A stretch of DNA of 64,000 nucleotides. It comes from Haladaptatus sp. ZSTT2. Its GTDB lineage: Archaea > Halobacteriota > Halobacteria > Halobacteriales > Halococcaceae. The DNA lies in contig NZ_JBAMHQ010000001.1 of assembly GCF_037081775.1 (NCBI RefSeq), forward strand, positions 682,001 through 746,000. Direction: 5' to 3'. This document shows, one piece after another, positions 1 to 64,000 of this stretch; position 1 is the first letter of the stretch; the number at the start of each line of letters is the position of its first letter. A model generated the notes under the pieces. The model saw nothing but the letters and a program-made list of their open reading frames with translations, was not told where the DNA came from and searched no databases. Position numbers and translations under genes: made by a program.

Positions 1-1006
1 CCATGCGCGTGAGCATGGCGCGTGGCTCGCCCTGGTGGCCGGTCACGATAGGCAGGAAGTTCTCCTTGCCCTCTTTCATGATGCGTTTGAACGTGCGGTC
101 GACCGACTTGCGGTGACCGTACATCCCGAGGTCGTCCGGGAAGTCGACGAAGTTGAGGCGCTCTGCGGTACCCGAGTACTTCTCCATCGAGCGACCGAGG
201 AGGACTGGCTGGCGGCCGATGTCCTCTGCGAACTCGACGAGCGACTTCACACGCGCGACGTGCGAGGAGAACGTGGTTGCGACGATGCCGCCGTCGTAGT
301 CCTCCATGCTGTGGATGACGTCTTTGAGGTGTTTGCGTGCGACGGACTCGCTCGGCGTGCGGCCCTTGCGTCCGGCGTTCGTACAGTCTTCGATGTACGC
401 GAGGACGCCGTTTTCGGAGTTGGCAATCTCGCGGAACCGCTTCATGTCGATTGGGTCGCCAAGCACCGGCGTGTGGTCCATCCGCTTGTCGAGGCCGTAG
501 ACAACCGCGCCCTCCGGGGTGTGGAGCACGGGGTTGATGGCGTCGATGATGGAGTGGGTGACGTTGACGAATTCGAGTTCGACTTCCTCGGAGATGGACA
601 TCGTCTCACCGGGGTCCATCTTGATGAGGTCGTTTTGGACACCGAACTTCTCTTCGCCCTCGATCTGCTGTTTGACGAGTTCGATGGTGAACGGCGTCGC
701 AACGATTGGGGCGTTGTAGCGGTGGGCGAGCTTGCTGATTGCGCCGATGTGGTCAAGGTGACCGTGGGTCGGGACAATCGCTTTGACGTCGCCCTCAAGG
801 TCGCTCATGACACGGTCGTCCGGGATGGCACCCATGTCGATGAGGTCTAAGCTGTGCATTCGTTCGGTCTCGACGTTGTCGTGAATCAGGACCTGTGAAA
901 GGTTGAGGCCCATGTCGAAGATTACAACGTCGTCACCTGCGCGGACGGCAGTCATCTGCCGACCGACTTCTTCATAGCCGCCTATCGTAGCAATTTCAAT
1001 TTCCAT
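1..1006 (-). CDS. rnj: Ribonuclease J (archaeal aRNase J), 3' end outside window
   Basis: This beta-CASP metallo-beta-lactamase ribonuclease is expected to degrade RNA 5'-to-3' in the cytoplasm. About 335 N-terminal residues are in the window; the gene continues past base 1, so the C-terminal part is not visible. The protein opens [20 protein letters not shown], and the zinc motif HGHLDH is at residues 81-86. A second metal-binding stretch VTHSIIDA and the beta-CASP GRxxxR-like region (ending [11 protein letters not shown]) follow. The ATG at 1006 is preceded by a CGGAG Shine-Dalgarno-like element 8 nt upstream. That element sits in a hairpin. The gene lies downstream of mvk and ipk with its own likely promoter. 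Family assignment is firm; regulation is inferred. Confidence 0.93.
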
Positions 1007-1146
1007 GGTTATAGCTCCGAGCGGAGCCCTCCAACCAGACGGTTCTGCATGAGCCTCCGGCGGGTCCCCGCCGAACGCCCACAACCGCACGAGGTGGACG
1101 GCTTGCTGTCTCGGTTACGGAACGGTACGAACTCGGGTCTTAAAAA
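1007..1146 (-). promoter_or_regulatory. RNase J promoter and structured mRNA leader
   Basis: On the minus strand a TATA-like TTTTTAA lies at 1140-1146. A start about 25 nt downstream gives a leader of roughly 110 nt, long for a haloarchaeon. The leader holds two perfect inverted repeats. One is at 1058-1073, with 7-bp arms CGGCGGG/CCCGCCG. The other is GCTCCGCTCGGAGC at 1014-1027, which encloses the CGGAG ribosome-binding sequence. A 13-codon reading frame ([13 protein letters not shown]) ends 2 nt before the rnj ATG. Pairing is read directly; function is inference. Confidence 0.5.
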
Positions 1147-1174
1147 GGACGTGGAATGGTGGGCGACTCCGCAC

Positions 1175-1921
1175 TCAGTTGCCCCGGCCGTCGATTCGGG
1201 TGCCCGGTGACTTGCCTGCGAGAAACGCCGCGAGGTCATCGAGACCGAAGATGTCTGCGGGTGCGCCGAGGGTGAGCAGTTCGCGAACCTTCCCGGCCAT
1301 CCCACCTGAGACGTCCGTCGCATCACTCTCACCGAGTGCTTGCGCGACCGACTCGAATGACGTGATTTCGGGGATGACATTGTTCTCCGCATCGAGCACG
1401 CCCGGAACCGCAGAACAGAGCCCAACCCGGTCTGCATCGAGCGACTGGGCGAGTGCCGTCACGATTTCGTCGCCGCTCACGACGGTCACACCCTTGCCTT
1501 CGTGGGCGATGACGTCGCCGTGGAGTACGGGGACAAACCCCTCTGCGAGCAGCGTTTCGACGGCCGTCGTCCCGAGCGTGAGTGCCCCGGCAGCGTCCCG
1601 CGATGCCGTCGACAGCGTGTGGACCGGCACGGCGGGCACGCCCGCTTCGTTCAGCCGGTGGACGACGACTTCGTTCAGGCGCTTCATCGCCTCGTGGATG
1701 TCGAGGACGGCGTCCGGGTCGTGGGTGCCGTCGGTGGTCGAAACGTCGTACTTGTTCGCGTGATGGTGGCCAAAGCTCCCGCCGCCGTGGACGAGGACGA
1801 GCCGCGAGATGTCGGCGTTGGCGAGCATCCCGACTGCCTTTCCGAGGCGCGGTTCGTGGATTTTCTCGACGCCTTCTTTCTCGGTGATGATACTGCCGCC
1901 GAGTTTGAGCACCGTCGTCAT
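1175..1921 (-). CDS. ipk: Isopentenyl phosphate kinase
   Basis: This kinase phosphorylates isopentenyl phosphate to isopentenyl diphosphate, the last step of the archaeal mevalonate route to ether-lipid isoprenoids. The 248-residue product belongs to the amino-acid kinase fold. Visible motifs are the nucleotide-binding LKLGGS at residues 5-10 and the HGGGSFGHHHANKY segment at 45-58, which carries the histidine typical of IPK. The length matches the family. Its ATG overlaps the mevalonate kinase stop by 4 nt (ATGA at 1918-1921), so the two pathway genes are translationally coupled. Confidence is high because both motifs and context agree. Confidence 0.95.
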   Translation of the reverse strand: MTTVLKLGGSIITEKEGVEKIHEPRLGKAVGMLANADISRLVLVHGGGSFGHHHANKYDVSTTDGTHDPDAVLDIHEAMKRLNEVVVHRLNEAGVPAVPVHTLSTASRDAAGALTLGTTAVETLLAEGFVPVLHGDVIAHEGKGVTVVSGDEIVTALAQSLDADRVGLCSAVPGVLDAENNVIPEITSFESVAQALGESDATDVSGGMAGKVRELLTLGAPADIFGLDDLAAFLAGKSPGTRIDGRGN

Positions 1922-2910
1922 GGTTCCTCCACGCGCACGCCTTCGGTGTCGAGTTCGGCGCGGAAGGCATCTTCACAGCCCATGGTAAAGCGAAGCGCCG
2001 TCGCCGTCGCGTCCGTTTCGTCGAGTGCGACGATACAGCCACCGCCACCCGCGCCCGTGAGTTTTGCACCGAGCGCATCGGCGTCACGCGCCGCCCACAC
2101 CATCGTATCGAGCGAACGCGAGGAGACGCCGAGGGCTTCGAGCAGTCCGTGATTGAAGTTCATGAGTCGGCCGAGTTCCTCGATATTGCCGTCTGCCAGC
2201 GCCTGCTCTCCGTGACGGACGATGTCGCCGATGGCAGAAACGGTGTTCGCAGCGAAGTCGTACTCTTCGCGGAGTTTGCGAACGCCTGCGACGAGCACGC
2301 CCGTGTCACCCGCACCGCCGTCGTAGCCGATGACGAACGGGAGGTTGTCGGGTGCGTCGATGGTTCGACAGTCGTCGCCTTCGACGCGCACCGCCCCGCC
2401 CATCGCAGAGCAGAACGTGTCCGCGCGCGACGCTTGCCCGTCTTGGACGTCGAGTTCGACCTGATAGGCGCGGTCTGCGAGCTGTTCGTTGGTAAGTTCG
2501 ACGCCGAGTTCGCGGGTGGCGGCGTCGATGGCCGCGACGACCACGGCGGCAGAAGAGCCAAGCCCCGCACCGAGCGGAATCGAACTTTCGATGGTGATGT
2601 CGAAGCCAGCGTCTGGCTGGTTCGCCGCGTCTCGCGCCTGTGAGACGGCACCGTCGATGTAGCCCATCGCAGCGCGAACGAGGCCGCTTGGCACGTCCAC
2701 GTCGGGTGCGCCGCCCGCGTCACCGCTGTACTCGACGGTGAACCCGTCGAGTGTGAGGTCGGCTGCCTGCACGCGAAGGCGGCCGTCATCGCGGGCGTCT
2801 ACGGTGACTCGCGCGCGGCGTTCGATAGCACAGGGGACGGCCGGTTCCCCGTACACGACGGCGTGCTCACCAAAGAGATAGACCTTGCCTGGAGCACTTG
2901 AAACGGTCAT
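1918..2910 (-). CDS. mvk: Mevalonate kinase
   Basis: This GHMP-family kinase converts mevalonate to 5-phosphomevalonate for isoprenoid lipid synthesis. The 330-residue product begins MTVSSAPGKVYLFGEHAVVYG; the GEHAVV signature is typical of mevalonate kinases. The ATP-binding loop PLGAGLGSSA is at 112-121, and the C-terminal TGAGGGG loop is at 285-291. I chose the ATG at 2910. Longer in-frame starts exist, but the GHMP domain starts here and a TATA-like GTTATCC (2931-2937, minus) sits about 24 nt upstream. It is the first gene of the mvk-ipk pair. Confidence 0.95.
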   Translation of the reverse strand: MTVSSAPGKVYLFGEHAVVYGEPAVPCAIERRARVTVDARDDGRLRVQAADLTLDGFTVEYSGDAGGAPDVDVPSGLVRAAMGYIDGAVSQARDAANQPDAGFDITIESSIPLGAGLGSSAAVVVAAIDAATRELGVELTNEQLADRAYQVELDVQDGQASRADTFCSAMGGAVRVEGDDCRTIDAPDNLPFVIGYDGGAGDTGVLVAGVRKLREEYDFAANTVSAIGDIVRHGEQALADGNIEELGRLMNFNHGLLEALGVSSRSLDTMVWAARDADALGAKLTGAGGGGCIVALDETDATATALRFTMGCEDAFRAELDTEGVRVEEP

Positions 2911-3004
2911 TACCCATTCGAGGGTTCGAGGGATAACAGTAGTTGCGAATTTACCCGTCACGCATCCTCACATTTCAATAGTGATGACCGCAATCCCTGC
3001 AGAT

Positions 3005-3568
3005 ATGTCACTCACCGCGCGAATGCGTCGCCACGTAGAGGAGACGATTCGCCGGTTCGACGCGGCCTACGGCACCTACGAAATCGTCGAAAAGGCCGCA
3101 ACGTGGCCCACCGGACGCTACGACGGCGCCGCCGCCCACTTCGAGGAGACCGGCGACCTCGGCGGGGCGGGCGTCTGGCTCTCGAACCGCGACGGCGAAG
3201 TGCTCCTCATCCGGCGGGTTGGCGAAGCCGCGTGGACCGCGCCGGGCGGCTACATCAACCCCGACGAATCCTACGAAGAAACCGCACGCCGTGAAGTGCG
3301 CGAAGAGACGAGCGTCGAGTGTTTGCTCACCGGACTCAATCAGGTGCACGTCACGACCGTCACCGACGACGCGGACCCCTCCCGACCGGAGCTGTTCAAC
3401 CTCTCTGTGGTGTTCGACGGCCAGCACCTCTCGGGGTCACCAGAGCCGGACGCAGACGAAGTCGAAGCGGCGCGCTGGTGGGACGTGCTCCCAGACCAGC
3501 TTCAGCATCCAGAACTCCACCAACTGCCTCTCCCCGAGCGAACGCCGTCGCTCACGGACGATGAATAA
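3005..3568 (+). CDS. NUDIX hydrolase
   Basis: A 187-residue NUDIX-fold hydrolase that should cleave a nucleoside diphosphate linked to another moiety; the substrate cannot be told from sequence. The Nudix box spans about residues 81-103 and contains GGYINPDESYEETARREVRE, with the metal-binding REVREE core intact. An N-terminal helical segment of about 50 residues precedes the fold, as in related haloarchaeal proteins. The ATG at 3005 is preferred; an ATG at 2984 would add seven residues. It is transcribed divergently from mvk and convergently with rps2, so it is a single-gene unit. Confidence 0.85.
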   Translation: MSLTARMRRHVEETIRRFDAAYGTYEIVEKAATWPTGRYDGAAAHFEETGDLGGAGVWLSNRDGEVLLIRRVGEAAWTAPGGYINPDESYEETARREVREETSVECLLTGLNQVHVTTVTDDADPSRPELFNLSVVFDGQHLSGSPEPDADEVEAARWWDVLPDQLQHPELHQLPLPERTPSLTDDE

Positions 3569-3586
3569 GAAACGAAAAAGGGCGGC

Positions 3587-4363
3587 TTAAATCTCGCTCT
3601 CGAAGTCTTCGAGGGCGTAGGACGGCTCTGCGCCGCGGCGGTCGAGCGTCTCGTTGGCAAGCAGCCAGTAGACGACCGACAGCGCTTTGCGACCCTTGTT
3701 GTTCGTTGGGACGACGAGGTCTACGTTGCTGGTCGAGTTGTTGGAGTCGCACATGGCGATGACCGGAATTCCAACGGTGATGGCCTCTTTTACGGCCTGA
3801 CTGTCACCAATCGGGTCGGTCACCACGACGACGTCCGGCTCGATGTAGCCTGCGTAGTCGGGGTTGGTCAGCGTTCCGGGGATGAAGCGGCCCGTTCGGG
3901 CGCGTGCGCCGACGGCGTCGGCGAACTTCTCTGCCGGGAAGCGACCGTACTGGCGACTCGAGGTCACCAGAATCTGTTCTGGGTTGTAGCCCGCAAGGAA
4001 GTCCGCAGCGGTGCGGATGCGCTCGTCTGTTTTCGAGATGTCAAGGACGTACAGACCGTCGTCACGGACGCGGTGGATGAACCGCTCCATGTACTTGGTC
4101 TTCTGCTGAGTACCGATGTGGACACCAGCGGCGAGGTAATCCTCGACCGGGATGAGGAGGTCTGCCTCCTCCTGGTTGTCCATCACGTCCTCGTCAAGCA
4201 CGGGGCTCTCTTCTTCGGCCTCGGTGGCCGGCTCTTCGTCATCTGCCTCTCGGACGTCCGTGTCGGGGTCGACCTCGGGTTCCGCACCGGCCTCGCCGGT
4301 CGGCTCCTGGTCGATCTCCTCCTCGGCCGCCTCGAGGCCTTCTTCTTGTTCGTTATCGCTCAT
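3587..4363 (-). CDS. rps2: Small subunit ribosomal protein uS2
   Basis: Structural protein of the 30S subunit. The product has 258 residues. About the first 70 form a very acidic, low-complexity extension (runs of Glu and Asp), and the conserved S2 domain starts near [16 protein letters not shown] and includes [12 protein letters not shown]. Acidic N-terminal tails on S2 are common in halophilic archaea. The gene starts inside the eno stop (4-nt ATGA overlap at 4360-4363) and ends the superoperon. It faces the NUDIX gene. Confidence 0.96.
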
Positions 4364-5556
4364 GCGTTTGCCTCGATTCGGATGAGTTCGTTGAGTTTTG
4401 CAGTGCGCTCGCCGCCTACGGCACCCGTCTTGATGAACGGGGCGTCGGTCGCGACAGCGAGGTGTGCGATCGTCGTGTCCTCTGTCTCACCACTGCGGTG
4501 GGAGATAACCGGGTCGTACCCGTTTCGGACGGCGAGTTCAACGGCGTCGAACGCGTCACTCAGCGTGCCAATCTGGTTTGGCTTGATGAGGATGCTGTTC
4601 GCCGCGCCCATGTCGATGCCGTCTGCGAGTCGCTCGGTGTTGGTGACGAACAGGTCGTCACCACAGATGAGCGTCCGGTCGCCAACGGTCTCGGTGAGCG
4701 CTTTGAAGCCGTCAAAGTCGTTCTCGTCGAGGGGGTCCTCGACGTACACGAGGTCGTAGTCAGTGACGAGGGAGGCGATGTAGTCTACTTGTTCGTCAGG
4801 CGTGCGCGTGACGTCTCCGTAGTGGTACTCGCCGTCTTCGAACAACTCGGATGCGGCCACGTCGAGGCCGAATCGAATCTCGAAGCCAACGTCGTCTTCG
4901 ACCGCGTCTGTTGCTTCGGCCATGATGTCGAACGCTTCGGCGTCGTCAATCGATGGTGCCCATGCGCCTTCATCGCCTTTCGCTGCCGCAACGCCGCGAG
5001 CGTCGAGCAGTTCTTTGACCGTGTCGTGAACTGCCGCGTTCGCGAACACCGCGTCCTCGACGCTCGGTGCGCCGATGGGGGCTGAAAGGAACTCCTGGAT
5101 GTACGTCGCGTCGGTGGCGTGTTCGCCGCCGCCGATGACGTTGCCGAGGGGGACGGGGAACGTGTTCCCACGGAACGTTCCACCGAGGTGCTGATAGAGG
5201 GGCGCGCCGAGCAGGTCGGCGGCCGCCTTCGCCGCGGCCATCGAAATGGCGACGGCGCTGTTTGCACCAAGCTCGGAGAAGTTGTCCGTGCCGTCTGCGG
5301 CGCGCAGGGCTGCGTCAACGCTGCGCTGGTCGCCTGCGTACACCTTCCCGACGAGTCGGGGGATGGCGTGTTCGCGGGCGGCCGCGATGGCCTCTTCGAC
5401 GGGGAGTTCAATGGCTTCGAATTCGCCCGTACTCGCGCCACTTGGGGCTGCTGCACGGCCGAATCCACCGCTTTCGGTGCGCACGTCTGCTTCGACCGTC
5501 GGGTTGCCCCGCGAGTCGAGAATCGCGCGTAAGTGAACCTCGGAGATGAGCGTCAC
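4360..5556 (-). CDS. eno: Enolase (phosphopyruvate hydratase)
   Basis: Glycolytic enzyme that interconverts 2-phosphoglycerate and phosphoenolpyruvate. The 398-residue length is normal for archaeal enolases. Diagnostic segments are [14 protein letters not shown] near the N-terminus (about residue 12), the metal region [11 protein letters not shown] and [10 protein letters not shown], the catalytic lysine in [11 protein letters not shown] and the [11 protein letters not shown] signature. It overlaps rpoK upstream by 4 nt and rps2 downstream by 4 nt. A glycolytic gene inside the ribosomal protein/RNA polymerase operon is the usual haloarchaeal order. Confidence 0.97.
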
Positions 5557-5729
5557 TGCTTTGCACCTCGGTTGACGGTAAACGGCAGGACACCGGCGTC
5601 GAACTCCTCGGCTGCGATGAGAATCGGTTGGGATTCGTCCGTCTCAATGAGGACGGGCGCGCCGTACGACACCTGCAGGGCGCGTGCCCCGAGGATGCGT
5701 GCTTTTTCGTACCGGCTGTATCGTTGCAT
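5553..5729 (-). CDS. rpoK: RNA polymerase subunit K (Rpo6)
   Basis: Small archaeal RNA polymerase subunit, orthologue of eukaryotic Rpb6 and bacterial omega, that helps hold the catalytic core together. From the ATG at 5729 the product is 58 residues and contains the family block [14 protein letters not shown] followed by GAPVLI. A GTG at 5738 would add three residues and overlap the rpoN stop as GTGA (5735-5738); coupling makes that start possible. The ATG is preferred because the added residues match nothing in the family. Confidence 0.93.
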
Positions 5730-5734
5730 GGATA

Positions 5735-5929
5735 TCACTGGTATGGGGCGACGACATCGACGAGGTCGCGGTGCGACACTAGCATGCGCCGACAGCAGAA
5801 TCGGTCCAGCCCGAGGTCGTCGAGTACTTGTTCGGGGTCTTCATCGCCATCTAAGGCGCGTGCTTCGAATTCTTCCCAGTGTTCGCCGACAACTTTGCCG
5901 CACGTGAAACACCGGACTGGTATCATCAT
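5735..5929 (-). CDS. rpoN: RNA polymerase subunit N (Rpo10)
   Basis: Zinc-binding RNA polymerase subunit, orthologue of eukaryotic Rpb10, needed to assemble the Rpo3/Rpo11/Rpo12 platform. The 64-residue product has the family zinc ligands Cys7, Cys10, Cys45 and Cys46 (CFTC and CCRRM). It lies in the rps9-rpoN-rpoK order conserved across archaea. Confidence 0.96.
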
Positions 5930-5941
5930 GGCGTGGTCACC

Positions 5942-6337
5942 TCAGCGGTAGGACTTCTGGTAGCGGGCACGAGCGCCGGGCCCGCCCCACTTCTTTGGTT
6001 CAGACTGGCGAACGTCGTTCACCAGCAGGGAACGGTCGAACTCCATGAACGCGTCGCGGAGTTCGGCGTCCGCAGAGTGCTCAACCAGTCCACGCGCGAT
6101 GGCGGTGCGGACTGCGTCGGCCTGTCCGACGACGCCGCCGCCTTGCACGTGCACTTCGATGTCGACCGAGTCGCGCAGGCCTTCGGAGATGCGGAACGGC
6201 TCCAGCATCTTGAGGCGGGCGAGTTCTGGTTCGACCAGTTCGACTGGCTGGGAATTGATACGCACGCGACCTTCGCCTGCTTTGACCGTTGCACGGGCGA
6301 TGGCCGTCTTCTTCTTACCACTCGTATTCGTTACCAT
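5942..6337 (-). CDS. rps9: Small subunit ribosomal protein uS9
   Basis: 30S ribosomal protein whose C-terminal tail reaches the P-site tRNA. The 131-residue product begins [21 protein letters not shown] and ends with the basic tail [14 protein letters not shown], both characteristic of uS9. Its start overlaps the rpl13 stop by 7 nt. Confidence 0.97.
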
Positions 6338-6768
6338 GTGACGTTGGCCCCCAGTTTTTCGCTCACTTCGCCCAGTTGGACAAAGCGGATGTTCGATAAG
6401 CGGTCGATCGACGTGCCTTCAAGGACTTCGCCGTCGTCGTCGTACGGGTTACCCACGTAGACGCGGACGGATTCGAGCGCCTCACGGCCACGCTGCGTTT
6501 TGTATGGCAGCATGCCGCGGATGGCGCGCTTGAAGATCATGTCGGGACGCTTTGGGTAGTATGGGCCCTGGTCAGAGCCGATCTCGGCACGCTTCTCGTA
6601 GACCGAGAAGATGTCGTCTTTGCTGCCGGTGATGATGGTTTCTTCTGCGTTCACCACGGCAACGCGCTCGCCGTCTAAGGCGAGCTGGGCGACCTGGCTG
6701 GCCACCCGACCCATGATGCAGTCGCGGGCGTCGACAATGACGTCGACGTCGAATTCGGCTGCGCTCAT
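6331..6768 (-). CDS. rpl13: Large subunit ribosomal protein uL13
   Basis: 50S ribosomal protein, early assembly. The 145-residue product shows [19 protein letters not shown] near the N-terminus and [22 protein letters not shown], both signatures of archaeal uL13. It is coupled to rpl18e upstream by an ATGA overlap and to rps9 downstream. Confidence 0.97.
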
Positions 6769-7115
6769 TGAATCACCCGAATGTTCGTTCCGTTGGGGTT
6801 CTGTTCAAGGATCTGTTCCAGCTTAACTGGCTCACCGACTTGCTTGATCTTCGTCTCTGCTGACGACGAGAAGTCGACTGCAGCGACGGTGACCGACTTT
6901 TGAAGGACGCCACTGCCGAGCACCTTTCCAGGTACAACGACGGTTTCGTCCTCTTTGGCGTACCGCTCGATACGGCCCAGGTTGACCTCTGCGTGGTTAC
7001 GCCGGGGCTTTTCGAGTCGGTCAGCAACATCGCTCCAGATGTCGGCACCCGAATCACGGGCGGTCGACTTCAGGTCGGCGATGAGACTGGCGAGCCTCGG
7101 ATTCGTCTTACTCAT
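6765..7115 (-). CDS. rpl18e: Large subunit ribosomal protein eL18
   Basis: 50S ribosomal protein of the archaeal/eukaryotic eL18 family. The 116-residue product begins [16 protein letters not shown] and carries the conserved [12 protein letters not shown] segment. It follows the tRNA-Leu gene by 26 nt on the same strand, so a polycistronic precursor must be processed to release the tRNA. Confidence 0.96.
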
Positions 7116-7141
7116 AATATCGCTCCTGGTGGAAAACTGAG

Positions 7142-7226
7142 TGCAGGGGGCAGGATTTGAACCTGCGGACTCCTACGAGACAGCGCCCTGAACGCTGCGC
7201 CGTTGGCCTGACTTGGCTACCCCTGC
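7142..7226 (-). tRNA. tRNA-Leu (anticodon CAG)
   Basis: The minus strand reads as a cloverleaf with a long variable arm. Acceptor arms GCAGGGG and CCCCTGC pair fully, with discriminator A. The anticodon stem CAGCG/CGCTG encloses the loop TTCAGGG, giving anticodon CAG. The T arm contains GGTTCAAATCC. No intron and no encoded CCA are seen. It sits between rpoD and rpl18e in the operon, as in other haloarchaea. Confidence 0.96.
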
Positions 7227-7346
7227 TCGCATGCATGTGTTTTGGGTTGGCCTTCAAACCTGTTTCGATTGCACACCCGGTCCTGCCGGTGGTTTTGTGG
7301 GCAGGCGTCCGGGACTGAATGTGGTTTGAAGGGATCATTGGTCTGC

Positions 7347-8093
7347 TTACAGTTGGACTGCTTCTTCGAGTTCTGCGGCGCGGTCACCGAGACTATCGGC
7401 GGCGGCGAGGACGAGGTCTGCGACGGTGAACGACCCGTCAGTTTCGACGTCGAACACGAACGCGTTCGGCACGTCGGTGACTTCGACTTCCTTGCCTGGA
7501 TACCGCTTCGAGAGGTCGTGGTCGAACTCTTCGGTGCCGACCAGTTCTCCGTCTTCTTCGATTACACCACGAAGGATGTTCGGTTCGTCATCCTCAAACT
7601 CACCTGCGTCACCGACGACCTCGACACGCTGGAGGTGTCGGTAGCCAACGGCCACCCCACCTTGGAACTTCGCGTGGGATTTGCCGGTGTCGAGAACCGC
7701 GTCGGCCTCGAATTCGAGACGCTGGCTCTCTTTGAGTTCGACGATGGGGACGTTCTGGTCTGCGGGCTGGACGAGGTCGTCCGCCGAGACGAGGTCGCCC
7801 GAGTACGCCGTTGCCGGCCCTTTCACGTCGAGACTCAGGGTGACGGTGTCACCGAGCTCGAACTCGCCGATGGGCGAGGTGAGCGGGACGAGACCCAGTC
7901 GCAGGGCGATCATCTCGTCGAACATCACACTCGAGTTCTCGATGAACCGAACCGTGTCGATCGACAGCGTGGGCACGTCCGTAATCATCGCGCGGCGGAT
8001 GCCGTTTGCGAATGCCGGGGTGACCCCACGGACGAGGAATCGCGACCTGCGATCCGTGTAGTCGATGAACTCCACTTCGTAGTCGACAGCCAT
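7347..8093 (-). CDS. rpoD: RNA polymerase subunit D (Rpo3)
   Basis: Assembly-platform subunit of archaeal RNA polymerase, orthologue of Rpb3 and bacterial alpha. The 248-residue product contains the dimerization motif [24 protein letters not shown], shared with alpha and Rpb3. The insert domain lacks an obvious Cys-rich Fe-S or zinc cluster, unlike D subunits of some other archaea. It starts 2 nt after the rps11 stop. Confidence 0.96.
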
Positions 8094-8095
8094 TG

Positions 8096-8482
8096 TTAGA
8101 ACCCGCTGTTCTTAGGAGCACGAGTGCCGTCGTGCGGAATTGGCGTGACGTCTTCGATGCGGCCGATTTCGAGTCCGGCACGGGCGAGCGCGCGAATCGT
8201 CGCCTGTGCGCCGGGGCCTGGGTTCTTCTGGAGGTTGCCACCGGGGCCACGCACACGGATGTGCAGGCCAGTGATACCAGCGGCGTGAATCTCCTCTGCG
8301 ACCGTCTCAGCCATCTGCATCGCCGCGTACGGGGATGCTTCGTCACGGTTCTGCTTGACTACGGTACCACCGGACGATTTGACGATCGTCTCGGCGCCCG
8401 TCTGGTCGGTGACCGTGATGATGGTGTTGTTGAACGATGCGTAAACGTGGGCAATGCCCCATTTTTCTTCTTCAGAACTCAT
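8096..8482 (-). CDS. rps11: Small subunit ribosomal protein uS11
   Basis: 30S platform protein. The 128-residue product shows [23 protein letters not shown] at the N-terminus and the C-terminal [18 protein letters not shown] typical of archaeal uS11. It overlaps the rps4 stop by 4 nt (ATGA). Confidence 0.97.
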
Positions 8483-9009
8483 TGTTGGTCCTCCGAACGC
8501 TCAGGGTGCAGGTCGTCTGCGAGTGGGCTGGTCTCGTCGAACGCGACCGAATCCTCATCTGCGACGGATACCTTCGCAGAGGGAGTGGTAACACGGCTGC
8601 CGGCGACGGTGACGTGACCGTGGACGATGAACTGGCGTGCCTGCTTTGGCGTGTGACCGAGGCCTTTGCGGTAGGCGACCGTCTGGAGACGGCGTTCGAG
8701 CACGTCGTTCACGTCGAGACTCAGGACGTCGTCAAGGCTGTCGTCCTCGGAGAGGATGCCGATGCGCTTGAGACGGGCGAGGAACTGGGAACCGCGCTCG
8801 GTTGCGAGTTCCGTGTCGCCTTGCGTCTGCCCGAGCAGTTCGCGGGCTTCGCGGCGGTAGTTACGCAGTTCCGACTGCGCCTTCCAGAGTTCTTCTTTGT
8901 TCTTCAGGCCGTAACGACCGGCGAGCCCGTGCTCTTCGGCGATGCGCTCGCCCTGGAACGGGTGGTTCGGGGTTTCGTAGAACTTCGTGTTCTGTCCGGG
9001 AAGCGACAT
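8479..9009 (-). CDS. rps4: Small subunit ribosomal protein uS4
   Basis: 30S assembly-initiating protein. The 176-residue product has the family opening ([19 protein letters not shown]) and an S4 RNA-binding domain at about 105-165 ([29 protein letters not shown]). An acidic C-terminal tail follows. It starts 3 nt after rps13. Confidence 0.97.
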
Positions 9010-9012
9010 TTA

Positions 9013-9504
9013 TTACTCCTCCTCCTGTTTGATGGCTTCGATGTTGACACCGATGGTTCCCTCCGAGCGTCCGGTGGACTTGGTGCGCTGGCCACGAACT
9101 TTCTGTCCGCGCTTGTGGCGTGCGCCCTTGTAGGAGTTAATCATCTTCATCCGGTTGATGTCACGCGTTCGCGTGAGGTTTACGTCGTTACCGGTGATGT
9201 GTTTCGTCTCGCCCGTGTAGAAGTCGCTTTGACGATTCGTGAGCCACACTGGCACTTCGTCAGCGTACTCTTCTACGAGGGAGACAATCGATTCAATCTC
9301 GTCGTCCTCGAGGCGGCCGAACGTTTCACGTCGGTCGATGTTGGCTTTTTTCGCGATGATGCGGGCCGTCCGTCGGCCAATGCCGTTCATCTCGCTCAGT
9401 GCACGCTCGATGCTCTTCGTACCATCGAGGTCTGTCTGTCCGATACGAACGAAGTATCTGATGTCCTCTTGTTCTTCGTCCGTGTTGGGTTCTTCTGCAC
9501 TCAT
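9013..9504 (-). CDS. rps13: Small subunit ribosomal protein uS13
   Basis: 30S head protein contacting tRNA and 50S. From the ATG at 9504 the product is 163 residues. The acidic leader MSAEEPNTDEEQED is followed by RYFVRIGQTDLDG, and the C-terminus carries the basic KGARHKRGQKVRGQRTKSTGR motif. The reading frame extends further upstream into the tRNA-Ser gene, which argues against earlier starts. First protein gene of the superoperon. Confidence 0.96.
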   Translation of the reverse strand: MSAEEPNTDEEQEDIRYFVRIGQTDLDGTKSIERALSEMNGIGRRTARIIAKKANIDRRETFGRLEDDEIESIVSLVEEYADEVPVWLTNRQSDFYTGETKHITGNDVNLTRTRDINRMKMINSYKGARHKRGQKVRGQRTKSTGRSEGTIGVNIEAIKQEEE

Positions 9505-9573
9505 TGTTGCTGAATGGTTGATGAAGCAACTTCGTTGCTTCGGTCGAAAGTGTCCGTTATTGGACGTTCGAGA

Positions 9574-9658
9574 CGTCGTGGCGGGGATTCGAACCCCGGA
9601 GGCTTGACGCCACAGAGTTAGCAACCCTGCGCCTTGGGCCAGACTTGGCTACCACGAC
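9574..9658 (-). tRNA. tRNA-Ser (anticodon GCT)
   Basis: Minus-strand cloverleaf with a long variable arm. Acceptor arms GTCGTGG and CCACGAC pair fully, with discriminator G. The anticodon stem CAGGG/CTCTG (one G-T pair) holds the loop TTGCTAA, giving anticodon GCT. The T arm has GGGTTCGAATCCC. No intron and no CCA are encoded. It leads the ribosomal operon, 69 nt before rps13. Confidence 0.96.
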
Positions 9659-9742
9659 CTGCGCTCAGTATCTTCGCCCAGTTGGACTCGGGGCACATGC
9701 CCCTACAGCTATTCGCTTACACTGGTACAAATCCGGTTAGGG

Positions 9743-9750
9743 TACTTAAA
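9743..9750 (-). promoter_or_regulatory. TATA-like element of the tRNA-Ser/ribosomal superoperon
   Basis: The minus strand reads TTTAAGTA here in a locally AT-rich stretch about 85 nt upstream of the tRNA-Ser 5' end. It is the only clear TATA-like box between tRNA-Ser and moaA on this strand. The rest of 9659-9887 shows no gene. Confidence 0.45.
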
Positions 9751-9887
9751 CACAACGAAAGCAACCCGCCTGCCCGTCATGCTGTCTCACGGCAAACGGG
9801 GGTGAAAAAAGCTAGACAGTCTGCGAATAGTTGCGTATTAGAACAGTCTCGAATACAGAGAGAAAACCGCTGTGGACAGACTGTAAC

Positions 9888-10859
9888 TCAGACGCCGACC
9901 GTCTTCTCGGGGAGGTACTTCTCGTTTACAACCCACTCGCCATCTTCTTCGATGAGATACTCGCCATAGTACGGAACACGATTCGCCACGACCGCACGGA
10001 ACGCCGTCCGAATCTCGTCTTTCGTCATCTCGCCCATCGGCCGCAGGTCGTCGTTGCGGTTGAGACAGCCCTTTAGATACCCTTCGTGCGTCACGCGCAC
10101 GCGATGGCAGTTCGCACAGAAGCTCTTGTTCCCGACTGGGTCGACGATTTCGACCATGCCCTTCCCGATGTAGTAGCGCTTTCTGCCGTGCATGTTCCGG
10201 CGTTCGATATGGTCTGCTTGGTCTGCGAGCCAGTCGTGAACCCGCCCGATGTCGATTGCCCACTCGTCGTGGCCGGTCAACTCCGGCATGTACTCGATGA
10301 GCTGGAGTTGCAAGCCCTCGTTTTCGGCAACGTGGTCTACCATCTCCGGGACGTAGCCCGCTGTCTGCTTGAACACGACCATGTTCAGCTTCACGGGGTC
10401 GAGTCCCGCGTCAAGTGCCGCTTGCACGCCTTCGAGCACGCGGTCGTAGGCTCCGCTTTTCGTAATCTCCGCGAACTCTTTGGGGTCGAGCGCGTCCTGT
10501 GAGACGTTCACCCGCGCAAGCCCAGCTTCTTTGAGCGCCTCCGCCCGGCCCGGCAAGAACGTCCCGTTCGTCGTCAGCGACACCTCCATCGAGTCGGGCG
10601 TCCGCCGAATAATCTCCTCTAAATCTTCGCGCAACATCGGCTCGCCGCCTGTGAACTTCACTTTCTCGACGCCAAACTCTTCGACGACCTCCAGAAATCG
10701 AACCACGTCGTCCGCGCTCATCTCGTTTTCTTGCGGGTCCATCGGCCCGCGCGTGTCCCCAAGCCCCTCGTTGTGACAGTAGACACAATCAAAATTACAC
10801 CGGTCGGTGAGCGAAATCCGCACGCCCGTCACCTCGCGGCCAAAATCGTCCGTGAGCAT
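9888..10859 (-). CDS. moaA: GTP 3',8-cyclase MoaA (molybdenum cofactor synthesis)
   Basis: Radical-SAM enzyme for the first step of molybdopterin synthesis, converting GTP to 3',8-cyclo-GTP. From the ATG at 10859 the product is 323 residues. The radical-SAM cluster motif CxxxCxxC is at Cys21, Cys25 and Cys28, followed by [11 protein letters not shown]. The second Fe-S site is near the C-terminus ([20 protein letters not shown]). The protein does not end in the Gly-Gly tail of many bacterial MoaA proteins. It is divergent from the Mrp ATPase gene and has no other Mo-cofactor gene beside it. Confidence 0.94.
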
Positions 10860-11048
10860 ATGACACACTTCTCGTGCGTCCGCATAAGTTGGCGGGACAA
10901 AACACCCCCAAAGTAACCAAAATTGCTTACGGGTTCCGGCAATCCGCAACGAGACCCCGTTGCAATCGAGCGTCAGTCTACCGACGAAGTCCGTCGTCGG
11001 TCTGGGCCTTCACAAGCCTTATCGCCCCGTCACGATGTACGTGCGACC

Positions 11049-12086
11049 ATGGACAAAGCGGACATCCTCGACCTCCTGCGACGGGTAGACGACCCCGACC
11101 TCGGTGACGACATCGTCTCGCTGAACCTCGTAAACGAGGTCACTATCGACGCAGACGACACCGTCCACATCTCACTCGCGCTCGGTGCACCCTACTCGCC
11201 GAACGAAACACAGATCGCCGCTCGCGTACGCGAAGTACTCTCAAAAGAAGGCATCGAGCCGGAACTCACCGCAGACGTAGACCGTGGCATCACCGCAGAC
11301 GAAAGTATCCTCCCGAACGTCAAGAACATCATCGCCGTCGCCTCGGGCAAAGGAGGCGTCGGAAAATCTACGGTTGCGGTGAACTTGGCCGCTGGCCTCT
11401 CCCAAATGGGCGCGCGCGTCGGTCTCTTCGACGCAGACGTCTACGGCCCAAACGTCCCGCGGATGGTCGGCTCAGACGAACGCCCGAAGGCAACCGCCGA
11501 GGAGAAAATCGTCCCGCCCGAGAAATTCGGGATGAAGTTGATGAGTATGGCATTCCTCACCGGCCAAGACGACCCCGTCATCTGGCGCGGCCCAATGGTC
11601 CACAAGCTCCTCACCCAACTCTGGGAAGACGTCGAATGGGGCCACCTCGACTACATGATTATCGACCTCCCACCCGGGACTGGCGACACCCAACTCACTC
11701 TCCTCCAAACCGTCCCCGTCACCGGTGCAGTCATCGTCACGACCCCACAGGAAGTCGCCCTCGACGACGCCCGGAAAGCCCTCCGCATGTTCGGCAAGCA
11801 CCAAACGCCCGTCCTCGGCATCGTCGAGAACATGAGCTCTTTCCGTTGTCCAGACTGTGGCAGCGACCACTCCATCTTCGGTGAAGGCGGCGGCGAGCGC
11901 TTCGCAGAGGAAGTCGAGATGCCGTTCCTCGGAAAAATTCCCCTCGACCCGCGCGTCCGCACGGGCGGTGACGAAGGCAAACCCGTCGTGATGGACGAAG
12001 ACTCAGCGACCGGCGACGCGTTCAGGCAATTCACGGAGAATACTGCCACGAACGTCGGGATTCTACTCCGCCGACGGATGCAATAA
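11049..12086 (+). CDS. Mrp/NBP35-family Fe-S carrier ATPase (ApbC-like)
   Basis: P-loop ATPase thought to bind and transfer [4Fe-4S] clusters to apoproteins. From the ATG at 11049 it has 345 residues. An N-terminal MIP18/DUF59 domain covers about 1-80, then comes the deviant Walker A GKGGVGKS at 100-107. Cys267 and Cys270 (RCPDC) are the expected bridging cluster ligands. A TATA-like CTTATCG about 27 nt upstream suggests a leaderless transcript. The 69-residue gene follows after 2 nt, likely in the same unit. The NifU-like scaffold gene at 13199 lies nearby. Confidence 0.93.
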   Translation: MDKADILDLLRRVDDPDLGDDIVSLNLVNEVTIDADDTVHISLALGAPYSPNETQIAARVREVLSKEGIEPELTADVDRGITADESILPNVKNIIAVASGKGGVGKSTVAVNLAAGLSQMGARVGLFDADVYGPNVPRMVGSDERPKATAEEKIVPPEKFGMKLMSMAFLTGQDDPVIWRGPMVHKLLTQLWEDVEWGHLDYMIIDLPPGTGDTQLTLLQTVPVTGAVIVTTPQEVALDDARKALRMFGKHQTPVLGIVENMSSFRCPDCGSDHSIFGEGGGERFAEEVEMPFLGKIPLDPRVRTGGDEGKPVVMDEDSATGDAFRQFTENTATNVGILLRRRMQ

Positions 12087-12088
12087 CC

Positions 12089-12298
12089 ATGGTCGAGAAG
12101 GACACCGAGCGAATGGACACACTCCGCGAAATCGCAGACGACGTGCGCGACGGGTCGGACGAGGCCGATAAGATTTCGGCGCTGCTGTACCGCATCAGCG
12201 ACCTCTACGACCCCGACGAGGAGACCACACCACAGGACATCTACCTCAACATGAAGTTCATCCTGCAAGTGGTCGAACGCGGCACGTTAGAGCGTTAG
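12089..12298 (+). CDS. Small acidic conserved haloarchaeal protein, unknown function
   Basis: A 69-residue, highly acidic, helix-rich soluble protein (MVEKDTERMDTLREIADD...). I recognise no characterised domain, cysteine pair or membrane segment. It starts 2 nt after the Mrp ATPase stop, so co-expression is likely; a role linked to that ATPase is only a guess. Its TAG stop overlaps the stop of the AT-rich minus-strand gene in a 4-nt TTAG. Confidence 0.75.
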   Translation: MVEKDTERMDTLREIADDVRDGSDEADKISALLYRISDLYDPDEETTPQDIYLNMKFILQVVERGTLER

Positions 12299-12822
12299 AA
12301 CAGTTCTTCGAGAGTTCTTTTGGCAAATAATCCATATTTTGTGACTAATAGTGGAATCACTGCTACAACCAGAATAATAAATGCAGACACTCCGATATAT
12401 TCGAGGGCGATTCCAACCGGTAGGAATGAATCGAATATACCGACCCCCAATAATGAAAAAGCGATAGCAGAAGTATAAACAGCTGCTCGGACATTGAAAG
12501 TCAATGTTCTTGGATTTGTTTTCTCAAGTAGCCGACCCATATTTGGGTAGAAATTCACTACTGACAATTTACGAGAGGTGTCATATGCGAAAAGGACATA
12601 AAATGACGAGAGTAGCCATACAAAAGCCCCACACCAAGTATAATAACTTGTAATTAGTCGATACTGAAGTTCCGGTGAAGATTGGAAAAGAAAGCCTATT
12701 ACAGATATATAAATTCCAATAATTACAAGATTATATCTGAGTATTTTTAATCCGTCATTTGCAATTCTATCATAGCAAATTTGGAGTTTGTCGATATCAT
12801 TATCATTTATCTCGCCGGCCAT
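12295..12822 (-). CDS. AT-rich orphan integral membrane protein
   Basis: A 175-residue protein with about four predicted transmembrane segments (near residues 28-47, 62-81, 113-133 and 138-158), a charged N-terminus (MAGEINDNDIDKLQ) and a Lys/Glu-rich tail. I do not recognise a family. Base composition is unlike every neighbour: codons such as ATA, AAT, TTA and AGA are common, whereas adjacent genes favour G/C in third positions. The AT-rich tract continues upstream to about 12900. This points to recent acquisition, perhaps from a virus or plasmid. No integrase or repeat flanks it. Confidence 0.72.
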   Translation of the reverse strand: MAGEINDNDIDKLQICYDRIANDGLKILRYNLVIIGIYISVIGFLFQSSPELQYRLITSYYTWCGAFVWLLSSFYVLFAYDTSRKLSVVNFYPNMGRLLEKTNPRTLTFNVRAAVYTSAIAFSLLGVGIFDSFLPVGIALEYIGVSAFIILVVAVIPLLVTKYGLFAKRTLEELF

Positions 12823-12945
12823 ACTAGTAATATATTGTTATTAATTCTTAACAATTGATATTTTTGATGGCAGCTTGAAAGACAAGGCCTCGATAATGAC
12901 ATTAGTTTCCGCTCATTTTTACCCACCCGTCTCTACCGGAGAGGT

Positions 12946-13131
12946 ATGTCTCTCTACCGCGGAATTCTCCTCCGGGCGTGCCTCGCGGGCGTCATCGCGT
13001 TCGCGTTGGCGACGGCCATCGGGATGCTCACGAAAGATTTTGCGGCGAGTTTCCCGAGTGGGCTCGGCGTTGGGGTTGGTGTCGCTCTCTCGATTGCCCT
13101 GACCGGCCTCTGGTTAGCCCGCAACGGGTGA
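12946..13131 (+). CDS. Small membrane protein, two transmembrane segments
   Basis: A 61-residue protein starting MSLYRGILLRACLAGVIAFALA. Two hydrophobic helices cover about residues 8-27 and 38-57, separated by a short polar loop. No family recognised. GC-rich codon use resembles the host genes rather than the AT-rich gene upstream, so the acquired segment seems to end before it. Confidence 0.6.
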   Translation: MSLYRGILLRACLAGVIAFALATAIGMLTKDFAASFPSGLGVGVGVALSIALTGLWLARNG

Positions 13132-13198
13132 TAAATCGGGTAAAACGGGCGGTTCACCGGGGCGAAACGCTATATCTGCAGACTCCCTTCGTTCAGCC

Positions 13199-13531
13199 AT
13201 GAGCATAGAGACGCAAGCGACAGAAGAGGACGTGCGAGAGCGCATCCGGCTGTTCATGATGCGAAACTTCCCGCAGATTCAGATGCACGGCGGGAGTGCG
13301 GCGATTCAGGACTTAGACCTCGAAAACGGTGAAGTCTCCATCTCGCTCGGCGGCGCGTGCAGCGGCTGTGGCATCTCCCCGATGACGGTACAGGCGCTCA
13401 AACACCGCCTCGTCGCCGAGATTCCAGAGATCGACGTCGTCCACGCCTATACCGGTATGGACAGCACCCCGAGCATGCCGTCTTTCTCTGGCAGCGAGGA
13501 CGACGAGAACCGCCCACAAGCCCCCTTCTAA
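13199..13531 (+). CDS. NifU C-terminal domain Fe-S scaffold protein
   Basis: A 110-residue NifU-like (Nfu) protein that should assemble or carry a [4Fe-4S] cluster. The cluster-binding CxxC pair is at Cys54 and Cys57 (GGACSGCGISPMT), preceded by the family RxxFPQIQMHGG segment. The C-terminal acidic tail (SGSEDDENRPQAPF) is unstructured. It is a free-standing Nfu domain without a NifU N-terminal domain, near the Mrp-type ATPase, and the two may act in sequence. Confidence 0.9.
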   Translation: MSIETQATEEDVRERIRLFMMRNFPQIQMHGGSAAIQDLDLENGEVSISLGGACSGCGISPMTVQALKHRLVAEIPEIDVVHAYTGMDSTPSMPSFSGSEDDENRPQAPF

Positions 13532-13563
13532 ACGATTTTCTACTCCCCGGCTAAACACCGGGT

Positions 13564-14505
13564 ATGAACGATACGAGAGCGCGCGTGTTGGCTGCGCTCG
13601 CAGACGGGTCGCGCTCCGGGCCTGCACTCGCAGACGAGCTGGGGATTTCGCGGGCGGCGGTCTGGAAACACGTCGAAGCGCTCCGCGAGGCCGGATTCGA
13701 AATCGAGAGCGATGGTGAGGGATATGTCCTCGCCTCCGTGCCTGAGTACGGTGGCCCCGCCGTCGAGTTTGGTCTCGACGCCCCCTACAACATCGAGTAT
13801 CACGAGTCGATTGACAGTACGAACAGCCGGGCACGTGAACTGGCCAAAGAAGGCGCAGAGAACGTCGTCGTGCTCGCAGACGAGCAAACTGGAAGCCGTG
13901 GTCGCCTGAATCGTGACTGGCAAGCGCCCGCCGGTGGCGTCTGGATGAGCCTCGTGCTCCGCCCGGAGCTCCCCACGTCTCACGCGCCATTGTTGACGCT
14001 GGCCGCTGCCGTCGCAGTCACAAAAGTCGCCCGAGAGGCAGGCGTCGAAGCCGTTATCAAGTGGCCGAATGACGTGCTTGTCTCGACCGCAGAGGGCGAG
14101 AAGAAGCTCTGTGGCATCCTCACAGAGATGGCGGGCGAGGCAGACCGCGTCTCGTGGGTCGTCGTCGGAATCGGCATCAACGCAAACCTCGACGCAGACC
14201 AGATTCCGGAGACAGCGACGAGCCTCCAGATAGAAGGAGGGGAAGTGAATCGTCGAATCGTCGTCCAACGCGTGCTTGAGGAGTTTACCGAACTCGCGGC
14301 GGATACGGAGGCTATCCTGCCTGCGTGGCGCGAATATGCCCTCACCCTTGGTCAGTACGTCCGCGTCGAAACGCCGAATGGCGACGTACTCGGTGAAGCC
14401 GTCGATGTCGAGTTCCCGGGAACGCTCGTGTTAAAAACTGACGACGGCACTGTGCGGATTTCGGCGGGCGAATGTGAGCACCTCCGGCCGGTTCAGTCGC
14501 GTTGA
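13564..14505 (+). CDS. birA: Biotin--protein ligase with N-terminal HTH (BirA)
   Basis: Attaches biotin to acyl-CoA carboxylase subunits and may repress biotin genes. The 313-residue product has a winged HTH at about 1-60 (ALADELGISRAAVWKHVEALREAGF) and a ligase domain. The biotin/AMP loop GSRGRLNRDWQAPAGGVWMS spans 110-129, and KWPNDVL follows. A C-terminal SH3-like domain (VRVETPNGDVLGEAVDVE) completes the bacterial-type bifunctional layout. Its 3' end overlaps the convergent Usp gene by 13 nt. Confidence 0.94.
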   Translation: MNDTRARVLAALADGSRSGPALADELGISRAAVWKHVEALREAGFEIESDGEGYVLASVPEYGGPAVEFGLDAPYNIEYHESIDSTNSRARELAKEGAENVVVLADEQTGSRGRLNRDWQAPAGGVWMSLVLRPELPTSHAPLLTLAAAVAVTKVAREAGVEAVIKWPNDVLVSTAEGEKKLCGILTEMAGEADRVSWVVVGIGINANLDADQIPETATSLQIEGGEVNRRIVVQRVLEEFTELAADTEAILPAWREYALTLGQYVRVETPNGDVLGEAVDVEFPGTLVLKTDDGTVRISAGECEHLRPVQSR

Positions 14506-14933
14506 GAGGAAACGCGAACGGTCAGCACGGGAATATCTGAGGTTCTTACGACTTTCTCTGCGACGCTCCCGAGGAGCAAGCGGTCGATGCCACCCCGGCC
14601 GTGGGTACCCATGAAAATCAGGTCACAGTCTTCGGTTTTCGCGTAGCGGACGATTTCTTTACTCGGTGAGCCTTCGAGGAGGACACGTTTTACCGGAACC
14701 CGGCCGTCGATGAGCTCTTCGAGTCTGTTGAGTGCGGTGTCGCCTTCGTTCGAGAGCATTTCGTTCACACCATCCCAGGAGGTTTCCATCGGGAGATTGG
14801 CGAAGCTCGCCGTGTTGATGACGTAGACGGCGTGAATCGTCGCATCGTGAACCTGTGCGAGTTCGACGACCTGTTCGACGACGCTGTCGATGCCGTCAGA
14901 GCCGTCCGTTGGAACGAGAATGCGCTCGTACAT
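14493..14933 (-). CDS. Universal stress protein (UspA family), ATP-binding type
   Basis: A 146-residue single-domain Usp protein starting MYERILVPTDGSDGID. The ATP-binding signature G-2X-G-9X-G-S is present in MGTHGRGGIDRLLLGS, so nucleotide binding is expected. The biological role is not predictable from sequence. The ATG at 14933 is preferred over an upstream in-frame start because the Usp fold begins there. The gene stands alone. The 150 nt upstream is AT-rich. Confidence 0.93.
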   Translation of the reverse strand: MYERILVPTDGSDGIDSVVEQVVELAQVHDATIHAVYVINTASFANLPMETSWDGVNEMLSNEGDTALNRLEELIDGRVPVKRVLLEGSPSKEIVRYAKTEDCDLIFMGTHGRGGIDRLLLGSVAEKVVRTSDIPVLTVRVSSQRD

Positions 14934-15082
14934 CGTGTTAGTCGATAACACATTCAGCCCGACGACTCTTAACTGTTGTAGCGACGGTGCCGGTTGAGAC
15001 TCCGTTATATGTACGAACTAAAACATATATTGGTGTGTTCGAAATATTGTCAGAAAAACTGTTCTCTGAGAGAAAGGTATCG

Positions 15083-16117
15083 TTAGAGATAGACGGCTTT
15101 CACGTCGCTCGCGCCAGCCCGTCGGACGACGGCTCTAACGACTTCGTTGGCACCGGTGAGGTTGTCCGAATCACCGTCTAACACCTGCAGCTTTGCTGGT
15201 CTGCCTGCTTCGAGGACGCCGTAGTCGAGCCCGGCGATTTCAGCGCCGTTGACGGTCGCCATTTGGAGAACGTCCGTGGCCGACACGTCCGCGAGTTTCG
15301 CGGTGAACTCCATCTCGCGAAACATCGAGGGGCTGTTGAGCATCACGTTGTCCGTACCAAGGGCGACCGTCGTCCGGTTGCACCACTCCGCGATTGGAGG
15401 GATGCCAACGTTCGTGACGAGATTCGACCGCGGGCAGACGACAATTGGGATGTTGTTGTCTTCGACCCGTTCGAAGTGAATCTGTTGGGGGTGTACCATG
15501 TGCACCAGAAAGTCCGGGTCTAAGTCGAGCGCCGGGTTGATGTCGAGTTCGTCACGCTCGCCCGCGTGGATGCCGAACAGTTTTCTAGCCTCACGAGTCG
15601 CAGTGCGCTCAGGCCCAAATTCGGCGTCTCTCGCGCCGCTTGCGCCATAGCCATCGCTCGCTTCCATCGCCGCAATCTCTTCGCGGCCGAGGATGACGGG
15701 TTCGACTGGCTGGCCGTCTGCGGCTTCTCTGAGCACTTCGACGCCTTCGGTGCCGCCTTCGCGGAACTCGATGAACGCCGCGGTGCCGGTCTGTTGCATG
15801 AACGAAATCGACCGGCGCATCGCGGAGACCATTTCTGACCGGTCTGCCGCTCGGAGCAATCGGTGTTTCAAGCCGTCTGGTGGCGCGACGAGCTCGTCGA
15901 GCGAGAGGCCGCCGCCTGCTTCTTTGGCAATCGAGTCGCCGATGTGCGTGTGGGCGTTTACGAACGCCGGGAGGATGATGTCCGTCGAGTCCGTGGGCGC
16001 TTCCTCGATGGCAGTGATTTCGCCGTCTTCGACGACGAGGCGTCCTTCGATGGGGTCGAACGACCGCCCGCGTAAAATTGTCCCTGTGAGTTCCATAGAC
16101 GAGTGATTTTCCGCCAT
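15083..16117 (-). CDS. Amidohydrolase-superfamily protein (chlorohydrolase/deaminase-like)
   Basis: A metal-dependent hydrolase of the amidohydrolase superfamily; the substrate is unknown and could be a nucleobase or similar ring amine. With the start at 16117 it is 344 residues; an ATG at 16096 would remove seven. Metal ligands are visible in VNAHTHIGDS (about residues 55-64) and FGIHAGE, plus the Asp in ALGTDNVM. Next to the histidines, ILPAFVNAH is the usual beta-strand 1. The 16117 start lies 1 nt after the HD-hydrolase stop, so the two are co-transcribed. It ends about 150 nt before the Usp gene. Confidence 0.85.
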   Translation of the reverse strand: MAENHSSMELTGTILRGRSFDPIEGRLVVEDGEITAIEEAPTDSTDIILPAFVNAHTHIGDSIAKEAGGGLSLDELVAPPDGLKHRLLRAADRSEMVSAMRRSISFMQQTGTAAFIEFREGGTEGVEVLREAADGQPVEPVILGREEIAAMEASDGYGASGARDAEFGPERTATREARKLFGIHAGERDELDINPALDLDPDFLVHMVHPQQIHFERVEDNNIPIVVCPRSNLVTNVGIPPIAEWCNRTTVALGTDNVMLNSPSMFREMEFTAKLADVSATDVLQMATVNGAEIAGLDYGVLEAGRPAKLQVLDGDSDNLTGANEVVRAVVRRAGASDVKAVYL

Positions 16118-16118
16118 C

Positions 16119-17342
16119 TTATTCAAACTCGTCAAGTCGCGCGTGGATGCCGTGGCGTACATCTTGGACGAGCGCGCCGTCGATGTCAAGACCGAGTTCT
16201 CGGACGGCGGCGTTGCCGACGCGCTCTGCGACCGACGCTGGGGCGTAGACCCCGAATCGCCACTGGTCGCGCTGGGCGGTTTCGAGCGCGCCGACAAGCG
16301 TCGATTGCTGGTCGAGCGGGCGGATTTCACCGTTCACGATGACGCGCGTCGAGGACTCTTTCATTGTCGGCCGGGAGGGGATGTCGAGGAGCACTTCGTC
16401 TACGTCCACTTCGGCCTGTACCGCAATTTCTGTCTCCCACTCGTGGATTTGCTCGCGGCTTGCGTCGATGACGTCGTCGCCAACGTCGCGCATCTCCGCC
16501 CAGATGCCGCGTTTGTAGAGGTCGCGGTAGCTGAGGCGGTCTGCGAAGCCCTGTGTGCCGTCGAAGGTGCGGAGCGCGACGATGAGGTCGTGGTCGTCCA
16601 TCCGGCGAAGCCGTTCCGGGGTGACGACGTCGTTTTCGAGCAGGTGTTCGGTCGCGCGTCGGAGCATCGTCTTCCCGATGCGGGCGACGTGGTGGTTGTA
16701 GACGGTTGGGTTCATCAACGCCCGCGCGAGCAGCAGGCTCTCTGCAGTCTGGACGTTGCCTTCTGCGAGGACGAGTTCGCCGTCAACGAAACGGAGTTCC
16801 CGGACGAGGCGACCGTGGTCGATTGTCCCGTAGGGGACGCCCGTGTGGTGGGCGTCGCGCAGGAGGTAATCCATCCGGTCTACGTCGAGTTCGCCCGAGA
16901 CGAGTTGGCCGAGTTCGCCATCGCCCGCGACGAGGTCTGCGACCTTCTCCGGGTCGAGGTCGTGGGCGCGGAGGATATCGCCCACCGTCCCCTTGTCGAG
17001 CAGTTCGTGGACGTCGTCGTGGTACTTGCCCGTGTGGTGTTCGATGATGGTCTCGATGTTGTGCGAAAACGGCGTATGCCCAACGTCGTGGAGCAGGGCT
17101 GCCGCCCGGACGCGTTCTGCCTGTCTGCCTTCGACGCGGAGGTGGCGCAGGGCTTGGGTGGCGAGGTGATAGACGCCGAGGCTGTGTTCGAATCGTGAGT
17201 GGTTCGCAGAGGGGTACACCAGCCCCGCAGTGCCCAACTGCTTTACATGGCGAAGGCGCTGGACTTCCGGGGTGTCGAGTAAGTCCTGGGCAACGCCGCC
17301 AACCTCGATGTGGTCGTGGACGCTGTCCTTTATATGCTTCAT
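16119..17342 (-). CDS. HD-domain phosphohydrolase
   Basis: A 407-residue HD-superfamily hydrolase of the SAMHD1/dGTPase-like branch, expected to act on a phosphate ester, possibly a nucleotide. It has LLHDVGHTPFSH, with the HD pair at His85-Asp86, an upstream NHSRFEHSLGVYHLA and the later Asp in LDVDRMDYLLRDAHHTG. Length and motif order match the haloarchaeal YdhJ/dNTPase-like group. The ATG at 17342 is chosen because MKHIKDSVHDHIEV is the conserved opening. It leads the amidohydrolase gene; a shared role in purine or dNTP turnover is inference. Confidence 0.9.
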   Translation of the reverse strand: MKHIKDSVHDHIEVGGVAQDLLDTPEVQRLRHVKQLGTAGLVYPSANHSRFEHSLGVYHLATQALRHLRVEGRQAERVRAAALLHDVGHTPFSHNIETIIEHHTGKYHDDVHELLDKGTVGDILRAHDLDPEKVADLVAGDGELGQLVSGELDVDRMDYLLRDAHHTGVPYGTIDHGRLVRELRFVDGELVLAEGNVQTAESLLLARALMNPTVYNHHVARIGKTMLRRATEHLLENDVVTPERLRRMDDHDLIVALRTFDGTQGFADRLSYRDLYKRGIWAEMRDVGDDVIDASREQIHEWETEIAVQAEVDVDEVLLDIPSRPTMKESSTRVIVNGEIRPLDQQSTLVGALETAQRDQWRFGVYAPASVAERVGNAAVRELGLDIDGALVQDVRHGIHARLDEFE

Positions 17343-17497
17343 ACGCCCCCGTTCGGCGGCTTGGTACAAAACATCGCGGCCGGAGCGAAGGCATGTAATC
17401 CGACCATCCGTGAGGCGTGTAACCACGCACCATTCAATTCACTGAAAGAAGGCAGAAAAAATAGGAAGAATGTTAACGACAGACTGGTTAGCCCGGC

Positions 17498-19099
17498 ATG
17501 ATGCCTACTGACAAACAAGCCGGGTCTGACGAGCTCGATGAGACCCTCCGCCAAGAGTTGGCAGAGGGTGCATCAGCCCGGTCGGGTCCTGCCTTAGAGT
17601 TCTACGGAGGGAAGTGGATGAGTGCCCTCCCGATTGGATTGTTCATCGTGTGGGCCATTTTCCAAAGTGGCCTCCTCGGAATCGGTGACACGACAGGACT
17701 GTCGATTGGGATGCTTGTCTCCCTTACCGTCGGGATGCTGTTCGTCAAAGGTGACTGGAAAGAGTACGCAAACACCATCTTCGAGGGGATGACCCGCCGC
17801 GTCGCCGCGACCGCCATCGTCGCGTGGCTCTGGGCTGGTATGTTCGCCCAGACGCTCCAAGACGGCGGCTTCGTGGACGGCCTCGTGTGGGCCGCCCAAG
17901 TCGTCCCCGTCTCCGACGCGCTGTTGCCTCAACTGTTCCCCGCCGTGACGTTCGTCCTCGCCGCGTTGCTCGCAACCGGTATCGGGACGGGCTACGGGAC
18001 GACCATCGCCTTCACCGGCCTGTTCTTCCCCGCTGGCCTCCTGCTCGGGGCGAACCCCGTGCTCCTGTTCGGGGCAATCCTCTCCGGCGCGGTGTTCGGG
18101 GACAACCTCGCACCCGTGAGCGACACGACCATCGTGAGCGCCGTCACCCAAGACTCCGACATCGGCGGCGTCGTCGCCTCACGGTTCAAGTACGCCTTCG
18201 TGGCCGCCGCGCTGGCGTTCACCGCGTACACCATCATGGGGCTGTCGATGCCCGGAATCGACATCGGACAGAACTCCCAACAACTGCTCGAAGCCCAGAG
18301 CAACCCGCTTGGCCTCGTCCACCTCATCTCGATGGGTGTCGTCATCGTGACGGCCATCAAAGGCCGCCACATCGTCGAAGCCATCTCGTGGGGGATTTTC
18401 ACGGCCATCGCCGCGAGTCTCGCGCTCGGGCTTGCCTCGGTCCAAGACGTCCTCGTGTTCAACGCGCCCGAAGGCGCACCGTTCGCCGCCTCCCTCAGCG
18501 GCCTGCCGTTCGTCCAAGTCGTCGAAGAGGGGACGGGCGTCGCCGGGAGTCTCGTCACTGGGGCCTCTGGGTTCTTCCCGCTCATCGTCCTGACGCTGCT
18601 CATCGTCGCCGGTGCGCAGGTCATGATTCGCGGAGGCGGCTTCGAAGCGCTCCAGAACCTCCTGCTCAACTCCGTCGCCACAAACGTCCGGCGCGCGGAG
18701 ACGACGATGGTGCTCGGCACGGCCTCCGTGAACGCGATGATTACCATCAACACCGCAGCCGAAATCGCCATCGCGCCCTACATCTCGCGCATGGGTGAGA
18801 AGTTCAACATCAACGGCTACCGTCGGGCGAACATCCTAGACGCGAACACCTCCGCACTCGGGTACATCTTCCCGTGGGCCGGTGGCGTCCTCGTTGGGGT
18901 GACCCAGATGGAGCAACTCGCCGCAAACAACGGTGAGTTCGCGTGGTTCACCACCGACATGATTGTAAACGCCATCGACGTGGTGCCGTTCGTCTTCCAC
19001 GGTTGGTTCCTCGTCGGCGTGTTCCTGCTCGCCGCGCTCACTGGCTACGGCCGGGAATACATCCCAGACCGTGAATCGAAGGAGGTGGCTCGCGTATGA
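17498..19099 (+). CDS. nhaC: NhaC-family Na+/H+ antiporter
   Basis: Integral membrane secondary transporter that would exchange sodium for protons. The 533-residue protein has about a dozen hydrophobic segments. The conserved NhaC core includes GAILSGAVFGDNLAPVSDTTIVSA and VNAMITINTAAEIAIAPYI. A hydrophilic N-terminus (MMPTDKQAGSDELDETLRQ) precedes the first helix. It is divergent from the HD gene and coupled by an ATGA overlap (19096-19099) to the small OB-fold gene. Confidence 0.93.
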   Translation: MMPTDKQAGSDELDETLRQELAEGASARSGPALEFYGGKWMSALPIGLFIVWAIFQSGLLGIGDTTGLSIGMLVSLTVGMLFVKGDWKEYANTIFEGMTRRVAATAIVAWLWAGMFAQTLQDGGFVDGLVWAAQVVPVSDALLPQLFPAVTFVLAALLATGIGTGYGTTIAFTGLFFPAGLLLGANPVLLFGAILSGAVFGDNLAPVSDTTIVSAVTQDSDIGGVVASRFKYAFVAAALAFTAYTIMGLSMPGIDIGQNSQQLLEAQSNPLGLVHLISMGVVIVTAIKGRHIVEAISWGIFTAIAASLALGLASVQDVLVFNAPEGAPFAASLSGLPFVQVVEEGTGVAGSLVTGASGFFPLIVLTLLIVAGAQVMIRGGGFEALQNLLLNSVATNVRRAETTMVLGTASVNAMITINTAAEIAIAPYISRMGEKFNINGYRRANILDANTSALGYIFPWAGGVLVGVTQMEQLAANNGEFAWFTTDMIVNAIDVVPFVFHGWFLVGVFLLAALTGYGREYIPDRESKEVARV

Positions 19100-19329
19100 G
19101 CTTCCTCTCAGGCCTCTTTCGAACCTCGACGCCCGCCTTCGACCCCGGCGACGAGTTCTCGGTGTTCATCACGAGCTACGACGGCCGCGGTGCCGTAGCT
19201 CGCGTTGGCGACACCCACCTGTTCGTCGAGGGTGCGACCGAAGCGCACGTAGACGAAAAAGTGCGCGTCCGCGTCACCTCGTTCGACGAAAGCGCATACG
19301 AAGGCGAAGCCGAACTGCTCGACAACTAG
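19096..19329 (+). CDS. Small TRAM/OB-fold-like protein
   Basis: A 77-residue soluble protein starting [23 protein letters not shown]. The pattern [30 protein letters not shown]... [22 protein letters not shown] resembles the TRAM beta-barrel found in archaeal RNA-binding proteins (GRGVA-R-GDTVFVEGA-GE-V-V-V). Nucleic-acid binding is therefore possible. Translational coupling to nhaC is clear; a functional link is not. Confidence 0.72.
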
Positions 19330-19354
19330 TTTCTCCCGCCTTTCGAGGGGAGTG

Positions 19355-19359
19355 TTTAA
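19355..19359 (+). promoter_or_regulatory. TATA-like element of the cofD operon
   Basis: TTTAA (in GTGTTTAACC) lies 26-30 nt upstream of the cofD ATG, the spacing expected for a leaderless haloarchaeal transcript. Confidence 0.45.
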
Positions 19360-19384
19360 CCCACCGGACAGTCACCACTCAGGC

Positions 19385-20374
19385 ATGGTTACGTTTCTCG
19401 CAGGCGGCACGGGAACCCCCAAACTTCTCTCGGGTTCCGATGCCGTCTTTTCACCCGCCGACACCACCGTCATCGGCAACACCGGCGACGACGTGGAACT
19501 CGGCGGCCTCCTCGTCTGTCCGGACGTAGACACCGTCCTCTTCTCCCGGGGCGGCGTCCTCGATACCGACCGATGGTGGGGCATCAAAAACGACACCGAG
19601 GAGACGAATCGGGCGCTCCACGACCTCGCAGAAGATGCCGGATTCTCGCCGGGGCCACGCTACCTGCCCGCCGACAAGCAAACTGCGGGCAGACTACTCT
19701 CCCGCTGGCGACGGTTTTCGGGCGTCGGTGAGTTCATGACCATCGGTGACCGCGACCGTGCGGTCCACATCACGCGCACGAGCCTCCTTGATGAAGGCCA
19801 CTCGCTCACCGAAGTCACACAGACGCTCGCAGACGCCTTCGACGTAGACCTCACGCTCCTGCCGATGAGCGACGACCCCGTGGCGAGCATCATTCATACA
19901 CCAACCGGGGAAATGCACTTTCAGGAGTTCTGGGTCGGCAAACGCGCCGAGCCGGAAATCGAGCGCGTGGAGTTCCGCGGAGCCGAAAACGCCCAAGCAA
20001 CGCCCGCCGTCCGTGACGCGCTTGCTGACCCCGTCGTCATCGGGCCGTCGAACCCCATCACCAGCATCGGGCCGATGCTTGCCATCCCCGAAATCCGTGA
20101 CGCGCTCGCAGAGACCACCGTCGTCGCCGTCTCGCCGTTTATCGAAGATACGGTGTTCTCGGGGCCTGCGGGCGACCTCATGGCTGCCTCGGGGTTCGAC
20201 CCGAGTACGGCGGGCGTGGCGGACGCCTACCCGTTCGCGGATGCGTTCGTCCTCGATTCAGATGACGACACGAGTCTCGACCGGCCGACCGTGAAAACCG
20301 ATACGCGCATGGACACACACGCGGACGCCGTCCGCGTCGCAGAGGCCGTCGCCGCCGCACTGGAGGTGGCCTGA
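19385..20374 (+). CDS. cofD: 2-phospho-L-lactate transferase CofD (coenzyme F420)
   Basis: Transfers the lactyl-phosphate (or enolpyruvyl-phosphate) moiety to the deazaflavin FO, making the F420-0 precursor. From the ATG at 19385 it is 329 residues. The opening [17 protein letters not shown] with the GGTGTPKL nucleotide loop (residues 7-14) and TVIGNTGDD are signatures of the CofD/YvcK fold. [13 protein letters not shown] is also typical. It heads a four-gene operon, and the next ATG directly follows its TGA. Confidence 0.95.
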
Positions 20375-21109
20375 ATGTTCGAGCCGCGCGTCGCCCTCGC
20401 CAGCCTCTCGGGAGAATCCGACGCTGAGTGGGCGCGAAAGGGGTCTGCCTACGCCGGGGCCGCCTTCCTCGGCGGCGTGTCGCTAGACGAACAGACGCGA
20501 GACGCTGCCAGAAAACTCGTCGCTCGCGACCGAACCGAGTTTCTCCCGGACGACCCGCTCGCGTTCATCGACGGCGAACTGGCCGCACTCAGCGACGCGG
20601 CGCTCGTGGCGGGGGTGAACGTCCGCACCGTGACGACCACCCCACTCCGCGAGGCTGCAGAACTGTGCGTCGCCCACGACGCCATCCTCGAATTGAACGC
20701 TCATTGCCGACAGGCCGAGATGTGCGCGGTTGGCGCGGGCGAAACACTCCTCGCAGATACGGATAGACTCTGTGCGTACGTGAAAGTGGCCGCAGAAACG
20801 GGCGCGACGGTGAGCGTGAAGGTGCGCGCCGAAGTCGAAGGCGTCGACCTCAGCGAGACGGCAGCGCGGGTCGAAGCCGCCGGAGCCGACATTCTCCACG
20901 TCGATGCGATGGACGCTGAAGCGGTCATCGCGGAGGTGGCCAAATCAGGCTTGTTCATCATCGCCAACAACGGCGTGCGCGGTACCGAAACCGTCAGAGA
21001 GTATTTCGCCTACGGCGCTGACGCCGTGAGCGTCGGGCGGGCGAGCGACAATCCGACGGTTATGGCGCGGGTGCGTCGCGCAGCCGACCAGTTCGGAGGT
21101 GCGCGATGA
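20375..21109 (+). CDS. Dihydrouridine synthase-like TIM-barrel flavoprotein
   Basis: A 244-residue protein of the FMN-dependent TIM-barrel group that includes tRNA dihydrouridine synthases and dihydropyrimidine dehydrogenase. The phosphate-binding end is clear: FIIANNGVRGTETVREYFAYGADAVSVGRAS. The usual Dus catalytic NxGCP segment is replaced by ELNAHCRQAEMC, so tRNA reduction is not certain. It is shorter than canonical Dus proteins and lacks an obvious C-terminal tRNA-binding domain. No gap to cofD and a 4-nt overlap with the next gene indicate one operon. It may be an F420-linked or other oxidoreductase. Confidence 0.78.
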   Translation: MFEPRVALASLSGESDAEWARKGSAYAGAAFLGGVSLDEQTRDAARKLVARDRTEFLPDDPLAFIDGELAALSDAALVAGVNVRTVTTTPLREAAELCVAHDAILELNAHCRQAEMCAVGAGETLLADTDRLCAYVKVAAETGATVSVKVRAEVEGVDLSETAARVEAAGADILHVDAMDAEAVIAEVAKSGLFIIANNGVRGTETVREYFAYGADAVSVGRASDNPTVMARVRRAADQFGGAR

Positions 21110-21936
21110 GAACACCCCCACAGAACGCCGAACTCGCCTTGCTCCTCGAAGTAGCGAGTACCCCAAAGCCGGGCAACGTAGACCGCCATCGCGACCACGA
21201 TGACCTGCGCTTCGAGCACTTTCTGGCAGGGGCTGTCGGCGCACAGAACGGGCTCCAACTGGCCGCAGAAGGCGAGCCAATCGGCCATGCCTTCGAACGC
21301 GCGGTGTCGGGCATGGCGGAACAACGCGGCGGCAACACCCAGTTCGGGGCGTTGCTCTTGCTCATCCCGCTCGTGCAGGCTTCGACCGGTGAGTTCTCGT
21401 CGGAGGCGACCCAGCGCCTCGTGAGAGAGACGACGATTGCGGACGCAGCGAACTTCTATCGCGCGTTCGAGCACGTTCCCGTGTTCGTGAGCGACCCGCC
21501 CGCAGACGCAGACGACCTCGACGTGCGCCGGGGGTCGAAGGCGATTCCGACGCTCGAAGCCCGTGACATCACGCTCTTCGACGTGATGGAGATGAGTGCC
21601 GACGGCGACGGCGTCGCCCGCGAGTGGACAACGGGCTTCGAACGGTCGTTCGCGGGCGCAGAACGGCTCCGACGACTTTCGGGGCCGGTCACCGACCGCG
21701 CCGCGACCCTGTTTCTCGAACTGCTCGCCGCCGAACCCGACACATTTGTCGAAAAACACCACGGACCGGAGGTGGCGGCGGAGGTGAGCGAACGCGCCCA
21801 AGCCTACCTGCGGCGGAAAGCAGACCCTGAGAAACTCGCAGACCAGTTCGTCAAAGAGGGCATCAATCCGGGGACGACCGCCGACATCGTGGCCGCGTCG
21901 CTGTTCATCGCACTCGAACGAGGCCTGCAGGTATGA
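21106..21936 (+). CDS. Triphosphoribosyl-dephospho-CoA synthase-like protein (CitG family)
   Basis: A 276-residue protein of the CitG family (PF01874). Family blocks include LLLEVASTPKPGNVDRHRDH near the N-terminus and RGGNTQFGALLLLIPLV. Bacterial CitG makes the citrate lyase prosthetic-group precursor, but no citrate lyase gene is present. Relatives of this family occur in tetrahydromethanopterin gene clusters of methylotrophs and methanogens. Its substrate in a haloarchaeon is unknown. Overlaps of 4 nt on both sides tie it to the Dus-like and DUF447 genes. Confidence 0.8.
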   Translation: MRTPPQNAELALLLEVASTPKPGNVDRHRDHDDLRFEHFLAGAVGAQNGLQLAAEGEPIGHAFERAVSGMAEQRGGNTQFGALLLLIPLVQASTGEFSSEATQRLVRETTIADAANFYRAFEHVPVFVSDPPADADDLDVRRGSKAIPTLEARDITLFDVMEMSADGDGVAREWTTGFERSFAGAERLRRLSGPVTDRAATLFLELLAAEPDTFVEKHHGPEVAAEVSERAQAYLRRKADPEKLADQFVKEGINPGTTADIVAASLFIALERGLQV

Positions 21937-22496
21937 CGTGGCCGGTCGAACTGCGCGGCGTGACCGAATCGCTCGTGACGACGCGCGGGCCGAACGGGAA
22001 GTGGAACGTCGCCGCGCTCGGCCTCCACGCCGGGTCGCGGGTGACCGCGCGCACCTACGGTCGAACGCGCACGTGGCGCAACTTCCACGAAGAAGGCGAG
22101 GGCTACGTCCAATTTCCAACCGACCCCGTGGACTTCGTCGATGGCGCGCTCTCCGTGTACGAAGTGGGTGACCCGGTTCTCGACAGCGCCGGAGCGTGGG
22201 CGCGCGTCGAAGTCGAGCAGATGGATTCAGCAGAGAAGGGAGACATCACCGTCGAAACGTGGACGCTGACGCCCGTCGAATCCGCGGTCGTCGCCGAATC
22301 GGTGCCGACCATCAATCGAGGGTTCAATGCCGTTATCGAGGCGACAGTGGCAGCCTCACGCCTCGACGTGCCCGAATACAACACCGAGACGCTCAGCGCG
22401 CGACTCGACTATCTGGCCGACGTGGTGGCTGCGTGCGGTGGGCCACGGGAACACGAGGCACTCAATCGGCTGCAATCGTACGTTTCGTGGGAGTGA
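21933..22496 (+). CDS. DUF447 family protein (flavin-binding-type fold)
   Basis: A 187-residue DUF447 protein: opening LRGVTESLVTTRGPNGKWNVAALGL, then TYGRTRTWRNF and a C-terminal INRGFNAVIEATVAASRLDV block. The family has a split-barrel fold resembling FMN-binding oxidoreductases, from recall of archaeal structures. The function is not established. It is the last gene of the cofD operon, coupled by a 4-nt overlap. With CofD, a Dus-like flavoprotein and a CitG-like protein as partners, a cofactor or flavin role is plausible but unproven. Confidence 0.85.
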   Translation: MTWPVELRGVTESLVTTRGPNGKWNVAALGLHAGSRVTARTYGRTRTWRNFHEEGEGYVQFPTDPVDFVDGALSVYEVGDPVLDSAGAWARVEVEQMDSAEKGDITVETWTLTPVESAVVAESVPTINRGFNAVIEATVAASRLDVPEYNTETLSARLDYLADVVAACGGPREHEALNRLQSYVSWE

Positions 22497-22505
22497 GAAC
22501 GAACG

Positions 22506-22512
22506 TTTTTAG
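22506..22512 (+). promoter_or_regulatory. TATA-like element of rps17e
   Basis: TTTTTAG lies 26-32 nt upstream of the rps17e ATG, consistent with a separate leaderless promoter after the cofD operon. Confidence 0.4.
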
Positions 22513-22537
22513 TCGCTGAACGGGGAACCAGACGGTA

Positions 22538-22723
22538 ATGGCAATCAAACCCGCCTACGTCAAGAAGACCGGTCACCGACTGATGGAGCAGTACCCAGAC
22601 GCCTTCAACACGGACTTCGAGCACAACAAGGACACCGTCGAGGAACTCACCAACATCGAGTCAAAGAGCGTCCGAAACCGTATCGCCGGGTACGTCACGC
22701 GCAAAATCAAGACCGCCGCATAA
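22538..22723 (+). CDS. rps17e: Small subunit ribosomal protein eS17
   Basis: 30S protein of the archaeal/eukaryotic eS17 family. The 61-residue product begins MAIKPAYVKKTGHRLMEQYP and contains NIESKSVRNRIAGYVTRK, the conserved RNA-binding helix region. It has its own TATA-like element and is followed by a strong inverted repeat before asd. Confidence 0.95.
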   Translation: MAIKPAYVKKTGHRLMEQYPDAFNTDFEHNKDTVEELTNIESKSVRNRIAGYVTRKIKTAA

Positions 22724-22769
22724 GCCGTTCTCATCTCTCCGCGTTTTCGCCGTAGAGCGACTGCTGTAA

Positions 22770-22786
22770 CGCGGCTGACAGCCGCG
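22770..22786. other. Inverted repeat between rps17e and asd
   Basis: CGCGGCT and AGCCGCG (7-bp arms, 3-nt loop) lie 47 nt after the rps17e stop and about 60 nt before asd. It could be a 3' stem-loop of the rps17e mRNA. No T-tract follows closely, so terminator status is unclear. Confidence 0.35.
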
Positions 22787-22846
22787 CGAGTGTAACACAT
22801 GCAGGTTCCACAATTGTTTTGAATAGGCCTCTCTCTACGTCAGGTG

Positions 22847-23881
22847 ATGACTGTCAAGGTAGGTATTCTCGGAGCCACCGGTGCCGTAGGGCAGCGACTA
22901 ATCCAGCTCTTAGAACCGCACGACCAGTTCGAAATCGCCGCACTCACCGCCAGTGAGACGAGTGCAGGCCGGACGTACCGCGACGCCGCTAAGTGGCGTG
23001 TGAACACCCCCATCCCCGAGTCGATCGCAGACCTCACCGTCTCCGATACGACGCCCGACGACGTGCCGGACGACGTCGACCTCCTGTTTTCGTCGCTTCC
23101 CTCGTCGGTCGGCGCGGCCGTCGAAGAAGGCTTCGCAGAAGCGGGCTACGTCGTCTCCTCTAACTCCTCTAACTGGCGGATGGCCGCAGACGTGCCGCTC
23201 ATCATCCCCGAAGTGAACGCAGACCACCTCGGCCTGCTCGAAGTCCAACAGGACAATCGCGGCTGGGACGGCGCAATCGTGAAGAATCCGAACTGTTCGA
23301 CGATTACGTTCACGCCAACGCTCGCCGCGCTCACTGACTTCGGCTTAGAGCGTGTCCACGTTGCGACCTTGCAAGCCGTCTCGGGTGCGGGCTACGACGG
23401 CGTCACCTCGATGGAAATCATCGACAACGCCATCCCGCACATCGGCGGCGAAGAGGAGAAGTTAGAGACCGAATCGCGCCGCCTGCTCGGCGAGTTCGAC
23501 GGCGCGGAAGTCACCCTCCACGACGTGGAGGTCTCTGCTTCGTGCAACCGGATTCCGACGCTCGACGGCCACTTAGAGAACGTCTGGGTCGAAACGGCAG
23601 ACGAACTGACTCCCGAGGCCGCAGCGAAGGCGATGACCGAGTACCCCGGACTCGACCTCCCGCTGTCGCCCGACCCGTTCATCCACGTCTTCGAGGACGC
23701 AGAACGCCCACAGCCGCGCCTCGACCGCGACCTTGGCGACGGCATGAGCGTCTCCGTTGGCGGCCTCGAAGAATCCACGTTCGGCCTGCAGTACAACTGC
23801 CTCGCCCACAACACCATCCGTGGGGCTGCAGGCGCGAGCGTGCTGAACGGCGAACTTCTTCTTGACAGAGACTATCTCTGA
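22847..23881 (+). CDS. asd: Aspartate-semialdehyde dehydrogenase
   Basis: Reduces aspartyl phosphate to aspartate semialdehyde on the route to threonine, methionine, lysine and isoleucine. From the ATG at 22847 (a GTG lies 3 nt upstream) the product has 344 residues. The NADP loop GATGAVGQ is at 9-16, and the catalytic Cys150 is in VKNPNCSTI. SGAGYDGV and SCNRIPTLDGH mark the archaeal/fungal-type ASADH. It is monocistronic by context. Confidence 0.95.
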   Translation: MTVKVGILGATGAVGQRLIQLLEPHDQFEIAALTASETSAGRTYRDAAKWRVNTPIPESIADLTVSDTTPDDVPDDVDLLFSSLPSSVGAAVEEGFAEAGYVVSSNSSNWRMAADVPLIIPEVNADHLGLLEVQQDNRGWDGAIVKNPNCSTITFTPTLAALTDFGLERVHVATLQAVSGAGYDGVTSMEIIDNAIPHIGGEEEKLETESRRLLGEFDGAEVTLHDVEVSASCNRIPTLDGHLENVWVETADELTPEAAAKAMTEYPGLDLPLSPDPFIHVFEDAERPQPRLDRDLGDGMSVSVGGLEESTFGLQYNCLAHNTIRGAAGASVLNGELLLDRDYL

Positions 23882-23900
23882 AAGAAAGACGGGCGTTCCG

Positions 23901-23942
23901 TGTTCATGTCTTGACCCACGTTCACGCCGTGAACGTTGAACA
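23901..23942. other. Nested inverted repeats in the asd / D-hydroxyacid dehydrogenase convergent gap
   Basis: A perfect inner palindrome, ACGTTCAC-GCC-GTGAACGT (23918-23936), is enclosed by TGTTCA (23901-23906) and TGAACA (23937-23942). It starts 20 nt after the asd stop in a 240-nt gap between convergent genes. The remainder of the gap (to 24121) holds no gene that I can see. It may be a bidirectional 3' structure or a protein-binding site. Confidence 0.45.
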
Positions 23943-24121
23943 GTGAATGAGTATATCCTCTGTTCGACTGTAATAGAAACTGCATCCGATTGCAATTGGG
24001 GGATTGTGGCCGGATTGCACTGCACGTGTATCGCGGTTTCCAGATTTCAGAAGGGGTAGGGAGCCGGGTTCAGTGTCTCTAGCAACACAGGACATCGGAG
24101 AAACCTTGGGGGAGGTCTGCT

Positions 24122-25087
24122 CTAGATGACCTGATTTTCAAGGCTGCCAACTCCAACGTCGGATAATCGATTGAGATTCCGTGCCACAATTGCAGCAACC
24201 CGCTCGTAGTAAACTGGTGTATACCCCGAATTATGCGGGGTGATAAGCACGTTCGAAAAGCCCCAGAGCGGATGGTCTTCGGGCAACGGCTCCGGGTCGG
24301 TCACGTCGAGTGCCGCCCCGCGAAGTTTGCCGAGGCGAATGGCGCGAACCATCGCATCCGTATCCACGACAGGCCCGCGAGCGACGTTCACTAACACCGC
24401 CTCCGGTGGGAGCGTTGCGAACGCCTCTCGGTCTAGGAGCCCGCGCGTCTCGTCGGTGAGCGGACAGGCGAGCACGAGATACTCCGTCCGCGCGAGCGCT
24501 GCGTGGAGGTCGTCGAAGCCGAACACCTCGTCGGTCGGGCCGCCTTTTTCCGGCGTGTAGCGAATTCCGAGCGTCTCGACGCCAAAGCCCTGCAGTCGTT
24601 CGACGACCGCCTGTCCAATCGCGCCGAGGCCGACGATAGTGACCGTCGAGCCATTCAGCTCACGGGTTTTGTAGTGTCGCCATTCGCGTTTCTGCTGGCG
24701 ACGCCAGCCTTCGGGGAAGCGCCGTGCGAACGCGAGCATCGACGCGACGACGTGTTCTCCCATATTTGGGCCGTGAACCCCCGAGGCCGTCGTGACCGCG
24801 ATGTCTCGTGCTTCGAGTGTGTCGAGTGGCAAGTGGTTGTATCCGGCGAAGACACAGGCGAACAGTTCTACGTCTTCTGCGGCATCGAGCAGGTCGTCGT
24901 CGATGACGCCGCCGGTCACAACTGTGGCGTGTTTGATGAGTTCTCGCTCTTCTGCGGGCGTTTTCGCCAGCGCGATGTCGGCGTCGGGGAGCTGCGCGCG
25001 AAGGGCGTCTGCGTACTGTTCTACGGGCATCCCGTGGACGCACCGGCGAAGCACCAGCACGTCGGGTGAGCGGGTCAGTGTGACCAC
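24122..25087 (-). CDS. D-2-hydroxyacid dehydrogenase (NAD-binding)
   Basis: A 321-residue oxidoreductase that would interconvert a 2-ketoacid and a D-2-hydroxyacid. The NAD-binding loop is VTIVGLGAIGQAVVERL. The catalytic triad is present: Arg in VLVNVARGPVVD, Glu in DVTDPEPLPEDHPLW and His in VLITPHNSG. The substrate is not predictable. The start is taken as the GTG at 25087; the sequence DVLVLRRCVHG begins the domain about nine residues later and no nearer ATG precedes it. Confidence 0.9.
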   Translation of the reverse strand: MVTLTRSPDVLVLRRCVHGMPVEQYADALRAQLPDADIALAKTPAEERELIKHATVVTGGVIDDDLLDAAEDVELFACVFAGYNHLPLDTLEARDIAVTTASGVHGPNMGEHVVASMLAFARRFPEGWRRQQKREWRHYKTRELNGSTVTIVGLGAIGQAVVERLQGFGVETLGIRYTPEKGGPTDEVFGFDDLHAALARTEYLVLACPLTDETRGLLDREAFATLPPEAVLVNVARGPVVDTDAMVRAIRLGKLRGAALDVTDPEPLPEDHPLWGFSNVLITPHNSGYTPVYYERVAAIVARNLNRLSDVGVGSLENQVI

Positions 25088-25129
25088 CGTGCTTGCATGC
25101 CTCGTGATTTTCGCCCCCTCGTATTACGA

Positions 25130-25918
25130 TTACCGACCGACGAACTCGGCGGGCGATTTCTCGAAGAAAGCGTCGTGGCCGCGCGCGAAGTCCGCTGAGT
25201 TCGCAAGCCCCGAGATACGCTCCAATTCTGACGTGAGCTGTTCTGAAAGCGTATTGTCGAAGCTCTCGTGGAGCAGCGCGCGGGTCTCTGCGTAGGCCGC
25301 CGTCGGGCCGCTCGCAATGCCCGCAGCGAGGTCTGTAAGGTGGGCGTCAAACTCGTCGTCTGCGACCTGTTCGGTAGCGAGCCCGAGCGAGACGGCTTCC
25401 TCGCTGCCGACGGGTTCGTCGCGCAGGGTCAGCCGCTGGGCTTCTCTGAGGCCGACGAGTCGCGGGAGGAAGTAGGTCGAGCCGCCGTCACCGGAGAGGC
25501 CGATACGCGGATACGCAAACTCGAAACGCGCGGACTCCGCGGCGAGGACGATGTCGCCACAGAGGGCCAGCCCGAGGCCGCCACCGGCGACCACGCCGTT
25601 TACGCCCGTTACGACGGGCATCGGCGCGTTCACGAGCGCGGTCACAATCGCGTGGAGGTCAGTGGCGAGGTGACGGAGTCGTTTCTCGTCGCTTTCGTCG
25701 CCAGAAAGCGTCCCGAGGTCTGCGCCGGTGCAGTAGGTGCCGCCGGTTCCCGTGATGACGAGACAGCGCACGTCGTCGCGGGTGACCGCGTCGTAGGTGG
25801 CTTCGCGCAACTCGGCTGCCATCTGTCGGTCGAGTGCGTTGTGTGCGGCCGGGCGGGCTAAGCGAATCGTGCAAACTGCACCGTCGTCTTCGACGGTGAC
25901 GAATTCGAACTCGGACAT
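25130..25918 (-). CDS. Enoyl-CoA hydratase/isomerase family protein
   Basis: A 262-residue crotonase-fold protein, likely for fatty-acid or branched-chain acyl-CoA metabolism. Key segments are RPAAHNALDRQM, the oxyanion-hole region GTGGTYCTGADL, and PMPVVTGVNGVVAGGGLGLALCGDIVLAAESARF. In the second catalytic position, IGLSGDGGSTYFLPRLVGLREAQRL has Gly-Asp-Gly where hydratases often have a Glu. Activity could therefore be isomerase or CoA-ligand type. The ATG at 25918 is chosen at the start of the domain. It lies 42 nt before the hydroxyacid dehydrogenase on the same strand. Confidence 0.88.
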   Translation of the reverse strand: MSEFEFVTVEDDGAVCTIRLARPAAHNALDRQMAAELREATYDAVTRDDVRCLVITGTGGTYCTGADLGTLSGDESDEKRLRHLATDLHAIVTALVNAPMPVVTGVNGVVAGGGLGLALCGDIVLAAESARFEFAYPRIGLSGDGGSTYFLPRLVGLREAQRLTLRDEPVGSEEAVSLGLATEQVADDEFDAHLTDLAAGIASGPTAAYAETRALLHESFDNTLSEQLTSELERISGLANSADFARGHDAFFEKSPAEFVGR

Positions 25919-25959
25919 GGCAAAGAGCGCGGCCGCCAGCCTCAAAACTGTGCCGTCAC

Positions 25960-26109
25960 TCAGTCCGCACGCTGGCGGTTTGGGCCACCACCTTGGAGGG
26001 CATTTCGTGTCGAACAGTCGAGACAGGCTCGCACTTCATTGGCGTTGTTTCCGAAGACGCGGGCGAAGTCGAGCGAGACGAACTCGCCACAGGTGTTACA
26101 TTCTGGCAT
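25960..26109 (-). CDS. 49-residue zinc-ribbon protein
   Basis: A very short gene read directly from the minus strand: MPECNTCGEFVSLDFARVFG at the start, RACLDCSTRNALQGGGPNRQ near the end, TGA at 25960-25962. Two CxxC pairs (residues 4/7 and 29/32) form a typical zinc ribbon. Tiny zinc-ribbon proteins of this layout are widespread in haloarchaea. The function is unknown and may be regulatory or nucleic-acid binding. It sits 41 nt upstream of the enoyl-CoA hydratase gene on the same strand. Confidence 0.8.
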   Translation of the reverse strand: MPECNTCGEFVSLDFARVFGNNANEVRACLDCSTRNALQGGGPNRQRAD

Positions 26110-26279
26110 CGGCAATCACGAGTGGTAGCGAGACACACAGGCAATATTGTTATCCAGGAAGTAAGTGCTGAAATGATTGCAATTAGGACAGTCATTACTG
26201 GTGAAATAGTCGGCAACAGTCCGGAAGTGACGGTGCTGCAAGGAGGTTTTCGTCACACGCGACGGGGCAAAGGGTCAGG

Positions 26280-26287
26280 AATTTAAC
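26280..26287 (+). promoter_or_regulatory. TATA-like element of the geranylgeranyl reductase gene
   Basis: AATTTAAC lies 23-30 nt upstream of the ATG at 26310, consistent with leaderless transcription. The remaining divergent gap 26110-26309 shows no gene. Confidence 0.45.
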
Positions 26288-26309
26288 CCCGCCATGCGCG
26301 GGTATTGGT

Positions 26310-27677
26310 ATGAAGCGAGTTGACGTTGCGATCGTCGGCGGGGGGCCTGCTGGTTCCTCGGCCGCAAAGGCGGCGGCCGAACGAGGTGCCGAGGCCATCG
26401 TTTTAGAGAAGGGGGTACCCCGTGCAGACCGCGAGCAACTCGGCCCGGATTCGACCGACGCCGCGGGGATGCTCGACTACTGGATTGACCTGATGGACAT
26501 GGAACCCTCGGAGTTCCCCGAAGACGTTATTCTCTCTCGTCTCGACGGCGCGCAGTTCATGGGACCGACCGAGAAGTTCACGCTCCAGAAAACCGGGATT
26601 CCCGCGAAGTACGATGGCTTCGGATTCTGTTTCCACCGCGCTCGATTCGACGACTGGCTCCGCGCTGAAGCCGAAGAAGCCGGTGCCGAATATCGCGTGA
26701 AAGCCGCCGTCCGAAACGTCGAAACGACGCTCGCCGGTGGCCCGAAACACACGCTCACCCTGCGCGACGGCTCCGAAATCGAAGCCGAGTATCTCGTGCT
26801 CGCAGACGGGCCACAGCGACAGGTCACGATAAACACCGTAGACCAGTTCATGCCCGCCGGTCGCTCTGTGGCGGACTACCTCGGCCCGAACAAGGCAAAC
26901 CACATCGCGTATCAGGAACACCGTGAGTTCCCCGAGGAGTTAGTCGAGAACAACCTCATCAAGTTCTGGTGGGGCCTCATCCCCGGCCACACAGCGTATC
27001 CGTGGGTGTTCCCGAACGACGGCAACGTCCAGCGCGTCGGCCTCACCATGCCGATTGGCATGAACTTAGAAGATGTGCAGTACCCCCATGAGTACAAACT
27101 GCTGCGCCACGACGACACGCAGATTCCACCGGGGCGCGTCTACCTCCGTCGCCTGCTCGAAATGCTCTACGGCGACGAGTACGACATTGAAGACGACTTC
27201 CCGCTCGTAGAAGACCGTGGGAAGAACAAGGGAACGGAAGCCTACCCAATCTCTTCGACGCGCCCCATCGACTCGCCCGTGGCCGCGAACATCGCAGTCA
27301 CCGGCGGCGCGATGGGCGGGACGTCTCACTTCCACGAGGGTGGCGACCACGTCGCCGTCCGCACCGGCAAACTCGCCGGGGCGATGGCCGCAAGCGGAAC
27401 CCTCAACTCCTACAACACGGCGTGGAAGCGCGCGCTCGGGAGCGAGATTCTGCGGAGCATTGCGATGGCCGACTACGTTGCCGACTTCACGCCGCGCGAT
27501 TGGGACAAGACGTTCGGCACGCTCGACCGCATCTTAGACCGCGGCGGCTACACCACCTCACAAGCGCTCTCCTCGGGCGTCGCCGGGATGAAACTCGCCG
27601 CGAAGTACCGAAAAATCAAGTTCGGCTACCGGAACCACTCGTACGTCCAGATTCGAGAAGACGAGTACACGGCGTAA
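26310..27677 (+). CDS. Geranylgeranyl reductase family FAD-dependent oxidoreductase
   Basis: A 455-residue flavoprotein of the FixC/geranylgeranyl reductase group, likely to saturate isoprenoid double bonds in archaeal lipids or quinones. The FAD-binding VDVAIVGGGPAGSSAAKAA is at about 4-22. The middle of the protein includes YDGFGFCFHRARFDDWL, typical of the family. The C-terminal FAD motif is diverged (NIAVTGGAMGGTSHFHEGG). It has its own promoter and is followed by a 360-nt gap. The precise substrate is not deducible. Confidence 0.88.
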   Translation: MKRVDVAIVGGGPAGSSAAKAAAERGAEAIVLEKGVPRADREQLGPDSTDAAGMLDYWIDLMDMEPSEFPEDVILSRLDGAQFMGPTEKFTLQKTGIPAKYDGFGFCFHRARFDDWLRAEAEEAGAEYRVKAAVRNVETTLAGGPKHTLTLRDGSEIEAEYLVLADGPQRQVTINTVDQFMPAGRSVADYLGPNKANHIAYQEHREFPEELVENNLIKFWWGLIPGHTAYPWVFPNDGNVQRVGLTMPIGMNLEDVQYPHEYKLLRHDDTQIPPGRVYLRRLLEMLYGDEYDIEDDFPLVEDRGKNKGTEAYPISSTRPIDSPVAANIAVTGGAMGGTSHFHEGGDHVAVRTGKLAGAMAASGTLNSYNTAWKRALGSEILRSIAMADYVADFTPRDWDKTFGTLDRILDRGGYTTSQALSSGVAGMKLAAKYRKIKFGYRNHSYVQIREDEYTA

Positions 27678-28038
27678 AAAGGGTTTAAACCGGCGGCCCG
27701 CTAACTACCTTCTGCGTGCCATTAGTCCCCGCCTGAGCGTACCTGTTCAGGGTGCAATGACTGTGCGGCGAACCCAGGCACGCGACATACGGAGAATCCG
27801 CCAGTTGGCGGCGCCTGACACGAGGGTTTCCCGGTTGACGCGGCACGCCGCCTCGGGATGATACCGGCCGTTAGTGTCTCGGGCGACACTCCTCACACGA
27901 CGAGTCTCTACCATCACCCGAGTATACACATTTCTGGAACGGGATTCAATACGTTTAGTTATCGACACAGGTGAGAACATCCGGTGAGTGCCCGTGCAAC
28001 GTACAAACCTAAAGTGCCTTTGCCACTGATACACGCGT
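27678..28038. other. Non-coding gap upstream of the Lrp-type regulator
   Basis: No convincing gene. A minus-strand frame of 55 codons (27747-27914) is arginine-rich and lacks the acidic haloarchaeal composition, so I do not call it. The right end (28000-28038) should hold the regulator's promoter. Confidence 0.5.
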
Positions 28039-28524
28039 ATGGTCGAAGAAGCGATTGATGACGTTGATAGGGCGATCTTGTATGCACTGCAGGAAGACGC
28101 CCGAAATATGTCGTCCGGAGATATCGCGGAGCGCACCGGGACCTCAGACAGCACCGTTCGCAAGCGGATCAATCGGCTCGAATCCGACCGGGTAATTAAA
28201 GGATACAGCGCCAGCGTCGATTACCAGAAGTCAGGCTATCCACTCCGAATGTTGCTCTATTGCACCGCCTCGATACCGCAGCGTGGTGAGTGCATCCCCG
28301 AAATTCTCGGGATAGATGGTGTCGTTTCGGTTCAGGAGTTGGTCACCGGTGAACAGAACCTCCTCGTTACTGCCGTTGGCGAGTCCGATAGCGATATCAC
28401 GCAAGTGGCACAGAAACTTCTCGATATGGGGCTCACCATCGCCGACGAGGTTCTCGTACGAAGCCACGAGACGACGCCATTCGGCAAGTTTTCTCCCGAG
28501 GATCAAACGGAGACTGATCGATAA
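28039..28524 (+). CDS. Lrp/AsnC family transcriptional regulator
   Basis: A 161-residue regulator with an N-terminal winged HTH (DDVDRAILYALQEDARNMSSGDIAERTGTSDSTVRKRINRLE, about 6-48). A C-terminal RAM-type alpha/beta domain (about 65-145) is expected to bind a small ligand. The C-terminal tail is polar. It lies about 200 nt upstream of the carbonic-anhydrase-like gene on the same strand, and the dab genes follow, so it is the best local candidate to control them. A CAAAC-GT-GTTTG repeat straddles the region just after its stop (28527-28538). Confidence 0.9.
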   Translation: MVEEAIDDVDRAILYALQEDARNMSSGDIAERTGTSDSTVRKRINRLESDRVIKGYSASVDYQKSGYPLRMLLYCTASIPQRGECIPEILGIDGVVSVQELVTGEQNLLVTAVGESDSDITQVAQKLLDMGLTIADEVLVRSHETTPFGKFSPEDQTETDR

Positions 28525-28722
28525 TCCAAACGTGTTTGCTTTCGAACACGGTCGGACACCGGACAACCGCTCGTACCGGATCGGCAGTGTCTGCGTAACG
28601 ATTCGGTTTATTGATACGGTATTATGAACACTTCGGTAATTATTTGACCTCTATCGGGCAATCCGGTTGCACGGCCTAATGCCTCACATAGATGAGTCGG
28701 AACAGTGGAGGACAATCTGTCG

Positions 28723-29403
28723 ATGAACGATGGCAATCTCGAATCCGTCGTTGAGTCGGTTCAAGACTGGGTCGGTTCTGAGAGAGACTGGACAGACGGT
28801 TCGAGTTCACGCACGGCACTCGTCATTTCGTGTTCGATGGAAGGTTGGAACCCCCAAGAACCACTGTGGCCGGTTGACGCCGCTTGGAACCTCATCAAGG
28901 TGCAGACCCTCGGAAACCAGGCCTGGAGGAGACACGAGGGCGAAATGGTTCTAGATGGCAATATCGAACATCTCAGAACTCAGTACGACGTTGGGGCAGT
29001 CCTCGTCGTTGGACACACGAAGTGTACGGTTCTCGAAGACGCACACGAGGAGTGGGTTGCGCCTGCGTCACAGTCTCCCGCAGGGATCAAAGCACGACTA
29101 GATCCCCTTCGCTTGATCGTCAGAGATGGGTTCAAAGAGGGAACCATTACAGAATCAACGCCGCTTCGGACGGTACGGTGTCGACTCGTCGAATTCAACG
29201 TCCACCGACAGGTTCAGTTCCTTCGTCAAGCACTCCCTCGGTCGATCACGGTAGCTGGCTACGTTCACGACCAAGACGGAGTATACGGCTCGTTTCCAGA
29301 TAACTGGTATCTGGTTGCGCTCGACGGTAAAATCGAACCGCAGACTATCCGAACCCAACTCCCCGAAGACACGACGGTTCACGTTGCGAGTCTGTTGCGC
29401 TGA
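28723..29403 (+). CDS. Beta-carbonic-anhydrase-like protein lacking the Asp/Arg dyad
   Basis: A 226-residue protein aligned by eye to beta-carbonic anhydrases. VGAVLVVGHTKC gives the His98 and Cys101 zinc ligands, VEFNVHRQVQFLR matches the following helix, and VAGYVHDQDGVYGSF matches the Gly-(Trp/Tyr)-x-(Tyr/His)-D strand. Upstream, VISCSMEGW provides the first zinc ligand Cys37, 61 residues before His98. The canonical C-x-D-x-R is instead C-S-M-E-G, so the catalytic Asp and Arg are missing. Zinc binding is likely; CO2 hydration is doubtful. The ATG at 28723 is preferred over a GTG at 28705. It lies directly upstream of dabB-dabA. Confidence 0.75.
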   Translation: MNDGNLESVVESVQDWVGSERDWTDGSSSRTALVISCSMEGWNPQEPLWPVDAAWNLIKVQTLGNQAWRRHEGEMVLDGNIEHLRTQYDVGAVLVVGHTKCTVLEDAHEEWVAPASQSPAGIKARLDPLRLIVRDGFKEGTITESTPLRTVRCRLVEFNVHRQVQFLRQALPRSITVAGYVHDQDGVYGSFPDNWYLVALDGKIEPQTIRTQLPEDTTVHVASLLR

Positions 29404-29470
29404 ACGCCCACATCCGCCACATATCGTTCCAGTATTGAGAGTTTATCGAACAGTTTGTGAAAAATCAGAG

Positions 29471-29480
29471 TTTTTATTAA
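29471..29480 (+). promoter_or_regulatory. TATA-like element upstream of dabB
   Basis: TTTTTATTAA is the only strong AT block between the carbonic-anhydrase-like gene and dabB. It lies about 90 nt before the chosen ATG, so dabBA may have a separate promoter with a leader of about 65 nt. Confidence 0.35.
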
Positions 29481-29570
29481 CCAATACGTTCTCGAGGTGG
29501 ATAACAACGATAGTCTCGGTCCGCCGAATTCTACACGGCTGCCGGGATGGGTCGCGAAATAATCAGATCG

Positions 29571-31058
29571 ATGTCAGGACATAACTCGAAGAAGACGGTC
29601 GGAACGCTCCCGAACACGACGGTGAAATCACCGTACGTGCCCGTCGCACTGACGTGGCTCGTGTGGACACTGTTCGCTGCGAGTATCGTGGTTCTCGCCA
29701 CGCGAATTCAGTTCGGTGGCACCTGGTCGATCCCCGGCGTGGTCGCCATCGACGGACTGACAGTCCTGATGTGGGTTGTCGTCACTTTCTTCAGCGGTGT
29801 CGTCCACAGCTACTCGCGCCGGTACATGGCTGGCAGCACCCACGAGACGAGGTTTTTCAGCACCGTATTCGGTTTCACGCTAGTCGTGATGGGGCTCGTC
29901 GCGGCAGACCATATCGCACTGTTCGGACTCCTCTGGCTGTCGATGGGGTTGTTGATGGCGAAGCTCGTCGGTACCGTCCGCGGCTGGACGCAGGCACAGG
30001 CAGCCGAGAGGGTCGCCCGCAGATACTTCCTCGCCAGCAGCGTGCTCCTCGGGGTCGCGCTGACCGCGTTGTGGTGGTTGACTGGCGCGACCACGATTTC
30101 CGGAATCGAAGCGGCCGCCGAAACGCTCGGAGGACCGGTGTGGCTCGTCGCAGCGAGCGCGCTCGTCCTCGCGGCGATGATTCAGTCAGCGCTCGTCCCG
30201 TTCCACAACTGGCTGCTCTCTTCGATGACTGCACCGACCCCAGCCTCGGCACTGATGCACGCCGGATTCGTCAACGCAGGTGGCATCCTGCTGACTCGTT
30301 TCGCGCCGGTCATCACTGTCGACGCCGGGCTCATGTTCGCGGTGGTCGCAATCGGCGGCGCCAGTGCAATCGGCGGGAGGCTGCTGAAATCGGTTCAAAC
30401 AGACGTCAAATCTAAGCTCGGCTGTTCGACGGTCGGGCAGATGGGGTTCATGATCATGCAGGCTGGTCTCGGCTTTTTCGGAGCCGCCATCACCCACCTC
30501 ATTCTGCACGGCTTCTACAAGGCCTACCAATTTCTCAGCGCTGGCGAGCGGGTCGAACACACCAGCCCGGATGCACGGCCGTCACGCACAACAGCCCGTT
30601 TGACGAGTGTCGTTGACGTCATCGTGACGCTGGTGACCGGGCTCGCCGGTGGTGTGTTGTTCGCCATGTTAACTGGAAAGGGACAGCACGTCGACAGTGG
30701 CCTCCTCTTGACGTTCTTCGTGGTGTTCACCACGCTACACGCGTCCCGGAGCGCAATCGAGCAGACCGCACTTCCAACGACGGTTCGCTACGGGGCCGTT
30801 CCGTTGGTCTTCTTCCCCGCCATCATCGTCTATGCCGTCGTCTACGAGAGCGTCTCGATGCTTCTTGAAATCGGGCCGGTGACGACCGAACTGACACTCC
30901 TCCACGGTATCATCGTCGTCGTCTTCGTCGGCGTCTACATCGGCATCGAGACCGGCATCCACGAGAACAGCCAACGTCTCTACGTCGCACTACTGAACGC
31001 CAGCCAACCGTCGTCGGATACCGTGTTGACCACAACGGAGGACTACAATGAATACTGA
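29571..31058 (+). CDS. dabB: DabB-type NuoL/NdhF-like proton channel subunit
   Basis: A 495-residue integral membrane protein of the proton-conducting NADH dehydrogenase/antiporter family, with about 13-14 hydrophobic segments. Core motifs include FFSGVVHSYSRRYMAG, WLLSSMTAPTPASALMHAGFVNAGGILLTRF and LGCSTVGQMGFMIMQAGLG. No other complex I or Mrp genes are nearby; its only partner is the DUF2309 gene, whose ATG lies inside this gene's 3' end (11-nt overlap). In DAB systems DabB couples cation flow to DabA. An ATG at 29547 would add eight residues. Confidence 0.85.
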   Translation: MSGHNSKKTVGTLPNTTVKSPYVPVALTWLVWTLFAASIVVLATRIQFGGTWSIPGVVAIDGLTVLMWVVVTFFSGVVHSYSRRYMAGSTHETRFFSTVFGFTLVVMGLVAADHIALFGLLWLSMGLLMAKLVGTVRGWTQAQAAERVARRYFLASSVLLGVALTALWWLTGATTISGIEAAAETLGGPVWLVAASALVLAAMIQSALVPFHNWLLSSMTAPTPASALMHAGFVNAGGILLTRFAPVITVDAGLMFAVVAIGGASAIGGRLLKSVQTDVKSKLGCSTVGQMGFMIMQAGLGFFGAAITHLILHGFYKAYQFLSAGERVEHTSPDARPSRTTARLTSVVDVIVTLVTGLAGGVLFAMLTGKGQHVDSGLLLTFFVVFTTLHASRSAIEQTALPTTVRYGAVPLVFFPAIIVYAVVYESVSMLLEIGPVTTELTLLHGIIVVVFVGVYIGIETGIHENSQRLYVALLNASQPSSDTVLTTTEDYNEY

Positions 31059-33459
31059 ACCCACCCTCGAAGAGAAAATCGACAAGGCAGCGGCCACGGT
31101 CGGCTCGCTTTGGCCGATCCACTCGTTCGTGACGTCGAACCCGCTGTCAGGGTTCGAGAACCAACCGTTCGGAAAGGCAGTCGCGCAGGCAGCTGACCTA
31201 CTGGGCGGTCGTGGCTATCCCACCCCTGCGACGTTTCAGAAGGCCCTGGAACGCGGCCAGATAGACCCCGAAATACTCGATGCGAAACTCGATTCGGCGG
31301 GCTACGTGGAGGACCCTGAAGTACTGCTCGACCGTCTGGCCGACTCGACCACCAGTAGCGACGGTGAAACGGACACCGGCACCGACCACGTCAATCAAGT
31401 CCTGACCAAGTGGTTGTCGACGTTCCTCGACGAAGGAAGTGCCTACTGGTCGATGCCGAACCGCGAAGCGGGATTCTACACCGCGTTCCGCGAAATCGCC
31501 CGGTACGACACCGAGATTCCCGACGAGGGAGTCGTCGCTGACCTGCCCGAAACGCCGGCCGAAGCCATCGAGGCCGTGTTGGAGCCCTATCCAAAGAGCC
31601 AGTGGACTCCGATATTCGAAGAGCAGCTGGCTGCACTCCCCGGCTGGACTGGGTTCATCAAGCGTCGCGCCGAGGACGAAGGTTCGTGGCAGTCGGCTCA
31701 CCCCATAACACTGCTCGGATATCTCGGAATCCGCCTCGCACTGCTCGACGGGTTCGGTGCCGAGATTGCACCCTCCACCGGCCCCAACAGCACAGAGGCT
31801 GATGCAGCCGACGAAATCGCCGAAGCGTTCTTGAGTGCGTGGGAAGCGAGCTACCGGACCGAACTCGTCGAGAGCGTCGCTGCCGAGAGCCAATCGCTCG
31901 TCGACCGCGACGCGTCGGGCCGCCCGGACGCGCAACTGGTCTTCTGTATCGACACCCGTTCGGAGATTATCCGTCGTCACATCGAGGCCGTGGGCGACTA
32001 CGAGACCCACGGCTACGCCGGGTTCTTCGGCATCCCGATGGAGTACCAAGGCTATGCGTCCGACGTGTCGGTCGCTTCCTGTCCGCCGATTCTCGAACCG
32101 AAACACCGCATCACCGAGGTTCCGACTGACGGAGACACACAGGTGGAACACGACCGCTGGGTGGGCATCCGCGAGGCGGCGGACGAGGTCGTCGAAACGG
32201 TGAAAGCAAACGCCGCCACGGCCTACGGCTACGTCGAAACCACAGGGAGTGGCTATGGTCTCGCACTCGCAGCACGGACGCTCGTCCCCGACCGCGTCCA
32301 TGACCTGCTCGACGTCATCGCCGATTCGGTGCCGGACGAACACGAGTTCTGTGACCAGATTGTTCACCACCAGTACACGTACGCTGGCGACCTCCCGGTG
32401 GGACTCACGCAGGAGGAGAAAGTCGAGTACGCTTCGACCGCCTTCGAACTAATGGGGTGGGAGGAGTTCGGTCGACTCGTCGTGTTCACCGGTCACGCAA
32501 GCGAGACGGCGAACAATCCCTATGACGCGAGTTTGGACTGTGGTGCCTGTGCTGGCAACCCCGGGGGGCCGAGTGCCCGCGTCCTCGCGACGATTTGCAA
32601 CGACGAGGCCGTACAGAACGACCTCCGCGAGCGCGGAATCGACGTTCCCGAGGACACCGTGTTCCTCGCCGGCCAGCACAACACCACGACCGACGAGATC
32701 GAACTGTACGACGGTCACGTGCCCGAGAGTCACGTCGAAGACCTTGAACTGTTGCGTGCCGACCTCGAAACTGCCCGGGCCAACGCGGCTGCAGAGCGTG
32801 CCGCGGACATGGGCGCGAGCACTAAATCTGGCATTCGCGAGACGGAGCGCCGCGCCGCAGACTGGGCCGAGACGCGTCCTGAGTGGGGACTGGCTGGAAA
32901 CGCCGCGTTCGTCATCGGCCCGCGGGCGCTCACCGAGAACCTCGACCTCGACGGGCGCTCGTTCCTCCACTCCTACGATTGGTCGACCGACTCCGACGGC
33001 GAGGCACTCGAAGCGATTATGACGGGACCGATGGTCGTCACGCAATGGATCAACGCCCAGTACTACTTCTCGACTGTCGACAACGCGGTGTACGGAAGTG
33101 GGTCGAAGGTCACCCAAAACCCAGTCGGTAACATCGGCGTCTACCAAGGCAACGGGGGCGATTTGATGACTGGCCTCCCATTCCAGTCACTGATGGCCGA
33201 CGACGACGAGCCGTACCATCAGCCGCTCCGTCTCTCGACGGTTATTCACGCACCGGTCGAGCGCGTCACCGGCGTTCTGGCCAACCACGAGAAGCTGACC
33301 GAACTGCTGGACAACAATTGGCTGTCGCTGACGGTCGTTGACCCGACACAGAACCATCGCGCGTTCGACTACGAGCAGAATTTGGAGTGGCAGTCGATGT
33401 CCATAGAGCCAGCGGCACCTCCTACGACTCCGGACGCTCCCGCAGTTGCGGACGACTAA
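31048..33459 (+). CDS. dabA: DabA-type DUF2309 inorganic-carbon transporter subunit
   Basis: An 803-residue DUF2309 protein (PF10070). In bacterial DAB systems DabA forms a beta-carbonic-anhydrase-like zinc site thought to hydrate CO2 directionally, driven by DabB. The site is intact: Cys300, Asp302 and Arg304 in FCIDTRSE, His483 in FTGHASE and Cys498 in DCGACAG. The 15-residue His-to-Cys spacing equals that recalled for Halothiobacillus DabA (His524/Cys539). The opening IHSFVTSNPLSGFENQPF is also a family signature. It is translationally coupled to dabB. Its last 38 nt overlap the opposing substrate-binding gene. Confidence 0.88.
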   Translation: MNTEPTLEEKIDKAAATVGSLWPIHSFVTSNPLSGFENQPFGKAVAQAADLLGGRGYPTPATFQKALERGQIDPEILDAKLDSAGYVEDPEVLLDRLADSTTSSDGETDTGTDHVNQVLTKWLSTFLDEGSAYWSMPNREAGFYTAFREIARYDTEIPDEGVVADLPETPAEAIEAVLEPYPKSQWTPIFEEQLAALPGWTGFIKRRAEDEGSWQSAHPITLLGYLGIRLALLDGFGAEIAPSTGPNSTEADAADEIAEAFLSAWEASYRTELVESVAAESQSLVDRDASGRPDAQLVFCIDTRSEIIRRHIEAVGDYETHGYAGFFGIPMEYQGYASDVSVASCPPILEPKHRITEVPTDGDTQVEHDRWVGIREAADEVVETVKANAATAYGYVETTGSGYGLALAARTLVPDRVHDLLDVIADSVPDEHEFCDQIVHHQYTYAGDLPVGLTQEEKVEYASTAFELMGWEEFGRLVVFTGHASETANNPYDASLDCGACAGNPGGPSARVLATICNDEAVQNDLRERGIDVPEDTVFLAGQHNTTTDEIELYDGHVPESHVEDLELLRADLETARANAAAERAADMGASTKSGIRETERRAADWAETRPEWGLAGNAAFVIGPRALTENLDLDGRSFLHSYDWSTDSDGEALEAIMTGPMVVTQWINAQYYFSTVDNAVYGSGSKVTQNPVGNIGVYQGNGGDLMTGLPFQSLMADDDEPYHQPLRLSTVIHAPVERVTGVLANHEKLTELLDNNWLSLTVVDPTQNHRAFDYEQNLEWQSMSIEPAAPPTTPDAPAVADD

Positions 33460-34648
33460 CGTCACCCGCCACGATGTCCGCGACGCGCTGGCGGTCGAAC
33501 AACTGCTCGTCTCCGTCTTCTTCGCCGAACACGTCCGGATAGAGTTGCTGTGCGCCGCGTTCGGTGAGAAACAGGTTGTGAATCGGGCCTTGGAACAGGT
33601 AGCCGCCACGGTAGACCTGCTCGTTCTGGACGGCGGTCAGTTCACGTGCCACCGAATGCTCTTGCATGAACGCGAGCACGGTGTCGCGGAACTCGGCCGC
33701 GCTCTGGCGCTCGTGGGCGCGCAGCATGATGACGTCGGGGTCGATTTCGAGCATCGTCTCGTAGTCGATGCGGCTGCGGTCGGTAGTACTGAGGCCCTGG
33801 ATGCCTGTCCCCGCGAGCGCGTCGCTCACGCCGAGGTCGTGCCACTGTTTCTTGCTCGTTCCTTGGTCGTTCAGCCGGTACGGCGAGAACTCCTCTGGCT
33901 CGTTGCTTCCCTCGTACACCAACAGCACGTTCGGTCGGTCGTCTGCGGGTGGCATGTTGGTTTGGATGGTCGCGATGAACTCGTCGTGGAGCGCCTCGAA
34001 CGCCGCGTAGCGTTCCTGTTCACCGAACAGGTGGGCGACCTTCTCGAAGGCTTCGTACAGCGTGTAGTAGCGATAGTCGTGCCACTCGTCTTCGCGGCGG
34101 AAAATCAGATTCCCGAAGAAAGGGCCGACGTTTTCGGTGATTTCGGCTACGTCCGCCTCGCTCCAGTCGAACCAGTTTATCAGCATCTGCGGGTCCATGA
34201 CGTGGACGTCGTTGTCGAGCTCGTAGAAGAGCTCCTTCGACATGCCCGCCTCCCCGAGGTCGTTCGTTTCGAGCAGGTCGCGGTCGACGCTCACGCCGGG
34301 GAGTTCGTCGTACACCTGCGTGTAGTAGCGACCTGCCCCGCCGATGCCCGTCATCCCGTCGCCTTTCCCGAGGGCGACGCCCATGTCTGCGTAGCCGCCG
34401 TCGTAGGCAATCCATTTCTCCGGAATCGACTCAAGTGTGAGGTCGCCAACCGGCTCCATCGAGACGGTGTACCTGCTCGATTCGGTTTCGGTGGGTTGCC
34501 CAGTCGTGGGCTGCTCGCCCGTGGTCGTCGTCGCTGCTGGTGAATCGCCCGCACAGCCTGCGAGGAGGCCAGCGCCAATGACTGCCCCTCCATAGGTCAA
34601 ATAATCTCTTCGCGTCGGTGCGTCGTGTGTTTCCACAGTGTCCGACAT
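33422..34648 (-). CDS. Iron/siderophore-type ABC transporter substrate-binding lipoprotein
   Basis: A 408-residue extracellular solute-binding protein of the PF01497 (Fe-siderophore/cobalamin) type. The Tat signal has the twin arginine at 13-14 (TRRDYLTYGG), and the lipobox LLAGC places the lipidated residue at Cys32. A Thr-rich linker (residues 38-58) precedes the binding domain. The domain has a long internal helix with IDYETMLEIDPDVIMLRAHE, as in the family. No permease or ATPase gene is adjacent, so it is an orphan or works with a distant transporter. Two iron-box palindromes overlap its promoter, which supports iron as the regulating signal. Confidence 0.88.
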   Translation of the reverse strand: MSDTVETHDAPTRRDYLTYGGAVIGAGLLAGCAGDSPAATTTTGEQPTTGQPTETESSRYTVSMEPVGDLTLESIPEKWIAYDGGYADMGVALGKGDGMTGIGGAGRYYTQVYDELPGVSVDRDLLETNDLGEAGMSKELFYELDNDVHVMDPQMLINWFDWSEADVAEITENVGPFFGNLIFRREDEWHDYRYYTLYEAFEKVAHLFGEQERYAAFEALHDEFIATIQTNMPPADDRPNVLLVYEGSNEPEEFSPYRLNDQGTSKKQWHDLGVSDALAGTGIQGLSTTDRSRIDYETMLEIDPDVIMLRAHERQSAAEFRDTVLAFMQEHSVARELTAVQNEQVYRGGYLFQGPIHNLFLTERGAQQLYPDVFGEEDGDEQLFDRQRVADIVAGDVSRPQLRERPES

Positions 34649-34652
34649 GATT

Positions 34653-34668
34653 TTTAGGCCCGCCTAAA
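34653..34668. promoter_or_regulatory. DtxR/IdeR-like iron box 1
   Basis: Perfect palindrome TTTAGGC-CC-GCCTAAA, 5 nt upstream of the substrate-binding protein ATG. It matches the TTAGG...CCTAA core of DtxR-family operators. Occupancy would block the start region of a leaderless transcript whose TATA-like GTTATTG lies at about 34671-34677 (minus). Confidence 0.7.
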
Positions 34669-34688
34669 CCACAATAACTGTGTCGATT

Positions 34689-34704
34689 TTTAGGTGTGCC
34701 TAAA
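34689..34704. promoter_or_regulatory. DtxR/IdeR-like iron box 2
   Basis: Palindrome TTTAGG-TGTG-CCTAAA, with its centre 36 nt from that of box 1, on the upstream side of the TATA-like element. The pair brackets the promoter of the minus-strand gene. It also lies about 80 nt upstream of the plus-strand membrane gene at 34784. Confidence 0.68.
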
Positions 34705-34783
34705 ACTTGGTGGGATGAAGCGGGTGCTCGTTCACTCAGAGCGAAACGTTATCCTCGCTCGCCCGTCTTCTCACACCCAGTCG

Positions 34784-34999
34784 ATGAACCAACAGCGATT
34801 TGTCAAGCTCGCGGCACTCGCCTTCGGGCTGATTCTGGTAAGCTTCGTCATTCTCGGCTTCTCGCGGCTCGTGTTGCCGTTCGAAACGGCACGCATGCTC
34901 GCCGCGCCGACGACGTTCGCGGCCTTCCTGTTGGTTGTGTACCTTCTCGTCCGCGGCGTCCTCTCGGCGCTCGGCGTTGCCAAAATCCGCGAGGAGTGA
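34784..34999 (+). CDS. Small membrane protein, two transmembrane segments
   Basis: A 71-residue protein starting MNQQRFVKLAALAFGLILVSF. Hydrophobic helices cover about 8-28 and 42-64, and it ends in a short charged tail (AKIREE). No family recognised. The ATG at 34784 is preferred; the longer frame from 34694 would begin inside iron box 2 and add a basic, uncharacteristic leader. Confidence 0.6.
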   Translation: MNQQRFVKLAALAFGLILVSFVILGFSRLVLPFETARMLAAPTTFAAFLLVVYLLVRGVLSALGVAKIREE

Positions 35000-35082
35000 A
35001 GCCTCAAATCGTGGTTGGAACACTCAAACACCCATTTGAGCTATGCGAAGGGCCTTTTGGTGGGGTGGCGTAGAGTGGGGTA

Positions 35083-35730
35083 ATGGCCCGCTTGCTCCCA
35101 CTGCGGGCGGATCCGGAAATCGCTCCGGGTGACCCGCGATTGGTGGACGTAGACAGCGAGGCGGCAGATGAGGTGTTCGAGGCGCTTTCTTCGCGCACCG
35201 CACGCCGCATTCTCTCCGTCCTCTACGACGACGCCCGCACGCCCACGGAAATCCGTGAGGAAGTGGGCACGTCGCTCCAGAACGTCCACTACCACCTCGA
35301 CAAACTCCAGAACGCCGGCCTCATCACGCCCGCGGGAACCGGCTACTCGGAGAAGGGAAAGGAGATGACCGTCTTCGCGCCCACCAACGAGTCGGTCGTG
35401 CTGTTCGCAGGCGACGAACGCCAGCAATCACTGCTCCGGGGGGTCCTCACCCGATTAGTGGGGGCTATCGTGTTGCTCGCTGGGGCGACGCTCGGCCTCC
35501 AGTACGCCCTCGCAAACTGGTTCGTCCAACAGAGTGGTGCAGAGACGGCGGGCGCAGATGCCGCCGCAGACGGCGCGATGGCGGCCGAAGAAGCCGCGCG
35601 AACCACTGCAACCGCCGCCGCGTCCGCCGCCGGGAACGCCCCGTTCTTAGACCCCGCGCTCGCCTTCTTCCTCGGCGGGTCGTTCATCATCCTGCTCGCC
35701 ATCTCGTGGTGGGCCTACCAGCAAGCCTGA
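35083..35730 (+). CDS. Membrane-tethered winged-HTH (ArsR-like) regulator
   Basis: A 215-residue protein. Residues about 25-95 form an ArsR-type winged HTH (FEALSSRTARRILSVLYDDARTPTEIREEVGTSLQNVHYHLDKLQNAGLI). Two hydrophobic helices lie at about 122-145 and 190-211, separated by an Ala/Glu-rich low-complexity loop. The layout suggests a DNA-binding domain anchored to the membrane, a design seen in several haloarchaeal regulators. The signal it senses is unknown. It precedes hisD on the same strand by 39 nt, but a link to histidine synthesis is not implied. Confidence 0.82.
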   Translation: MARLLPLRADPEIAPGDPRLVDVDSEAADEVFEALSSRTARRILSVLYDDARTPTEIREEVGTSLQNVHYHLDKLQNAGLITPAGTGYSEKGKEMTVFAPTNESVVLFAGDERQQSLLRGVLTRLVGAIVLLAGATLGLQYALANWFVQQSGAETAGADAAADGAMAAEEAARTTATAAASAAGNAPFLDPALAFFLGGSFIILLAISWWAYQQA

Positions 35731-35769
35731 GTGGAAACCGTTTTTCCCGTCTCGCCCGAAGCCTCGGGC

Positions 35770-37041
35770 ATGGAACCTACACCCGTCGCCGACCTCGGTC
35801 CGGACGCGCGTCGCGCCCTGTTCGCGCGCGATGCGGGTATCGACGAGATTCGAAGCGACGTTGCAGACATCGTCTCCCGCGTCCGCGACGAAGGCGACGT
35901 TGCCCTGCGCCAGTTCTCGAAGGAGTTCGACGGCGTAGACGTTGGCAACCTCGACATCACCGACCAAGCCGAACGCGCCGCTGACGCCATTGACGACGAC
36001 ATCCGCGACGCCATCGAGACGGCCGCAGCAAACATCCGCGCGTTCCACGAGCGCCAACTGCCCGAAGACTGGCGCGTGAGCGACGACGGCCGCGAACTCG
36101 GCCGGCGCTTTCGCCCACTCGAACGCGTTGGCGTGTACGTCCCCGGGGGTGCGGCCGCCTACCCGTCGAGCGCGCTGATGGGCGTCATCCCCGCGCGAGT
36201 CGCGGGCGTCGACCAAGTCGCCGTCGCCACGCCACCCGCGAAAAAAGTGAATCCAGTGACGCTCGCGGCCATCCACATCGCCGGGGCGGATGCAGTGTAT
36301 CAAGTCGGCGGCGCACAGGCCATTTCGGCGTTCGCCTACGGCACGGAAACCCTTCCCCGCGTGGAGAAAATCGCCGGGCCGGGCAACAAGTGGGTCACGG
36401 CGGCGAAAGCCGAGGTGCGCGGCGACGTGGAAATCGATATGCTCGCTGGACCGAGTGAGTTGCTCGTCGTCGCGGACGAGACGGCGAATCCGCGATTCGT
36501 CGCCGCGGACATGCTCGCCCAAGCAGAACACGACCCGAACGCCGCGGTCGTGACGGTGACCGACAGCGAGGAACTCGCCGCCGACGTAGCAAAAGAACTC
36601 GAAACGCAAGCTGGCGAGCGCGAGCGCGAGGACATCATCCACGAAGCTCTCGAAAACGACGCGAGTGGCCTCTTCGTTGCCCGCTCGATGTCCGAGGCCA
36701 TTCTGTTCGCAGAGGAGTACGCAGCAGAGCACCTTTCGATTCAGGCCGACGACGACGAGTCCATTCTCGACCGCATCGCAAGCGCCGGAAGCGTCTTCCT
36801 CGGGCCGTACACGCCCGTGGCGGCGGGCGACTACGCCTCCGGAACGAACCACATCCTCCCGACGAACGGGCAGGCGAAGGTTACCGGCGGCCTCTCGGTG
36901 GACACGTTTATGCGTTCGACGACAGTCCAACGTCTCAGCTCTGACGCGCTCGCAGACCTCTCTGAGACGATTACGGCGCTGGCGGAGGCAGAGGGTCTCG
37001 AAGCCCACGCAGAGAGCGTCCGGACGCGGCTTCAGGACTGA
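35770..37041 (+). CDS. hisD: Histidinol dehydrogenase
   Basis: Final enzyme of histidine biosynthesis, oxidising L-histidinol to L-histidine in two NAD steps. From the ATG at 35770 it has 423 residues. Diagnostic blocks are GVYVPGGAAAYPSSALMGVIPA, KIAGPGNKWVTAAKAEV and GPSELLVVADETANPRFVAADMLAQAEHDPNA, which holds the zinc-binding Gln and His. AEHLSIQADDDESI also fits. A GTG at 35731 would extend the frame, but the added residues have no family match. No other his gene is nearby. Confidence 0.95.
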   Translation: MEPTPVADLGPDARRALFARDAGIDEIRSDVADIVSRVRDEGDVALRQFSKEFDGVDVGNLDITDQAERAADAIDDDIRDAIETAAANIRAFHERQLPEDWRVSDDGRELGRRFRPLERVGVYVPGGAAAYPSSALMGVIPARVAGVDQVAVATPPAKKVNPVTLAAIHIAGADAVYQVGGAQAISAFAYGTETLPRVEKIAGPGNKWVTAAKAEVRGDVEIDMLAGPSELLVVADETANPRFVAADMLAQAEHDPNAAVVTVTDSEELAADVAKELETQAGEREREDIIHEALENDASGLFVARSMSEAILFAEEYAAEHLSIQADDDESILDRIASAGSVFLGPYTPVAAGDYASGTNHILPTNGQAKVTGGLSVDTFMRSTTVQRLSSDALADLSETITALAEAEGLEAHAESVRTRLQD

Positions 37042-37607
37042 TTCGGGTCGCGGGGGAGTTCGATATCGAGAACCGCCTCACCGGTGTAGGTTTTGAGCAG
37101 CCGATTTTCTGCCGAGAGCGAGAACTGCGTCCGAATGCGGACGGGGAGCGTTTCTGGCATTCTATCCACCTGCAATCTGAGTTCGACGCCGAGTGAGCCA
37201 CGGCCAACAGGCCCGACCTCGGGCACGTCGATGATTGTGCGTTCTGGCTGTGCACCGCGTCCAAACGTCATTTCGGGCCACGGACTCGCCTCGGGGCGGT
37301 CGAGCGACACGACGACGCGCGGGCCATTGGGAGTGGAGGGAGCTAAAATCTCGTAGCGGAAGGAATCGAGGTGTGTCCCCTCGCGGTGCCAGATGTTGAG
37401 CCACAGCCCAAATCGGCCGTTTTCGGGAGCGAAATAGCGTTCGGTCGCGGAAACGGTCGCGGTGCGCTCACCGTTGGCGAAAAAGTTGAGCGCGGCTTCC
37501 TCGTCGTCCGGCAGTCGCTTCCAGTCGAGGTCATTCTGTCCGAGACACCCGGTCAGCGGGAGGGTACTCGCCCCGGCAACGGAAGCGAGAAAGTGGCGGC
37601 GGTTCAT
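37032..37607 (-). CDS. Tat-exported lipoprotein, unknown function
   Basis: A 191-residue predicted lipoprotein. The N-terminus MNRRHFLASVAGASTLPLTGC has a twin-arginine motif and a lipobox ending at Cys21. The mature part looks like one beta-rich domain (RTATVSATERYFAPENGRFGLWLNIW, then VVVSLDRPEASPWPE). I do not recognise a family. A perfect GCTAATTAGC palindrome abuts its start codon. Its 3' end overlaps hisD by 10 nt. Confidence 0.75.
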   Translation of the reverse strand: MNRRHFLASVAGASTLPLTGCLGQNDLDWKRLPDDEEAALNFFANGERTATVSATERYFAPENGRFGLWLNIWHREGTHLDSFRYEILAPSTPNGPRVVVSLDRPEASPWPEMTFGRGAQPERTIIDVPEVGPVGRGSLGVELRLQVDRMPETLPVRIRTQFSLSAENRLLKTYTGEAVLDIELPRDPNQS

Positions 37608-37617
37608 GCTAATTAGC
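37608..37617. promoter_or_regulatory. Perfect 10-bp palindrome at the lipoprotein start
   Basis: GCTAATTAGC directly touches the start codon of the minus-strand lipoprotein gene, where a leaderless transcript would begin. It is a candidate operator. The AT-rich stretch beyond it (37618-37640) is the probable promoter. Confidence 0.35.
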
Positions 37618-37709
37618 TAACCATATTGAAGAAAAATTTTCCGTTCACTTTCGCCCCGTACACAATCGAGATAGCCTGAGGGAGCGTCTGTAATTGCGGA
37701 TAAACACCA

Positions 37710-38174
37710 ATGCAATCATCTGCATCTATCGACATCGCCAGACCGATTCAGGATGTGTACGCCTACGTCTCGTCCGTGGAGAACATGGCGAACTGGGTGG
37801 ACGGGGTGAGCAACGTCCAGCACGTCTCCGGGGAACCAGACGAGGTGGGTGCGACGTACACGAGCGACTACACCTACAGTGGCAGAACCACGGAGATGAC
37901 CTACGAAATCACCGCCGCGGAGTCGCCAAACCGCTTTGCGGTGGTGGGGCGAGGCCCGTTCCCGTTCGAAGGCGAACTCCTGCTCACTGCAACCCCCTCG
38001 GGAACGCGCGTGACCAACAGCATCGACGCGGGTGCTGACGGCCGGTTCACGAAGGCGATGTTCACCGTGTTTCGCCCGGTGATGCGCCGGATGATGGCCC
38101 GCCAACTCGGGAAGGAACTCACGATTCTAAAGCGTAGCCTCGAATCTGCCCCACCGAGCGAAGTGGCGGCCTAA
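37710..38174 (+). CDS. SRPBCC (START-like) family protein
   Basis: A 154-residue protein of the SRPBCC/polyketide-cyclase fold, which encloses a hydrophobic ligand. It opens MQSSASIDIARPIQDVYAYVSSVENMANWVDG, the family's N-terminal helix-grip strand and helix, and continues with ITAAESPNRFAVVGRGPFPFEGELLL. The C-terminal helix is basic (FRPVMRRMMARQLGKELTILKRSLE). The ligand is unknown. Confidence 0.85.
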   Translation: MQSSASIDIARPIQDVYAYVSSVENMANWVDGVSNVQHVSGEPDEVGATYTSDYTYSGRTTEMTYEITAAESPNRFAVVGRGPFPFEGELLLTATPSGTRVTNSIDAGADGRFTKAMFTVFRPVMRRMMARQLGKELTILKRSLESAPPSEVAA

Positions 38175-38216
38175 TCTGGCGTCAGCGTTAACACCCTGGG
38201 ACAAGAATATACAATC

Positions 38217-38582
38217 ATGAGCACAGGTACAGCCGAACACGGCGCTGACACCTTCATTGAGGTGACCGAGCCGGCGGCAGAAAAGGCGCTGGCACTCATC
38301 GAGGGCGAAGGGCTCGAAACCGACGAGGCAGGACTGCGCCTGTACGTCCAACAAGGTGGCTGTGCTGGCCTCTCTTATGGGATGCGGTTTGACAACGAAG
38401 CGGAAGAAGATGACCGCGTGTTCACCCACCACGGGCTTCGAATTTTCGTTGACCCTGCGAGTATGAACTACATTCAAGGAAGCGTCCTCGACTTCGAGGA
38501 CGGCCTGCAGGGTGCGGGCTTCCACGTCGAAAACCCGAACGTCGTGAGTGAGTGTGGCTGTGGCGAAAGCTTCCGCACCTGA
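38217..38582 (+). CDS. IscA/HesB-type Fe-S cluster carrier
   Basis: A 121-residue A-type carrier that delivers iron-sulfur clusters to apoenzymes. The three invariant cysteines are present: Cys49 in QQGGCAGLSYGM, and Cys113 and Cys115 in SECGCGESF. An acidic leader precedes the fold. A TATA-like CGTTAAC about 28 nt upstream suggests its own leaderless promoter. Its stop abuts the convergent dodecin stop with no gap. Confidence 0.93.
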   Translation: MSTGTAEHGADTFIEVTEPAAEKALALIEGEGLETDEAGLRLYVQQGGCAGLSYGMRFDNEAEEDDRVFTHHGLRIFVDPASMNYIQGSVLDFEDGLQGAGFHVENPNVVSECGCGESFRT

Positions 38583-38783
38583 TTAGTTTTCGAGACGGAA
38601 CGCCACTTCGACCGTCGCTTGATACTGTCGCCCCTCAACTGACGCGATCTCGACGCCGAGTTCTTCGACTTCTATCCACTGAACGTTGTTGAGCGTCGAC
38701 TCCGCGCGGTCTACGGCGTCGTCGACTGCTTTATCGAAACTCTCTGTGCTGCTCCCGATGAGGGTAATTTTCTTGAAAACCAT
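38583..38783 (-). CDS. Dodecin, flavin-storage protein
   Basis: A 66-residue dodecin that forms hollow dodecamers binding riboflavin or lumichrome pairs. Trp36, which sandwiches the flavin, and Gln55, which contacts it, are at the same positions as in Halobacterium salinarum dodecin ([20 protein letters not shown]). The ATG at 38783 is chosen because [12 protein letters not shown] is the typical start. The longer upstream frame runs into the glycosyltransferase gene's 3' region. Confidence 0.93.
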
Positions 38784-38835
38784 CCCACCGCGTACAAAGC
38801 CACGCAAGCGGGTTAAGCGTATGGGCAGTGGTAGC

Positions 38836-39597
38836 TTAGCTCTCACGCGACTGCCGTGGCCGAACGCCGCGCGATCGGACGCGCGCGGCGAGATGCTGGC
38901 TCAGGCGTCGAATCCGCCCGGCTTTCACCACCAGCATGGCGACCGTCTCGACCCAGCTCAGGCGAAGCACATCGAACGGGAGACAGCCTCTGAGCCGGGT
39001 CGAGAGTGGGACAGAATCGAGTTCCCACCAGTCGGCATCGGCCTTTCCATGCCGATATGATTTCTCCCAATACTGGCGCACGGAGGTGGCAAAGTAGTGT
39101 TCGACCACCATGCCAGGGACGTAGTAGATTTGGAACTGCTCGCTGATTCGCCGTCCAAGTTCGGTCTCCTCGTGGCCGTGGTGGAAGATTTCGTTGAAGC
39201 CGCCCACGGCGTCGATGACCTCGCGGCGCATGGCCATGTTACAGCCCACGATGAGGTCGGTTGGTTTCTCCTCGTCGCCCTGGTCGTACCACGGCAGGCG
39301 TTTGTGGGTGATGGGGGCGTCCGCTGGCTGGAACACCCGCCCGGCGACGACGGGGTGGCGGTCGAGTGCGGCGCTCACTGCATCTAAGTAACCCGGTCGC
39401 GGAATCGAGTCGTCGTCGAGGAACACGAGTTTGTCCGCCTTCGCTCGCGTGATAGCCTCGTTTCGCGCTCGTGATGCGCCCTTGTCTCCCCGGACGACGA
39501 CCTCGTAGTCAGTGAAGTCCTGTTTTTCGAGGGCCTGTACACAGGGGATATCCTCGGGTGCGAGGAGCGTGGGAATGATGATACTGAGTTCGACCAT
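38836..39597 (-). CDS. Family 2 glycosyltransferase
   Basis: A 253-residue GT-A fold glycosyltransferase that adds a sugar from a nucleotide donor. It opens [24 protein letters not shown]; the metal-binding LDDDS is at about 59-63, and [20 protein letters not shown] is the acceptor-side motif. A moderately hydrophobic C-terminal region ([19 protein letters not shown]) may contact the membrane. The acceptor is unknown; surface glycans or N-glycans are possible. No other glycan genes are adjacent. The AT-rich gap 39598-39773 has a candidate promoter and no gene. Confidence 0.85.
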
Positions 39598-39773
39598 GCG
39601 CGAGATACTGTCCGTACGAGAAAGACGACGTTCGCGTATTTAGTCCTATGCGGAAATTGATATAACCGCATCCGACACCGCCACGATTCCTCGAAGAGTT
39701 GAGATAAACAACAGTAAACAGAATATTCTCAGAAACTAGTATATTGATGGTGTTTCGACAGGTCGGGGAACAC

Positions 39774-40439
39774 TCACTCGGATGTCCGCGAGTCGAGTCG
39801 GAGTCGGACGGCGTCGACGACGCCAGTAAGGTGGGCGGTGCCCCAGATGGCGACAACGACCGCGCCAATAGTGTCGAAAATGAGGTCTAACATCGTATCC
39901 TCTAAGCCGTACTGGGTCAGGACACCACGGACGCCGAGCAGGCGTGCCGTCTGGTCTAACGCGAATTCGACGACCTCCCAGAAGACGCCAAAAGCGAGCA
40001 CGAACAGCAGGATGTAGACGAACATGAACTTCGGCGGGAGCGTGATGCTATCTGAGTGTTCGTCTATCGCCCGTGCAGTGGCGTAGCCAACGGCCGCGAC
40101 GATAGACGACGAAAGCGCGTGGGTGAGGTGGTCCCACCACCAGACATTCCGGTAGAAGCTCCCGATTTCGCTGCCGGGAATCCCCACGGTACCGAGGGCG
40201 TGGAGGAACACGGCCGCCGTAATCCAGAGGGTGAGGCCAGCGTCCATCGGGATGTTGTAGTCGCGTTCGAGCAGCGGTGGCAACTGGACGACGAGCAGCG
40301 CAACCGCGGTGTTCACCATGATGCCGCCGCTCCGGCGTTCGACGCCGATGAAGAACATGCCGACGAGCAGCACTTCCATGACGTGGGTGAGCTGGCGCTG
40401 GCGGTGTGCTGAGATACCGAGGCGTTTTCGCAGATTCAT
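39774..40439 (-). CDS. Polytopic membrane protein (DUF2238-like)
   Basis: A 221-residue protein with about five or six hydrophobic segments. The conserved-looking core YRNVWWWDHLTHALSSSIVAAVGY and FGVFWEVVEFALDQTARLLG... DTMLDLIFDTIGAVV resembles the DUF2238/YjdF-type family (DHLxH, WExxE and DT-DL-D motifs). The function is unknown. Its ATG overlaps the preceding gene's stop by 1 nt (TGATG). Confidence 0.68.
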   Translation of the reverse strand: MNLRKRLGISAHRQRQLTHVMEVLLVGMFFIGVERRSGGIMVNTAVALLVVQLPPLLERDYNIPMDAGLTLWITAAVFLHALGTVGIPGSEIGSFYRNVWWWDHLTHALSSSIVAAVGYATARAIDEHSDSITLPPKFMFVYILLFVLAFGVFWEVVEFALDQTARLLGVRGVLTQYGLEDTMLDLIFDTIGAVVVAIWGTAHLTGVVDAVRLRLDSRTSE

Positions 40440-41044
40440 CAGCGCACCCCACCCGCGTCGTCTGGTTTGTGCACCTCAATGGGCGCGCGACGACGGAAGT
40501 AGAGATCGAACACGACACCCGCGAGGACGCCCGCCGCCGTAGACCAGACGAACTCCCACATGAGGGCCTCTTCGCTCACGAGAAAGCCCGTGTTGAGATA
40601 GAGGTCTGCCACCCAGCGCGTGACCGCCCACACGCCCGCGGTGGCCATGGTTGCGATGATGACGAACAGGACTGCGAAGCCGTGGGTCATCTCGACGGGC
40701 GTGAAGACGTGGAGTTCGACGGCGACGATGAGCGCGAGGGCGGCCACCGAGAGGTACGTGGCGAGTTCACCCGTCACCGGCAGCGTTGCAAACGCGCGAC
40801 CAACCATCGGTAAGACGGCGAGCAACAGGACTTCCCACGGCAACATCGCCCGCGGGTTACGATAGGAAATCGCGGGAACGAGCGCGAGCGCCGCCACACC
40901 CGTCGCAAACAGTGCCCAGAGGAGGTCGCCACCGAGGAGGCTTTCACCGACGACCACGAGCACAAATCCGACCAAAAACCACGAGAGCAGGGCGTTGAGA
41001 CTCGCATCCTCAACGATACTCCCGAGTTTACCCGTCCGAGCCAT
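40439..41044 (-). CDS. Polytopic membrane protein, unknown family
   Basis: A 201-residue protein with about six hydrophobic segments, starting MARTGKLGSIVEDASLNALLSWFLVGFVLV. It contains acidic residues within or near helices (VELHVFTPVEMTHGFAVLF; EEALMWEFVWSTAAGV). It is coupled to the DUF2238-like gene by a 1-nt overlap, suggesting the two proteins act together. No characterised homologue recognised. Confidence 0.65.
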   Translation of the reverse strand: MARTGKLGSIVEDASLNALLSWFLVGFVLVVVGESLLGGDLLWALFATGVAALALVPAISYRNPRAMLPWEVLLLAVLPMVGRAFATLPVTGELATYLSVAALALIVAVELHVFTPVEMTHGFAVLFVIIATMATAGVWAVTRWVADLYLNTGFLVSEEALMWEFVWSTAAGVLAGVVFDLYFRRRAPIEVHKPDDAGGVR

Positions 41045-41082
41045 GAGAATCTGTAGACAGCGCAGGCGTTAGTAACCTTCCC

Positions 41083-42027
41083 TTAAATTGCCAGATAGGC
41101 GACGCTGTAGCCGAGGACGGCGAGGGTAATCGCCGCAAGGCCCGTCACCACTGCGTCGAGGACGCGCGCTTCGGTGAGCGCCCAGTTCGTCGGCCGTCGT
41201 GGCCGCACGCCCACCGCGCCGAGGGCGAGGACGCTGAACACGAAGTGATACGACGTATCGAGCGTCGGCGCAGGCAACAACACCGCCGCAGCCGCATACC
41301 CGCCGCCGAGGGTCGCCCGCCGGTTCAGGTACGAATCGAGCGACCGCCCGTCGAGCGAGAGATAGACGGACAGCGCGAGCCAGATGGTGGCGAGTTCGAT
41401 GAGAAAGGCCCCAATGAGGTGCATCGTCGGGTCGGGATACAGGGTGATGCGCCCGGCCAACACCGTCACGTCGAGTGGGTAGAACAAGCGCGGCGCGCTC
41501 CCGGTAAACAGGTCCCCAAATGGATGGCTCAGGAAGCCAACGAGCGCCGTCGCAAAGAGGGCACGCGGCGAGAGCGCTTTCCAGCGTCGCATCGCGATGG
41601 TGACGGCGAGCGCGGCGACGACGAACGCGAGCATCACGGCCGCCCCGAGCAGCCCCGTTTCAGCGAACGCGGCGGCGATGAGGCCAGCGAACACGACGCC
41701 TGCAACGGGATAGGCCCACCACTCGCCCGCGTCGGCCCTGCTCCACAGGAAGACGCCACCTGCTGCAATGGCTCCGACGAGCAGTGAGTGAGTGACCACG
41801 CGGTGGACGAGCGTGCTAGTCGCCCAAAACGCCTCGGTGGCGTCGAAAACGCCGGTCACACTCGTTTTGAGCAGACCAAACACGGCATAGCTCATATCCA
41901 CGTCGGGGACGGTGGCGAACGCCCCGGCCGCGATACCGAGCGCCAGCGCGCGCTCTCGGGAGCACCCATAGCGCGCGGCGACGGCGGCCGCGATGGCGAA
42001 CGCGACCATCGCGTGACCGATAAACAT
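41083..42027 (-). CDS. YdjM-family membrane-bound metal-dependent hydrolase
   Basis: A 314-residue membrane protein of the PF04307 (YdjM/DUF457) type. The N-terminal MFIGHAMVAFAIAAAVAARYG with an early His, then FATVPDVDMSYAVFG and VHRVVTHSLLVGAIAA, and LVGFLSHPFGDLFTG supply the clustered His/Asp residues typical of the family. About eight or nine membrane segments are visible. The family is linked to phospholipid or membrane stress responses in bacteria; its archaeal role is not known. It is 38 nt upstream of the membrane-protein pair, probably the same operon. Confidence 0.82.
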   Translation of the reverse strand: MFIGHAMVAFAIAAAVAARYGCSRERALALGIAAGAFATVPDVDMSYAVFGLLKTSVTGVFDATEAFWATSTLVHRVVTHSLLVGAIAAGGVFLWSRADAGEWWAYPVAGVVFAGLIAAAFAETGLLGAAVMLAFVVAALAVTIAMRRWKALSPRALFATALVGFLSHPFGDLFTGSAPRLFYPLDVTVLAGRITLYPDPTMHLIGAFLIELATIWLALSVYLSLDGRSLDSYLNRRATLGGGYAAAAVLLPAPTLDTSYHFVFSVLALGAVGVRPRRPTNWALTEARVLDAVVTGLAAITLAVLGYSVAYLAI

Positions 42028-42069
42028 TGTAACGAACTGCGACGAGCGGAGATATAAGCTTCTCGGGGG

Positions 42070-42618
42070 TTACGTCTCGTCGTCGAGTTTCGTCCACTTC
42101 TGTTCGATGTCGCCGTTCGCGCGAACCACGGTGTTGCCATCGACCGCGAGGCGCGTCTTGCGGAGTTCGATGGACTTGACGACACCTTCTACGTCACCGG
42201 CTTTCACCGTATCACCGGGCATGAAATCCGGGTCACGGAGCAGATAGACGCCTGCGACGGCGTCTTTTATCATCCCCGAGAGGGCATACGAGACGCCGAG
42301 GGCGAGAAAGCCCGTGGCGGTGCCGAGGGAGGCTGCAATGACCGTGAGCCCCACGATAGAGAGAAACGAGAGGGCGACCCCAAACCACAAGAACACGGCG
42401 ATGACGGTGGCGATGAACTGGCGGTAGACCGGCGACTCACCGACGATGGTGCGTTTCAAGATGGCTTTCACCACCCACATGAGCAGTTGGACGAACACCC
42501 CCGCGATGACGAGAAACACGAGGCCGCTGATGAGGTCTGGAAGCGCGGTCGTCACGTTCGAAACGAACTGGTCGAGGGCGGTTTGTACCAGCGACAGCCC
42601 CGATTGCAGGAGAAGCAT
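42070..42618 (-). CDS. Small MscS-family mechanosensitive channel
   Basis: A 182-residue MscS-type channel that should open under membrane tension to release solutes. Three hydrophobic segments precede the pore-lining helix ([31 protein letters not shown]), followed by the beta domain [30 protein letters not shown]. It ends soon after that domain, so the C-terminal cage domain of E. coli MscS is absent. It is first in a run of four membrane-protein genes. Confidence 0.85.
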
Positions 42619-42708
42619 ACACCGACATCACGGCCACCCGGCCAATAACTTCCGGGGGCCGCTGCCGTCTTGGACATGCTTTTTTGCGTGCCCTGTGAAC
42701 GCACAGCT

Positions 42709-43887
42709 ATGAACCGACCAGACGTCACCGAACTCGTGCCACCTGACCGAACGCTCATGGGCCCGGGCCCGAGCGACGTCCACCCTCGCGTCCTGAAGGC
42801 GATGAGTACGCCGCTCGTAGGCCACTTAGACCCCTACTTCATCGAAATCATGGACGAGGTACAGGACTTGCTTCGCTACACCTTCCGCACCGACAACCAG
42901 TGGACGATTCCCGTGAGCGGAACCGGCTCTGCGGCGATGGAAGCCGCCATCGGCAACGTCACCGAACCCGGCGACACCGTCCTCGTCCCGACCAACGGCT
43001 ACTTCGGCGGGCGGATGGCCTCGATGGTGCGTCGTGCCGGTGGCTCCGTCGTGGAAGTCGATGCGCCGTGGGGCGAACCGCTCGACCCCGCAGCCGTCGA
43101 AGCCGCCTTCGCAGAACACCAGCCAGACGTGTTCGGCTTCGTCCACGCAGAAACGAGCACGGGCGTCCTCCAACCCGAGGTTCCACAGCTCACCGACATC
43201 GCCCACAGCCACGACGCGCTCGTCATCGCAGACACCGTCACGAGCCTCGGCGGCGTCGAACTGCGCGTCGATGAATGGGACGTGGACGTGGCCTACTCAG
43301 GGCCACAGAAGTGTCTCTCCTGTCCACCCGGTGCGAGTCCCCTCACGCTCAACGACCGCGCGATGGACAAGGTGCTCTCTCGCGAGGAAGACGCCCGGTC
43401 GTGGTATCTCGACCTCTCGCTCCTGCAGGGCTACTGGGGCGATGACCGCGCGTATCACCACACCGCGCCTATCACGAACATCTACGGCCTGCGCGAGGCG
43501 CTGCGGCTCGTCGCAGAGGAAGGCATCGAGAACCGGTGGGCGCGCCACCGGCGCGTCGCTGGCGGGCTGAAAACGGGCCTCCAATCGATGGGGCTCGAAA
43601 TGAATGCCCCCGACGACTACTGGCTCCCGAGCCTGAACGCGGTGCGCGTCCCCGGCGGCGTCGAAGCAGGCGACGTTATCTCGCAGTTGCTCGCAGAATA
43701 CGACATCGAGATTGCGGGCGGCCTTGGCGACCTCGCGGGCGAAATCTTCCGCATCGGCTGTATGGGTCACTCGGCTCGACCGAAAAACGTGATTGCGCTC
43801 CTCGGGGCGCTTGGCAGCGTCCTCAAGGATGCAGATGCAGATGTTGATGTCCCTGCCGGACTCGCCGCCGCAAACTCGGCGCTTTAG
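42709..43887 (+). CDS. Class V aminotransferase (alanine--glyoxylate/serine--pyruvate type)
   Basis: A 392-residue PLP enzyme likely to transaminate glyoxylate or pyruvate with alanine or serine as donor. It opens with [27 protein letters not shown], typical of the family. The PLP lysine is Lys201 in [15 protein letters not shown], and [15 protein letters not shown] holds the PLP-pyridine Asp region. The ATG at 42709 is chosen at the family start. It ends in a 4-nt stop-stop overlap (TTAG) with the next gene. Confidence 0.9.
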
Positions 43888-44201
43888 GCGACCGGTGCGG
43901 GGCCAACGACGGGGTGAATAACCTCGTAGTCGTCGTCGGCTACGCTGATAATCGCCCAATCATAGTCCGGTTTTTCCGTAAGGAGTTTGTGACGAAGCGA
44001 CGACGCTGTCCGTTCCCACGTCACGAAACAACGCAATGTTCCAGACGTTGGAAGCGCACCATCGCCGTCGGTGGCCGTGACGTTTACCGTCCGCCACTTG
44101 CGCTCTGCTGTGAACTCGGTACCTGACCCGGACACGGTGTATCCGAGGCTGGTGAAAATCGACCTCGCCTCCTCGACTGGTGGCATGTTAACAGGCCCCA
44201 T
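43884..44201 (-). CDS. Conserved haloarchaeal protein, unknown function
   Basis: A 105-residue soluble alpha/beta protein (MPPVEEARSIFTSLGYTVSGSG... FTAERKWRTVNVTATDG... YDWAIISVADDDYEVIHP). I recognise it as a haloarchaeal conserved hypothetical but know no function. An ATG at 44186 would shorten it by five residues. The pattern ending WAIISVAD suggests a small ligand- or protein-binding fold. Confidence 0.7.
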   Translation of the reverse strand: MGPVNMPPVEEARSIFTSLGYTVSGSGTEFTAERKWRTVNVTATDGDGALPTSGTLRCFVTWERTASSLRHKLLTEKPDYDWAIISVADDDYEVIHPVVGPAPVA

Positions 44202-44277
44202 TCGTCAGAGAGTACCACTGCGTCCCTCTTAACTGTTCGGCCCGTCGTGAAAACCGCAAGAAGGAGACGCTGCGTTC

Positions 44278-44517
44278 CTATTCGTGGGCCGCGTCCCACT
44301 CGTCGGCTTTGTGGATGTTACCGCAGTCGTTGCATTTGATGCGGCCCATCGAGTCCATGGCCGTGTTGAGTGAGTTGCAGTGAGAGCAGTAAAATCCCCA
44401 GCGGTCGTCGCCGTCGTCGGTCTCGTAGACGACGAGGAACGGTCCTTTCGACCCGCGCTCTGCTTCTGCCTCGGTCACGTACAGCGTCTCGCCGCCTTCG
44501 GTCGCTATCGCATCCAT
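44278..44517 (-). CDS. Zinc-ribbon protein, DUF5816-like
   Basis: A 79-residue protein with two CxxC pairs (YCSHCNS at about 44-47 and KCNDCGN at about 61-64), consistent with a zinc ribbon. An N-terminal domain reads GPFLVVYETDDGDDRWGFYC, and the C-terminus is KADEWDAAHE. The pattern matches the haloarchaeal DUF5816 group as I recall it. The function is unknown. Confidence 0.75.
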   Translation of the reverse strand: MDAIATEGGETLYVTEAEAERGSKGPFLVVYETDDGDDRWGFYCSHCNSLNTAMDSMGRIKCNDCGNIHKADEWDAAHE

Positions 44518-44597
44518 GTATGGTAGTTTCGCTCGCCCCAGATAAAGAACTACCCAATCTCGAAGTCGTTATCACAGCCCGCCTGTATGCACCGTCA

Positions 44598-45956
44598 ATG
44601 ACGGTTCGCCTCCTCCACTACTCCGACATCGAGAACATCTACGACGACCCAGCGCGCGCAGGACGACTCGCTGGACTCATCGACGCCCAGAGAGACGAGG
44701 AGACGCTCGTGCTCGGAACTGGCGACAACACCGCTCCGGGAGTGCTCTCACTCGTCACGGAAGGCAGACAGGCACTCTCCCTGTTTCGCGCCATCGAACC
44801 TGACGCAGAGACCTTTGGCAACCACGACTTCGACTACGGCCCAGAAGCCACTCTCGACGTGGTTCGCGCCTCGCCTCAGACGTGGGTGAACGCGAATACG
44901 TGGGACGGTGACGACCTGTTCGGGAACGACGACGGCGTCGTCCCACACACGGTTGTAACCGTTGGTGACACGCGCGTTGGCCTGTTCGGCGTGACAGACC
45001 CCGCGACGCCGTCGCTCACGCCACGCGCTGCTTCGCTCACCTTTACAGACCCCATCGAAGCCGCGAAAGAGGCCGTGGCCGCGCTCACCGAAAAAGGCGT
45101 AGACCACATCGTCGCGCTCTCGCATCTCGGCGGCCGCGACGAGGAACTCGCCGTCTCCGTGGACGTAGACGTGATTCTCGGCGGCCACATCCACACCGAA
45201 CGCATAGAACGCATCGACGGCACGCTGCTCACGCGCCCCGGCGTCAACGGCGAGGTGCTGCTTGAGGTCGAACTCGACGAGAAAACCGTGACCCGCCACG
45301 AGGTCGCAGACGGCCCCAGTGACGACGCGGTGACCGACTCCCTGCGCAGCCAGTTGGCCGACGCGGGTGTTCACGAGGTCGTTGGCCACGTCGCCGAACC
45401 GCTCGAACGTACAGAGCGAACCGCCTTCCGCGGCGAGAGCCGCGTTGGGAACTTCGTCGCAGACGCTTACCGCTGGGCGGGTGGGGCGGAGGTTGGCCTC
45501 CAGAACTCCGGCGGGATTCGCTCCGGCCCGGCACTTTCGGGCGACGTGACCGTCCGCGACCTCATCAGCCTCGTCCCCTTTGATGAAGCCGTCGCGGTCG
45601 TCGAACTCACGGGCGAGGAGTTAGAAGCCGTCTTCGAGCAGGCGAACGGCGGCAACGTGGACTTTGGTGAACCCCACTGGTGGCACGGCCACGTGAGCGG
45701 CGCACGCCTCGTCTACGACCACGCGGCGGGTGAATTGGCCTCCGCAACTGTCGATGGCGAACCGATAGACTCTGAAGCTACCTACACCCTCGCAACGACC
45801 GAGTACCTGCTCCACGCCTCCCACGAGTTCCCGGTGCTGTCTGCTGAATTGCAGGTCGACCGCCTCGACACCCAGTACGAGGTGCTCGCAGAGTACGCCC
45901 GCACAGAAGGCCTCGCGCCAACGGTCGAGGGAAGAATCAGCAGAACTGGCGTATAA
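44598..45956 (+). CDS. 5'-nucleotidase/2',3'-cyclic phosphodiesterase-type metallophosphoesterase
   Basis: A 452-residue two-domain phosphoesterase. The metallophosphatase domain holds LLHYSDIENIYDDP, GTGDNTAPG, FGNHDFDYG and LSHLGGRDEELA; the usual DxH near the N-terminus reads DIE, a deviation. The C-terminal 5'-nucleotidase domain has SRVGNFVADAYRWAGG, GLQNSGGIR and GDVTVRDLISLVPFDEAV. There is no signal peptide, so it acts in the cytoplasm, unlike many bacterial UshA enzymes. The ATG at 44598 is taken at the domain start. Confidence 0.88.
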   Translation: MTVRLLHYSDIENIYDDPARAGRLAGLIDAQRDEETLVLGTGDNTAPGVLSLVTEGRQALSLFRAIEPDAETFGNHDFDYGPEATLDVVRASPQTWVNANTWDGDDLFGNDDGVVPHTVVTVGDTRVGLFGVTDPATPSLTPRAASLTFTDPIEAAKEAVAALTEKGVDHIVALSHLGGRDEELAVSVDVDVILGGHIHTERIERIDGTLLTRPGVNGEVLLEVELDEKTVTRHEVADGPSDDAVTDSLRSQLADAGVHEVVGHVAEPLERTERTAFRGESRVGNFVADAYRWAGGAEVGLQNSGGIRSGPALSGDVTVRDLISLVPFDEAVAVVELTGEELEAVFEQANGGNVDFGEPHWWHGHVSGARLVYDHAAGELASATVDGEPIDSEATYTLATTEYLLHASHEFPVLSAELQVDRLDTQYEVLAEYARTEGLAPTVEGRISRTGV

Positions 45957-45994
45957 GCAAAAGGTTGAGGCCCCTTGCACGTGTTTTCTCGGTA

Positions 45995-46399
45995 ATGACG
46001 CTCGTCATCGTCCCTGTCCGATATCCGCTGACTGAGCACTCACACGCCACCGTCGAGAAGGCCATTCAGGTGGCAGACGAGCTTGATGCGGAGCTTACCG
46101 TGCTTCACGTCAATCTATATCAGGCTAGTCGTCGCGTCTCGCGGGCGGACTTGAAAGCCACCGTCGAACGCGAGTTCGGCCGCCTTCCGCGCGCCCGCTA
46201 CGTCACCCGCGACGGCTTCCTCGTCGAAGAGACCATCCTCGATGAGGTGGCCGCAGAGGGTGCGGACGTGGTCGTCATCGGCCGCAAGCAGATGAGCCGC
46301 TGGCGGCGCATGGTTCGGACGCTCATCGATGACCCGGACATCGAACGCTATCTGAACGAAAAGTTAGACTGCAAAGTGATTACCGCGTCTACTGCTTGA
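45995..46399 (+). CDS. Universal stress protein-like protein
   Basis: A 134-residue UspA-fold protein starting MTLVIVPVRYPLTEHSHATVEKAI. The C-terminal ATP motif is altered: VVIGRKQMSRWRRMVRTLIDDPDIERYL replaces the canonical glycine-rich G-2X-G-9X-G loop, so it probably does not bind ATP in the standard way. It overlaps the convergent MscS gene by 11 nt. Confidence 0.82.
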   Translation: MTLVIVPVRYPLTEHSHATVEKAIQVADELDAELTVLHVNLYQASRRVSRADLKATVEREFGRLPRARYVTRDGFLVEETILDEVAAEGADVVVIGRKQMSRWRRMVRTLIDDPDIERYLNEKLDCKVITASTA

Positions 46400-47348
46400 A
46401 CCGGTCTTGCATCGAGACGCTGAGGTCGCCGCTCGTCTCGTCGAACACCATGTGTGAGTGCGGATACGGAATTTTCACGTCGGCCTCTTCGAGACGGGCC
46501 CAGACGTTCTCCTGTACCTTCGAGCGCGCGGTGAGCAGTTTGTACGGCTGTTTGACCCAGTAGCGAAGCCGCAGGTTGATGCCGTGATCTGCGAAGGTAT
46601 CGATGTAACACGTTGGCTTTGCCGGATAGCGCGCACTGCCAATGCGGATGTCGGGGCCGCCTTCGATGACCTCCTCGACTTCTGCGGCCGCCTGTTCCAT
46701 GATGTTTCGCGCCTGTTTGAGGTCGCCTTCGTAGGTGACGGTCATGTCGAGGGCGAGCCGTGTGCGTTCGTCTTCTGCGGAGTAGTTAACCACGTCACGG
46801 TCGCGGATCTTCCCGTTCGGGATGACGAGGAAGGTGTTGTCGAGCGTGAACACTTTCGTGTACCGCAGTGTGATGTCTTCGACGAAGCCCGTCTGCCCGC
46901 TATCTACGATTTCTATCATGTCCCCAATCTCGTAGGCTTGGTCCGTCAGGACGAACAGCCCGTTTACGATGCTCCCGATGATTGGCGCGAGGATGAAACC
47001 AACCGCGGCTGAGAACACCGTCACCGAGAGAGTGAGGTCTGAGATATGCAGGCCAAGGATGTAGATGGCGAGCAGCCCAGCAGCCACCATGATGGCCGTC
47101 TGCACCGACCGAAGGATGGTTCGGGTGATGCTCGGGCGACGGAACCGGCGGGCGACCCGACGGCTGAGCAGTTGCATCAGCGTCCGTGAAAGCAGGTAGG
47201 CGACGGTGACGACGAACAGTGCGGCGACGACTCTGAGGATGATCTCTGGGATGAATTTGGTGACCTCATCTACGACCGACGTTACCCACGGCGGTGTGGC
47301 CGTCTCGTTTGCTTGGAGGAGAACCCATCCCAGTCTCGTCATGTTCAT
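46389..47348 (-). CDS. MscS-family mechanosensitive channel
   Basis: A 319-residue MscS channel with the complete layout: N-terminal helices (about 28-50 and 85-110), pore helix VFSAAVGFILAPIIGSIVNGLFVL, beta domain YEIGDMIEIVDSGQTGFVEDITLRYTKV, and a C-terminal alpha/beta cage domain. VIPNGKIRDRDVVNYS is a family signature. It is distinct from the short MscS at 42070 and may have another opening threshold; that is inference. Confidence 0.9.
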   Translation of the reverse strand: MNMTRLGWVLLQANETATPPWVTSVVDEVTKFIPEIILRVVAALFVVTVAYLLSRTLMQLLSRRVARRFRRPSITRTILRSVQTAIMVAAGLLAIYILGLHISDLTLSVTVFSAAVGFILAPIIGSIVNGLFVLTDQAYEIGDMIEIVDSGQTGFVEDITLRYTKVFTLDNTFLVIPNGKIRDRDVVNYSAEDERTRLALDMTVTYEGDLKQARNIMEQAAAEVEEVIEGGPDIRIGSARYPAKPTCYIDTFADHGINLRLRYWVKQPYKLLTARSKVQENVWARLEEADVKIPYPHSHMVFDETSGDLSVSMQDRFKQ

Positions 47349-47425
47349 TCCGATACTGGCAGGCGAAAAAAGGGTTGCGCACGACGTGCGGTAACGCCTA
47401 AGCGACCGGCGCGTGAGTGTTCACT

Positions 47426-48175
47426 ATGGACTACCGCATGCCACCTGCCTTAGAGCGCATGTTCAACGTCACCCAAGACGAACAGCCAGCATCGACCCTC
47501 ATCGCGGGCTTTTCACAGCCCGGCCTCGCCGGGCTGACGGCCGTTGACTATCTCGTAGAGCACTTAGACCTACACCAGACGGGCTACATCACGACCGACC
47601 AACTCCCGTCGATTACTCCGTTCAACGAGGGCAGACCCCGCCACCACACCCGGCTGTTTTCGCGCGACGACCTCGACGTGACCTTCCTCGTTGGCGAGCT
47701 GTTCGTCCCCGTCTGGGCGGCAGACTCGTTTGCGCAGTCGGTGCTCCACTGGGCAGACGAGAATAAGGTGAGCGAAATCGTCCTGCTCTCCGGCGTCCCA
47801 GTTCCCCACGGACCTGACGACCACCGCACCTTCTACATCGCCACCGACGACTACCGAACGCGTCGCCTCAAAAACGAGACCGTCCCCCCGATGGCAAACG
47901 GCTATCTCGACGGCGTAAATGGGAGCATCATCGAACGCGGGATGGATTCGTCGCTCGCGGCGTGTGTGTTCACCACCCCCGTCCACGGGCAAGCGCCCGA
48001 TGTGGAAGCCGCGCTTCGCCTCTTGGACACCGTGAGTCAGGTGTACGACCTCACCGTCGATACCGAACCGCTCGAAGCGTTCGCAAAAGCCGTCCAGCAA
48101 CACTACGCAGACCTTGCAAATCGCTTAGAACAGGTCGAACAACAGGCCAAACCGGAAGACCGGATGTACATGTAG
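47426..48175 (+). CDS. PAC2 family protein (proteasome-assembly chaperone-like)
   Basis: A 249-residue PAC2-fold protein. Signature parts are STLIAGFSQPGLAGLTAVDYLVEHL near the N-terminus, the loop GYITTDQLPSITPF and EIVLLSGVPVPHGP. Archaeal PAC2 proteins are thought to act in proteasome assembly or as ATP-grasp-like partners, but direct evidence is thin. A C-terminal helix (VQQHYADLANRLEQVEQQAKPEDRMYM) may be a coiled coil and ends in a hydrophobic-Tyr-x motif (MYM), reminiscent of proteasome-docking tails. The ATG at 47426 is preferred to a GTG at 47417. Confidence 0.86.
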   Translation: MDYRMPPALERMFNVTQDEQPASTLIAGFSQPGLAGLTAVDYLVEHLDLHQTGYITTDQLPSITPFNEGRPRHHTRLFSRDDLDVTFLVGELFVPVWAADSFAQSVLHWADENKVSEIVLLSGVPVPHGPDDHRTFYIATDDYRTRRLKNETVPPMANGYLDGVNGSIIERGMDSSLAACVFTTPVHGQAPDVEAALRLLDTVSQVYDLTVDTEPLEAFAKAVQQHYADLANRLEQVEQQAKPEDRMYM

Positions 48176-48176
48176 C

Positions 48177-48659
48177 TTAGAAGAAAATCGGATACCAGAG
48201 GTTGGTCGCAAGCCCCATCCAGAGGCCGTAAACAAGGCCGAACAGGACGTGGACGAAAAAATAGCGAAGCGCCTGCGATTCCGTGAGTTCGACGTGAAGC
48301 AGGCCAACCCCCACCGCGAGCACGGAGATGCCGTAAAACAGCAAGCCAAAGACGAGGCCCGTAAGCATCGCTTCGGGGAAGGTGTTGTAGTAGGCCGTAT
48401 TGTGGAAACGAACGACGTTCCAGAGCACCCACGGAAAGCCAGCCGCGAGCGTGGTGCCAAGCAGAAACAAGAGGATGATTGGCCCGGCGTACGGCGACCC
48501 GAACAGCTCGCGGCCGCCGGTGAGCCGATTCCAGATCTCTGCAGTTGGAAACGGCAACTCACTGCGATAGTTTAAAAAAGAAACCGTCATGACGAGTGTT
48601 GCGGCGAACCCGCCTGCCACGGCGACCAGCGTGATTGGCTGTGGCGAAAACATCGGCAT
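48177..48659 (-). CDS. Four-helix membrane protein, unknown function
   Basis: A 160-residue protein with about four hydrophobic segments (near 8-28, 60-80, 95-120 and 133-155). It starts MPMFSPQPITLVAVAGGFAATLVMTVSF. No family recognised with certainty; it resembles haloarchaeal conserved membrane hypotheticals. Its stop lies 1 nt beyond the PAC2 stop on the opposite strand. Confidence 0.68.
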   Translation of the reverse strand: MPMFSPQPITLVAVAGGFAATLVMTVSFLNYRSELPFPTAEIWNRLTGGRELFGSPYAGPIILLFLLGTTLAAGFPWVLWNVVRFHNTAYYNTFPEAMLTGLVFGLLFYGISVLAVGVGLLHVELTESQALRYFFVHVLFGLVYGLWMGLATNLWYPIFF

Positions 48660-48780
48660 TCTAGACAGTCAGTGGGAGCGCGCATAGTAAGCAACTGCCT
48701 TCGCTGTGGTAAGCGGTTCGTAACCTCCACTATTCCGCCCGCCCAGTAGCTATTTCCGCCTGAGTCGTGAGGGGTGACCT

Positions 48781-49425
48781 GTGCACCCATTTCGTGCTGT
48801 GCTGTTCGATATGGACGGCGTAATCGTCGACTCACAAGCGTACTGGTCAGGATACGAACACGACCGCATCTTCCCGAAAGCGGTCTCCGGTGACATCGAA
48901 CCGGAAGACATCACGGGAATGAACGTCGAAGACCTGTACGACCACTTAGACGAGCACTACGAGACGAAGCTGTCGAAAGAAGCGTTCCTCGACTGCTACG
49001 ACGAGACGGCGACACAGGTCTACCGCGAAGACGCCGCGCTTATGGACGGGTTTCACGACCTCGTCGCCACGCTCCGTGAGCGTGGCCACAGCGTGGCGCT
49101 CGTCTCCTCCTCACAGCGCGACTGGATTCAAATGGTACTCGACGAGTTCGAGTTAGCAGACAGCTTCGACCGCGTCGTGAGCGCCCAAGACATCGAGGCG
49201 GCGAGTAAGCCCGCCCCCGACATCTTCCTCCACGCAGCTGCGTTGCTCAATGTCGACCCTGCTGACTGCGTCGTGGTCGAAGATTCGACCCACGGCGTGG
49301 AAGCCGCCGTGACCGCGGGGATGTACTGTATTGGCTATCAAAACGAAGGCAGCGGCCAAGACCTCACAAAAGCCGACGAGGTTGTCACGTCGCCCGCCGA
49401 CCTCAGGCGGGCGTTGCTCGATTAG
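48781..49425 (+). CDS. HAD-superfamily phosphatase (phosphoglycolate phosphatase/beta-PGM-like)
   Basis: A 214-residue HAD hydrolase. Motif I is VLFDMDGVIVDSQ (Asp9 and Asp11), motif II ALVSSSQRD, the motif III lysine is in AASKPAPDIFLHAA and motif IV is VVEDSTHGVEAA. A helical cap at about 15-85 fits the C1 type. The substrate is a small phosphate ester, not further predictable. Translation starts at a GTG (48781). It shares a TTAG double stop with the eIF2B-like gene. Confidence 0.88.
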   Translation: MHPFRAVLFDMDGVIVDSQAYWSGYEHDRIFPKAVSGDIEPEDITGMNVEDLYDHLDEHYETKLSKEAFLDCYDETATQVYREDAALMDGFHDLVATLRERGHSVALVSSSQRDWIQMVLDEFELADSFDRVVSAQDIEAASKPAPDIFLHAAALLNVDPADCVVVEDSTHGVEAAVTAGMYCIGYQNEGSGQDLTKADEVVTSPADLRRALLD

Positions 49426-50273
49426 AACTGCTGGGTGCCGTGGTCGGTGATGACCGACTCGATGAGCCGGATTGGCGTCGCGTCGTAGGCCGGATTTTCG
49501 AGTTTGAACCCCTCTGCGGGTTCGAGCATGACCTCGCTGCCGGAGCGAATCTCGTTTTCGAACACGAAGCCGTCTTCGATGATTTTCGCCCGCGACCCGA
49601 CGACGACGACGGGCACGTCAACTTGCGCCGCGGTTGCGGAGATGGGGAACGTCCCGACGCGGTTGTAAAAGAGGTCGCCAACGATGCAGTCCATCCCGAA
49701 GAACACGGCGTCACACTCGGGGAGGAAGTGGCCCGCTGCGCTGTCGACCATCAGATGCGTCTCGACGCGGTCGATGCCAGACAGAACGCGCGCCGTCTTG
49801 CGACCGAGGTAGCGCGGTCTGGCTTCAGTGACGTAGACGGTGAGGTGATTGCCGTCTTTGGCCGCTTGCTCTACGGCTTCGAGGACGGTCGAGGAGTAGT
49901 CGTGGGTGAGAATCGTCATCCCGTCTTCGAGGGAGTCCGCGGCGTTGGCCGCGGCGCGGTCTTTTGCCTTCTCGACCTGGCTTACGACCTCGTCGATGGC
50001 GGCGAGGGTGAGCTTTTTCGCCTCATCGACCGATTCGGGCTCGGCCTCGGTCACGAGCTCGACGATTTGGCGCTGGGTGTTGAAAAGCGACGCATGAGAG
50101 GGGTTTGCCCGGCGCAGTGCGCTACTGTTTCGCTCTAAGTCGCGGATGTACTCCTCTACGGTCACGAACTCTCGCTCTGTGAGGTCAGCGAGGGCTTCTG
50201 CGGCCTTCACGGCGACTACCGAGGAGCTGTGTGTCTGCATATCGAGAATCTCCTCGACCGTCTCGTCTATCAT
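49422..50273 (-). CDS. eIF2B-alpha/beta/delta-like protein
   Basis: A 283-residue protein of the eIF2B/MtnA/R15P-isomerase superfamily. The C-terminal FFGMDCIVGDLFYNRVGTFPISATA matches the conserved GxDxI...NKxGT region. At the position where sugar-phosphate isomerases carry a catalytic Cys (THC), this protein has ILTHDYSSTV. It is therefore more likely an archaeal eIF2B-like protein of unknown role than a ribose-1,5-bisphosphate isomerase. An N-terminal helical domain covers about 1-110. It is not in an operon with the neighbours. Confidence 0.82.
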   Translation of the reverse strand: MIDETVEEILDMQTHSSSVVAVKAAEALADLTEREFVTVEEYIRDLERNSSALRRANPSHASLFNTQRQIVELVTEAEPESVDEAKKLTLAAIDEVVSQVEKAKDRAAANAADSLEDGMTILTHDYSSTVLEAVEQAAKDGNHLTVYVTEARPRYLGRKTARVLSGIDRVETHLMVDSAAGHFLPECDAVFFGMDCIVGDLFYNRVGTFPISATAAQVDVPVVVVGSRAKIIEDGFVFENEIRSGSEVMLEPAEGFKLENPAYDATPIRLIESVITDHGTQQF

Positions 50274-50322
50274 ACCTCTCGCTTCTCGTTGGGGGCAAAA
50301 GAACTTCTGGGTCGTGCGTCTC

Positions 50323-51783
50323 TCAGCCCTTGATGTTACAGACCGGCAGTGCCCGTGCGACCTTATCGCCGATGCCGAGCGCGTCAGAGACGCGGATGAC
50401 CTCGTCTATGTCCTTGTAGACGCCGGGCGCTTCCTCTGCGACCGTCGCCCCGGACTGGGCTTTGACGTAGATGTGCTGGTGTTCGCGCAGTTCTTCTCTG
50501 ACCGTCTCGCCCCAGAACTCCTGTTTTGCCTGCGTGCGGCTCATGACCCGGCCCGCGCCGTGGGCGGTCGAACCGAAGGTCAGACCAAGCGAGTTCTCGC
50601 CACCGCGCAGGATGTAGCTGTGGGTGCCCATCGACCCGGGAATGATGATGGGCTGGCCTACGTCGCGGTAGGCCGGCGGGAGTTCGGGTCGGCCCGCGGG
50701 AAACGCCCGCGTCGCGCCTTTTCGGTGGACGAACAGTTCACGCTGCTCGCCGTCAACCTCGTGGAACTCTTTTTTGGCGATGTTGTGGGCCACGTCGTAG
50801 AGCAGTTTCATCTCCATCTCTTCCCACGGCCGGTCGAACACGTCTGCGAACACCTCGCGGGTGCGGTGCATGATGAGCTGGCGGTTCACCCACGCAAAGT
50901 TGATGGCCGCGCACATCGCGCCGTAGTAATCCTCTGCGAGTTGACTGCCCGCGGGCGCGGCGGCGAGTTCGCGGTCTGGAAGCTCTGCGAGCAGGCCACT
51001 GTGTTGTTTCTCGATTTTTCGCAAGTAGTCCGTACACACTTGGTGGCCAAGGCCTCGGGAACCGCAGTGAATGAGCACCACAATCTGGTCTTCAGAGAGG
51101 CCAAAGGCGTCACCCACATCCTCGCGGAACACGTCGGTCACGCGCTGGACTTCGAGGAAGTGGTTACCAGAACCGAGCGAGCCAAGCTGGTTTCGCCCGC
51201 GATTTTTGGCCTTCTCAGACACCTTGTCGGGGCGGGCGTCGGGACGGAAGCCCTCGTCCTCGCAGTGGGCGAGGTCGGCTTCGGTGGCGTAGCCCTGGTC
51301 GAGCGCCCACCGCATGCCCTTGTCGAGCACTTCGTTGACCGTGGCGATGTCGTCTTGGACGACGCCGCCGCCGCCGAGACCGGAGGGGATGGCGTCGAAA
51401 AGTGCTTCGACGAGTTCCTCCTCGTGGCCTTTGAGGTCATCGTAGGTGAGGTTCGTCGTCATCATCCGGACGCCGCAGTTGATGTCGTAGCCGACCGCGC
51501 CGGGCGAGATGCAGCCGTTCTCGGTGTCGATACCGGCGACACCGCCGACCGGGAAGCCGTAGCCCTGATGGCCGTCCGGCATGCAAATGGCGTGGTTCTG
51601 GATGCCCGGCAGGTGGGTGGCGTTTTTGAGTTGGGTGAGCGTCAGGTCGTCGCTGATCTGGTCGAGCAGCGTCTCGCTTGCGAGCACGCGGGCGGGGACG
51701 CGCATGTCACCGTCTTTGGGAATCTCCCAGACGAACTCGCGGAGCTTGTGAAGCGTGATGTCACCAGCTTCGTAGGTGGTCAT
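50323..51783 (-). CDS. rtcB: RNA-splicing ligase RtcB (tRNA ligase)
   Basis: GTP- and Mn-dependent ligase that joins tRNA exons after intron removal. The 486-residue product has the normal length, so there is no intein. Family motifs are MPDGHQGYGFPVGGVAG, GYDINCGVRM (with the metal-binding Cys), GSGNHFLEVQ, HCGSRGLGHQV and the guanylylated-His region TFGSTAHGAGRVMSR. It lies 57 nt downstream of the archease gene on the same strand, matching the known functional pair. Confidence 0.96.
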   Translation of the reverse strand: MTTYEAGDITLHKLREFVWEIPKDGDMRVPARVLASETLLDQISDDLTLTQLKNATHLPGIQNHAICMPDGHQGYGFPVGGVAGIDTENGCISPGAVGYDINCGVRMMTTNLTYDDLKGHEEELVEALFDAIPSGLGGGGVVQDDIATVNEVLDKGMRWALDQGYATEADLAHCEDEGFRPDARPDKVSEKAKNRGRNQLGSLGSGNHFLEVQRVTDVFREDVGDAFGLSEDQIVVLIHCGSRGLGHQVCTDYLRKIEKQHSGLLAELPDRELAAAPAGSQLAEDYYGAMCAAINFAWVNRQLIMHRTREVFADVFDRPWEEMEMKLLYDVAHNIAKKEFHEVDGEQRELFVHRKGATRAFPAGRPELPPAYRDVGQPIIIPGSMGTHSYILRGGENSLGLTFGSTAHGAGRVMSRTQAKQEFWGETVREELREHQHIYVKAQSGATVAEEAPGVYKDIDEVIRVSDALGIGDKVARALPVCNIKG

Positions 51784-51840
51784 AGCAGAAGGTACGGTCG
51801 CCGCGCGGAATAGGTTTTCACCTCCGGATTCACCCGCGTG

Positions 51841-52251
51841 TCAGGCGTCGAAGACGACGTAGCCTTCCCAGCCCGTTGGCGTCTCCTCAATGCGCATCTC
51901 AGAGTAGGTCACTGCCTTGATGTCTCGGGCGACCACGTCTGCGAGCGGCACGCCCCGGGCGCTCGCTTCGACCACCCACTCGCCGTCTTCCTCGCGGACC
52001 GTCGTCTCGTTGTCGACGGGGAGGACGAGGCGCACGTCGCGTTCGTAGATGAGGTCATCGAGGTAGTCGAAGAGCGCGGCTTCGCGGCTCTCTGCGCGGA
52101 CAGTGAAGGAAAATCGCTCGCCGGTGGCTGGAAACTCGTCGCACATACAGGCGGTGAGGCCGTCACCGAAGGCGGCAAACAGTTCGCCAAGTGTTTCGCC
52201 GGTCGCGGCGACACCCACGTCTGCGGTGTGCTCTTTTAGCTCGAAACTCAC
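51841..52251 (-). CDS. Archease, RtcB activator
   Basis: A 136-residue archease that speeds RtcB guanylylation. The opening FELKEHTADVGVAATGETLGELFA and the conserved acidic residues (Asp10 and the late Asp in VARDIKAVTYSEMRI) are visible. It immediately precedes rtcB, so the two are probably co-expressed. Confidence 0.93.
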   Translation of the reverse strand: MSFELKEHTADVGVAATGETLGELFAAFGDGLTACMCDEFPATGERFSFTVRAESREAALFDYLDDLIYERDVRLVLPVDNETTVREEDGEWVVEASARGVPLADVVARDIKAVTYSEMRIEETPTGWEGYVVFDA

Positions 52252-52283
52252 GACGAAGCCTCCGCGATGTTCATACGAGTCAC

Positions 52284-53102
52284 TTAGACCGCATCGTCTT
52301 TTTCCTCGCGGTTTCCGGGTGCGGCGTCTGGCTCTTCAACAGCGGAATCGACGTCGTCCGGCTGTACCTTCTCCTGTTGGTTGATGCCGGTGAGTCGCGT
52401 CAACTGCTCAGACGAGAGGGCGGTTCTCTCGCCATTCGATTCCCCGACGGCAACCCCGCTGGTCACGATGGCTCGGACGCCCTCTTCGACGGTCATGTCC
52501 ACATCGTGGACCTTCTCTACGGGGAGGTGGACGAGAAAGCCGCCCATCACCGGGTTCGGCGCGAGCGGGAGAAACAGCGTCTGCATGTCGTCGTGGCCGG
52601 CTGCCACCTCAATCTCTTCGGGCGTATCGGCGGTGAGAAACCCTATCGTGTACGCGCCCTCGTGGGGGAACTCGACGATTTTGACCTCCTGAAAGCTCTG
52701 TGTGTCGCTTTCGATAAGCACGTCGCTCATGCGGCGAAAGCTGTGATAGACCCCACCCACGCCCGGGATTGCCTCAATGAGCGTGTGAAACCGGTCTGCC
52801 ATGTGCTCGCCGCTCGTCCCCTCGGAGACGATGCCGACGACGAAGATGATGACGACGGTGGCGACGATGGCGGTGGCCTGCACCAGAAAGCCCGGCATGT
52901 TGATGGTCCAGAAGTAGTTCGCAACCCGAACGAACGGAGCCAACAAATCAGAGACGAATCGTACGATAAACCCGAGGACGATGAACGTGATAATGAGCGG
53001 AATCGTGAGCGCTGCACCGCTCAAGAAAATTTTCCGAAGTCGTAGTTTGAAACTTTCCGCGTGTTCTTGTGGTAAGCCCCCCTCACCGTCACCCGAATCC
53101 AT
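52284..53102 (-). CDS. DUF502 family membrane protein
   Basis: A 272-residue DUF502 protein. Two hydrophobic segments (about 25-50, LSGAALTIPLIITFIVLGFIV; and 75-100, GFLVQATAIVATVVIIFVVGIVS) are followed by a soluble domain with VKIVEFPHEGAYTIGFLTAD and LFLPLAPNPVMGGFLVHLP, the family signatures. The C-terminus is acidic. The function is unknown. The ATG at 53102 is chosen; a start at 53123 would add seven residues. Confidence 0.87.
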   Translation of the reverse strand: MDSGDGEGGLPQEHAESFKLRLRKIFLSGAALTIPLIITFIVLGFIVRFVSDLLAPFVRVANYFWTINMPGFLVQATAIVATVVIIFVVGIVSEGTSGEHMADRFHTLIEAIPGVGGVYHSFRRMSDVLIESDTQSFQEVKIVEFPHEGAYTIGFLTADTPEEIEVAAGHDDMQTLFLPLAPNPVMGGFLVHLPVEKVHDVDMTVEEGVRAIVTSGVAVGESNGERTALSSEQLTRLTGINQQEKVQPDDVDSAVEEPDAAPGNREEKDDAV

Positions 53103-53152
53103 TACCGACTCGTATCCTCCCACTGCTGAAAGTGTTGTGGCAGGGGCGGTGG

Positions 53153-53160
53153 TATTATAT
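53153..53160 (+). promoter_or_regulatory. TATA-like element of the GNAT gene
   Basis: TATTATAT lies 27-34 nt upstream of the chosen GTG start at 53187, a good match to a haloarchaeal promoter. Confidence 0.5.
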
Positions 53161-53186
53161 CGGCTCCGTCGCTATAATCCGTGATA

Positions 53187-53669
53187 GTGAGCGTCAACAT
53201 CGAACTCCGCGTCGCCGGGCCTGGCAATGACGCTTTTGCGAAGGAGGCCTGGGAGCTAAAAGAGCACATCCGAAAACACGAGGGGTTCCTCCGCCAGCGG
53301 CGTGGCTTTTTCATGGACGCCTACCGACGGTCTACGGCGTATCTGCTCGTCGAAGACGGCCCCGTCGAGAAGCTCGTCGCCTTCTGTTCGGTTCGCCGTG
53401 ATGGATACATCCTGTTTCTCGCCGTTGACCCTGACTACCGCGGCGAGGGCTTTGCAGAACGACTCGTCAAGGCCATCGCAGAAGAGTATGGCTCCGTTAG
53501 CTGTCACGCGCGAACGACGAACGAACGGGCACTCGGCTTTTACGAACACATTGGCTTCAAAATCGTCCGCGAAGTCACGAACTACTACGAAGACGGCGGT
53601 GCGGCATACTATCTGCGGCTTGGCAACAGTTCGATTACGAGCAAGTTCTCCGAGTTCATGCGCCGCTGA
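53187..53669 (+). CDS. GNAT-family N-acetyltransferase
   Basis: A 160-residue acetyl-CoA-dependent transferase. The core motif A is ILFLAVDPDYRGEGFAERLVKAI (with the R/Q-x-x-G-x-G/A equivalent RGEGFA). Motif B is TTNERALGFYEHIGFKIVREV, close to the RimI pattern. The acceptor could be a protein N-terminus or a small amine. The GTG at 53187 (SVNIELRVAGPG) is preferred to another GTG two codons upstream. Confidence 0.85.
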   Translation: MSVNIELRVAGPGNDAFAKEAWELKEHIRKHEGFLRQRRGFFMDAYRRSTAYLLVEDGPVEKLVAFCSVRRDGYILFLAVDPDYRGEGFAERLVKAIAEEYGSVSCHARTTNERALGFYEHIGFKIVREVTNYYEDGGAAYYLRLGNSSITSKFSEFMRR

Positions 53670-53708
53670 AGGGCAAGTCCTTTCTAACCGTACGACGAAT
53701 CCCGGTCG

Positions 53709-54884
53709 ATGGAAGAGCGCACGCGTGCGTATCTCCGTGGCCGCTTTCGAGACTACTACAGACGCCACGAGATAACGCCACCACCGAACGCCCACGAGCG
53801 AGAGTGGGGCTTCATCCCGTGGACCGACACGCCGGGCACGACGATGGTTCGCCACCGGTCGCTGCTCGACTTGGGCGACCTCGGTGAGTTTCTCAGACAC
53901 AAGCGCCCACGCCACGTCTACTTCTCCGCCGGGCAGTACGCAGACCCGAGTGCGAACTCGATGACGAAAAAGCGCTGGCAAGGCTCAGACCTCGTCTTCG
54001 ACTTGGACGCAGACCACCTGCCCTCGGTGACCCTCGGCGAGGACTCCTACGCCGAGATGCTCGAAAAGTGTAAGACCGCACTCATGCGCTTGCTCTCGTT
54101 TCTCGACGAGGATTTCGGCTTTCGCGACACGCAAGTCGTTTTCTCGGGCGGCCGGGGCTACCACGTCCACGTCAGAGACGCCGCGGTCAACGAATTAGAG
54201 CGCGAAGCACGCCGCGAAATCGTCGATTACGTCCGCGGTATCGGCCTCGACTTCGACGAACTCATCGCCACCGAGTCCGTCCAAGGGCTGGGCAGAAAAA
54301 CGCCCGCCGACAAGCGCACCCTCCGCATTCGCGGTGGCTGGGGCAAACGCGCCCACCGCCACCTCATGGGCTACGTCGATGACGTACTCGACCAAGACGA
54401 GGAGGCAGCCTTAGAACGCCTCCAGTCGAAAGACGGCGTCGGCGAGGGGCGGGCGAAAGCCGCGCTCACCGCCATGCAGTCGAATCGTGACGCAATCGCA
54501 GCCGGAAACATCGACGTTCACCCCGCGTTCTACAAAATCGCGCGCGACGTGATGCGCGAGGTCGTCGACCTCGATAACGCGCCGATTGACGAACCCGTGA
54601 CCACCGACACGAACCGCCTCATTCGCCTGCCGGGAAGCCTCCACGGCGGGAGTGGCTTACAGGTGCTCCGCCTCGAACGTGACGAACTCGCCGAATTCAA
54701 CCCACTCGAAGCGGCTGTGCCCGACACGTTCGTCGGCCACGACATCACGGTGGAAGTCACGAACGGCGGAACGGTCGAACTCGGTGGCGATAGTTTTACA
54801 CTGTCTGAAGGAGATGTTACAGTTCCAGAGTATCTGGGCATCTTCCTGATGGCCAGAGGACGCGCAGAGAAGGGCAAAGAATGA
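53709..54884 (+). CDS. priS: DNA primase small (catalytic) subunit PriS
   Basis: Catalytic subunit of the archaeal replicative primase, which makes RNA/DNA primers with PriL. The 391-residue product has the catalytic aspartates in DLVFDLDADHLP (Asp98 and Asp100), and FSGGRGYHVHVRD with the nucleotide-binding Arg and His. The late catalytic Asp lies in the LDNAPIDEPVTTDTNRLIRLPGSLHG region. It overlaps the GINS gene by 4 nt, the conserved archaeal priS-GINS order. Confidence 0.96.
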   Translation: MEERTRAYLRGRFRDYYRRHEITPPPNAHEREWGFIPWTDTPGTTMVRHRSLLDLGDLGEFLRHKRPRHVYFSAGQYADPSANSMTKKRWQGSDLVFDLDADHLPSVTLGEDSYAEMLEKCKTALMRLLSFLDEDFGFRDTQVVFSGGRGYHVHVRDAAVNELEREARREIVDYVRGIGLDFDELIATESVQGLGRKTPADKRTLRIRGGWGKRAHRHLMGYVDDVLDQDEEAALERLQSKDGVGEGRAKAALTAMQSNRDAIAAGNIDVHPAFYKIARDVMREVVDLDNAPIDEPVTTDTNRLIRLPGSLHGGSGLQVLRLERDELAEFNPLEAAVPDTFVGHDITVEVTNGGTVELGGDSFTLSEGDVTVPEYLGIFLMARGRAEKGKE

Positions 54885-55726
54885 ATCTAGACGACCTCCA
54901 ATCTGTCCGAAGCAAAGAGCGCCAAAAGGACAGCCTGCAGCATCTTCGATCGACCTTTTATGCCGACGCTGCGGAGTTCATTCAGTCGTTGCGCGACGAG
55001 CGCGAAGCGGCCGCCGCGCGCGCAGACGACCCCTTCGACGCACCTGAGGTCCGCAGGCTTTCTGATGACATCAAAACCGCAGAGAGCACCGTCGAAGCCG
55101 TCTACGAGCGCCGCATCGGGAAACTCGTCAAGCTGGCGAGCCTCGACGCCGCGGGCATGCCCGTAGACGACGACGGCCTCACCGCAGAGGAAGAGGGCGT
55201 TTACGAAACGCTCGTGACGGCAATCGAGGAGAATCGCGCACACGTCCTGTCGGTGCTTTCGGGCGAAGGCGTTCCGACCAGCACCGACGAGGAGACAGAG
55301 GCTGCAGAGCCAGCGCCGGAGTCAACCGAATCGCCCACTTCCGGCGTCAGCGCCGCAGACATGATGGGAAGCGCGGGCGCAACCGAGCCAGCAGACGAAT
55401 CGCGCCCGGTTCCCCCAGAGCCGACTGCGGACGAGCACGCGCCCGAGGTCCCACCGGACGAACCCGAGTATCCAGACGCAGACCCACAGCCCGGCGCAGA
55501 CAGTCCAGAGCCAACGGCTGACGCCGAGCCAGAAGCTGCTGACGAAGCTGAAAAGGCAGAAGAGGCGGACGACGAGCGCACGACCGTCCGCATCACGAAA
55601 GACGTTGGCGAGATTTTCGGTATCGACCAGCGCACCTACGTCCTCTCTGCAGAAGACGTGGTGACGCTCCCTTCGGCCAACGCGAAGCCACTCGTTGACC
55701 AGGACGCCGCAGAACCGCTCAACTAA
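54881..55726 (+). CDS. Replication factor GINS51-like subunit
   Basis: A 281-residue subunit of the archaeal GINS complex, which joins MCM and the Cdc45/RecJ-like protein at the replication fork. The N-terminal A domain (about 1-125) is helical, with DLQSVRSKERQKDSLQHL and YERRIGKLVKLASLDA. A long acidic Pro/Glu/Ala-rich linker (about 130-225) is unusually extended. The small C-terminal B domain (TTVRITKDVGEIFGIDQRTYVLSAEDVVTLPSANAKPLV) closes the protein. Coupling to priS supports the call. It ends in a CTAA double stop with the next gene. Confidence 0.88.
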   Translation: MNLDDLQSVRSKERQKDSLQHLRSTFYADAAEFIQSLRDEREAAAARADDPFDAPEVRRLSDDIKTAESTVEAVYERRIGKLVKLASLDAAGMPVDDDGLTAEEEGVYETLVTAIEENRAHVLSVLSGEGVPTSTDEETEAAEPAPESTESPTSGVSAADMMGSAGATEPADESRPVPPEPTADEHAPEVPPDEPEYPDADPQPGADSPEPTADAEPEAADEAEKAEEADDERTTVRITKDVGEIFGIDQRTYVLSAEDVVTLPSANAKPLVDQDAAEPLN

Positions 55727-56883
55727 CTCACTTGTTCTGCCGCACAGTTGTTCGGCCCGAGTTCCAACTCCGTCGCTTCTTGGTCGTCGGTGAGGTCACG
55801 GATGCCGGTGTTGATGGCGATAACCGTCTCGTAGTTCGGCGGTTTTTCGGGGAGCGTAGCGGTGATTCGCTCGACGAACTCGGCTTCGGGGAGCGCGAGC
55901 AATGAGAGGGTGGTACGGAGGGTGTGTATGTCCGTGAAGATGGGTTCACCTGGAGTCGCGCTCGGTGATGACCCGTCTGCTTCGAGTGGGAAGTGACCGG
56001 GGAGGACGAGTACGTCGTCGGGTTCTGCGAGGAGCGTGCCGTGAAGCGACTGGTACAGGAGTCGCGCACCGTCTGCGGCGTCTGCGTCGCCAAACTGGAG
56101 TTCGGTGCGGCCAACGGAGTTTGTGAACACCGTATCGCCCGTACACACCGCCACGTCGTCTACGAGGTAGTTCACCATCTCAGAGGTGTGTCCGGGGACT
56201 GCGACTGCCTTTATCTGCACGTCGCCAACCGTGACTACCTCGTTTTGCCCGAGAGCGTCGTAGTCGTAGGTCACGCCGCGGTCGGTGGCGCGTTCGCCGA
56301 GGTGGTAGGTCGCGCCCACGGCGTCTGCGAGTGCGCGACCGCCGCTTAGGTGGTCTGCGTGGACGTGCGTGTCGAACACGTCGGTTATCTCGACGCCGTG
56401 GCGCTCTGCCAGCGAGATGAACTCCGCGGTGTGGCGGGTCGTGTCCACGACCGCCGCCGTCCCCGTGTGTCGGGCGATAATGAGATAGGACAGACAGCCC
56501 TTCGCCCGGCGCTGGACCTGAATGACGGTCACCTTGGCAGAATCGGTCGGGATGGTGACGGTGTCGTACACCGCGCTCCACGCCTTCATGCCGCCTTCGA
56601 CGAGCGACACGTCCTCGTAGCCGAGGTCTGCGAGCGCGTCTGCGAAGTGGTCAGAGGAGATGCCCTTCGCGCAGATGGTGATGATGTGGTCGTCGGTGGT
56701 CACGCCGAGTCGGTCATAGAGTTCGTCTTTCGTCACGGTGTCGCCGGGTTTGTACGGGAAGTTGAGCGCGCCTTCTATGTGCCACGCCTCGAAGTTATCC
56801 GGCATCCGAGTGTCGATGAGGGCGAACGAGCTTTCGTCGTCGATGAGCCGACGGAGGTCGTCTGCCGTGATACGAGAGACCAT
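55723..56883 (-). CDS. Rhodanese / metallo-beta-lactamase fusion (persulfide dioxygenase-like)
   Basis: A 386-residue fusion. The N-terminal rhodanese domain (about 1-105) has the active-site Cys71 in TICAKGISS. The C-terminal metallo-beta-lactamase domain carries HVHADH (His173-His178), then PGHTSEMV and CTGDTVF, with a late His in VLPGHF. Domain content resembles ETHE1/Blh-type persulfide dioxygenases, but with the domains in rhodanese-first order. A role in sulfide or persulfide handling is inferred. It is divergent from a TrmB-like regulator. Confidence 0.86.
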   Translation of the reverse strand: MVSRITADDLRRLIDDESSFALIDTRMPDNFEAWHIEGALNFPYKPGDTVTKDELYDRLGVTTDDHIITICAKGISSDHFADALADLGYEDVSLVEGGMKAWSAVYDTVTIPTDSAKVTVIQVQRRAKGCLSYLIIARHTGTAAVVDTTRHTAEFISLAERHGVEITDVFDTHVHADHLSGGRALADAVGATYHLGERATDRGVTYDYDALGQNEVVTVGDVQIKAVAVPGHTSEMVNYLVDDVAVCTGDTVFTNSVGRTELQFGDADAADGARLLYQSLHGTLLAEPDDVLVLPGHFPLEADGSSPSATPGEPIFTDIHTLRTTLSLLALPEAEFVERITATLPEKPPNYETVIAINTGIRDLTDDQEATELELGPNNCAAEQVS

Positions 56884-57072
56884 ACTACTCCAAACGTACA
56901 GGAAGTGGATTAACTATTGCCCGACCGGTTGTGCGACCAACGCACACAGTGAACGCGGTGGGATGGTATCGACAACACAGACGACCGAGCGACGAGAGCG
57001 GCGCGAGCCTGGTGGGAACCCCCCAACATACGAACCATTATTGCTGTCCGGGCGATTATGTAGAGGTAACCG

Positions 57073-57468
57073 ATGGCCGACTCGATGGCAGAACTACTGC
57101 GAAAAGACATGGAGTGTGAGGGACTCCTCGAATGTTTCCACGGGCTCCGGGAACTCGACCGAGACTGCTTCAGCGTGCTCGCACAGTCCGAGGAGGCGTT
57201 GACGATAGACGAAATCGCGGACAAAGTCGGGCGAGAGCGCTCTACTGCGTACCGCGCCGTCCAGCGCCTCCTACAAGCGGGCTTCATCCAGAAAGAACAG
57301 GTGAACTACGAACAAGGCGGCTACCACCACGTCTACACCACCGCGGCTGCAGACGAGGTCGCAGACGAACTCCAGCGCCTCCTCAACGACTGGTATGCGA
57401 AAATGGGCACGCTCATCCAAGAGTTCCGGACGAAGTACGACCACGAGCCGCTCGAAGTGAGCGAATAG
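57073..57468 (+). CDS. TrmB-like winged-HTH transcriptional regulator
   Basis: A 131-residue regulator. The HTH (LTIDEIADKVGRERSTAYRAVQRLLQAGFIQKEQ, about 43-77) and following wing match TrmB/sugar-regulator-type domains. The C-terminal helix (DELQRLLNDWYAKMGTLIQEFRTKY) is likely for dimerisation; there is no ligand domain. Cys16, Cys21 and Cys32 near the N-terminus could sense thiols. Divergent position next to the rhodanese fusion (gap 56884-57072) suggests it controls that gene. Confidence 0.82.
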   Translation: MADSMAELLRKDMECEGLLECFHGLRELDRDCFSVLAQSEEALTIDEIADKVGRERSTAYRAVQRLLQAGFIQKEQVNYEQGGYHHVYTTAAADEVADELQRLLNDWYAKMGTLIQEFRTKYDHEPLEVSE

Positions 57469-57567
57469 CAGCGGTTTTTTCGAGTGACAGTGGTGTCGTG
57501 AGCTGCGGGTGCAGCCGAAGAAATATGATGGCCAAACGTTTACCTGACTCCTACTGCTGGCTTGGAT

Positions 57568-57765
57568 ATGGATATCGCGCTCGCACTACGGCTTGACGTA
57601 CTCATCGTTCTCGTGTCGCTTCTGATTGGTGGCGTCGTTACCACTGCATTTTTCGTTGGAGCAGGATTCTATGCCCTGTTGTACACAGCCGTCGTTGGTG
57701 GGCTCATTGCATTGATCGCACTCGGTGTCGCACGTGGTGGCTATGGTGGACTTGAGACACCGTGA
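57568..57765 (+). CDS. Small membrane protein, two transmembrane segments
   Basis: A 65-residue hydrophobic protein (MDIALALRLDVLIVLVSLLIGGV...) with helices at about 10-30 and 34-56 and a Gly-rich tail. No family recognised. The ATG at 57568 is preferred to a TTG at 57562. Flanking gaps 57469-57567 and 57766-57918 hold no other gene. Confidence 0.55.
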   Translation: MDIALALRLDVLIVLVSLLIGGVVTTAFFVGAGFYALLYTAVVGGLIALIALGVARGGYGGLETP

Positions 57766-57918
57766 GGCAGGTCGTGACTGGACGATGGGATTGCTGATTT
57801 CGTTCCTCAAGATATAACCGAACTCGCTGTATTCACCACGGCCTCAACGAACTATCCGCAACTGAGGGGTTAAACAGTGCCTACAATTCGTCTTTCGAAT
57901 CAAAAAAACGGTGCGAGA

Positions 57919-60186
57919 CTACTGGAAGGTGCGACTGAACTCGCGTTCTTCGGTCTCGGGTTCGCGCTGCTGGAAGCGCTGTTCGATTTCGTCGTAGCGG
58001 CGCTTCGTCTCGTCGGTGACCGACGGCTGAACCTCCTTCATCGCCTTCTTGAAGTGTTTGGCCGTCACGCGCACGTTACCAACGCCGGTGGCGATGTCTT
58101 CGGGCGAGACGCTGCGGATGAACTCGCGGCTTGCGGCCATCGACGCCTCGCGCACGAGTGCTTCTAGGTCGGCACCAACGAAGCCCTCGGTGTCTTTGGC
58201 GAGTTTATCGAGGTTGACCTCTTCTGCGATTGGCTTGTCCTTCGTGTGGACTTCCAAGATGGCGCGGCGGGCCTCCTCGTCCGGGACGGGGACGTGGATG
58301 TGGCGGTCTAAGCGACCCGGGCGCAACAGCGCCGAGTCGATGAGGTCTGGCCGGTTGGTCGTCGCGATGACGACCACGTCTTCGAGTTCTTCTAACCCGT
58401 CGAGTTCGGTCAGAAGTTGGGAGACCATACGTTCAGAGACGCCGGAGTCACCCATGCGCTGGCCGCGTTCGGAGGCAATAGAGTCGATTTCGTCGAAGAA
58501 CACCACCGTTGGGGCGTTCTCGCGGGCTTTGGCGAACACTTCGCGGACACCCTTCTCTGACTCACCGACGAACTTGTTGAGCAGCTCGGGGCCTTTGATG
58601 GAGATGAAGTTCGACTCGGCCTCGTTTGCGACGGCCTTTGCGAGCAGGGTCTTCCCCGTGCCGGGTGGCCCGTAGAGCAGGACCCCCTTTGCGGCTTCCA
58701 TGCCCATCGTCTCGAACACCTCGGGGAATTCGAGCGGCCACTGGATGGTCTCGCGGAGGCGCTCTTTGGTGTCTTCTAAGCCACCGACGTTCTCCCACGA
58801 CACGTCTGGCGCTTCGACGAACACCTCGCGGAGTGCAGAGGGCGAGATGCCCTTTAGCGCCTCTTTGAAGTCGGTTTCCGTGACCTGAATCGATTCGAGG
58901 ACGTCCGCGTCAATTTCGTCGGCTTCGAGGTCGAGTTCGGGCCGGATACGCCGGAGTGCGTTCATCGCCGCCTCGCGGGCGAGCGATTCTAAATCCGCCC
59001 CGACGAAGCCGTGGGTGTTCGCCGCGTACATGTCGAGGTCGATGTTTTCGGTGAGCGGCATCCCACGAGTGTGGACCTGCAGAATCTCCTTGCGACCTTG
59101 CTTGTCCGGGACGCCAATTTCGATTTCACGGTCGAACCGGCCACCGCGGCGCAGCGCGGGGTCGATAGCGTTGATACGGTTGGTTGCGCCAATAACCGTC
59201 ACCTGTCCGCGCTCGTTGAGGCCGTCCATAAGCGAGAGGAGTTGGGCGACGACGCGGCGTTCGACGTCACCGGAGGTCTCCCCGCGCTTTGGCGCGATGG
59301 AGTCGAGTTCGTCGATGAAGACGATGGCCGGAGCACCCTCTTCTGCGCGCTCGAACACCTCACGGAGTTGCTCTTCTGACTCCCCGTAGTACTTCGACAT
59401 GATTTCGGGGCCGGAGATAGTCTCGAAGGTGGCGTCGATTTCGTTTGCGACGGCCTTCGCGATGAGCGTTTTCCCCGTGCCCGGTGGGCCGTGGAGGAGG
59501 ACGCCCTTTGGCGGTTCGATGCCGAGTTGTTGGAACAGCTCGGGGTGGCGCATCGGCAACTCAATCATCTCGCGAACCTGCTCTAACTCCCTGTCGAGGC
59601 CGCCGATATCCTCGTAGGTGATAGAGGGACCACCGAGCGGGCTGGTTCGCTCTGCACCGCGAATCTGCTCTGCTGGCTTCTCGCTAATCTCGATTTCCGT
59701 CGAGTCGGTGACGACGACGGTTCCAGACGGCGTGACGCCCGCGATGCGGAGCGGAATCTTCTGATTCGACATGCTCGTCATCGGGCCAAAGCCGAGCGAG
59801 AACGGCACTGTCTGGCCTTTGGTGATGGCCTGTCCGGCGAGCTTATCGCGGATGTACGGGCCGATGTTCCCGCGGATGCGGAGGTTCTGTGGCAGAGCCA
59901 CCGTCACCTTCTTTGCGGGTTTCACGTCGGCTTTCTCGACGGTGACGCGGTCGTCGATACCCACGTCCGCTTCCTGGCGAAGTCGGCCGTCGATGCGAAT
60001 GATGCTTCGCCCTTCGTCCTCGGGGTAGCCGGGCCAGACGCGGGCGACGGCGCGCCCACTGTCTTTCCCTTCGATGACGATGTAATCGCCGTTTTCGAGG
60101 CCGAGTTCGGCCATTGCTGCGCGGTCTACGGCGGCCAGGCCGCGACCGGCGTCTTTCTGCTTTAGGGGTTTGACGGTGAGCTTCAT
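57919..60186 (-). CDS. cdc48: Cdc48/VCP-type AAA+ ATPase
   Basis: Double-ring unfoldase that extracts proteins and can feed the proteasome. The 755-residue product has an N domain (about 1-190) and two AAA modules with Walker [17 protein letters not shown] near residue 230 and [16 protein letters not shown] near residue 505. Each has a Walker B ([34 protein letters not shown]). The C-terminus is acidic and ends ERTFQ-like (EFSRTFQ), without the HbYX tail of some archaeal homologues. It is coupled to the Hsp20-like gene by a 4-nt overlap. Confidence 0.96.
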
Positions 60187-60428
60187 CGGTCTACCTCGAT
60201 AGTAAGGATGCCATTTTTGATAAACGCTCTTGCCCTATCCTCCGTGGGTATCTCGATTTCGAGTTGTTCGTCGTCGTCCCAGACGACGATTGCGGTGTGG
60301 TCGATGACATCGACCGAGGCACCACCACGCATGCCGAGGTCGGCCGCGAACACGGTCGTATCGGCGTAGTCGTAGCGGGTAAACTGCCCCTCATCTCCGC
60401 CCGGACTGTCTTGTAGCGTGATTTTCAT
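60183..60428 (-). CDS. Hsp20/CS-domain-like small protein
   Basis: An 81-residue beta-rich protein. Its end, [15 protein letters not shown], copies the C-terminal strand pattern of small heat-shock proteins (x-NGxLTIxV), and the middle ([26 protein letters not shown]) fits an alpha-crystallin/CS sandwich. It is shorter than a normal Hsp20 and lacks the C-terminal IxI tail. It is coupled to cdc48, so it may be a Cdc48 adaptor or holdase; that is inference. A palindromic operator overlaps its start. Confidence 0.72.
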
Positions 60429-60445
60429 ACTAACCTATAGTTAGT
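60429..60445. promoter_or_regulatory. Palindromic operator at the hsp20-like/cdc48 promoter
   Basis: ACTAAC-CTATA-GTTAGT, perfect 6-bp arms, directly abuts the start codon at 60428. Because a TATA-like TTAAATATT lies 24-32 nt upstream, the palindrome covers the predicted transcription start. This is the classic place for an archaeal repressor to block RNA polymerase. Confidence 0.6.
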
Positions 60446-60451
60446 TATCTC

Positions 60452-60460
60452 AATATTTAA
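60452..60460 (-). promoter_or_regulatory. TATA-like element of the hsp20-like/cdc48 operon
   Basis: The minus strand reads TTAAATATT, the strongest AT block between this operon and the divergent hydrolase gene, with leaderless spacing to the ATG at 60428. Confidence 0.5.
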
Positions 60461-60562
60461 GTGTTTCGCTGAGAATCGTAGTACGGCGCAGGGAATCGAT
60501 TATTTGGTGGTATTGCGGTTCAGTGTTCTAAACTTATCCGTCGGGCCTGTGTCGTCTCACGT

Positions 60563-61333
60563 ATGGACACGGTATCTCACCACGGACGGGAGACGGCGTA
60601 TCGACGCACCGACTTTGGCGACGACGGGCCGCCGGTCTGCTACATTCACGGCAGTGGCGGCAGCCACCGCGTCTGGACGGGCATCTACGGGCGGCGCTCG
60701 AACACCCGCCCCGCAGTTGCCCTCGACCTGAGCGGCCACGGCGAATCGGACGATTTCGACGCCGAACCCGGCTTTGCAACGCTCTCTGCCTACGCGGACG
60801 ACGTCCTCGCCGTCGTCGAAGAGACCGGCGCATCCGTCCTCGTCGGGAACTCACTCGGCGGCGCAATCGTCATCCACCTACTCGTCGAACGCGGGTTTGA
60901 GCCAGAAGCCGTCGTCCTCGCAGGCACGGGCGCGAAACTCGCCGTGCTCGACGACCTCCTCACCCTCTTCGAAACGGACTTTGAGCGCGCCGTTTCGTTC
61001 CTCCACGGCGAGGACATGCTGTTTCACGACACGACAGCGAGCGTCACCGACCACTCGAAAGCCACGATGAACGCGGTGGGCCAAGCCGTCACGACGAGGG
61101 ATTTTCGCACCTGCCACACGTTCGATGAACGAGACGCGCTTGGAGATATCGAAACCCGTACCCTCGCACTCGTTGGCGAGTACGACCGACTCACACCAGT
61201 TGCGTATCACGAGTATCTGGTCGAGAACATGCAGAATGCAACGCTCGTCAGGATAGAAAACGCCGCCCATCTCGCGATGATAGAACAGCCAGAGGCGTTT
61301 GCCACCGCAATCGAGCGGTTCCTTGCTCAGTAG
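60563..61333 (+). CDS. Alpha/beta-fold hydrolase
   Basis: A 256-residue serine hydrolase. The oxyanion segment is YIHGSGGSH (about 27-35). The nucleophile elbow GNSLGG gives Ser97, and the acid and base are Asp208 (GEYDRLTP) and His236 (NAAHLAM). The substrate is unknown; esters or lactones are likely. Its 3' end overlaps panB by 7 nt on the opposite strand. Confidence 0.9.
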   Translation: MDTVSHHGRETAYRRTDFGDDGPPVCYIHGSGGSHRVWTGIYGRRSNTRPAVALDLSGHGESDDFDAEPGFATLSAYADDVLAVVEETGASVLVGNSLGGAIVIHLLVERGFEPEAVVLAGTGAKLAVLDDLLTLFETDFERAVSFLHGEDMLFHDTTASVTDHSKATMNAVGQAVTTRDFRTCHTFDERDALGDIETRTLALVGEYDRLTPVAYHEYLVENMQNATLVRIENAAHLAMIEQPEAFATAIERFLAQ

Positions 61334-62142
61334 AGATTGTCTAAATCTTTCTCGACGTGGCTGTGTTCGGGGCCGGGGAAGCTTCCCTCGCGCACCTCGT
61401 CTGCGTATGCAGAGATTGCCTTCTCCATTTCCGCGCGCACGTTGCCGAACTGTTTTGCGAATGGTGGTTGCCAGTCGCTCATGCCCACGATATCGTCTAC
61501 GACGAGCACCTGTCCGTCCGTGTCCGGGCCAGCGCCGATGCCGATGGTCGGAATCTCCAACGCCTCGGTCACCTGCGCGGCGAGGTTCGCGGGGATGTGT
61601 TCGAGCACGAGCGAGAACGCACCCGCGGCTTCGTGTTGTTTGGCGAGGTCGAGGATTGCTGCGGCCGAGTCTCGTGTCGTGCCTTGACGGGTGTAGCCGC
61701 CGAGCTGGTTCACCTGCTGGGGAGTCAATCCGAGGTGTGCCATGACCGGAATCCCGAGTTGCGTGAGTTTGCGCGTCAGTTCGACGGTGTGTGGCCCGCT
61801 CTCGATTTTGACGGCTTTCGCCCCGGCTTCTTTGAGCATCCGCCCAGCGTTTTTGATGCTCTCTGCGTCGTCTACGCCAAAGCTGAGAAACGGCATGTCC
61901 GCGACAACGAGGGCGTTTTCGGTCGCCCGGGCGACGGCGGCCGTGTGGCGCACCGTATCGTCAACCGTCACGGGGAGCGTCGAGTCGTAGCCGAGCGAGG
62001 TGTTCCCGAGGCTGTCACCGACGAGAAGAATATCGAGGCCCTGTGCATCGGCAATCGCGGCGGTCGGCGCATCGTACGCCGTCATCATCGTGATGCGCGT
62101 CTCGCCCGCCATATTGCGGATGTCCTTGACTGTCGTGGGCAT
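61327..62142 (-). CDS. panB: 3-methyl-2-oxobutanoate hydroxymethyltransferase PanB
   Basis: Makes ketopantoate from 2-ketoisovalerate and a methylene-tetrahydrofolate, the entry to pantothenate and CoA synthesis. The 271-residue product has the metal site LLVGDSLGNTSLGYDSTLPVT, then VVADMPFLSF, AHLGLTPQQVNQLGGY and the late TIGIGAGPDTDGQVLVVDDIVGM. Folate dependence makes it interesting beside the pterin-linked CitG/DUF447 operon elsewhere in the window. It appears monocistronic. Confidence 0.95.
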   Translation of the reverse strand: MPTTVKDIRNMAGETRITMMTAYDAPTAAIADAQGLDILLVGDSLGNTSLGYDSTLPVTVDDTVRHTAAVARATENALVVADMPFLSFGVDDAESIKNAGRMLKEAGAKAVKIESGPHTVELTRKLTQLGIPVMAHLGLTPQQVNQLGGYTRQGTTRDSAAAILDLAKQHEAAGAFSLVLEHIPANLAAQVTEALEIPTIGIGAGPDTDGQVLVVDDIVGMSDWQPPFAKQFGNVRAEMEKAISAYADEVREGSFPGPEHSHVEKDLDNLY

Positions 62143-62242
62143 ATGACAGAGGTGGTCGGGATGGGATTAAACGTATTCGGTCGCCCGCACGCGATAGCGA
62201 CAAACGGCAACCATTAACCACCCCCCACCGCTACGAGAACCT

Positions 62243-62479
62243 GTGCCAGCACGCGTCGAGACGACCGAAGTCGAGGGAATCGACTACACGTGGGTGATGC
62301 AGGTCACCTTCGTCCTCACCATCGCCATCGGCGCACCCGTCGTCACGCTCCTCTCGATTCCCTACACCCTCCCAACGTGGGGGGCGCGTGCCTCGTTCGC
62401 GATTCGTGTCGGGGCCATCATCTGGCTGCTGACGGCGCTTTCGGTCTACACCTACGCGCGCCGGAGCGCTTCAACGTAG
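62243..62479 (+). CDS. Small membrane protein, DUF5822-like
   Basis: A 78-residue protein starting at a GTG (PARVETTEVEGIDYTWVMQVTFVLTIAIGAPVV). Two transmembrane helices cover about 18-43 and 52-72. It matches the haloarchaeal DUF5822 pattern as I recall it. The function is unknown. Its last 28 nt overlap the convergent HAD gene. Confidence 0.7.
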   Translation: MPARVETTEVEGIDYTWVMQVTFVLTIAIGAPVVTLLSIPYTLPTWGARASFAIRVGAIIWLLTALSVYTYARRSAST

Positions 62480-63000
62480 ACGAACTTCGTCCCCGCCCGT
62501 GTCGCGGTTTCTGCGTCGCTTTTCGAGTCGCCGATGAACACCGTCTCAGCCGGGTCTGCGCCGAGTTCGTCGATGACCGAAAGCAGGGGTTCTGGGTGTG
62601 GCTTTTGTTCGGGAAGCGAGTCGCGCCCGACCATCGCAGAAACGCGCTCAGAGAGGCCGTGGGTTTCAAGGGCGATATGCACCGCAGAGGCGCAGTTGAG
62701 CGAGCACACACCCACTGGGATGCTCGTCGGAATTGCGTCTGCTAAAAATAGTCGCGTCGAGTTGTGTGCGCCGGTTCGCTCGTGGTCTGCGATAATCGAC
62801 TCGACGAGCGCGCCGTTGTCCGTTTCTTTGCCAAGCGAGAGGAGTCCCCAGAGGTCTTCGCCGCTCGTTTCGACACCCCGACTTTGGAGGGCTGCGGTCA
62901 CGTTCTCACGAACCGCGTTCCAATCGACATCGAGCCGGACGAGCGTGCCGTCTAAGTCATAAACAATCGCGGTTGCCGACGCGAGCGTGGAGGGGGCCAT
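62452..63000 (-). CDS. HAD-superfamily hydrolase
   Basis: A 182-residue phosphatase-type HAD protein. Motif I is IVYDLDGTLVRLD (Asp15 and Asp17), the motif III Lys is in LPEQKPHPEPLLS and motif IV is VFIGDSKSDAETA. The motif II segment IPVGVCSLN is a weak match. The ATG at 63000 is chosen at the domain start. The substrate is unknown; the phosphoglycolate phosphatase group is the nearest by pattern. Confidence 0.86.
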   Translation of the reverse strand: MAPSTLASATAIVYDLDGTLVRLDVDWNAVRENVTAALQSRGVETSGEDLWGLLSLGKETDNGALVESIIADHERTGAHNSTRLFLADAIPTSIPVGVCSLNCASAVHIALETHGLSERVSAMVGRDSLPEQKPHPEPLLSVIDELGADPAETVFIGDSKSDAETATRAGTKFVYVEALRRA

Positions 63001-63037
63001 AGAGAGTGTCTGTCTGCTGAATAAAAATCGCTTCTGG

Positions 63038-63448
63038 CTACTGGTTTTCGACAGCTTCCTCGACACGGTTGACGACCTCAGTCGCCACACTGCCCGGAGC
63101 CAGCCCGATGAACAACCCGTCGTCACCGGAGAGCACGCGAATCGCAATCATGTTCCCCATGTAGGTGACGAAGGCTCGAACACCGTCCGGGTCGACGAAC
63201 AGGTCTTTGAACAGCTCCCGTTCGGTGAAATCTAAGTGAACGTACGAATGGATGGTGTCGAAATGAGCCTCCATCTGGTCGCGGTCGCGATAGAGTGCAT
63301 CGACGGTCTCTGAGACGTACAGAATGTTGAACGCCTCTGTGTTGTACTCGACACCGATGAGTACCTCCGCATCGGGAACCGAAGCCGCCGCTTCGAGTGC
63401 GGCCTCGGCGTCGAAATCAACGACGGCAGTTGTGCCCGTGAAGTTCAT
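63038..63448 (-). CDS. Conserved haloarchaeal protein, unknown function
   Basis: A 136-residue soluble alpha/beta protein: MNFTGTTAVVDFDAEAALEAA, VLIGVEYNTEAFNILYVSETVDALY, TYMGNMIAIRVLSGDDGLFIGLAPG. It lacks cysteines and membrane segments. The alternating pattern resembles a roadblock/longin-like or PAS-like sensor fold, but I cannot assign it. It is 37 nt upstream of the HAD gene on the same strand. Confidence 0.7.
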   Translation of the reverse strand: MNFTGTTAVVDFDAEAALEAAASVPDAEVLIGVEYNTEAFNILYVSETVDALYRDRDQMEAHFDTIHSYVHLDFTERELFKDLFVDPDGVRAFVTYMGNMIAIRVLSGDDGLFIGLAPGSVATEVVNRVEEAVENQ

Positions 63449-63520
63449 TCAAAGCCCTTCACAGCTATCCGATAAAAGGGTACTGTCAATGCACACAGTC
63501 AGGAAATGGGCATCGCTTCG

Positions 63521-64000
63521 CTACCCGAGTAAGTTGCGGGCGATGACCATCTTCTGAATCTCGGAGGTGCCTTCGTAGATGGTCGTAATCTTCGCATCGC
63601 GGTACATCCGCTCGACGGGGAAGTCCGTGGTGTAGCCGTAGCCGCCGTGAATCTGGACGGCTTGATTCGCCACCTGGACGGCGTTTTCGCTGGCGAAGTA
63701 TTTCGCCATGCTCGCGGCCATCTGAACGTCCTCACCGACGTCGTCGCGGCGGGCGGCGTCGCGGGCGAGCAGACGGGCGGCCTGTACTTTGGTCTGCATG
63801 TCAGCGAGTTTGTGCTGGATGGTCTGAATCTCGGCGATTGGGTTGCCGAACTGCTCGCGCTCTTGGGCGTAGGCAAGGGCTTCGTCAAGCGCCGATTGGC
63901 CGACGCCGACCGCCTGTGAGGCGATGGCGATGCGCCCGCCGTTCAAAATAGAGAACGCCGCAGAGAGCCCTTTCCCGACCTCGGTCAGCCGATTTTCCGC
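63521..64000 (-). CDS. Acyl-CoA dehydrogenase, C-terminal part (5' end outside window)
   Basis: FAD enzyme that introduces the alpha-beta double bond in an acyl-CoA. The visible 159 residues are the C-terminal helical domain: GKGLSAAFSILNGGRIAIASQAVG, YAQEREQFGNPIAEIQTIQHKLADM, VQIHGGYGYTTDFPVERMYRDAKI and TTIYEGTSEIQKMVIARNLLG. The Glu of IYEGTSEIQ is the usual catalytic base of short- and medium-chain enzymes. The reading frame is open to base 64000, so the N-terminal part lies beyond the window. Confidence 0.94.
   Translation of the reverse strand, partial: AENRLTEVGKGLSAAFSILNGGRIAIASQAVGVGQSALDEALAYAQEREQFGNPIAEIQTIQHKLADMQTKVQAARLLARDAARRDDVGEDVQMAASMAKYFASENAVQVANQAVQIHGGYGYTTDFPVERMYRDAKITTIYEGTSEIQKMVIARNLLG

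Follow-up and report, generated by a model that had tools for sequence, protein, structure and literature searches.

Candidate DAB-type inorganic-carbon pump of a haloarchaeon with a linked Lrp-type regulator, operator-like boxes and a dyad-less carbonic-anhydrase-like protein

Introduction

When and why would a heterotroph spend energy on bicarbonate, and which signal would an archaeal regulator read in order to decide it? Both questions are raised by a locus of Haladaptatus sp. ZSTT2 that combines genes of a DAB inorganic-carbon pump with a gene for an Lrp-type protein. DAB pumps have been studied best in autotrophs. DabA is nevertheless encoded by 239 of the 391 Halobacteria genomes sampled here (~61%), and the DAB-bearing members are described as heterotrophs. 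The presence of such a pump in an archaeon has already been recognised and is not the new part. New are the co-occurrence of Lrp and DabA, a three-box element before dabB, a clade of carbonic-anhydrase-like proteins (CAL) without the catalytic dyad, a clean insertion and a missing ion pair in DabB. We analysed a window of 64,000 nucleotides (contig NZ_JBAMHQ010000001.1, positions 682,001 to 746,000), to which all coordinates below refer.

A DAB gene pair in the window

ORF calls and Pfam bear out the initial annotation, in which genes for an Lrp-type regulator, a beta-CA-like protein, DabB and DabA follow each other on one strand:

28039-28524, + strand: lrp, Lrp/AsnC-type regulator, 161 aa; HTH_AsnC, PDB Lrp matches reaching into the C-terminal half
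28705-29403, + strand: CAL, beta-carbonic-anhydrase-like, 232 aa; C43, H104 and C107 kept
29547-31058, + strand: dabB, NuoL-like proton-channel subunit, 503 aa; 9rd0_B match, channel residues, tree
31048-33459, + strand: dabA, beta-CA-like catalytic subunit (PF10070), 803 aa; PF10070, 9rd0_A, active-site and finger residues

The coordinates of the last two frames give the 11-nt overlap of dabB and dabA that had been noted before, and most relatives show the same overlap. Translation of CAL likely starts at codon 7 (~28723) and not at 28705, since M7 is a nearly invariant methionine in the aligned CAL proteins. The four-gene order is present in the window, but a survey did not confirm it as general: the usual haloarchaeal unit is Lrp-dabB-dabA, and just 13 of the 239 sampled genomes with DabA have CAL.

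A Pfam profile search, a check proposed beforehand, matched DabA to PF10070 over the full length of the model (E 2e-266, 747/747 model positions). The best solved match is DabA2 of the Halothiobacillus neapolitanus DAB2 complex (9rd0_A, E 3.5e-109). We compared the DabA and DabB residues named by the DAB2 structure paper (PMC13144422) in an alignment of 21 haloarchaeal sequences. The zinc-site residues C300, D302, H483 and C498, initially described as intact, align exactly with C351, D353, H524 and C539 of DabA2, and R304, S305, E397, H544, D549 and L615 match as well. The Cys/His/Cys zinc ligands and the Asp/Arg dyad (C300, D302, R304, H483, C498) are kept in 21/21 haloarchaeal DabA, and so is the finger glutamate E397, which corresponds to E444 of DabA2; S305, H544, D549 and L615 are likewise present in all 21. 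For some of the DabA and DabB residues kept in haloarchaea, mutation impaired DAB2 (PMC13144422).

DabB matches Proton_antipo_M (8.5e-34) and Proton_antipo_N (5.1e-10), with DabB2 as its best PDB match (9rd0_B, E 1.8e-34). The channel residues S234, H238, K288, S294, H317, H321 and K325 are kept, as in all 21 haloarchaeal DabB aligned. A NuoL-like gene could also encode a subunit of complex I or of an Mrp antiporter, and the best NCBIfam scores of DabB do come from NuoL-type models, though all of them are under the cut-off. The tree rules this out: 28 DabB proteins separate from the five Nuo/Mrp paralogs of the same genome with support of 100/100, so that the grouping proposed as a refutation is absent. 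Unlike DabB, the five paralogs carry Glu where DabB2 has Ile151, and dabB overlaps dabA. We give a complex I or Mrp subunit next to no probability. Profile, residues and DabB tree thus establish the identity of DabA and DabB as subunits of a predicted DAB pump.

The haloarchaeal DabB differ from DAB2 at three positions. R182, D185 and K235 are replaced by a hydrophobic residue (L/V), by S/A/G and by Q (once R), respectively, so that in dabB of the window, as in other haloarchaeal DabB, the pair of TM7 lysine and TM5 aspartate has become Gln/Ser. Bacterial DabB mostly keep Asp/Glu at 185 and Lys/Arg at 235. DAB2 mutants in R182, D185 or K235 still complement, with a yield lowered by 30-60% (PMC13144422). 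Since these mutants still worked, the missing ion pairs mark a variant and do not disqualify the protein; R182 and D185/K235 characterise DAB2 but do not define DABs in general. Without them, coupling in the haloarchaeal DabB may differ from that in DAB2.

Regulator and operator-like boxes

The regulator shows an HTH_AsnC-type Pfam match (3.5e-13); in its C-terminal part Pfam RAM was not matched at E 0.01, and alignments with Lrp proteins of the PDB reach residues 112-134. Orthologs upstream of dabB in other families are 67-90% identical, and Lrp is usually the best conserved among the proteins of the loci compared. Its gene precedes dabB, in the same orientation, in every locus whose contig extends that far. 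At an ortholog threshold of E <= 1e-45, 236 of the 391 genomes carry a close Lrp ortholog. Lrp and DabA are both present in 234 genomes, DabA only in five, which include fragment or contig-edge cases, and Lrp only in two. This co-occurrence covers 53 genera and gives a phi of 0.96, a value that ignores shared ancestry. Beside the sampled bacterial DAB pumps, LysR-type regulators are found mostly.

In many relatives an amidohydrolase gene (PF01979, adenosine-deaminase-like) that the window does not have lies between lrp and the pump (L062-L064, L066, L069, L071, L073, L137, L169, L174, L175, L177, L181, L186). It is convergent with lrp and often overlaps the lrp end by 4 nt. As this gene is often convergent between lrp and dabB, a common transcript of lrp and the pump genes is in many cases not to be expected. 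In Haloarcula-type loci (L080, L091, L179) lrp is flanked by genes for binding proteins related to the PF01497 protein encoded downstream of dabA in the window. On a 23.7-kb Mycolicibacterium plasmid (L194:2028-7039) dabB-dabA precedes a gene annotated as a small regulator and one for a carbonic anhydrase.

For 37 loci with reduced redundancy, a Gibbs search of the sequence preceding the first gene returned a GAAC-nTTnTGGT box with 644 bits, compared to 351-363 bits for shuffled sequence. Because single nucleotides were shuffled and the loci are related to each other, the box statistics are strong but not exact. A matrix was built from loci without CAL, excluding the window, and scanned over all 64 kb. 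Its two best matches, 29447 (+) and 29479 (-), both fall inside the 143-nt gap before dabB, and weaker boxes complete the following set:

28595-28608, + strand: CAL-upstream box 1, TAACGATTCGGTT core, weak (5.4 bits), 30 bp from box 2
28625-28638, + strand: CAL-upstream box 2, with GAACACTTCGGTAA at 28626-28639, 30 bp from box 1
29417-29430, - strand: dabB-upstream box 1, GGAACGATATGTGG, 9.3 bits, 30 bp from box 2
29447-29460, + strand: dabB-upstream box 2, CGAACAGTTTGTGA, 18.2 bits, top matrix match in the window
29479-29492, - strand: dabB-upstream box 3, AGAACGTATTGGTT, 17.5 bits, second-best in the window

Before dabB the spacing is conserved at 29 or 30 bp and then 31 bp (~three helical turns), with the orientation -, +, -, and a TATA-like TTTTTATTAA lies at the upstream edge of box 3. 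Among the held-out CAL-type loci, 13 of 15 distinct ones have their best matrix match before dabB (14/16 if L090, a duplicate of L066, is kept). These findings make a separate regulated start of dabBA probable, also in loci where CAL stands in front. The pair before CAL, both on the + strand at 30 bp, recurs in nine distinct CAL promoters including that of the window, and GAACNNTTYGGTAA from its box 2 is found once in the whole genome, at CAL. In archaea, Lrp sites are known at distances of two or three helical turns (PMC2995911). A pump with its own regulator, earlier proposed from position alone, is now supported by the co-occurrence in 234 of the 391 genomes and by this phased operator-like element; the linkage to the regulator stands, while the conserved element before dabB had been missed.

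Before lrp no convincing box was found, and matrix matches there were at shuffle level in most loci, which gives no support to lrp regulating itself through these boxes. A wider regulon in this genome was considered and set aside: the pattern GTTCN16-18GAACNNTTYGK has five matches in the genome, one of them at dabB, with about one expected by simple count. Scans of the sequence for sigma-70 promoters and terminators, with models not apt for archaea, stayed near shuffle level.

The carbonic-anhydrase-like protein

CAL matches Pro_CA at 4.3e-05 with 24.3 bits, just below the curated cut-off of 25.7 bits. In a search with its AF2 model (pLDDT 80.9; first 33 residues of low confidence) all 50 PDB matches listed are beta-CAs, with E from 4.5e-07 and moderate TM-scores of ~0.5. 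The zinc ligands C43, H104 and C107 are invariant among 12 proteins, the other members being 32-67% identical to the CAL of the window. Fold and zinc ligands hence agree with the original beta-CA-like label, which missed that the catalytic dyad is lost: CAL has S, M and G where ordinary haloarchaeal beta-CAs carry Gln, Asp and Arg. In a tree of 88 proteins from a scan of public genomes, 14/14 dyad-less proteins form one clade (100/100), each encoded just upstream of dabBA and none with the full Gln/Asp/Arg set; the other 74/74 haloarchaeal beta-CAs keep all six residues (Q/C/D/R/H/C). In DabA2 the Asp/Arg dyad is required (PMC13144422). These residues rule out CAL as an ordinary carbonic anhydrase. 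Due to the loss of dyad and Gln, the database name 'carbonic anhydrase', given by NCBI to such a gene in Halorussus pelagicus, is probably wrong and is corrected by this clade.

Ordinary beta-CA genes adjoin haloarchaeal DAB in three other arrangements, namely convergent downstream, downstream on the same strand, and divergent from lrp (L074-L079, L152, L153, L164, L167, L168, L183, L185), with intact catalytic residues in those aligned. This is puzzling, as a pump together with a carbonic anhydrase should be wasteful.

Origin of the cassette

The four genes lie within a block that is absent from the closest sampled congener (G070):

27891-33461, no strand: inserted cassette, 5.57 kb, absent from the empty site of G070

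In blastn, homology to this congener (88%) stops at 27890 and restarts at 33462, just past the dabA stop, and the empty site has only 45 nt between the flanks. DabA was found in 0 of 13 other family members sampled, and in the trees the nearest DabB and CAL sequences belong to other families. Gain of the cassette by horizontal transfer would be the simplest reading; its loss in the relatives is less likely. A transposon was rejected as carrier, since comparison of the insertion ends revealed no target-site duplication and a match of only 7 nt between them. The downstream gene for a periplasmic binding protein (PF01497, 33422-34648) was likewise rejected as part of the cassette, because it falls outside the inserted block and the DAB-less congener has the corresponding region too. 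Its 3' end overlaps the end of dabA inside the inserted block, so the insertion altered its last codons.

Proposed function

We consider it likely that the block represents a horizontally acquired DAB pump whose expression is set by Lrp through the boxes, with CAL as a non-catalytic sensor or modulator. DabB would conduct protons, or another ion, down their gradient and would be joined to DabA through the finger helices around Glu397, while the buried zinc site of DabA would hydrate CO2 to bicarbonate in one direction. Most likely the heterotroph would in this way provide its carboxylases with bicarbonate during CO2 shortage. Candidate users in the genome are two biotin-carboxylase-like proteins and a CPSase-type protein. 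The genome also encodes a protein of the RuBisCO-large family (G000:C1:460502-461329, 297.8 bits). An ordinary beta-CA is retained elsewhere in the genome and would tend to undo a bicarbonate pump, which counts against our proposal.

The adjacent Lrp-type protein most likely binds the three boxes around the dabB promoter, at intervals of three helical turns, as well as the related pair before CAL, and this binding would set the expression of the pump. The boxes surround a TATA-like stretch, which would also suit core promoter elements or the sites of another regulator, with Lrp linked to the pump for a different reason; Lrp as their binder is our inference, no convincing box precedes lrp, and the amidohydrolase gene often stands between lrp and the boxes. 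Three alternating copies at a fixed three-turn spacing, however, fit a phased multimeric binder of the Lrp type, and Lrp tracks DabA closely, so we regard core promoter elements or another regulator as rather unlikely. It is also unlikely, in our view, that dabBA encodes an MpsAB-like bicarbonate importer driven by sodium and not a proton-coupled CO2 hydratase. The DAB homolog MpsAB is argued to couple Na+ and HCO3- (in passages of PMC13144422 that discuss it), sodium is abundant in brine, and the haloarchaeal DabB do not have the ion pairs by which DAB2 tunes its proton transfer. Yet 21/21 sequences keep all seven proton-channel residues as well as the zinc, dyad and finger-Glu residues on which DAB2 depends.

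CAL is most likely a zinc-holding protein of the beta-CA fold without CO2-hydration activity that would sense inorganic carbon or modulate the pump. That it is a decaying passenger with no function in the cassette would agree with its faster evolution than dabB and dabA in most pairs, its rarity among DabA genomes (13/239) and an in-frame stop in Halobaculum gomorrense (G063; L068:5591-5986), where dabB and dabA look intact. Decay is nonetheless not a probable account, since dN/dS of CAL is 0.19-0.47, below 1 and even below 0.5, the three zinc ligands are invariant among 12 proteins, its position is unchanged in several families and it has its own conserved box pair. The intact Cys/His/Cys site and the fold would also permit an enzyme, either a carbonic anhydrase with a different set of catalytic residues or a hydrolase acting on some other small molecule. 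We find this improbable, as Gln, Asp and Arg are lost as a set in 14/14 members, while all 74 other haloarchaeal beta-CAs compared keep the dyad. Fan et al. (PMC8552792) argue that an active CA and a transporter for bicarbonate oppose each other within a cell, and on that account selection could favour a CAL without catalysis. A possible sensor beside the pump is not strange either, since a P-II-type protein adjoins a bacterial DAB (L195). More speculatively, and as less likely than not, we propose that a silent, zinc-bound CAL was recruited once in haloarchaea as inorganic-carbon sensor or regulatory pump subunit and lost its activity because a working enzyme at this place would squander the pump's bicarbonate, and that Lrp, phased operator, CAL and pump form a portable regulation cassette.

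With a single co-inherited Lrp and a recognisable operator, one can study directly under which conditions and for what benefit a heterotroph spends energy on bicarbonate, and to which signal an archaeal Lrp responds. The CAL clade provides a natural test of a non-catalytic beta-CA fold beside a vectorial beta-CA, and the congeners with and without the cassette are a ready comparison pair.

Comparison with known systems

With DAB2 of H. neapolitanus (PDB 9rd0) the locus shares the two-gene pump and all active-site, dyad, finger-Glu and channel residues. It differs from DAB2 in its Lrp-type regulator, in DabB R182/D185/K235, which are L/V, S and Q, and in the extra CAL gene. In haloarchaea, dab genes were predicted by homology in Haloferax volcanii (HVO_2410/HVO_2411; PMC8305020), where the passage concerned names the gene pair without regulator, operator or CAL; PF10070 was also detected in our H. 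volcanii control genome. DAB complexes of heterotrophic Halobacteria are mentioned in a review (PMC10880623). MpsAB of Staphylococcus aureus is a homologous pair in a heterotroph and is required for growth at ambient CO2 (PMC6689103); unlike the pair of the window, it is argued to be a Na+/HCO3- symporter and is regulated otherwise. CAL has the fold and the Cys/His/Cys zinc ligands in common with canonical haloarchaeal beta-CAs (e.g. G000:C1:579708-580163), but forms a separate clade (100/100) without Gln, Asp and Arg. Like the archaeal Lrp proteins BarR and Ss-LrpB, the regulator has an HTH_AsnC domain and several regularly spaced candidate sites (PMC10201364, PMC2995911). In Sulfolobus, BarR sites are separated by two turns, compared to three turns for the boxes of the window, and in contrast to BarR and Ss-LrpB the candidate target here is an inorganic-carbon pump.
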